This document shows positions 1 to 27,023 of a DNA stretch of 27,023 nt, piece after piece. Each line of letters starts with the position of its first letter. The first letter of the stretch is position 1. The notes below the pieces were generated by a model. It did no database searches, was not told the DNA's origin, and worked only from the letters and a program-made list of their open reading frames with translations. The position numbers and the translations under genes are program-made. Source of the stretch: a virus; IMG/VR virus record IMGVR_UViG_3300027779_000128, positions 1-27,023 of that record. One strand, given 5' to 3'.

Positions 1-890
1 CTGGGGATTATGGCGGCAACTACGCTGGAGATTACATAGGTGAATACACAGGAAACTATGAACCTGACTACTCTGGAGATTATATAGGTGAATACGTAGG
101 AGAATATGTCGGAGAATATGTCGGAGAATATACTTCAAACTATGAAGCTGCATATGAGACAAACTACGGTGGTGGTTACACGGGTAACTATGACGGAGAT
201 TACGAAAGTAATTATCAAAGTGCATATGAAACTGTATACGATGGTAACTATGACGGAAACTACCAAGTAGATTATCTAGGGGATTACTCTGGTAATTATG
301 CTGGTAACTACGCAGGAAATTACGACGCTGCATATCAAACAGATTATGAAGCAGCTGCATTTGCTGGAGATTATACAGGTGCGGTATTTGTAGGGGATTA
401 TGCAGGTAATTATGACGGCAACTATGCTGGTAACTATGACGCTGCATATGAGACAGGTTACGAAAACATCTATGGTGGGAACTATGTTTCCAACTACGTA
501 AGTAATTATGTCTCAGATTATCTTGGTGATTACGATGGTAACTATCAAACCAATTATGGTGGGAACTACCTTGGTAACTATATTCCAACATATGATGGCG
601 ACTATACAGGTAACTTTATAGGAAATTACACGGCTGATTACGAAGGTGAGTATGCTGGAGATTATATCACAAACTATGTCACAGATTACGTGGGTGATTA
701 TGAGGCAGTATTTGCTGGGGATTATGTTGGTAATTACGGTGAGTTCTATGAAGCAAACTACACAGGTAACTACTTAGGAAACTTTATTGGTAATTACATA
801 GGTAATTATGTGGGTAACTATTCTGGATCTACCATGCAGGCTGCAAGCAGTACAATAGAAACATACACGTTATATGTAAGAGTTTCTTGA
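1..890 (+). CDS. Tyr/Gly/Asn tetrapeptide-repeat protein, probable tail fibre/adhesin (5' end off window)
   Basis: The reading frame is open from base 3 and ends with TGA at 888-890, giving the last 295 residues of a longer protein; its start lies left of the window. Nearly all of it repeats a four-residue unit, x-G-(N/D/E)-Y, with variants such as A-A-Y, S-N-Y and G-N-F. The final ~20 residues, after the last GNYSG unit, are non-repetitive and end ETYTLYVRVS. There is no signal peptide or membrane segment in the visible part. Low-complexity, Gly/aromatic-rich repeats beside fibre genes are typical of phage receptor-binding or fibre proteins, and a 1786-residue fibre gene lies 3.3 kb downstream, so a virion fibre role is inferred rather than shown. 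The stop codon is embedded in the -35 box of the next operon's promoter. Another repetitive surface protein is possible. Confidence 0.6.
   Translation, partial: GDYGGNYAGDYIGEYTGNYEPDYSGDYIGEYVGEYVGEYVGEYTSNYEAAYETNYGGGYTGNYDGDYESNYQSAYETVYDGNYDGNYQVDYLGDYSGNYAGNYAGNYDAAYQTDYEAAAFAGDYTGAVFVGDYAGNYDGNYAGNYDAAYETGYENIYGGNYVSNYVSNYVSDYLGDYDGNYQTNYGGNYLGNYIPTYDGDYTGNFIGNYTADYEGEYAGDYITNYVTDYVGDYEAVFAGDYVGNYGEFYEANYTGNYLGNFIGNYIGNYVGNYSGSTMQAASSTIETYTLYVRVS
3..829 (+). repeat. 12-bp coding tandem repeat (x-G-N/D-Y tetrapeptides)
   Basis: A degenerate 12-base unit, roughly GGTAAYTAYNNN, runs through the whole partial gene and is always in frame. Third positions vary freely (aac/aat, tac/tat) while Gly, Asn/Asp and Tyr are kept, so selection acts on the peptide and this is not a recent DNA slippage expansion. 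Occasional irregular units (AAAFAGDY, GAVFVGDY, GEFYEANY) break the phase only mildly. Confidence 0.85.
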
Positions 891-915
891 CAATTTAAGT
901 TTAATATGTTATACT
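887..915 (+). promoter_or_regulatory. sigma-70-type promoter for the glycosyltransferase/oxygenase operon
   Basis: The -35 box TTGACA (887-892) and -10 box TATACT (910-915) are separated by exactly 17 bases, a near-consensus bacterial housekeeping promoter. The TGA of the repeat-protein gene lies inside the -35 box. Transcription would start near 922, just before the perfect palindrome TGTAATTACA (925-934), a possible operator. The ribosome site AGGTGA (942-947) and ATG 951 follow. Confidence 0.8.
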
Positions 916-950
916 ATATAAGAGTGTAATTACAATATAATAGGTGAAGA

Positions 951-1403
951 ATGAAAAAAGAATGGAGACATCCTTTTTGGGAAAACTACCAAAAGGATAG
1001 AATTACTTGTAAACTAGTCATAACACATGGAAACGGCGAAGTAACAAGTTCCACATCTACCGTTGGAAAATATGGTAAAGACGGTAAAATCACACAAGAC
1101 TATAAAGATGTTATTGCTCTGACTCCTGTTAATCAAATTGACAAGAATACAGAAGAACGTGAAGAACGTCACAAAGATAATCGAGTTGCTGACAAACGTA
1201 AGATAGCAGAACGTGCAGCTGCACAGAAACTAGAACAATTGTTCAACGCAAAACTAGAAGTCTTTGAGATAGAGTCTATAAAAAATTCCACAAATCGTAA
1301 AGCAAAAGCAAAGATTCGTAGATCCAAGAATCAATATGAAATGATGGCACACACAATTATGTTGATCCAAGAAGAAGAAACGAAGAATGAAGCAACCGTC
1401 TAA
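951..1403 (+). CDS. Hypothetical charged protein, 150 aa
   Basis: I do not recognise this protein. It starts at ATG 951 behind an AGGTGA ribosome site and is the first gene after the sigma-70 promoter. Residues ~1-60 look beta-rich and include a GKYGKDGKITQDY stretch. Residues ~65-105 are highly charged (EEREERHKDNR followed by KRKIAERAAAQKLEQLF) and probably helical or coiled-coil. The C-terminal part is again basic then acidic. There is no membrane segment or signal peptide. It overlaps the next gene by 17 bases, suggesting translational coupling. Its place between a repeat fibre and modifying enzymes allows either a virion accessory or a regulatory role; nothing in the sequence decides. 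Confidence 0.75.
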   Translation: MKKEWRHPFWENYQKDRITCKLVITHGNGEVTSSTSTVGKYGKDGKITQDYKDVIALTPVNQIDKNTEEREERHKDNRVADKRKIAERAAAQKLEQLFNAKLEVFEIESIKNSTNRKAKAKIRRSKNQYEMMAHTIMLIQEEETKNEATV

Positions 1404-2178
1404 AGGTTTTGTGATGGTCGCATCAAAAAGGGTTGCGTTCTATTATTCTGCATGTAACTTAATGGAATGCATCAAAGATTATATGCCAGATGCAAATGTT
1501 ACACTTTTTTGTTCACCAGAATTTAAAGATCACAGATGCGAAGACTTTGATAATGTATTCGACGTAAAAAATCCAGACTTCCTTCGGGAAAAATTGTACG
1601 GTATGGCTAACTCGCCTTATGACATTACCTTTTATATGGACTGTGACGGAGAAGTAGTACACGAAGACATCGCAACAGTGTTTGAACAGTTAGAAGACTG
1701 TGACATGAAATATGTGGTATTGAAAGATGATCCTATATCACTGAAGTCGTTTGTTGAGAAAGACTTTCAGTGTGATGGTGTTACCGAGACAATGTTATTG
1801 TGTGGCGGTGTTTGTTTGTACGACAGAAGAAATCCTCTTGTTCGTGACTTTATGCAAGACTGGTATGATATGTTTTGGATACAAGAACATAGACATACCA
1901 TCCCCGAAGATCAACATTGGTGGAAAGGACATGGTGTCAAAGACTCTATGTTACGATGGGATCAATTCACTCTTTGGTGGTTGACAAATAAGGTGCCTAA
2001 ATATAAAGATCTAAAGATCGGTGAGTTTGATGATAACTACCGTTGGAATTGGTTTACGAGTTTTAGGAGAAATGAACATGGTGAATATAATTTGGTGAAA
2101 AAACATCCTGTCTTTATACATCACTCATCTACTATGAACAAAGGGCTAGATGAGTTTAAAAACGAGGTTAAATTATGA
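1387..2178 (+). CDS. GT-A-fold glycosyltransferase-like protein, 263 aa
   Basis: This is predicted to transfer a sugar from a nucleotide-sugar donor. The N-terminus has the alternating hydrophobic strand KGFVMVAS followed by a helix, as in a GT-A nucleotide-binding core. The hallmark DxD metal-binding motif is at residues 85-87 (YMDCDGEV), after a hydrophobic strand and before a helix, as in family 8-like enzymes. The C-terminal half is rich in Trp and His and ends with a VFIHHSS segment, a plausible second metal/donor contact. The length is normal for small phage GT-A proteins. The start is uncertain: ATG 1387 keeps the first beta strand intact but overlaps the previous gene, whereas ATG 1414 has a better AAAGG site 7 bases upstream. 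The gene overlaps the next by ATGA. The acceptor is unknown and could be virion protein, modified DNA or host envelope glycan. Confidence 0.7.
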   Translation: MKQPSKGFVMVASKRVAFYYSACNLMECIKDYMPDANVTLFCSPEFKDHRCEDFDNVFDVKNPDFLREKLYGMANSPYDITFYMDCDGEVVHEDIATVFEQLEDCDMKYVVLKDDPISLKSFVEKDFQCDGVTETMLLCGGVCLYDRRNPLVRDFMQDWYDMFWIQEHRHTIPEDQHWWKGHGVKDSMLRWDQFTLWWLTNKVPKYKDLKIGEFDDNYRWNWFTSFRRNEHGEYNLVKKHPVFIHHSSTMNKGLDEFKNEVKL

Positions 2179-2834
2179 GAGATATAAAAATAAACAATCA
2201 GAATGTATTAAATATTCTTAATGAATATAAAGATTGGTTGTACCCTAAGTGGCAATCTGGTGACATGGATCGCGATTTAAAAATGAATTGTAAAGAACAT
2301 ACCAGAGATAGATGGATTGCAGACGATTATCTGGAAAGACAAATTGCTAAAGGACGTGGACACGAAGGGTTTCCAGAATCTATGCGTGTTTACGCTGGTA
2401 CTATGCCTGATACAAAGGTAGAAATTCATAAAGAATCCTTGGAGTATAGAGACAAAGGCGAAGAAATAAATACAAAGTTGATGACTGAGTTATCTTGTAA
2501 GAAAAATACTCTATTGACTTGTTACCCACCTGGTGGATGGATCGCTTGGCATAACAATGCAAATGCTGCTGGTTATAATGTTTTGTTTACATGGTCTGAG
2601 ACTGGTGATGGTTGGTTTGACTATTGGGATCTGGAAAAGAAAGAAAGAGTTCGTGTTCCAGATGTGCCTGGCTGGCAATGTAAGATGGGATACTTTGGTT
2701 CGTATGATCAACCAGATAGACTTTGTTGGCATGCAGCTTCCACGGATTGTTTACGAATAACTGCTGCGTATGTATTTGCAGAAGCAGAAACAATGTGGCA
2801 AGATATTATAGATGATATAGAAGAGAATTACTAA
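2175..2834 (+). CDS. 2-oxoglutarate/Fe(II)-dependent oxygenase-like protein, 219 aa
   Basis: This is probably a non-heme iron dioxygenase of the prolyl-4-hydroxylase-like superfamily, which hydroxylates substrates using 2-oxoglutarate and O2. The double-stranded beta-helix signature is visible in the second half: TCYPPGGWIAWHNNAN gives the first iron ligand His126, a strand block with LFTWSETGDGWFDYWD follows, then the distal ligand His186 (LCWHAAST) and Arg194 (LRITAAY), the likely 2-oxoglutarate carboxylate anchor. The acidic ligand of the usual HxD/E pair is Asn128 here (H-N-N), which is atypical. The N-terminal ~110 residues look like a separate cap. It is coupled to glycosyltransferases on both sides (ATGA overlap upstream, one-base overlap downstream), so a joint hydroxylate-then-glycosylate pathway is a reasonable but unproven inference. 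Confidence 0.65.
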   Translation: MRDIKINNQNVLNILNEYKDWLYPKWQSGDMDRDLKMNCKEHTRDRWIADDYLERQIAKGRGHEGFPESMRVYAGTMPDTKVEIHKESLEYRDKGEEINTKLMTELSCKKNTLLTCYPPGGWIAWHNNANAAGYNVLFTWSETGDGWFDYWDLEKKERVRVPDVPGWQCKMGYFGSYDQPDRLCWHAASTDCLRITAAYVFAEAETMWQDIIDDIEENY

Positions 2835-3586
2835 TGGTTAATATAGTTTGTGTTAAAGTAGGCACAAAGTATACGGCAAATGATGTAAATAGACTATATA
2901 GAATGGTTGACTTGAATATGTCAATACCATATAACTTCTATTGTTTTACTGACGACGAAGAAGGGTTACTCTTACCCATAAAGAAAAAGAGAGTATATGA
3001 TTTGCCTCTTCACTCTTACTGGTGGAAGATGACAATATTTGATAAGACTATGTGGGACAACAACGAACCAACGTTGTATCTCGATCTTGACGTTATCATA
3101 CAAAACGATATAACATATTTATTTAAGTTTGTCAATAGAGAACTTATAAGAATTGGTTACATCGGAACGGATGACCATATTAAATCTGAAGAAGCAAAGA
3201 TGGGATTGAAATACTATGCTGATGTGAACTCTTCTATTATGTTATATCATGCACAAGATATGAATCTGATTTATGAAAAATTCATGTTAGAACCAGAGAT
3301 AAATATAACAGAATATTATGGAATGTGTCGATACCTAACTCATAAACACGGTTATGACATGACGCATTTTAAATACTGGAACGATTGGTACTCAGCGTGG
3401 AAGGCATATCCAGCTGGTCGGAAAATAAAAGATTCGCCTTGGCAATCAATGCAGACAACCGAAGGTGAAGTTGGGATTATGATGCATCCCGATAGTGCAA
3501 TATGTATTATGAATCCGGCCTATTGGATCACTGCGAAACAAGAACAAGAGGTCTTGGATCGGGTATTTTCTTTTTATTATGGTTAG
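2834..3586 (+). CDS. Second GT-A-fold glycosyltransferase, 250 aa
   Basis: The architecture resembles the upstream glycosyltransferase but the sequence is clearly different. It opens with the beta strand VNIVCVKVG and TKYTANDVNRLYRM, typical of GT-A enzymes that bind UDP-sugars. The DxD motif is at residues 84-86 within TLYLDLDVIIQNDI, a strong family 8/sugar-transferase hallmark. A Trp/Tyr-rich central region (KYWNDWYSAWKAYP) and a later MMHPDS segment follow. There is no membrane anchor, so it should act in the cytoplasm on phage or host substrates. It shares one base with the stop of the oxygenase gene and closes the four-gene operon; the next gene has its own late promoter. Donor sugar and acceptor are unknown. 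Confidence 0.72.
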   Translation: MVNIVCVKVGTKYTANDVNRLYRMVDLNMSIPYNFYCFTDDEEGLLLPIKKKRVYDLPLHSYWWKMTIFDKTMWDNNEPTLYLDLDVIIQNDITYLFKFVNRELIRIGYIGTDDHIKSEEAKMGLKYYADVNSSIMLYHAQDMNLIYEKFMLEPEINITEYYGMCRYLTHKHGYDMTHFKYWNDWYSAWKAYPAGRKIKDSPWQSMQTTEGEVGIMMHPDSAICIMNPAYWITAKQEQEVLDRVFSFYYG

Positions 3587-3602
3587 TTGAGATTATTTTT
3601 GT

Positions 3603-3610
3603 TATAAATA
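3603..3610 (+). promoter_or_regulatory. T4-type late promoter (TATAAATA)
   Basis: An exact TATAAATA box lies in the 58-base gap after the glycosyltransferase operon, 34 bases ahead of the ATG at 3645. In T4 this octamer is recognised by the gp55-containing RNA polymerase with no -35 element. It marks the switch from the sigma-70-driven cassette to late fibre genes. Confidence 0.8.
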
Positions 3611-3644
3611 AAGACAACTAGTTTTATAAAGAGATGGCAAATAC

Positions 3645-3998
3645 ATGGCACAGTATGAAGACTTAGAGATCGATCAAGGTACAGACGTAGCAATACAGAT
3701 CGAGTTAGATACCTTCGCAGGTACAAACAAAGATTTAACAAATCACTCAGCTCAAGCTAAGATGAAACGTGGGTACAATAGCGATTCGGCTAACACCCAA
3801 GATTTTAATACTATTATAAACACCCCACCTTCATCGGGGATAATAACTCTCTCTTTAACAAATACTCAGACAAACGCCCTTCAAGTCGGAAGGTATGTTT
3901 ACGATGTCGAAATCGCTTTCACAGATAGTGATGGTAACTTAATTCAAGAGAGGGTTCTCGAAGGCGCTGTTCGTGTTAAACCTTCCGTGACTAGATAA
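3645..3998 (+). CDS. Small Ig-like virion structural protein, 117 aa
   Basis: The protein is beta-rich and acidic, with no catalytic motif. It opens EDLEIDQGTDVAIQIELD, continues SAQAKMKRGYNSDS and SGIITLSLTNTQTNAL, and ends with GRYVYDVEI and RVLEGAVRVKPSVTR. This pattern (an N-terminal strand with 'DQGTD', a 'GRYVYDVE' strand and a final 'V.P.VTR') is one I associate with small structural proteins placed just before fibre genes in marine T4-like phages, where an Ig-like or baseplate-fibre connector fold is expected. It is the first gene after a late promoter. An out-of-frame ATG at 3634 gives only ten codons and is not favoured. Confidence 0.6.
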   Translation: MAQYEDLEIDQGTDVAIQIELDTFAGTNKDLTNHSAQAKMKRGYNSDSANTQDFNTIINTPPSSGIITLSLTNTQTNALQVGRYVYDVEIAFTDSDGNLIQERVLEGAVRVKPSVTR

Positions 3999-4009
3999 GA
4001 GGATAATTC

Positions 4010-4228
4010 ATGGCTGGTACTACCGTCACAATTGTTAAAAAGGTTACAGTCGGAACTCCGATAAGGAACGTTACTGCTGGTGCTTTCTCAATCACTAATA
4101 TAGAAGGTGTAAATTTAACAGGAGCCAAGAATGGTTCTATGTTAGTTTACGATGCACCAAACGCAAGGTTTTTGGTCGATAGTGATATGTCCAATATCTA
4201 TACTGAGATCAATGGGGGTACGTTCTAA
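4010..4228 (+). CDS. Small fibre-associated hypothetical protein, 72 aa
   Basis: This short protein (MAGTTVTIVKKVTVG...) has strongly alternating beta-type residues, a GVNLTGAKNGSMLVYD motif and an end in YTEINGGTF. The 'G..LVYDA...F' pattern resembles the short repeat domains found in long phage fibres, so it may be a fibre head domain or a fibre attachment protein. It begins 11 bases after the previous stop with AGAGGA upstream, and its TAA shares one base with the ATG of the giant fibre gene, indicating coupled translation. No specific family is recognised. Confidence 0.6.
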   Translation: MAGTTVTIVKKVTVGTPIRNVTAGAFSITNIEGVNLTGAKNGSMLVYDAPNARFLVDSDMSNIYTEINGGTF

Positions 4229-7200
4229 TGGCAATTATTCGCACAAAGAGAAGTACGGGTACTACTGCGCCAGGTTCTAATATACTCAAGAACGGTGAAC
4301 TCGCATATACAATGGGTACTGGTACTCAGGGTAATAGTGGTGGAAGACTGTTCATTGGTAAAGATTCAAATGGGTCAGGATACGCTGCCTCTGCATCAGT
4401 AGTTGGTGGTAAATACTTTACAGACATGTTAGATCATGTTGCTGGTGTTAATACTGCATCAAGTGCATTGATCGTAGATGCAAGTAAAAAACTAGACGAA
4501 TTAACGGTTGATTTTGTATCAATAAACAATAGTACAATAAATTCTACTGGTTCAAATGATATCAATATAATCCCTGCAGCTGGTTACTCAGTAACACTTG
4601 ACAACCAAGTCAAAGTAGATTCTGACGTAATTACTGGTGTAGCATCTATCACAACTGGTGCTGTTCTTGGATTGACATCAGATCTTATTCCAAATGCAGA
4701 TAGTGCAATATCTCTCGGTTCTGCTACAAAGAAATGGAAAGATCTTTTCCTATCAGGTGGAACTATTCATATTGGTGGATTAACACTTAAAGATAATAAC
4801 GGTCAACTTGAAGTAAAAGACAGTGATGGTGTCGTAAAATTAGATACAAGTGTCACTGCTGGTACAACAGCAAAAACTGCGACAACTATCGTAGACGGTG
4901 ACAGATTTGTCATGAACGACAGTGGTACTATGAAACAGGTTACTGTTGAAGACATGGCAAGATACTTTGATGACGAAATCACTGCGATGCCAAACTTAAC
5001 ATCTGCACCTGCACTTGTTACGACTGTCGCGACTTCAGTTGGTGCTTTAAACTCTGGTTCAATCACATCAGGGTTTGGAAGTATCGATGTTGGTGCTGAT
5101 TCAGTCACAACAACTGGTACGATGACTGCTAGTAAGGTTGTAACAAACAATATAACAGTCGATGTAAATACAATTAGTTCTACCAACACAAATGGTAACA
5201 TTGTTATATCACCCCACGGATCTGGATCAGTCGATGTTGCGACAAGCAAGATTATAGGTGTAGTCGATCCTACAGATTCAGCAGGCGCTGCTTCTAAGAA
5301 TTATGTTGACACAGTTTTAGATCTACAGGACTTAGACGTTGCAACAGACAGTGGTACAATTGACGTAGACCTAGATGACGAAACACTTACAATTGCTGGT
5401 GGTACTGGTCTCGGATCAGTAGGTTCTGGTACTACAGTAACACTGAATATAGATGCAACTGTTGCAACTCTTACGGGTAGTCAGACACTTACAAATAAAA
5501 CGTTAACAACTCCAAACGTGTCAAATCCAAATATTACACCAAGTGCCACCGCAGCTGGTACAATTGAGTTTAAAGAAGGTACAAACAACGGAACAAACCG
5601 AGTTCTTCTTCAAGGGCCAGCGTCTACTGCTGACGCGACTCTTACACTTCCTGCCGCGACTGACACATTGGTTGGTAAGGCAACAACAGATACATTAACG
5701 AATAAAACGTTAACAACACCAGTTATATCCAACCCGACAATCTCACCAAGTGCGACTGCGGCTGGTACTATTACATTTAAAGAGGGTACAAATAACGGAA
5801 CAAACCGTGTCCTTCTCCAAGGGCCTGCGGCAACTTCGGATGTAACGATAACACTTCCCGCTGATTCGGATACTTTAGTCGGTAGAGCAACAACAGACAC
5901 ATTAACAAATAAAACGTTAACAAGTCCTACTATAACAACCCCGAACGTGTTAAATCCAAATATTACACCAAGCAATAGTGCCGCAGGTACTATTGTATTT
6001 AAAGAGGGTACAGACAATGGCACTAATAGTGTCACTCTTCAAGGTGCCGCATCTACTGCGGATGTAACAGTAACACTACCTGCCGCGACTGATACATTGG
6101 TTGGTAAGGCAACAACAGACACGTTAACAAACAAGACATTAACAACTCCGACTATAACAACTCCACTGGTGTTAAATCCAAATATCACTCCGAGTGCGAC
6201 TGCCGCTGGTACTATTACCTTTAAAGAAGGTACAAACAATGGTACTAATAGTCTCACCCTTCAAGGTGCCGCATCTACTGCGGATGTAACAGTCACTCTT
6301 CCTGCCTCAACAGATACTCTGGTAGGTAAAGCAACAACAGATACATTTACAAATAAATCTTTTGATGCAGACGGAACAGGTAACTCACTTACAAACATAG
6401 AAGTTGCAAACCTTAAATCTGGTGTGTTAGACGCAGATATAACTGCGGTATCTACAAACGATGATACTCTGCCATCTGCGAAAGCAGTTAAAGCATATGT
6501 CGATGCAAAAACAATAAACGTTGTCGCTGGTGCAGACAGTGACACATTTAATCTACTAGACTCTGACATGATCTTTGCCGCTGGTGAAGGAATGGATGTT
6601 GCACTATCAGGTAATACAGTTACATTCTCTGGTGAAGACGCAACAGTATCAAACAAAGGTGTTGCATCATTTGCGACTGCAAACTTTGCAGTAAGTTCTG
6701 GTGCGGTTACAACTAAAGCAACTACAATAGGTTCTACTGCAATCAACGCTGGTGGAACATCTACTGTACTAGCAGGATTGACACAGATTGATGTAGACAA
6801 TATAAGAATACTAGACAATACAGTCGGTTCAACAAGTGGTACATTATTCATTGATCCAAACCCGATTGACAGTGATGGTGGTGAAGTTGTTATTCGAGGT
6901 AACCTTACAATTCAAGGTACACAAACACAAATTAGATCTACATCATTAAACGTAAGTGATCTAAACATCGTCCTTGCAGACAGTGCAGGAAATGCCGCTG
7001 CCGCAGATGGTGCAGGATTTACAGTAGGTGGTGGAGGATACTCAGGTACAAAAGCAACACTCACATTCAATGGTTCTAATGATGAATGGGAAGTAAACAA
7101 AACTCTTAACGTTACATCAGGATCTCTTGAAGTCGGTGGAGTTGATTACCTAGAAGCAGTCCGAGATAATCTAGGTGGTGGAGTTCTAGTCGCTGGTGAA

Positions 7201-9588
7201 GGTTTAGATCTTGCGGTTGATGATGGTGCAAATACTATCACGTTTTCTGGAGAAAATGCAACTAAGAATAATAAAGGTATTGCGTCATTTGACTCTGCTG
7301 GATTTGGAATATCTAGTGGACATATAACACTTACCCAAACGGATATTACATCTGTAGGTGCATTGGACGCTGGTTCGATCACCGCAAACTTTGGAAACAT
7401 AAATCCTGGTGCATCTGCGATTACAACCACAGGTGATATCACTGGTGGTGGAATACACGTAACTGGAGATGTTACAGTCGGTGACGACGCTGCTATAGGT
7501 TACACTGCCGCAGAAGGTCTTATCCTTACGGGTCAAGGTTCTACGTTTGATGTCACAGTTAAAAACGATAGTGACGCAACAGTCGCTGGTGTTCCTACTG
7601 GTACTACAAACCTCAGATTCCCAGACAACTCAAAAGCAACATTCGGCACTGCGGATGATTTACAAATCTATCACGACGCTTCAAACTCTTATGTTTCTGA
7701 TGCTGGTACAGGATCATTAAAACTTACTGGTTCGGTTGTAGAAATCGAAGGATCTGGTGAGACACTCGCGAAGTTTACAGATGATGGTTCAGCAGAATTA
7801 TATCACAACAATGTGAAGAAAATCGAAACTACGAGTGATGGTGCCACAGTAACAGGTACACTTGCGGCAACATTATCTACAGCATCACAACCCAACGTCA
7901 CAACAGCAGCGGCACTGACAACAGTCGGTGCATTAAATGCTGGTTCTATTACATCAGGATTTACAAGTATTGATGTAGGAGCGGGAGCGATTACAACCAC
8001 TGGAATTATTACTGGTGGTACACTTGAAGCGACCACAGACACAGCTGCTGGAGACAATGCAGCGATAGGGTACACTGCCGCAGAGGGTCTAATACTTACT
8101 GGACAAGGTTCTACTAATGATGTAACAATCAAAAATGATCTTGACTCAGATGTAATTGAAATACCTACTGGAACAACTAATGTTACAATCGCTGGTGATT
8201 TAGGGGTTGGTGATGACCTGACTGTTTCGGGTGGTGTTATAAAAGTACAAACTAATAGTGGTGCAGTAGGAAAAATTGACTTCTATTGTGAAGTAAGTAA
8301 TGATCACTTCCAAACACTTCAATCACAACCACACTCTGTTGGATCGTCAACCGTTTCGACTTTACCCGCTGGTGATAACTCAACTCTAGTATCTCGTGTG
8401 TCAACGGATACACTAACAAACAAAACATTAACAGCACCTACAATAACAACACCTACAATTGCCCAAATTAATGCCGACTCATCAGGTTTCCTTGTTGATA
8501 CCTTTGGAGATATTACACTTGATGCTGGTGGTGCAGAAATTAACTTTAAAGATGACGGTACTGCGATAGGTCATATCTCTATGGCAAGTCAAAATGTCAC
8601 TCTTAAATCAATAATAGATGGTAAGGATATTATATTACAAGGTCTAGACGGTACTGCAACAGTAAATGCACTTACTCTGGATATGTCAGACTCAGGTTCG
8701 GCACTTTTCTCACACAATCTAAGTATGGTTGCAGGTTCAGAAATTATTCATGCTGGTGACTTTACTGTAGATGCTACTGGAAGTATTGTTCTTGATGGAG
8801 ATGCTGGTAATGTTAAGTTCAAAGATGCAAGTGTAACTTACGGTCAAATCCAAAATGGCAGTGGTTCACAGTTTGTAATGCAAGCATTGGTTTCAAACCA
8901 AGATATGATATTTAAAACTAATGATGGTGGATTTACTTATGATGCACTTACTCTTGACGCATCAGATTCTGGAACAGCAATCTTCGCACACGATATTACA
9001 ATGTCAAAGGCAGATGCAAAAATAAACCATGCAGGTAACTTTACTATAGATGCGGTAGGAGATATTCATCTTGATCAAGGTGGTCAAGTTAAACTTGACA
9101 AAAATGGAACTGGTTATGGGATAATTTTCAATTCGTCAAATGATTTAGGTATTCATGTTGGACAACAAGATAAAGATTTAGTGATTAGTGGTAATGATGG
9201 CGGTTCAACAATAACTGCCTTAACCCTTGATATGTCAGATGCAGGTGCGGCTACATTTAATAGTACCGTATACTCTCCAACTTTCTCTACAACGGCAGGG
9301 GGTATGATAACCACCGCGGCAGGAAACGATTTAAATATTCAATATCCAGCTGCACGAAGTTTGTTTATTAAAGAAGACGGAGATTCCGCAGGTGCCGCTT
9401 CCATCACTGCTGTTACTATTGACAATGCACAAAAAGTTACATTAGCAGGTGCTTTACATATAACAGGTGCAATTACTACAGCATCAACTGCACTGGTAAC
9501 AAATTTAAACGCAGACAAACTAGATAGTCAGACGGGTGCTTATTATAGGATCAATGTCTACAATTCTGGTGGATCTCTGCTTAACTAA
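4228..9588 (+). CDS. Very long repeat-built tail fibre protein, 1786 aa
   Basis: This is the largest gene in the window and is predicted to form a long trimeric fibre. The N-terminus (MAIIRTKRSTG..., NILKNGELAYTMGTGTQG, GRLFIGKDSNGSG) is the type I associate with T4-like marine fibre proteins that attach to the baseplate region. The body is Gly/Thr/Ser/Asp-rich with no Cys clusters and many internal repeats. Four 69-74-residue units (LTNKTL...ITPSATAAGTI.FKEG) occupy residues ~421-706. There are paired copies of AAIGYTAAEGLILTGQGST near residues 1089 and 1277, and three ~91-residue units near the C-terminus. It ends with LNADKLDSQTGAYYR, close to the NAD.LDG....(Y/F)(Y/L)R motif common near phage fibre C-termini. 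It is translationally coupled to the 72-aa gene. Receptor specificity cannot be read. Confidence 0.8.
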   Translation: MAIIRTKRSTGTTAPGSNILKNGELAYTMGTGTQGNSGGRLFIGKDSNGSGYAASASVVGGKYFTDMLDHVAGVNTASSALIVDASKKLDELTVDFVSINNSTINSTGSNDINIIPAAGYSVTLDNQVKVDSDVITGVASITTGAVLGLTSDLIPNADSAISLGSATKKWKDLFLSGGTIHIGGLTLKDNNGQLEVKDSDGVVKLDTSVTAGTTAKTATTIVDGDRFVMNDSGTMKQVTVEDMARYFDDEITAMPNLTSAPALVTTVATSVGALNSGSITSGFGSIDVGADSVTTTGTMTASKVVTNNITVDVNTISSTNTNGNIVISPHGSGSVDVATSKIIGVVDPTDSAGAASKNYVDTVLDLQDLDVATDSGTIDVDLDDETLTIAGGTGLGSVGSGTTVTLNIDATVATLTGSQTLTNKTLTTPNVSNPNITPSATAAGTIEFKEGTNNGTNRVLLQGPASTADATLTLPAATDTLVGKATTDTLTNKTLTTPVISNPTISPSATAAGTITFKEGTNNGTNRVLLQGPAATSDVTITLPADSDTLVGRATTDTLTNKTLTSPTITTPNVLNPNITPSNSAAGTIVFKEGTDNGTNSVTLQGAASTADVTVTLPAATDTLVGKATTDTLTNKTLTTPTITTPLVLNPNITPSATAAGTITFKEGTNNGTNSLTLQGAASTADVTVTLPASTDTLVGKATTDTFTNKSFDADGTGNSLTNIEVANLKSGVLDADITAVSTNDDTLPSAKAVKAYVDAKTINVVAGADSDTFNLLDSDMIFAAGEGMDVALSGNTVTFSGEDATVSNKGVASFATANFAVSSGAVTTKATTIGSTAINAGGTSTVLAGLTQIDVDNIRILDNTVGSTSGTLFIDPNPIDSDGGEVVIRGNLTIQGTQTQIRSTSLNVSDLNIVLADSAGNAAAADGAGFTVGGGGYSGTKATLTFNGSNDEWEVNKTLNVTSGSLEVGGVDYLEAVRDNLGGGVLVAGEGLDLAVDDGANTITFSGENATKNNKGIASFDSAGFGISSGHITLTQTDITSVGALDAGSITANFGNINPGASAITTTGDITGGGIHVTGDVTVGDDAAIGYTAAEGLILTGQGSTFDVTVKNDSDATVAGVPTGTTNLRFPDNSKATFGTADDLQIYHDASNSYVSDAGTGSLKLTGSVVEIEGSGETLAKFTDDGSAELYHNNVKKIETTSDGATVTGTLAATLSTASQPNVTTAAALTTVGALNAGSITSGFTSIDVGAGAITTTGIITGGTLEATTDTAAGDNAAIGYTAAEGLILTGQGSTNDVTIKNDLDSDVIEIPTGTTNVTIAGDLGVGDDLTVSGGVIKVQTNSGAVGKIDFYCEVSNDHFQTLQSQPHSVGSSTVSTLPAGDNSTLVSRVSTDTLTNKTLTAPTITTPTIAQINADSSGFLVDTFGDITLDAGGAEINFKDDGTAIGHISMASQNVTLKSIIDGKDIILQGLDGTATVNALTLDMSDSGSALFSHNLSMVAGSEIIHAGDFTVDATGSIVLDGDAGNVKFKDASVTYGQIQNGSGSQFVMQALVSNQDMIFKTNDGGFTYDALTLDASDSGTAIFAHDITMSKADAKINHAGNFTIDAVGDIHLDQGGQVKLDKNGTGYGIIFNSSNDLGIHVGQQDKDLVISGNDGGSTITALTLDMSDAGAATFNSTVYSPTFSTTAGGMITTAAGNDLNIQYPAARSLFIKEDGDSAGAASITAVTIDNAQKVTLAGALHITGAITTASTALVTNLNADKLDSQTGAYYRINVYNSGGSLLN
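5488..6345 (+). repeat. Four tandem 207/207/222/222-bp coding repeats in the fibre gene
   Basis: The units start at 5488, 5695, 5902 and 6124, each at the LTNKTL sequence. They carry TTP-x-I, NP-x-I-(T/S)PS-x-(S/T)AAGTI, FKEGT-(N/D)-NGTN, LQG-x-A and TLPA-x-(T/S)DTLVG in order. The last two units carry five extra residues (an additional ITTP strand). Unit length and the repeating Gly turns suggest one beta-structured fibre segment per unit. A single remnant (TDTLTNKTLTAPTITTPTI) recurs around 8404-8460. Confidence 0.85.
8485..9264 (+). repeat. Three ~91-92-residue coding repeats near the fibre C-terminus
   Basis: The anchor ALTLD(M/A)SD(S/A)G starts at 8668, 8944 and 9217, spaced 276 and 273 bases. 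Each unit contains a GDI.LD or GSIVLD strand, a GNVKF or GGQVKL strand, and a DGG..T.ALTLD end. The units are diverged at DNA level, so the duplication is old and maintained as protein structure. Confidence 0.75.
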
Positions 9589-9611
9589 ATAGAATAAAAT
9601 AGGAACTAAAA

Positions 9612-10370
9612 ATGGCAACTGCAACATCCAGATCTACATTTCTTGAGCTTTGTATGCGTCGGCTAGGCGAGCCTGTTCTAGAGATCAATATCGATCCTGA
9701 CCAACAAGAGGATTGTATCGATGAGTCTATACAATATTGGCAAGAGTATCATAGCGACGCTGTACAAAGAATATACAAATCACATTTAGTGACTGCTGAC
9801 GACGTAACTAATGGATACATCAGTTTAGGTGACACAACCATTTTATACGTAACTAAAATGTTTCCCGTTTCGAGTTCCTTTAACACATCATTCAATTTCT
9901 TTGACATTAAATATCAAATGATGCTTAATGACATTGCTGACCTACAAAACTTTGCTGGTGATTTGGCATACTACGAACAGATGCAACAGTACCTATCCTT
10001 GTTGGATCAAAAGCTTAATGGTACTCCACAAATTACATATGTTAGACATGGTAATAGAGTTTATCTCCACGGAGACTTCGAAGATAAAGATGTCAAAGCG
10101 GGTGAATATATAGTGTTTGAAGCATATCAGTCAGTTAGTATGGCAACATTTGCGGCAACTTGGAATGATATGTGGTTAAAAGATTACGGAACTGCTTTGT
10201 TGAAACGTCAGTGGGGATCAAACCTTATTAAATTTGAAGGTATGGTTTTGCCTGGTGGTGTTACATTGAATGGTAGACAGATATTCGAAGATGGAAAAGA
10301 AGATATAACTAATTTAAAAGAGGAAATAAGATCGACGTTTGAAACTCCTGTAGATTTTTATATAGGATAA
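9612..10370 (+). CDS. 13: Neck protein gp13
   Basis: This matches the T4 gp13-like neck protein that, with gp14, completes the head-tail connector after DNA packaging. The N-terminus STFLELCMRRLGEPVLEINIDPDQQEDCIDESIQYWQEYH is very characteristic of marine T4-like gp13: a helical region whose IDESIQYW segment matches head-completion proteins. The C-terminal half contains LKDYGTALLKRQWGSNLIKFEGM and VTLNGRQIFEDGKEDI, also typical. At 252 residues it is shorter than T4 gp13 (about 309). It begins 23 bases after the fibre stop with AGGA upstream, and gp14 follows after four bases, confirming the neck pair. Confidence 0.85.
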   Translation: MATATSRSTFLELCMRRLGEPVLEINIDPDQQEDCIDESIQYWQEYHSDAVQRIYKSHLVTADDVTNGYISLGDTTILYVTKMFPVSSSFNTSFNFFDIKYQMMLNDIADLQNFAGDLAYYEQMQQYLSLLDQKLNGTPQITYVRHGNRVYLHGDFEDKDVKAGEYIVFEAYQSVSMATFAATWNDMWLKDYGTALLKRQWGSNLIKFEGMVLPGGVTLNGRQIFEDGKEDITNLKEEIRSTFETPVDFYIG

Positions 10371-10374
10371 CAGT

Positions 10375-11259
10375 ATGGCAACAAATCACTATTTCTCCCA
10401 AGTTGTAAAAGGTGAACAGAGACTCTATGAGGATATAATTATAGAATCCTTGAAGATCTATGGCCAAGACGTATATTATCTTCCTAGAGATATTATCAAC
10501 GAGGATACCATTCTTGGTGAAGACGTACAGTCCAGATACAACTCATCACACAAAGTAGAAATGTATATTGAGAACACCGACGGTTTCGACGGTGAAGGAG
10601 ATCTGTTTACTAAGTTTGGTGTAGAGATACGCGACGAAGCAACATTCATTGTGTCTAGAACACGGTGGAAAGAAATGGTTCTTCGATATGATAATGAAAT
10701 TACTGGTACAAGGCCACGTGAAGGTGATATAGTATACCTCGCTTTGTCTAAGTCTTTCTTTAAGATAACACACGTAGAACACGAATCTCCATTCTATCAA
10801 TTAAGTAATCTTCCAACATATAAACTACGTTGTGAGAAATTTGAGTACAGTGATGAACAGTTTGCTACTGGTAACATCGAACTGGATAAAGAAGCAGAAC
10901 AGTACGCATACACATACGAATTAGTCATGGACAGTTCTGGGCCTGGCTATATCTTGGGCGAATATGTAACTCAAACTCAGACATCAGGTACTATTATATA
11001 CGCTGATGTACTCAGTTGGAACGATTCTTCTAATACACTTGGACTTATCCACGTTGGTGCTGATGATGGTAAATTTGCAGAACTTGCTACAGGAATTGCA
11101 CTACTTGGAAACGCATCTCGTGCATTCTGTACACCCACTTCTATAATAGAGGATATAGGTGCGACTAAATCTGATATGAATGATGAATTTGAAACGACTG
11201 CTACGGATATGTCGTTCTTGGATTTCACTGAAAGTAATCCGTTTGGAGATGTACAATAA
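10375..11259 (+). CDS. 14: Neck protein gp14
   Basis: Recognised as the gp14 neck protein, partner of gp13 in the head-tail joint. The start is ATNHYFSQVVKGEQRLYEDIIIESLKIYGQDVYYLPR, a conserved opening in this family, followed by a beta-rich domain (IYLAL/VYLALSKSFFKITHVEHE) and KLRCEKFEYSDEQF. The acidic C-terminal tail ends NPFGDVQ. At 294 residues it is slightly longer than T4 gp14 (256). It sits immediately between gp13 and gp15, its stop abutting the gp15 ATG with no spacer, so the three genes are probably co-translated. Confidence 0.85.
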   Translation: MATNHYFSQVVKGEQRLYEDIIIESLKIYGQDVYYLPRDIINEDTILGEDVQSRYNSSHKVEMYIENTDGFDGEGDLFTKFGVEIRDEATFIVSRTRWKEMVLRYDNEITGTRPREGDIVYLALSKSFFKITHVEHESPFYQLSNLPTYKLRCEKFEYSDEQFATGNIELDKEAEQYAYTYELVMDSSGPGYILGEYVTQTQTSGTIIYADVLSWNDSSNTLGLIHVGADDGKFAELATGIALLGNASRAFCTPTSIIEDIGATKSDMNDEFETTATDMSFLDFTESNPFGDVQ

Positions 11260-12051
11260 ATGTTAGGTTCTTATTTTTACCACGAACGCATCCGCAAAAG
11301 CGTTGCGATGTTTGGTTCACTATTCAATAACATATATGTTCTAAGACATAACTCAGCTGGGGATACTATTGGCACTATGAAAATTCCTATTTCATATGCG
11401 GCTAGAGATCAGGCATTAGTTCGTATCCGAGACCAAGGTAATCTTGATACCAACACAGGTTTAGCAGTCAAGTTACCAAGAATGTCATTTGAGATGCTTG
11501 CATTTACATACTCACCCGAACGACAACTACAAAAGATGGGTAAGATACAAAAGGCAGATGTCAGTACATCTAGTGTTGTTTCTAGGAATAAACTTTACAA
11601 CTATGTACCGTACACTATTGCTTTTCAATTAAATCTATATGTAAAAGGTCAAGATGATGGCCTACAAATACTAGAACAAATTTTACCGTATTTTACACCA
11701 CAATATAGTATAACAATCAAACCTTTTGCTGACTATGCAGACATAAAAGAAGACGTACCTGTCACACTACAGGGTGTTGCATATTCAGATACATATGAAG
11801 GTGCAGTCGGTGATAGACGAGTTATAAACTACCAATTAGATTTTGAGATGCAAGCAAATTTCTATGGGCCACTTGGCACAGGTAAAATAATTCGTGACGT
11901 AGAAACTAATCAGTACCTTATAAAAGAAGGTTCTGGAGACTCAGACGTTTGGGTTTCGAAATTGAACATCCTACCAAATCCTCTTGGCGCTTCTGCCGAC
12001 AGTGATTATGGATTCACTACGACCCTTACAAATACGGTGGATAGTGCATAA
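11260..12051 (+). CDS. 15: Tail completion and sheath stabiliser gp15
   Basis: This is the gp15 family, a hexameric terminator ring at the top of the tail that joins the sheath/tube to the neck. MLGSYFYHERIRKSVAMFGSLFNNIYVLR is the diagnostic N-terminus; KIPISYAARDQALVRI and LPRMSFEMLAFTYSPERQLQK are also conserved in the family. The length of 263 residues agrees with T4 gp15 (272). The C-terminal 40 residues are acidic with two DSD motifs. It begins directly after the gp14 stop codon and precedes the terminase genes, as in T4. Confidence 0.9.
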   Translation: MLGSYFYHERIRKSVAMFGSLFNNIYVLRHNSAGDTIGTMKIPISYAARDQALVRIRDQGNLDTNTGLAVKLPRMSFEMLAFTYSPERQLQKMGKIQKADVSTSSVVSRNKLYNYVPYTIAFQLNLYVKGQDDGLQILEQILPYFTPQYSITIKPFADYADIKEDVPVTLQGVAYSDTYEGAVGDRRVINYQLDFEMQANFYGPLGTGKIIRDVETNQYLIKEGSGDSDVWVSKLNILPNPLGASADSDYGFTTTLTNTVDSA

Positions 12052-12066
12052 CAAGTGAGAAATATA

Positions 12067-12462
12067 ATGAGTGATTCTGATCAAATAAAAACTGACTACG
12101 ACCATTCTAGAGACACATACTATGACCTAATACAGAAGGGTCAGGAGTCTTTAGATCTGATGATGCAATTTGCTCGTGAGAGCGAACATCCTCGGGCGTT
12201 TGAAGTCCTATCTGGAATGATCAAAAACGTCTCTGACGTAACAGACAGATTGATGGATTTACAGAAAAAAACCAAAGACATCAACAAAGACGAAAAACAA
12301 AGCAGTGGAACAACAAACCAAAACTTGTTTGTGGGTTCAACAACTGACTTACAAAGACTTCTTCAAGAACAAGATAAGAAGTCTCCATCTGAACAATTAC
12401 AAGACGAATTAGAACCTATTAATAATATGGTGGATGTAACTCCTAACGATGAATCAAAGTAA
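12067..12462 (+). CDS. 16: Small terminase subunit gp16
   Basis: This is the predicted DNA-recognition/regulatory subunit of the packaging motor. The main evidence is position directly before gp17 and composition: 131 helical, charged residues, with helices around SRDTYYDLIQKGQESLDLMMQFARESEHPRAFEVLSGMIKNVSDVTDRLMDLQKK. That central helical hairpin is typical of small terminases, which oligomerise through coiled coils. ATG 12067 is preferred because GTGAGA lies six bases upstream; the earlier in-frame GTG at 12055 would add MRNI and would overlap that ribosome site. The gene overlaps gp17 by 14 bases. It is somewhat shorter than T4 gp16 (164). Confidence 0.85.
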   Translation: MSDSDQIKTDYDHSRDTYYDLIQKGQESLDLMMQFARESEHPRAFEVLSGMIKNVSDVTDRLMDLQKKTKDINKDEKQSSGTTNQNLFVGSTTDLQRLLQEQDKKSPSEQLQDELEPINNMVDVTPNDESK

Positions 12463-14047
12463 AACCTACTTAGGTAATCCAAATGTAAAACGTGATGGTG
12501 TACTTGAAGATTGGACGGAAGCAACCCTTCTTGAATATCGAAAATGCATGAAAAATCCTACATACTTCGCAAAGAAGTATTGCAAAGTGATTTCTCTTGA
12601 CGAAGGACTAATACCTTTCACTCTTTACCCATATCAAGAAAAGATGTTTAAACACTTTGACGAAAATCGTTTTAGTGTGGTACTTGCGTGTAGGCAGTCG
12701 GGTAAATCTATATCCTCTGTTGCATACCTTCTATGGTATTCTCTGTTTCATACCGAGAAGATCATTGCAATCCTTGCAAACAAAGGTGCGATTGCGAGAG
12801 AGATGCTCGGACGTGTTTCTCTTATGTTGGAGAATCTACCGTTCTTTCTTCAACCTGGTTGCAAAGCATTAAACAAAGGTTCTATCGAGTTCTCTAACAA
12901 CTCTCGGATCATTGCAGCTGCAACGTCAGGTTCATCCATCCGTGGTATGTCTGTATCACTTTTATATCTCGACGAGTTTGCATTTGTTGAGAAAGCGGCA
13001 GAGTTCTATACATCCACATATCCAGTTATCTCATCAGGTAAAAACACCAAGGTTATTATTACTTCTACCGCAAACGGTATTGGTAATATGTACTACAAGA
13101 TATGGGAAGGTGCAGTCCAGAACGTAAACGAGTTTAAACCGTTTAGAGTTGATTGGTGGGATGTTCCAAATAGAGATGCTGAGTGGAAGAAACAAACAGT
13201 TGCTAACACGTCACAACTACAGTTTGACCAAGAGTTTGGTAATACATTCTTTGGTACAGGAGATACACTCATAGGTGCGGAAGCACTTATGGCAATGCGA
13301 ATGTCAAATCCTCTGCGACATTTAGAAGGTGGTCAATGTCTTATATACGAAGATACCGTAAAGGATCACGACTATATTATGACAGTGGATGTAAGTAAAG
13401 GAAGAGGACAGGACTACTCTACGTTTAACGTGATCGACGTTAGCACAAGACCGTTTAAACAGGTTGCTACTTATCGATGTAATACTATTTCACCTATTCT
13501 CTTCCCCAATATTATATATAAGTACGCAACTCTTTATAACCAAGCATATGTCATAATAGAATCAAATGATCAGGGAACAATAGTCTGTAATGGCCTTTGG
13601 CATGACTTTGAGTATGAGAATATGCACACCGAGAGTACAGTAAAAGCAAACAGACTTGGTGTAGAGATGACCAGAAAGACCAAAAGACTAGGCTGTTCTG
13701 GTATTAAAGATCTATTAGAAAACACCAAACTTGACATCCACGACGAACAGACCATACTTGAGTGTTCTACGTTCGAAGCAAGAGGTCAATCATATGAAGC
13801 ATCTGACGGAAATCACGATGATCTTATTATGAATCTAGTTATGTTTGGATATTTTATCAATACTGACAGGTTCAGAGATCTTACAGACATCAATATAAAA
13901 GAGATGTTATACAAGAATCGCATTAGTGAAATTGAAAATGACATACCACCCTTCGGATTCATGGACACGGGAGAGGATCATATCAAAGCATTAGAAGAAA
14001 GAGAAAGAAACACCCCGTGGGCAATAGAATATTCAGAAGATTTCTAG
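12449..14047 (+). CDS. 17: Large terminase subunit gp17 (packaging ATPase-nuclease)
   Basis: This enzyme drives DNA into the prohead and cuts concatemers. The N-terminal ATPase shows Walker A CRQSGKS at residues 81-87, Walker B LLYLDEF at 171-177 with catalytic Glu176, and the coupling motif TSTANG at 205-210. The C-terminal RNase H-like nuclease shows TVDVSKGRGQDYST with Asp314, then IIESNDQG with Glu371, and a late acidic pair in GNHDDLIMN. All expected catalytic residues are present. Length is 532 residues against 610 in T4; much of the missing sequence is at the termini. The start overlaps gp16, and after its stop a ~100-base gap holds the next late promoter. Identification is secure. Confidence 0.97.
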   Translation: MNQSKTYLGNPNVKRDGVLEDWTEATLLEYRKCMKNPTYFAKKYCKVISLDEGLIPFTLYPYQEKMFKHFDENRFSVVLACRQSGKSISSVAYLLWYSLFHTEKIIAILANKGAIAREMLGRVSLMLENLPFFLQPGCKALNKGSIEFSNNSRIIAAATSGSSIRGMSVSLLYLDEFAFVEKAAEFYTSTYPVISSGKNTKVIITSTANGIGNMYYKIWEGAVQNVNEFKPFRVDWWDVPNRDAEWKKQTVANTSQLQFDQEFGNTFFGTGDTLIGAEALMAMRMSNPLRHLEGGQCLIYEDTVKDHDYIMTVDVSKGRGQDYSTFNVIDVSTRPFKQVATYRCNTISPILFPNIIYKYATLYNQAYVIIESNDQGTIVCNGLWHDFEYENMHTESTVKANRLGVEMTRKTKRLGCSGIKDLLENTKLDIHDEQTILECSTFEARGQSYEASDGNHDDLIMNLVMFGYFINTDRFRDLTDINIKEMLYKNRISEIENDIPPFGFMDTGEDHIKALEERERNTPWAIEYSEDF

Positions 14048-14070
14048 TTTATTCTTAAAATAAAACATCT

Positions 14071-14078
14071 TATAAATA
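14071..14078 (+). promoter_or_regulatory. T4-type late promoter (TATAAATA) for tail sheath
   Basis: An exact TATAAATA octamer lies in the 98-base non-coding gap between gp17 and gp18, 67 bases ahead of the sheath ATG. The rest of the gap is AT-rich with no strong hairpin; AAGGAAAAAGAG just before ATG 14146 is the ribosome site. Confidence 0.8.
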
Positions 14079-14145
14079 CTTTCATTAAGAAGTGAACATC
14101 CGTATTATGTATTCATATCATTTAACTCAGTAAGGAAAAAGAGTC

Positions 14146-15882
14146 ATGGCAATATTTACCCCATCAGAGTCGCCTGCTATCGTAGTAAAAGAGGTAGACT
14201 TAACTGGTGTTGTGCCAAATGTTCAAACTAGCACAGGTGCTATCGTCGGAGATTTTAATTGGGGCCCTGTCGAACAGGCTACCAAGATATCCAACGAAAG
14301 TGTACTAGTGTCAACATTCGGTTCACCCGACAGCGATAACAGTGTGGATTTCCACAGTGCCGCTTATTTTCTACGTTATTCGAACTCACTACAAGTGGTT
14401 CGATCAGTAACATCCGCAGCAAAGAACGCATACGACGCAGGCGCTGATGCTGCACCAACCGTTAAAAACCGCGATAACTTCGATACACAGTTAGGTACAT
14501 TAAACAGTGCCGATCACACATTTGTCGCAAAATATCCAGGCGATCTAGGAAACAGTTTGAAAGTTTCACTACTACAAGCAGATTCTTCAGACGCAACAAC
14601 AAAATTTGACAGTTCAGCATCATTTACCGCCGCGTTTGATGCAGCTCCAGGCACATCACCGTTCGCAACGGGTGTAGGAGCAACATCAGATGAAATCCAC
14701 GTTATGGTTACAGACGAAGACGGATTAATCTCTGGTACGCAAGGTGAAGTTCTAGAAACCTTCCCATTCTTATCAGTTGCTAAAAACGCTAAAAACACAG
14801 ATGGATCAACTAATTTCGTAAGAGATGTGATCAACAATGCTTCCGCATACGTGTGGATGGCTGGTAAAGGCGACGTAGGTGTTTTCTCAGACGGAATAAC
14901 ATTTGTAGATGCCGTCAGTGGAAAAGAGTTTGGTTCTAATCGTGGAGTAAAAGATATATCACTAGCTGGTGGTGTAAACTCTGCAGCATTAACTCCTACC
15001 GAATTTGCACTTGGACATGATAAGTTCGAAGATGTAGACACCATAGAGGTCGATATGTTAATCGCACCTGGCATGTCAGCAACAGGTAATCATACTACAG
15101 TAGTTAACGACTTAGTCGCAACTGCACAATCACTAAGAAAAGATTGTGTTGTAGTAGCATCACCATCAAGAGCAGACATTGTAAATCAAACTGATCCAAA
15201 TGCAAATGCGATCACACGTGCTAACACATATACTAACAGTTCTTATCTCTTCTGCGATAATAACTATCTAAAAGTGTATGACAAGTACAATGACATGTAT
15301 ATTCAAATCCCAGCTGCATCATCTACTGCTGGTCTTATGGCCGCAACAGACGCAGTTGCTGCTCCTTGGTTCAGTCCTGCTGGCCCACGAAGAGGACAAT
15401 ATTTGGGTATAACAGCACTAAATTATTCACCAACCAAAGCACAAAGAGACAGTCTTTATAAGGCAGGGGTTAACCCAATCTCAAACATACCAGGTCAAGG
15501 TGTGCTTCTGTTTGGTGACAAAACCAAACTTGCTAGACCAAGTGCCTTTGATCGAATTAACGTTCGAAGATTATTCCTCGGTATAGAAAGGGCAATAGCA
15601 ATTGCCGCCCGTAACGTTATGTTCGAATTCAATGATGAGTTTACTCGTGCTGAGTTTACAAACATTGTCGAACCGTTCCTTAGAGAAATCCAAGGACGTC
15701 GCGGTATCACCGACTTCCGTGTAGTTTGTGACGATACAAACAACACTGCGGCAGTTATAGATAGAAACGAATTCATTGCGAATATCTTCGTCAAACCAGC
15801 ACGTTCAATCAACTACGTAACTCTAAACTTCGTAGCTGTTAGAACAGGTGTTGACTTTGAAGAAGTTGTTGGCACTGTTTGA
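14146..15882 (+). CDS. 18: Contractile tail sheath protein gp18
   Basis: The sheath subunit surrounds the tube and contracts on infection. It has the gp18 start TPSESPAIVVKEVDLTGVVPNVQTSTGAIVGDFNWGPVEQ and the conserved C-terminal sheath domain: SPAGPRRGQYLGITALNYSPTKAQRDSLYKAGVNPI, then RRLFLGIERAIAIAARNVMFEFND and FTRAEFTNIVEPFLREIQGRRGI. At 578 residues it is shorter than T4 gp18 (659), the difference lying in the variable outer insertion domains (residues ~90-260). It has its own late promoter and is followed after 24 bases by the tube gene, the standard pairing for a contractile tail. Confidence 0.96.
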   Translation: MAIFTPSESPAIVVKEVDLTGVVPNVQTSTGAIVGDFNWGPVEQATKISNESVLVSTFGSPDSDNSVDFHSAAYFLRYSNSLQVVRSVTSAAKNAYDAGADAAPTVKNRDNFDTQLGTLNSADHTFVAKYPGDLGNSLKVSLLQADSSDATTKFDSSASFTAAFDAAPGTSPFATGVGATSDEIHVMVTDEDGLISGTQGEVLETFPFLSVAKNAKNTDGSTNFVRDVINNASAYVWMAGKGDVGVFSDGITFVDAVSGKEFGSNRGVKDISLAGGVNSAALTPTEFALGHDKFEDVDTIEVDMLIAPGMSATGNHTTVVNDLVATAQSLRKDCVVVASPSRADIVNQTDPNANAITRANTYTNSSYLFCDNNYLKVYDKYNDMYIQIPAASSTAGLMAATDAVAAPWFSPAGPRRGQYLGITALNYSPTKAQRDSLYKAGVNPISNIPGQGVLLFGDKTKLARPSAFDRINVRRLFLGIERAIAIAARNVMFEFNDEFTRAEFTNIVEPFLREIQGRRGITDFRVVCDDTNNTAAVIDRNEFIANIFVKPARSINYVTLNFVAVRTGVDFEEVVGTV

Positions 15883-15906
15883 TCTGTAGCATAGGAGAAT
15901 AAGAAA

Positions 15907-16434
15907 ATGGCAGTCCTCAATATAGACGACTTCAAAGCAAAGTTAAAAGGTGGTGGTGCAAGAGCAAACCTCTTCAAAGCGACCATAAACTTCCCCGCTT
16001 ATGCACAGGGAGATGTAGAAATTACATCCTTTATGTGTAAAGCGGCACAACTACCTGGTTCAATAATGGGAGTAATTGAAATTCCATTCAGAGGTAGACA
16101 ACTTAGAATCGCTGGTGACCGAACATTCGAAACATGGTCACCACTGATAATTAACGATACAGACTTCAAAGTCAGAGATTCAATGGAACGATGGATGAAC
16201 GGTATTAACGCACACAGTGCAAATACTGGTCTAGTCGCACCTGCGGATTATTCTGCTGACTTGATTGTAGAACAACTGGATCGTGATGAAGCAGTGTTGA
16301 AAAAATACACCTTCCGTGGTTGTTTTCCAACAAGCATAAGTGCGATAGATCTCGCTTATGAAGCAAACGATGCTATCGAGGAGTTCACAGTTGAATTCCA
16401 AGTACAGTATTGGGAATCTAACACTACTAGTTAA
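15907..16434 (+). CDS. 19: Tail tube protein gp19
   Basis: This is the tube subunit through which DNA passes. Family features are visible: FKAKLKGGGARANLFKATINFP at the N-terminus, the KAAQLPGS turn, the strand GRQLRIAGDRTFETWSPLIINDTDFKVRDSMERWMNGIN, and the C-terminal FRGCFPTSISAIDLAYEANDAIEEFTVEFQVQYW that forms the inner beta barrel. Length is 175 against 163 in T4. AGGAGAAT precedes ATG 15907. A strong GC-rich hairpin follows in the gap before the portal gene and may lower read-through or protect the abundant gp18-gp19 message. Confidence 0.96.
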   Translation: MAVLNIDDFKAKLKGGGARANLFKATINFPAYAQGDVEITSFMCKAAQLPGSIMGVIEIPFRGRQLRIAGDRTFETWSPLIINDTDFKVRDSMERWMNGINAHSANTGLVAPADYSADLIVEQLDRDEAVLKKYTFRGCFPTSISAIDLAYEANDAIEEFTVEFQVQYWESNTTS

Positions 16435-16454
16435 TGTATACATATAAGAAAAGA

Positions 16455-16476
16455 GTGGGGCATTAAGTTGCCCCAC
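16455..16476 (+). terminator. GC-rich hairpin between tube and portal genes (attenuator/processing site)
   Basis: GTGGGGC at 16455-16461 pairs perfectly with GCCCCAC at 16470-16476 around an eight-base loop; an A-T pair can extend the stem. No U-run follows (the next bases are CTAATC), so it is not a classic intrinsic terminator. The position, between genes needed in very different amounts, favours attenuation or mRNA 3' end protection. Confidence 0.5.
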
Positions 16477-16499
16477 CTAATCTAACTAAAGGTAAACAT

Positions 16500-18062
16500 A
16501 TGGCAGACAATACACTAAAACTATTTGGTTTCGAAATCAAACGGTCTAAAAAATCAGACGCGGATGCTAAGAAACTAAAATCTATTGTACCGCCAGTAGA
16601 TGAGGATGGTGCTGGTTACGTAACCGCATCTGGAACTCACTTTGCTCAATATGTAGATATCGACGGTGATAAGTCAAAAGATAATGCTGCACTGATACTA
16701 AAGTATCGTGGTATATCAATGCATCCCGAAGTGGACGCGGCTATCGAAGATATAATGAACGAAGCAATATCTGGTTCAGAAGAAGGGTTTCCTGTGGAAC
16801 TCGTTCTTGACGACGTTGATACTTCAAAGGGTATCAAAAACAAAATCACAGAAGAATTTAAAGATATTTTAAATATGTTAAGATTTGTCGATTTAGGACA
16901 CGACATATTTAGAAAATGGTATATCGATGGACGACTTGCATTTCACGTAGTGGTGGATGATAAACAGTTGGGCAAAGGTATAATGGATATTCGTCCCGTA
17001 GACTCTGCTAAGATCCGTAAGGTGAAAGAGGTTGTGTCTAAAAAAGACCCAGTCACGGGTGCGAAGATCATCGAAGAAACGAATGAACACTACATATATC
17101 AGGAAAAACCTGGGCAACAAGCAACAGGCATAAAACTAACAAAAGACAGTGTACTATACGTAACATCTGGATTGTTAGACGCAGACCAAAAGCGTGTCAT
17201 TTCGTTCCTTCATAAAGCATTAAAACCTGTAAACCAATTGCGAATGATGGAAGATTCATTAGTAATCTATCGACTTGCACGTGCCCCCGAACGTAGAATA
17301 TTCTACATTGATGTGGGTAACATGCAAAAAGGTAAGGCAGAAGAATACATGAAAGGTATCATGTCACGATACCGAAACAAGCTTGTATATGACGCCTCCA
17401 CTGGTGCGATCAAGGATGATCGTAAACATATGTCAATGCTCGAAGATTTCTGGTTACCAAGACGCGAAGGTGGTAGAGGTACAGAAATATCTACACTACC
17501 TGGCGGTGACAACCTTGGTCAGATCGACGACATCACATATTTCCAGAAAAGACTATATCGTTCACTGAACGTACCTATTGCTAGACTAGAACAGGAAGCA
17601 CAATTCTCTCTCGGTAGATCAACAGAGATCTCAAGAGATGAGTTGAAGTTCCAGAAGTTTATCGATAGGTTACGTAAACGTTTCTCTAAACTGTTTAGTG
17701 AACTACTCAAAAGACAACTTATCCTTAAAAACATCATTACCGAGGAAGATTGGGATGAATGGGCGAATGAGATACGTTATGACTTCGTAAGAGACAACAA
17801 CTTTGTTGAACTCAAAGAAGCAGAACTTATTCAAAATCGCATGGCAACTATGGACTTAGTACAAGGATACATAGGTGAGTACCTTTCAAAAGGTTGGGTT
17901 GCGAAGAATGTACTTCAACTCTCTGAAGAAGAGTGGAAAGACATGAAAGAAGAAATTGACCAAGAGAAAAAAGATGGGGAAATCCCTGATGAAGAAGAAA
18001 ACGGAGAAGTAGAAGATGAGCAAGAAGTTGATGTTGGAACAGGAGCAGACAGCGATGAGTGA
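16500..18062 (+). CDS. 20: Portal vertex protein gp20
   Basis: Portal ring subunit at the unique head vertex, docking site for gp17 and nucleus for prohead assembly. Diagnostic blocks include LKYRGISMHPEVDAAIEDIMNEAI near the N-terminus, LRFVDLGHDIFRKWYIDGRLAFH, NQLRMMEDSLVIYRLARAPERRIFYIDVGNMQKGKAEEYM, and the conserved LEDFWLPRREGGRGTEISTLPGG followed by YRSLNVPIARLEQ. Length 520 is essentially that of T4 gp20 (524). The last ~30 residues are strongly acidic (DEEENGEVEDEQEVDVGTGADSDE); that stretch also contains the ribosome site for the next gene, which overlaps by eight bases. Identification is secure. Confidence 0.97.
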   Translation: MADNTLKLFGFEIKRSKKSDADAKKLKSIVPPVDEDGAGYVTASGTHFAQYVDIDGDKSKDNAALILKYRGISMHPEVDAAIEDIMNEAISGSEEGFPVELVLDDVDTSKGIKNKITEEFKDILNMLRFVDLGHDIFRKWYIDGRLAFHVVVDDKQLGKGIMDIRPVDSAKIRKVKEVVSKKDPVTGAKIIEETNEHYIYQEKPGQQATGIKLTKDSVLYVTSGLLDADQKRVISFLHKALKPVNQLRMMEDSLVIYRLARAPERRIFYIDVGNMQKGKAEEYMKGIMSRYRNKLVYDASTGAIKDDRKHMSMLEDFWLPRREGGRGTEISTLPGGDNLGQIDDITYFQKRLYRSLNVPIARLEQEAQFSLGRSTEISRDELKFQKFIDRLRKRFSKLFSELLKRQLILKNIITEEDWDEWANEIRYDFVRDNNFVELKEAELIQNRMATMDLVQGYIGEYLSKGWVAKNVLQLSEEEWKDMKEEIDQEKKDGEIPDEEENGEVEDEQEVDVGTGADSDE

Positions 18063-18333
18063 AGATAACACCATAGAAAATATGATCGATTATGCAGCGA
18101 ATGCAGATTTTAACAAAGCAAATGCCGTGTTTAATGATATGATCGCACAAAAGATGGATGCGGCTATGGATCAAGAACGCATTGCCGTTGCTGGAAAAGT
18201 GTTCAATGATGTTGAACCAGAGGAATTAGAAGCAGAGGCAGAAGCAGATGAAATCGAAGCAACCGCAGAAACCGAAGAAGCCTCAGAGTCCGAAGAAACC
18301 GACGAAGCGGAAGTAGAAGGTCACCCAGTTTAA
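18055..18333 (+). CDS. 67: Prohead core protein gp67 homologue, 92 aa
   Basis: A small, extremely acidic protein directly after the portal, the position and character of T4 gp67, an inner-core protein consumed during head maturation. The N-terminal half is helical (NTIENMIDYAANADFNKANAVFNDMIAQKMD), matching the N-terminal region of gp67-like proteins. The C-terminal half is a Glu/Ala run (residues ~53-88). ATG 18055 is chosen because AGGAG lies nine bases upstream and the overlap with gp20 is only eight bases; an upstream in-frame ATG at 18016 would overlap gp20 by 47 bases without a better ribosome site. It is followed by a gap with a late promoter. Confidence 0.8.
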   Translation: MSEDNTIENMIDYAANADFNKANAVFNDMIAQKMDAAMDQERIAVAGKVFNDVEPEELEAEAEADEIEATAETEEASESEETDEAEVEGHPV

Positions 18334-18357
18334 ATTGAAAATAAAAGATTTAATTTG

Positions 18358-18365
18358 TATAAATA
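18358..18365 (+). promoter_or_regulatory. T4-type late promoter (TATAAATA) for head genes
   Basis: An exact TATAAATA lies in the 63-base AT-rich gap after gp67, 31 bases ahead of the ATG at 18397. It would drive the prohead cluster down to the terminator after gp23. Confidence 0.78.
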
Positions 18366-18396
18366 AACGTAACAATAATACAACAAGTGTGTCTAA

Positions 18397-18618
18397 ATGA
18401 GAACATTCAAACAATTACGCGAAGCAATGAAAAAAGGCATGCCGCCTGGTAAACACGTATATGATAAGAAGATCAAGGGCGTTGCGTTGATGATACATGA
18501 AATAAAGGGTAGAAAACCCTTCATAACCTATATTGACGGAGAAGAGTTAGATAGGTTCGATAAATTAAAAGTCGCCATAAAAGCAGGCGAAGAATTCATT
18601 AAAGCGGCAAAAGGATAA
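18397..18618 (+). CDS. Small basic head-cluster protein, 73 aa
   Basis: I cannot assign this with certainty. It begins MRTFKQLREAMKK, contains PPGKHVYDKKIKGVALMIHEIKG, and ends with a helix (KLKVAIKAGEEFIKAAKG). It is basic, with a compact alpha/beta pattern and no membrane segment. It takes the place of T4 gene 68 (prohead core) between gp67 and gp21, but it is half the length of T4 gp68 (141 residues) and I see no clear sequence match. It could be a core protein or an accessory head protein. The start is the only ATG consistent with the preceding late promoter. Confidence 0.7.
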   Translation: MRTFKQLREAMKKGMPPGKHVYDKKIKGVALMIHEIKGRKPFITYIDGEELDRFDKLKVAIKAGEEFIKAAKG

Positions 18619-18621
18619 AAG

Positions 18622-18906
18622 ATGGCAAATATAATTAGACCACTAGCGGCAGAGATCGCATCCCCAACTACAGCGGGTGCGGCAAGTAATGTAAATGGAG
18701 CACAAACAGTTCGTGCGGTAAACACTGCGGCTGCTGGTACACAATATTTGGTAACACTACAGTTAGCAGACAGTGACGCAACCGTAGTAGGATCATTTTC
18801 ATTAGCTGGAAATGATACAACATTTATCTCGAAGAAACCGACTGAAGAAGTATTTTCTGCAAACGCAGCAGTAAAACTTTCAAAAGTCAGTAACCCAAGA
18901 GGATAA
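18622..18906 (+). CDS. Small beta-rich head-cluster protein, 94 aa
   Basis: This is an unrecognised small protein of low-complexity Ala/Thr/Val composition. The first 50 residues (AAEIASPTTAGAASNV, QTVRAVNTAAAG) look extended. The second half has strands QYLVTLQLADSDATVVGSF and DTTFISKKPTEEVF. There are no Cys, no membrane segment and no catalytic motif. It begins three bases after the previous stop and ends three bases before gp21, so it belongs to the prohead operon. A capsid-associated or decoration role is plausible from position alone. Confidence 0.7.
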   Translation: MANIIRPLAAEIASPTTAGAASNVNGAQTVRAVNTAAAGTQYLVTLQLADSDATVVGSFSLAGNDTTFISKKPTEEVFSANAAVKLSKVSNPRG

Positions 18907-18909
18907 CGA

Positions 18910-19569
18910 ATGAAACTAATTACAGAATACACAGAATCCAATGTGGAATGCATTGTTGAGAAAAAAGAAAACGGTGAGAAAAATTATCGCATCGAAGGTG
19001 TATTTGCACAAGCAGACACAAAGAATAGAAATGGACGTATTTACCCACGCGAAGTTATGGAACAAGCAGTGGCAAAATACGTCGATGAACAGGTTTCCAA
19101 GGACAGGGCGGTCGGTGAGTTAAATCACCCAGAAGGGCCAACTGTTAACTTGGATAAAGTATCTCATAAGATTACAGAACTCAAAATAGAGGGAAGTAAT
19201 GTTATGGGTAGAGCATCAATATTAAATACTCCTAATGGTATGATTGTTAAAGGTCTACTAGACGGTGGTGTGCAATTAGGTGTCTCGACTCGTGGTATGG
19301 GTAGTCTTCAAAACCAAAATGGGGCAATGATCGTCAAAGACGATTTTATTCTTAATACGGTTGATATCGTACAAGACCCATCTGCACCGACAGCATTTGT
19401 TAATGGAATTATGGAAGGTGTAGACTGGATCTGGAATAACGGCATTTTGGAAAGAAAAGACATTGAAAAAATTGAGACTGAAATCAAGAAAGCATCGCGT
19501 GTTGATCTCTATGAGACACAAGTACGTGAATTCAAAAATTTCCTCTCGTTAATGAAAAAAGCAATATAG
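18910..19569 (+). CDS. 21: Prohead core serine protease gp21
   Basis: The maturation protease cleaves scaffold and capsid proteins inside the prohead. It is related to the herpesvirus-type assemblin fold. Family signatures: YRIEGVFAQADTKNRNGRIYP near the N-terminus, GELNHPEGPTVNLDKVSH with catalytic His73, and LGVSTRGMGSL with nucleophile Ser126, followed by DIVQDPSAP, a conserved segment. Length 219 matches T4 gp21 (212). It starts three bases after the preceding small gene and is followed closely by the scaffold gene it digests. A candidate cleavage site for it is seen in gp23. Confidence 0.95.
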   Translation: MKLITEYTESNVECIVEKKENGEKNYRIEGVFAQADTKNRNGRIYPREVMEQAVAKYVDEQVSKDRAVGELNHPEGPTVNLDKVSHKITELKIEGSNVMGRASILNTPNGMIVKGLLDGGVQLGVSTRGMGSLQNQNGAMIVKDDFILNTVDIVQDPSAPTAFVNGIMEGVDWIWNNGILERKDIEKIETEIKKASRVDLYETQVREFKNFLSLMKKAI

Positions 19570-19579
19570 GAGTCAAAAC

Positions 19580-20611
19580 ATGACTGATCAAGTAGAACAG
19601 GAAAGTGTTGACCTCGTTGAAAACGAGAGTGAAGTAAGCGAAGGTAAAGGACACAATCCTGAGACAGCACCAGCAGATGCGTTAGCATCAACTGATGCAG
19701 CGGCAAAGGTGGTTAAACAAGCACCCGAACCAAAAACTAAGGCTGGTATGATTTCCGCCATGACAACCAAAATGTTAGGCATGCCGAAAGGCGAAATGCA
19801 AAGCATGTACGCAGCGTATCATGGTCAAAAGGAATCAGTGGAAGCAGAAGAAGAAGCAATAGTGGAAGCAGACAATACTGCCGACATTAAAATCGATTTT
19901 TCTGACGACATGAAAGCATTAGTTGAATCTGAAGCAACCCTTTCTGATGAATTCAAAGAAAAAACAGCAGTGATCTTCGAAATGGCAGTAAAATCAAAAC
20001 TGTCCGAAGAAATCAGTCGTTTAGAAGAAAACTATAAATCAGAACTCAATGAAGAAATCAACTCAACTAAAGAAGAATTAGTTGAAAAAGTTGATGGATA
20101 TCTTAACTACGTAGTCGAAAACTGGATGGTAGAAAATAAAGTTGCAGTCGAGAACGGTCTTAGGACTGAAATCGCAGAAAACTTTATGGGCAAATTAAAG
20201 GATCTATTCGTAGAGTCTTATGTTGATGTGCCAGATAGTAAAGTAGACCTAGTTGACGATCTTAACGAACAAGTTGTAGAACTTGAAGATCAACTCAACA
20301 CAACAACTGGTAAAATGATTGCAATGACTGAAGAACTAGAACTGTTTCAACGCTACGAAGTAGTGCGTGAACATTCTAATGGTCTTGCCGAAACTGAAGT
20401 TGAAAAACTAGCTTCTCTTGTAGAGGATCTTGATTTTGAAGATACAGACTCTTTCTCATCGAAAGTGAAAATCATCAAAGAAAATCATTTCAAGAAAGCA
20501 ATCGTCGAAACCCAAGTGGAAGAAATTGAAGAAGGAGGCCCGTCAGTAGATGCTGAAGCGACTTCATCTATGGATCAATATCTAACTGCTTTGAAAAAAT
20601 CCATTAAGTAA
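19580..20611 (+). CDS. 22: Major prohead scaffold protein gp22
   Basis: Internal scaffold around which gp23 assembles and which gp21 later degrades. The identification rests on position between gp21 and gp23 and on composition: 343 residues, highly acidic, long helices and coiled coil, for example LSEEISRLEENYKSELNEEINSTKEELVEKVDGYLNYVVENWMVENKVAVENGLRTEIAENFM, which resembles gp22 central helices. A segment around residues 50-75 (AGMISAMTTKMLGMPKGEMQSMY) is also characteristic of marine T4-like scaffolds. It is longer than T4 gp22 (269). ATAGGAG precedes the ATG. The C-terminus SMDQYLTALKKSIK would contact the shell. Confidence 0.9.
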   Translation: MTDQVEQESVDLVENESEVSEGKGHNPETAPADALASTDAAAKVVKQAPEPKTKAGMISAMTTKMLGMPKGEMQSMYAAYHGQKESVEAEEEAIVEADNTADIKIDFSDDMKALVESEATLSDEFKEKTAVIFEMAVKSKLSEEISRLEENYKSELNEEINSTKEELVEKVDGYLNYVVENWMVENKVAVENGLRTEIAENFMGKLKDLFVESYVDVPDSKVDLVDDLNEQVVELEDQLNTTTGKMIAMTEELELFQRYEVVREHSNGLAETEVEKLASLVEDLDFEDTDSFSSKVKIIKENHFKKAIVETQVEEIEEGGPSVDAEATSSMDQYLTALKKSIK

Positions 20612-20625
20612 TAGGAGAATTAACA

Positions 20626-21993
20626 ATGGAAACTTATGACAAATTAGTCGAAAAATGGGCACCAGTTCTTAATGAAGAATCTGCTGGCGTCATTAAAGAC
20701 TCTCATAGAAAAGCAGTAACCGCTGTTATTCTTGAGAATCAAGAACGTGCGTTTCAAGACGAAGCAGCACAAGCAAACATGTTGACAGAGGCTGCACCAG
20801 GTAACGCAACTTCATCAGCAGCAAACTGGAACCCAGTTTTAATCTCACTAGTACGACGTGCGCTACCTAACATGATGGCATACGACGTTTGTGGTGTTCA
20901 GCCAATGACAGGCCCAACAGGTCTTATCTTTGCGATGAAATCACGTTACGGTTCTGGTGCAACTGGTTCTACTGAAGCGCTTTATAACGAAGCAAACACA
21001 ACTTGGGCTGGTGACTCTGGTACAGCAATGGCCGCAGACGGTTCTGGTCTTTCTGGTTTAACAGATGACTCTACTGCAACCTCTGGTGTTGCTGATTCAT
21101 ACAACCTTCAAGATAGTTCAATCGACAACGAAAGAGTTGGCCCAACACAAGCTGGTGGTATGTCAACTGCTAATGCCGAGGGTCTAGGATCTACAGGTCA
21201 AGGGCCATCTTCTTCTTTCAATGAAATGGGTTTCACCATTGAAAAAGCAACTGTGACTGCAAAATCACGTGCTTTGAAAGCAGAATATTCTCTTGAACTT
21301 GCTCAAGATCTTAAAGCAATCCACGGTTTGGATGCTGAAACAGAATTAGCAAACATCTTATCTACTGAGATTCTTGCTGAAATCAACAGAGAAGTTATTA
21401 GAACAATTAACGCACAAGCTAAAACTGGTGCCGCAACTAATAACACAGCAATCAACGGTATCTTTGACTTGTCAACAGATGCAGATGGTCGTTGGAGTGT
21501 TGAGCGTTTAAAAGGTCTAATCATGCAGATCGAAAGAGAAAGCAACCAAATCGCAAAAGACACAAGACGTGGTAAAGGTAACTTTATTATATGTTCTTCT
21601 GACGTTGCATCTGGTCTTGCGGCATCAGGAATGTTAGACTATGCACCTGCAATGTCTACATCTTTGAACGTTGATGATACTGGCAACACATTCGCTGGTA
21701 CTCTTAACGGACGAACAAAAGTTTACATCGACCCATATGCGTCAGTAGACTATTGTAACGTTGGTTATAAAGGTACTAACCCTTATGACGCTGGTGTATT
21801 CTACTGTCCATACGTACCATTAACTATGGTTCGTGCGGTTGGTGAAAATACATTCCAACCAAAAATCGGGTTCAAAACTCGTTATGGTATGGCTTCAAAC
21901 CCATTTGTTGGAACAACACCAAGTTCTGGTCTTGCAACAAGCAAAACTAACTCTTACTACCGTATCTTCCGAGTAGACAACATACTCGCATAA
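20626..21993 (+). CDS. 23: Major capsid protein gp23
   Basis: This HK97-fold shell protein is made as a precursor and trimmed by gp21. The N-terminal pro-region (METYDKLVEKWAPVLNE...) ends at a likely cleavage site, MLTE|AAPGN, after residue 55, fitting the L/I-x-E specificity of T4-type protease. Conserved blocks follow: NWNPVLISLVRRALPNMMAYDVCGVQPMTGPTGLIFAMKSRYG, MGFTIEKATVTAKSRALKAEYSLELAQDLKAIHGLDAETEL and, near the end, DAGVFYCPYVPLTMVRA and FKTRYGMASNPF. Length is 455 against 521 in T4. AGGAGAAT precedes the ATG. No gp24 vertex protein follows, as in many marine relatives. Three hairpins close the transcript. Confidence 0.98.
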   Translation: METYDKLVEKWAPVLNEESAGVIKDSHRKAVTAVILENQERAFQDEAAQANMLTEAAPGNATSSAANWNPVLISLVRRALPNMMAYDVCGVQPMTGPTGLIFAMKSRYGSGATGSTEALYNEANTTWAGDSGTAMAADGSGLSGLTDDSTATSGVADSYNLQDSSIDNERVGPTQAGGMSTANAEGLGSTGQGPSSSFNEMGFTIEKATVTAKSRALKAEYSLELAQDLKAIHGLDAETELANILSTEILAEINREVIRTINAQAKTGAATNNTAINGIFDLSTDADGRWSVERLKGLIMQIERESNQIAKDTRRGKGNFIICSSDVASGLAASGMLDYAPAMSTSLNVDDTGNTFAGTLNGRTKVYIDPYASVDYCNVGYKGTNPYDAGVFYCPYVPLTMVRAVGENTFQPKIGFKTRYGMASNPFVGTTPSSGLATSKTNSYYRIFRVDNILA

Positions 21994-22004
21994 GCATACA
22001 AAGA

Positions 22005-22041
22005 GGTGGATAAACCACCCATTATCATCACCTTCGGGTGA
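22005..22041 (+). other. Two adjacent short RNA hairpins after gp23
   Basis: GGTGG (22005-22009) pairs with CCACC (22015-22019). Then TCACC (22028-22032) pairs with GGTGA (22037-22041) around a TTCG tetraloop in a C(UUCG)G context, an exceptionally stable RNA loop. Neither is followed by a U-run, so they are read as 3' end stabilisers or processing signals rather than terminators. Confidence 0.6.
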
Positions 22042-22048
22042 CAACTTT

Positions 22049-22075
22049 AGAGGGGCAGAAATGCCCCTCTTTTTT
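22049..22075 (+). terminator. Strong intrinsic terminator after the capsid operon
   Basis: AGAGGGGCA (22049-22057) pairs perfectly over nine base pairs with TGCCCCTCT (22062-22070) around a GAAA tetraloop, immediately followed by a T-run. This is a textbook factor-independent terminator. It isolates the heavily transcribed head genes from the sigma-4 operon, which has its own promoter ~55 bases further on. Confidence 0.92.
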
Positions 22076-22128
22076 GTGTTAAAATAGTCACACTGTTCTT
22101 TTATTTTCAAAACAAATGCATTTAATGC

Positions 22129-22157
22129 TTGCATTGAGTCGATATATGGTCTATAGT
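22129..22157 (+). promoter_or_regulatory. sigma-70-type promoter for the sigma-4 operon
   Basis: TTGCAT (22129-22134) and TATAGT (22152-22157) are separated by 17 bases. A perfect palindrome, AAATGCATTT (22114-22123), lies just upstream, and its AATGCA half also forms a dyad with TGCATT (22130-22135) across the -35 box, suggesting an operator. AAAAGGA precedes ATG 22189. No late box is visible here. Confidence 0.68.
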
Positions 22158-22188
22158 AATAGTATATCAAGAGAGAAAAGGAATCACT

Positions 22189-22440
22189 ATGAGAAACTTT
22201 GGAATGGAAAAAACCATCATCGCAAAACAATTAGTCGCAATGATGGTTAAAAAACTAAAATTAATGGAACGTCAATTTCCTGTGCGTGACCTTTTGATTT
22301 GGGCAGAACGTGAATATGGTGGAATGACTCTTGAGGATATTGGGTGTAAACATTCTATTGGAAGGGAACGTGTTCGTCAGATACACATAAAAACTGGCGT
22401 GGTTGTAAATAAGTTTATAAAAGAAAGGGAGGCTGTATAA
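22189..22440 (+). CDS. Stand-alone sigma-70 region 4 protein (putative transcription regulator), 83 aa
   Basis: The central part is a clear sigma-70 region 4.2 helix-turn-helix, the part of housekeeping sigma that reads the -35 box: GGMTLEDIGCKHSIGRERVRQIH at residues ~44-66, where RERVRQI is the recognition-helix hallmark. Residues 1-40 are a basic helical segment with no visible sigma region 2 or 3. It therefore cannot melt promoters alone; it could bind the RNA polymerase beta flap, replace host region 4, or act as activator or anti-sigma. T4 gp33, which mimics region 4 on the beta flap, is a functional parallel, but gp33 lacks this canonical motif. It heads a three-gene operon with one-base overlaps and its own promoter. 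A plain HTH repressor is the alternative. Confidence 0.8.
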   Translation: MRNFGMEKTIIAKQLVAMMVKKLKLMERQFPVRDLLIWAEREYGGMTLEDIGCKHSIGRERVRQIHIKTGVVVNKFIKEREAV

Positions 22441-22700
22441 TGATACATCAACACGAAGACATCGAGAGATCAATCTTCAATAAGGGTTTAGAAGTATTGC
22501 ATATGCATGTTAAAGAATCAGCACTATGGTCATTTTTTGATTGGGAAGAAGGCTTTGGAATAGGATCTTCTGATATCAACGCATGTGTTCGCGAGATCTT
22601 AAAGTGTTATTTTAAGAGTGCAGACGATGCACCTGACCACGAGTTTAATATCGTGAGAAATATGGTTTCAGATGAATTAGTTTTAATGGAGAATATATAA
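22440..22700 (+). CDS. Hypothetical protein, 86 aa
   Basis: Not recognised. A small acidic, His-rich helical protein (IHQHEDIERSIFNKGLEVLHMHVKE) with a Trp/Phe-rich middle (ALWSFFDWEEGFGIGSSDINACV) and two Cys residues. There is no membrane segment. The start shares one base with the stop of the sigma-4 gene and its own stop shares one base with the next start, so it is translated as part of this small operon. Such proteins are commonly host-takeover factors in T4-like phages, but that is only inference. Confidence 0.7.
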   Translation: MIHQHEDIERSIFNKGLEVLHMHVKESALWSFFDWEEGFGIGSSDINACVREILKCYFKSADDAPDHEFNIVRNMVSDELVLMENI

Positions 22701-23017
22701 TGAATGCGAGACAAATGTTTGAATATGATGGATGGCAATTCAGTGAACCAGTTAATAATTTTATTGAGTATGTAAACTCGTTTTATGGTCGTGACGGAAT
22801 TTATCGTTTAATGAAAAACGGCAAGTGGGCAACTGTATCAGATATTACAGTTGCAATTGGAGCAACAACGTTTAACTTAGATGAAGGTACTTTTTGTGGA
22901 GACTCAATTGACCGTGAAGCAGTTCGTTGGACTTTAGAAGAAATGGGATTTGCAGAAGATAGTCAAACTGTAAGACATTACTCAGAGACTACTGGTGCGA
23001 CAACTTGTCACTCTTGA
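22700..23017 (+). CDS. Hypothetical protein, 105 aa
   Basis: Not recognised. The N-terminus is aromatic-rich (MFEYDGWQFSEPVNNFIEYVNSFYGRDGIY). A central segment, WATVSDITVAIGATTFNLDEGTF, looks like a beta/turn region, then a helix (DREAVRWTLEEMGF) follows. It ends in CHS. There are no catalytic motifs. The alternation suggests a compact alpha/beta fold. It is the last gene of the sigma-4 operon, and its TGA lies within the -35 box of the next promoter, the same arrangement as at base 887. Confidence 0.7.
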   Translation: MNARQMFEYDGWQFSEPVNNFIEYVNSFYGRDGIYRLMKNGKWATVSDITVAIGATTFNLDEGTFCGDSIDREAVRWTLEEMGFAEDSQTVRHYSETTGATTCHS

Positions 23018-23042
23018 CAAAGGGGTGTTTCGTACTTATATA
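23014..23042 (+). promoter_or_regulatory. sigma-70-type promoter ahead of gp3/uvsY
   Basis: TTGACA (23014-23019) and TATATA (23037-23042) are separated by 17 bases. The -35 box includes the stop codon of the preceding gene. With the late box at 23090 it forms an early-plus-late tandem, sensible because uvsY is a replication gene and gp3 a virion gene. Confidence 0.6.
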
Positions 23043-23089
23043 AATGTATGACTCACCTTTAATCATTTTCTGGTCGGGGCTGAATCCCT

Positions 23090-23097
23090 TATAAATA
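23090..23097 (+). promoter_or_regulatory. T4-type late promoter (TATAAATA) for gp3
   Basis: An exact TATAAATA box lies 24 bases ahead of ATG 23122. The ~50 bases between this and the upstream sigma-70 -10 box hold only a weak GGG/CCC stem (23077-23088). Confidence 0.78.
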
Positions 23098-23121
23098 GAT
23101 ATGTAAACAAAGGATAGATCT

Positions 23122-23646
23122 ATGGCAGTTACCGAATCAGCACTTTCGCAAAGAAACTTTTTGCAACCAAACGGTTATCAATTAACCGTATATCGTAAGA
23201 GATTTCAAAACTTAGAGTTCTTTGCTCAGAGAGTGTCACATCCTACATTAACAATGAATCCATCAATAGTGGGTTTCAAGAGAACTGACGCTAAGATAGT
23301 TGGGGATACATTAGAGTTCGGTGAACTAAACGTAGAAGTATTACTAGACGAAAAAATGGCAGTCTATGAAGAAATGCAAAAATGGATGGAGTCTTTAGTC
23401 AATACAAGGTTCAGCCTACCTTCAGAAAACGCAAACGGTTTGGGAAATACTACCATCCAAGACATGCCAGAATATGACATTAGATTGTCTATCTTAAACA
23501 GTAACAACAACGTTGCAAAGACTATACTATATAAATCATGTTTCCCGATATCTCTTGGAAACATCGAATTCGCATCATCAGTAGGGGTGGTAGAATATGT
23601 GGTGTTACCCGTAACATTTGCATATAACACATTTGAAATAAAATAA
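23122..23646 (+). CDS. 3: Tail completion protein gp3-like (tail-tube fold)
   Basis: Predicted tail tip/tube terminator. The sequence has the pattern of tail-tube-fold proteins: NGYQLTVYRKRFQNLEFFAQRVSHPTLTM, then GDTLEFGELNVEVLLDEKMAVYEEMQKWMESL, and C-terminal strands ILYKSCFPISLGNIEFASSVGVVEYVVLPVTFAYN, which parallel the FRGCFPTSISAI and FTVEFQVQYW strands of gp19 in this window. Length is 174, the same as gp19 (175) and T4 gp3 (176). In cyanophage-like genomes gp3 commonly sits between gp23 and uvsY, exactly this place. A baseplate tube initiator such as gp54 is a less likely alternative. It has both a late and a sigma-70-like promoter upstream. Confidence 0.7.
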   Translation: MAVTESALSQRNFLQPNGYQLTVYRKRFQNLEFFAQRVSHPTLTMNPSIVGFKRTDAKIVGDTLEFGELNVEVLLDEKMAVYEEMQKWMESLVNTRFSLPSENANGLGNTTIQDMPEYDIRLSILNSNNNVAKTILYKSCFPISLGNIEFASSVGVVEYVVLPVTFAYNTFEIK

Positions 23647-23660
23647 TATGAAAGTACATT

Positions 23661-24107
23661 ATGAAACAATTAGATCTTATCCTAAAAGAATGGGAAAAAG
23701 ATAGTCCTATCGACAACAGTTCGTTAGACGAAACTTCTCGACAGACTCCAATGCTTCACGCAAAATACCTTGGACTACTTGCAGATGCAAAGATCCAAAA
23801 GAATAGGGCTGAAGCGAATCAGAAAACCTTGTTGCGAGACAAGTGGTTATACTATAATGGTAAGATGGATAAAGATGAAGTAGAGTCTAGGGGTTGGAAT
23901 TACGATCCACTAGATGGTAGACTTGTGATGAAAGGTGACATGAATAAGTATTATGATGCCGATCCTGATATCCAACATAGTGAAGAGAATGTGATTGCAT
24001 GGAAAACTGTTACGGAGACTCTCACTGAGATAGTAAACAATTTAAACTGGAGACATCAGACGATTGGTAATATGATCAGGTGGAGGATGTTTGAAGCTGG
24101 GTCTTAA
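23661..24107 (+). CDS. uvsY: Recombination mediator UvsY
   Basis: UvsY loads the UvsX recombinase onto single-stranded DNA by displacing the single-strand binding protein gp32, enabling recombination-dependent replication. The sequence follows the T4 protein: a short N-terminal helix (LDLILKEWEKDSPIDNSSLDE), a basic central region with LRDKWLYYNGKMDKDE (compare YYSGRGDGDEF in T4), an acidic linker, and the C-terminal end IRWRMFEAGS, matching MRAFEAGK at the T4 C-terminus. Length 148 against 137. It starts 14 bases after gp3 and its 3' end overlaps the converging minus-strand gene by 32 bases. Confidence 0.9.
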   Translation: MKQLDLILKEWEKDSPIDNSSLDETSRQTPMLHAKYLGLLADAKIQKNRAEANQKTLLRDKWLYYNGKMDKDEVESRGWNYDPLDGRLVMKGDMNKYYDADPDIQHSEENVIAWKTVTETLTEIVNNLNWRHQTIGNMIRWRMFEAGS

Positions 24108-24594
24108 TAACTAACGTTTCACTTTTCTTATAAGAAAAATCTTTCTGGCCATATGAGTGAAACCAATAACCGTCTTTTTCTGTCAAGTCTGTGGGTTCGA
24201 ACTCGTCTGTTATCCTTTGCATAGGATGCCATATACTTTTTCTAGCATACTTTATTGCTCTGAACGATCCGTTAAATTTACTTTTCCACACTTTACCGCG
24301 ATAATGATGTTGATAATCTCGACTAGGCCAAATAATTTTTCTATTGATGGTTTGGTCTTTTGTTTTGAAACCAAAATACTCTGCACCATCAAGAATAGCG
24401 GCAATATCTTTTGTGTACGCTTTTGAGAATACGTTTGGATCAACCAAATCTCCCATTAATTCTAAATGATTTGCATATCCATCTAGAATGATATTTGATA
24501 TAAATGTTTCGGGTGTATTATATTTTTCCGTAACTAAAGATTTAAACTGGTCTACAGTAATCCATGTATCAGTCCACAGACCGTCGGCCTCCAT
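24076..24594 (-). CDS. Late hypothetical protein, 172 aa, paralogue of the upstream gene
   Basis: Second gene of the minus-strand late pair. Residues ~28-118 align with the 24594-25001 product: shared features are FI-x(2)-I-x-L-x-G near the start, a LM...D..NV block, an I-x-W-P segment, and NG-(S/A)-FR-x(6)-R-(K/R)-(S/M)-I near the end. It has a longer C-terminal extension of about 45 residues (HPMQRITDEFEPTDLTEKDGYWFHSYGQKDF...), rich in aromatic residues. There is no membrane segment or known catalytic motif. The start shares one base with the preceding stop. Function is unknown; the late promoter suggests a virion or assembly protein. It overlaps uvsY by 32 bases tail-to-tail. Confidence 0.75.
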   Translation of the reverse strand: MEADGLWTDTWITVDQFKSLVTEKYNTPETFISNIILDGYANHLELMGDLVDPNVFSKAYTKDIAAILDGAEYFGFKTKDQTINRKIIWPSRDYQHHYRGKVWKSKFNGSFRAIKYARKSIWHPMQRITDEFEPTDLTEKDGYWFHSYGQKDFSYKKSETLVIKTQLQTSST

Positions 24595-25001
24595 TACGCA
24601 CCCCAGTTATTTCCATCTGAATCAGCTTCTGTACCCATTCTAATCATTCTACGAACAAAATTTAAAGTTCTAAAAGCGCCGTTTTCGTTTAACTGCGGTA
24701 TAGTATCTCTATACGCATTGTAATAACGCATATCGTCTGTACTATCTCCTGGCCAATTAATTGTCCGCATAATACTTTGGTTCTCTTGATCAAACTCTGA
24801 GTAAACCGCAGTCTGTAATACCCCAGCACAAGAGTCTTTGATTGCAGTGAATGCGGATACATTATCTGAGTCCGCAACATTCATTAAAGATGCATACGAT
24901 GTATGACCACTCAAAACTATATGTTGTATAAAATCAGAATCATTGTCATAACTATCTGATATACTTGAAGTGAATTTATCTTCTACTTTATAACCCGCCA
25001 T
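24594..25001 (-). CDS. Late hypothetical protein, 135 aa, first of a paralogous pair
   Basis: Read on the minus strand, AGAGG sits six bases before the ATG at 25001, so MAGYKVEDKF is preferred to the ATG at 25007, which would abut the ribosome site. The protein is acidic at its N-terminus (SISDSYDNDSDF), then FIQHIVLSGHTSYASLMNVADSDNV, a Cys-containing helix (AIKDSCAGVLQTAVYSEF), MRTINWPGDS, and ENGAFRTLNFVRRMI. It ends with an acidic ADSDGNNWGA tail. It is clearly related to the following gene, so an ancient duplication. The exact TATAAATA box on its strand is 25 bases upstream. Function unknown; a virion component is the simplest reading. Confidence 0.75.
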   Translation of the reverse strand: MAGYKVEDKFTSSISDSYDNDSDFIQHIVLSGHTSYASLMNVADSDNVSAFTAIKDSCAGVLQTAVYSEFDQENQSIMRTINWPGDSTDDMRYYNAYRDTIPQLNENGAFRTLNFVRRMIRMGTEADSDGNNWGA

Positions 25002-25025
25002 TTTCATCCTCTTGCTTTATTGTGT

Positions 25026-25033
25026 TATTTATA
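25026..25033 (-). promoter_or_regulatory. Minus-strand T4-type late promoter (TATAAATA)
   Basis: TATTTATA on the plus strand is TATAAATA on the minus strand. It lies in the 38-base gap between the amidinotransferase stop and the ATG at 25001, correctly placed to drive the paralogue pair. This is the only minus-strand late box seen. Confidence 0.78.
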
Positions 25034-25039
25034 CGTTTT

Positions 25040-25957
25040 TTATTCTCTGATTGTATCTAATGTTGTACAATGATGGCCACCGAGTAAATATCTTGCATGT
25101 GGTAACTTGACGCCTATACTCTCTATACCCACTCTGTTTAATTTCTCGCGTAGAATGTATTGATCGGGGTCACATATAACTAACTCAGGGTTGACACTTA
25201 ATAGATTCAACGCCATCCACTTAGTAGATATCGAAGACGTGATAGTAGGAAGATCAATAATGTCTTCTTTAGTTATCCATAGTTTATCCCAACTTTTCAT
25301 AAACAAGGGAATAGTATCTTCGGTAACTCTTTCGCTGTTTAACATCACCAATCCTTCTCGGAGTGGTACAATAGTGGAATCTAGATGACTACCGTGGTAT
25401 ACGGTCTTAGGAATGGTTGTGACGCGATACTCGTGACCTAATACATCTTGTAACCATCTTGCACCACCAAAGTTACCAGTTGAACTTATGAGATATAATA
25501 TGTCTCTGTTACAACGCATTACATTTGCAGCGTCGAACATATCTCCTGTGTCTTCGGGCCATGTGATAAATGATCGACTGGATATGTGTGGAAGTATTGC
25601 TTCCTGTTCCATCATACGATCTTTGAAATACATCGGAGTACATATTGCTTTGTTACCAATAATAAGGATACTATCCCGTGGTGAGTAACAACCGAAACCA
25701 TTTCTTTCTTGATAGTTAATCTCATATGGTCGAAGTACGTTGACACTCTCCGCAATCAGTTTTTCTTCGAAGATTTCTAGTGCTTTATTAGTTTGATATA
25801 TAATGGTATTAGCAACAGCACCAGTAGGAGCATTTTTCCATTTTGAACGAAAGTCTTCGGTACTAGGCCAGTTCATGTGATCGGCAGTACCTAATACAAC
25901 CTCTTTAAGAGTGTCCCATTCATTATTGGAGTTTATGGAAATCATGGACGAACTCAT
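25040..25957 (-). CDS. Amidinotransferase-family enzyme (guanidino-group modifying), 305 aa
   Basis: This resembles glycine/inosamine amidinotransferases, which move an amidino group from arginine to an amine; the same pentein fold includes arginine deiminases. Visible signatures: EWDTLKEVVLG at the N-terminus, FDAANVMRCNRDILY with Asp142, YHGSHLDSTIVPLREGLVM with His191 and Asp193, NPELVICDPDQYILREKL, and GGHHCTTLDTIRE with nucleophile Cys297 close to the C-terminus. All members of the Cys-His-Asp catalytic set are thus present. It is shorter than human AGAT (423) or StrB1 (about 347). The substrate is unknown; polyamine, amino acid or envelope-sugar modification are options. No clear ribosome site precedes the ATG at 25957 or the alternative at 25945 (Met5). 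It overlaps the divergent uvsW start. Confidence 0.82.
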   Translation of the reverse strand: MSSSMISINSNNEWDTLKEVVLGTADHMNWPSTEDFRSKWKNAPTGAVANTIIYQTNKALEIFEEKLIAESVNVLRPYEINYQERNGFGCYSPRDSILIIGNKAICTPMYFKDRMMEQEAILPHISSRSFITWPEDTGDMFDAANVMRCNRDILYLISSTGNFGGARWLQDVLGHEYRVTTIPKTVYHGSHLDSTIVPLREGLVMLNSERVTEDTIPLFMKSWDKLWITKEDIIDLPTITSSISTKWMALNLLSVNPELVICDPDQYILREKLNRVGIESIGVKLPHARYLLGGHHCTTLDTIRE

Positions 25958-27023
25958 TGTTAAAAATTTAAACCACAGTGTACTACACGTAGAGTGTGAC
26001 TCTGGTATTGCAAGTGAACTGAGTGAATTTTTTTCATTCTTTGTTCCTGGTTATAAGTTTATGCCCGCCTATAAGAATCGTGTATGGGATGGTAAAATAC
26101 GTCTATTCGATGTACGAACAAACGAGTTACCTGTCGGTCTGTTTCCCTTCTTAGAAGGATTTGCAAAACCTCGTAACTATCCCATCATCGTAGAACACGA
26201 TAACTATTATGGCAGACCTGATGCTACTAATAATATAGATCCCGACAAGATCATGGAGTTCATAAAGAACGAAGAAATTATGTCGAGGGGCTCACCCATT
26301 ACAGTAAGAGATTATCAGTTTGATGCAATCTGTGAAGGACTACATAAGAAACGTTCTATTCTGATATCACCAACTGGTTCTGGTAAGTCTCTCATTATAT
26401 ATATCCTAATTAAATATTATTTGGGATTATTAAACGACAGTCGTGGAACTAAAAAGGTACTGATAATCGTACCGACTACTGGATTGGTGCAACAGATGTA
26501 CAACGACTTCGAGGACTATGGTATGTTAGTCGAGAATGCGTGTCATAAAATCTACTCAGGCAAAGATAAAGAAACCGACAAGGGTATTGTAATTTCCACA
26601 TGGCAGTCTATATATAAACTACCACCTAAATGGTTTGAAAAATTCGGGTGCGTAATAGGTGATGAGTGTCACGGGTTTAAGTCTAAGTCATTGACTACCA
26701 TTATGAATAAATGCAGAGAAGCAGAGTATCGTTTTGGTACAACAGGTACACTGGACGGTACGCAGACACACGAGCTCGTATTACAGGGGTTATTTGGAAA
26801 GATATATAATGTAACGACAACGAAGAAATTACAAGATAATGACACTCTTGCTAAACTAAATATAAATGTACTACTACTAAACTATCCAGAAAGTGTGCGT
26901 AAAGAGTTTGGAAAAAGAGAATATCATGACGAATTAGACTTCATTGTCAAACACGAAGGTCGGAATAAGTTAATAAAAAACCTCGCACTGGATCTCAAAG
27001 GCAACACATTAGTCCTATTCCAG
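25944..27023 (+). CDS. uvsW: UvsW RNA-DNA and branch-migrating helicase (3' end off window)
   Basis: A superfamily 2 helicase that unwinds R-loops and branched DNA, shutting off origin replication and promoting recombination-dependent replication. The frame is open to the right edge; 360 residues are visible against about 500-590 for T4. The N-terminal UvsW domain shows FFSFFVPGYKFMPAYKNRVWDGKIRLFD, conserved in T4 as a GYRFNPRF..WDGRIRL segment. Motif I ISPTGSGKS is at residues ~141-149, motif Ia IIVPTTGLVQQ at ~174-184, motif II DECH at 240-243, and motif III TTGTLDG follows. ATG 25944 is chosen because MDELIVKN lines up with the T4 start; ATG 25935, in frame behind GGAG, is possible. Its 5' end overlaps the divergent amidinotransferase. 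Confidence 0.95.
   Translation, partial: MDELIVKNLNHSVLHVECDSGIASELSEFFSFFVPGYKFMPAYKNRVWDGKIRLFDVRTNELPVGLFPFLEGFAKPRNYPIIVEHDNYYGRPDATNNIDPDKIMEFIKNEEIMSRGSPITVRDYQFDAICEGLHKKRSILISPTGSGKSLIIYILIKYYLGLLNDSRGTKKVLIIVPTTGLVQQMYNDFEDYGMLVENACHKIYSGKDKETDKGIVISTWQSIYKLPPKWFEKFGCVIGDECHGFKSKSLTTIMNKCREAEYRFGTTGTLDGTQTHELVLQGLFGKIYNVTTTKKLQDNDTLAKLNINVLLLNYPESVRKEFGKREYHDELDFIVKHEGRNKLIKNLALDLKGNTLVLFQ

Follow-up and report, generated by a model that had tools for sequence, protein, structure and literature searches.

The question raised by this locus is what a T4-like phage might do with a lone sigma-type helix-turn-helix (HTH). The window, meaning the whole stretch of DNA that was analysed (27,023 nucleotides), is a 27-kb marine virus fragment of a T4-like phage, and behind the gene for the major capsid protein gp23 it encodes an 83-residue protein, P0001, which is a phage-borne sigma piece used alone (Table 1). 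The best explanation, to which we assign a probability of about 0.5, is that P0001 is an accessory, early-type DNA-binding mini-protein derived from sigma region 4.2, which recognises -35-like (TTGAC-type) sequences and thereby acts as a regulator of transcription.

Table 1. Coordinates of the features discussed, in the window and in related contigs
Sequence	Feature	Position	Strand	Basis or remark
Window	Major capsid protein (gp23) gene, next upstream of P0001	20626..21993	+	phrog_138, E 9e-162
Window	Intrinsic terminator closing the gp23 unit	22049..22070	+	9-bp stem, 6 G-C, then T run
Window	Candidate sigma-70-type promoter TTGCAT-17-TATAGT	22129..22157	+	Read from sequence; weak, 8/12
Window	P0001, 83-aa stand-alone sigma-4.2 protein	22189..22440	+	ORF, ATG to TAA; PF04545
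Window; L001; L095	27-nt string common to all three	22222..22248; 877-903; 5956-5982	+ (window)	Exact identity
Window	Region 4.2 HTH, P0001 residues 41-68	22309..22392	+	Pfam envelope; AlphaFold2 pLDDT about 84-93 over residues 31-70
Window	Recognition helix RERVRQI, residues 59-65	22363..22383	+	Alignment to E. coli RpoD
Window	86-aa gene, overlaps P0001 stop (TAATG)	22440..22700	+	phmmer E 4e-4 to L154/L156
Window	105-aa phrog_7799 gene	22700..23017	+	phrog_7799, E 7.8e-8
Window	T4-type late promoter TATAAATA	23090..23097	+	Late transcription resumes for gp3
Window	gp3-like tail-completion/tail-tube gene	23122..23646	+	phrog_45, E 2.5e-29
Window	uvsY	23661..24107	+	phrog_231, E 1e-33
L140	Complete stand-alone region 4, 117 aa	4274-4627		PF04545, E 6e-13
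L201	Complete stand-alone region 4, 142 aa	3495-3923		PF04545, E 2e-11
L199	Complete stand-alone region 4, 116 aa	328-678		PF04545, E 6.5e-8
L200	Truncated copy at contig end	2-208

The sigma-type helix-turn-helix and its homologues

The start codon of P0001 is preceded by the purine-rich AAAAGGA, and the encoded protein is basic (pI 10.0, charge about +7). Only one Pfam family was matched, Sigma70_r4 (PF04545; E 1.6e-5), with 24.8 bits against a curated cut-off of 24.1 and with residues 41-68 spanning profile positions 16-43 of 50. The cut-off was also exceeded by the homologue in contig L095 (30.2 bits, E 3.1e-7), every NCBIfam match of P0001 was a sigma factor, and the PDB sequence matches of a three-row profile were likewise all sigma factors. 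From the two Pfam scores and the sigma-only matches it was deduced that the HTH is more than a chance resemblance. Region 4.2 was the sole match by Pfam and NCBIfam, and no region 2, which serves core binding and -10 recognition, was found in the 83 residues. In the alignment to RpoD of E. coli MG1655, R59, E60, R63 and Q64 of P0001 correspond to R584, E585, R588 and Q589 of sigma-70 (4/4 kept), while T583 is replaced by Gly. A part for R584, E585 and R588 in -35 reading is indicated by genetic work and by a co-crystal structure (PMC2613000). The sequence-only reading, which had proposed a stand-alone sigma-4.2 HTH that lacks region 2 and retains its recognition helix, was therefore correct on both points and on the limits of the reading frame.

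The same reading had called the product a region 4 protein. This label holds for region 4.2 but not for the flap-binding region 4.1, which was not recognisable: hhalign against region 4 of RpoD and RpoS covered residues 43-68 only, and the stretch alignable with sigma comes to just 26-28 residues. The NCBIfam sigma70-ECF model aligned with residues 29-66 over equal lengths (E 0.13), and this alignment may include a remnant of the helix preceding the HTH. AlphaFold2 predicted four helices each for P0001 and the L095 protein, with a mean pLDDT of 77 for both, from shallow two-row alignments whose five models differ widely. Among the Foldseek neighbours of both models sigma region 4 predominated, although every match was weak (E of 0.2 or higher, TM near 0.5). 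Other weak neighbours were KorA, ArdK and UPF0122, and the weak matches of the L095 model included the YlxM/UPF0122 structures 1xsv and 1s7o.

The appearance of KorA and ArdK among these neighbours is in line with an ordinary small HTH repressor of KorA/ArdK-like use, which would act as a dimer on its own palindromic operator and in which the sigma-like helix would be a borrowed fold. P0001 is small and basic and has a conserved N-terminal helix, as would suit such a protein, and upstream of the gene the candidate -35 element is overlapped by short inverted repeats, for instance AATGCA-N9-TGCATT; these, however, are 6-nt repeats in an AT-rich spacer and were not significant. The base-reading positions of the recognition helix are identical to those of primary sigma in both homologues, which argues against this reading, and we consider a repressor of this kind unlikely. 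Since the inverted repeats near P0001 were short only, no operator palindrome was assigned.

Homologues were sought by scanning 2.9 million viral contigs, and two further contigs, L001 and L095, were obtained. The scans used short peptide patterns that may miss divergent relatives, so the observed rarity is a lower bound on the true spread. L001 was not counted as a third independent homologue because it switches between the other two at a 27-nt string of exact identity: to the left of the string it equals the window (152 nt) and to the right it equals L095 (187 nt), and it joins gp23 to an early region. L001 is therefore taken to be either a recombinant or an assembly chimera, the latter being more likely. 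The conservation thus rests on two independent homologues, and the equivalents of R584, E585, R588 and Q589 are identical in both. The N-terminal helix is also conserved between P0001 and the L095 protein, and dN/dS for this pair was about 0.24-0.52, depending on method and segment, indicating purifying selection.

Searches of 50,697 phage records, of plasmids and of 84,980 prokaryote species yielded no stand-alone relative of P0001, and no description of a stand-alone sigma-4 protein of this type was found in the open-licence literature. Matches in a Vibrio phage and two Aeromonas phages were HTHs within larger proteins annotated as, or resembling, full sigma factors. A small and rare gene with no close homologue in the phage records or plasmids could be the decaying, functionless fragment of a captured sigma gene. 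This explanation was deemed very improbable, as two phage lineages have kept the gene whole and under purifying selection, with its distinct N-terminal helix conserved and with tight packing in operons.

Genomic setting and the early slot

The gp23 of the window was 66% identical to that of Phage C48C1 (Kyanoviridae), its best named relative, and about 60% identical to those of Methylophilales phage Melnitz and Pelagibacter phage HTVC008M. The gene order in relatives is gp23, gp3, uvsY, uvsW and gp55, with small variable genes interspersed. The gp23-gp3 interval (21994-23121 in the window) varies, and in L008, L018, L023, L030 and L063 it holds small ORFs on the opposite strand.

P0001 had been described as encoded just after the capsid operon, and it does lie behind gp23, but in a separate unit. 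The gp23 unit is closed by a strong terminator, the stem of which is identical in L001. No late promoter of at least 7/8 match was found in the 100 bp upstream of P0001, and the window's five TATAAATA late promoters each lie at most 75 bp upstream of a same-strand gene start, the next perfect one, at 23090, serving gp3 and none serving P0001. From the terminator, the absent late promoter and the gp3 promoter it was deduced that P0001 and the next two genes form their own unit between two late units; the first two of these observations rule out membership in the capsid operon. Where the cassette ends, ahead of the late promoter for gp3, TTGACA-17-TATATA (23014-23042) gives a 10/12 sigma-70-type match, which together with the late promoter may form a double promoter for gp3 and uvsY.

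In L095 the P0001 homologue is located in the early region, behind ribonucleotide-reductase genes (nrdA/nrdB-type, named after the matching Melnitz genes) and between genes of 98 and 61 aa, and it overlaps its neighbours by TAATG. In Melnitz the counterparts of these flanking genes (88 and 65 aa) lie side by side, with no P0001 homologue between them, which implies that a single site in an early operon either holds the gene or lacks it. Melnitz-like phages (L105-L184) have a hypervariable cargo slot in their early region (about 900 bp after the 88-aa gene), in which the next gene changes by contig; many different small genes were seen in a survey of about 50 contigs. Phage-encoded ribosomal protein bS21 was observed in the same early region (L095 8818-9081, L001 3732-4001 and Melnitz 35389-35661), on the basis of annotation in Melnitz, phrog_21469 for L001 and resemblance for L095.

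The two genes that follow P0001 in the window also have relatives at this slot. The 86-aa gene weakly resembles the slot gene of L154 and L156, which there lies directly behind the 88-aa gene, and the 105-aa gene belongs to phrog_7799, which is conserved in related phages as the usual flank of the early slot. Since all three genes have early-slot relatives, the block 22189-23017 gives the impression of an early-slot segment whose genes were relocated to the late region. The phrog_7799 proteins of the window and its relatives have a conserved GDSxDRExVR motif that by eye is like the sigma recognition helix RERVRQI.

Further stand-alone sigma-4 genes were found on the marine T4-like contigs L140, L201 and L199, in each case between phrog_7799 and the 88-aa gene, which they directly follow. 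Their products resemble P0001 as stand-alone sigma-4 proteins of the early slot beside phrog_7799, but they are longer (116-142 aa), have an extra N-terminal part and cover PF04545 positions 2-49 or 2-50 of 50, region 4.1 included. The recognition helix of the L199 protein is altered (SGGRIGQI). Because the HTH alone can be aligned between P0001 and these proteins, sigma-4 pieces either reached the slot at least twice or have drifted far apart inside it. P0001 appears to be encoded by a swappable accessory gene of early type and is probably a transcription regulator.

Candidate targets and possible docking on RNA polymerase

The early regions of relatives hold near-consensus TTGACA-17-TATAAT promoters. 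L095 has five with at least 11/12 matches, compared to 0.33 expected per shuffle, and its P0001 homologue lies behind TTGACT-17-TATAGT (10/12) at 5581. Natural sites would therefore be available there to a helix with TTGAC reading retained, and the TTGACA promoters common in relatives are perhaps the targets of P0001. A repeated intergenic element (GCCTTGACATTTGTT..AACATGTATAATAT) with a perfect or near-perfect TTGACA-17-TATAAT was observed at 6384-6456, 7052-7124 and 12093-12165 in L095 and at 1109-1182 and 2038-2115 in L001, and is seemingly the early promoter of phages of this type. The candidate promoter upstream of P0001 is in register with the early promoters of relatives, and its 8/12, the best intergenic score, was not above shuffles; an own early promoter was accordingly kept as a candidate only.

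For P0001 we infer early expression, -35 binding and competition with sigma region 4. The protein would be expressed early from host-type promoters and would compete with sigma region 4 for -35 elements, both in the early promoters of the phage itself and perhaps in host promoters. Such occupancy would damp early or host transcription, and the conserved N-terminal helix might supply dimerisation or a contact to RNA polymerase. When polymerase is missing, the affinity of an isolated region 4 for -35 DNA is generally low, and this counts against the explanation. The explanation is further weakened by an upstream promoter no better than shuffles, by the small number of homologues and by the Gly at the T583 position.

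The sequence-only reading had suggested possible docking on the beta flap with displacement of host sigma region 4. P0001 would then be a mimic of sigma region 4 on the flap tip that either displaces the host region or joins gp55 and adds -35 reading, as a co-activator, an appropriator or the second half of a split sigma. This is consistent with the -35-reading residues kept in P0001, with the inclusion of region 4.1 in the stand-alone proteins of L140, L201 and L199, and with the known division of labour in T4, where gp55 lacks sigma-4 and gp33 and gp55 have already been described as a split sigma (PMC2988020). The claim was not sustained for P0001 itself, as its 4.1 segment could not be aligned; docking is possible for this protein, and it is easier to envisage for proteins of the L140 type, in which region 4 is complete. 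The late promoters of the window gave no significant -35 match, the best summed score of 15/30 being reached by 5% of shuffles, so that the promoters lend a gp55 partnership no support. Complete annotated relatives, moreover, encode gp33 elsewhere. Mimicry of region 4 on the flap was consequently judged rather unlikely.

A broader proposal builds on such docking: marine T4-like phages may possess sigma-4 subunits that read DNA, can be exchanged and, by docking on the flap, give -35 specificity to gp55-type (region-2-only) or host polymerase. This would be a true two-piece sigma whose pieces are swapped via the cargo slot, and we regard it as quite doubtful.

Comparison with known systems

The T4 co-activator gp33, which is marked by binding to the beta flap and the sliding clamp, is like P0001 in being a small phage protein, seen as a sigma-4 counterpart, of a gp55-type phage. 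The contrast originally drawn between the two was correct, since gp33 attaches to the flap but does not resemble sigma in sequence and does not read DNA (PMC2988020). The proposed check for gp33 homologues gave gp33 (phrog_254) in 5/5 annotated complete relatives and in 2/3 IMG/VR relatives of at least 140 kb; the window ends in uvsW, and an own gp33 or gp55 is therefore not visible in the fragment. In C48C1, gp33 adjoins the gene for the single-strand binding protein, whereas P0001 sits between gp23 and gp3 and not beside gp32. The gp33 role is already filled in complete relatives (Melnitz; PMC9004378). Since gp33 is encoded elsewhere in relatives, it was concluded that P0001 is not its counterpart, and orthology was excluded also because P0001 had no match to phrog_254; no close PHROG was found for P0001.

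P0001 shares with region 4 of RpoD and RpoS the 4.2 HTH and identical base-reading residues. It differs from a primary sigma in having no regions 1-3, no recognisable 4.1, a length of 83 aa and an alignment confined to the HTH. The YlxM/UPF0122 proteins are likewise small and stand-alone with a sigma-4-like fold, but they are a bacterial family, and P0001 had no match to them in the Pfam and NCBIfam scans. With T4 AsiA and other phage anti-sigma proteins the outcome could be the same, namely loss of -35-dependent transcription; AsiA, however, binds and remodels sigma region 4 (PMC6755090) and is not known to have a sigma-type HTH. In SigO-RsoA of B. subtilis, sigma functions are split between separate proteins (PMC10141391), whereas no region-2 partner gene lies beside P0001 and gp55 would be the sole candidate partner.

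In the takeover of transcription by T4-like phages, gp55 serves as a region-2-only sigma and gp33 binds the flap and reads no DNA. P0001, with its lone -35-reading helix, and the recurrent sigma-4 proteins of the slot suggest that sigma pieces serve some marine T4-like phages to adjust the activity of early or host promoters, a concrete prediction that lends itself to testing on small purified proteins.
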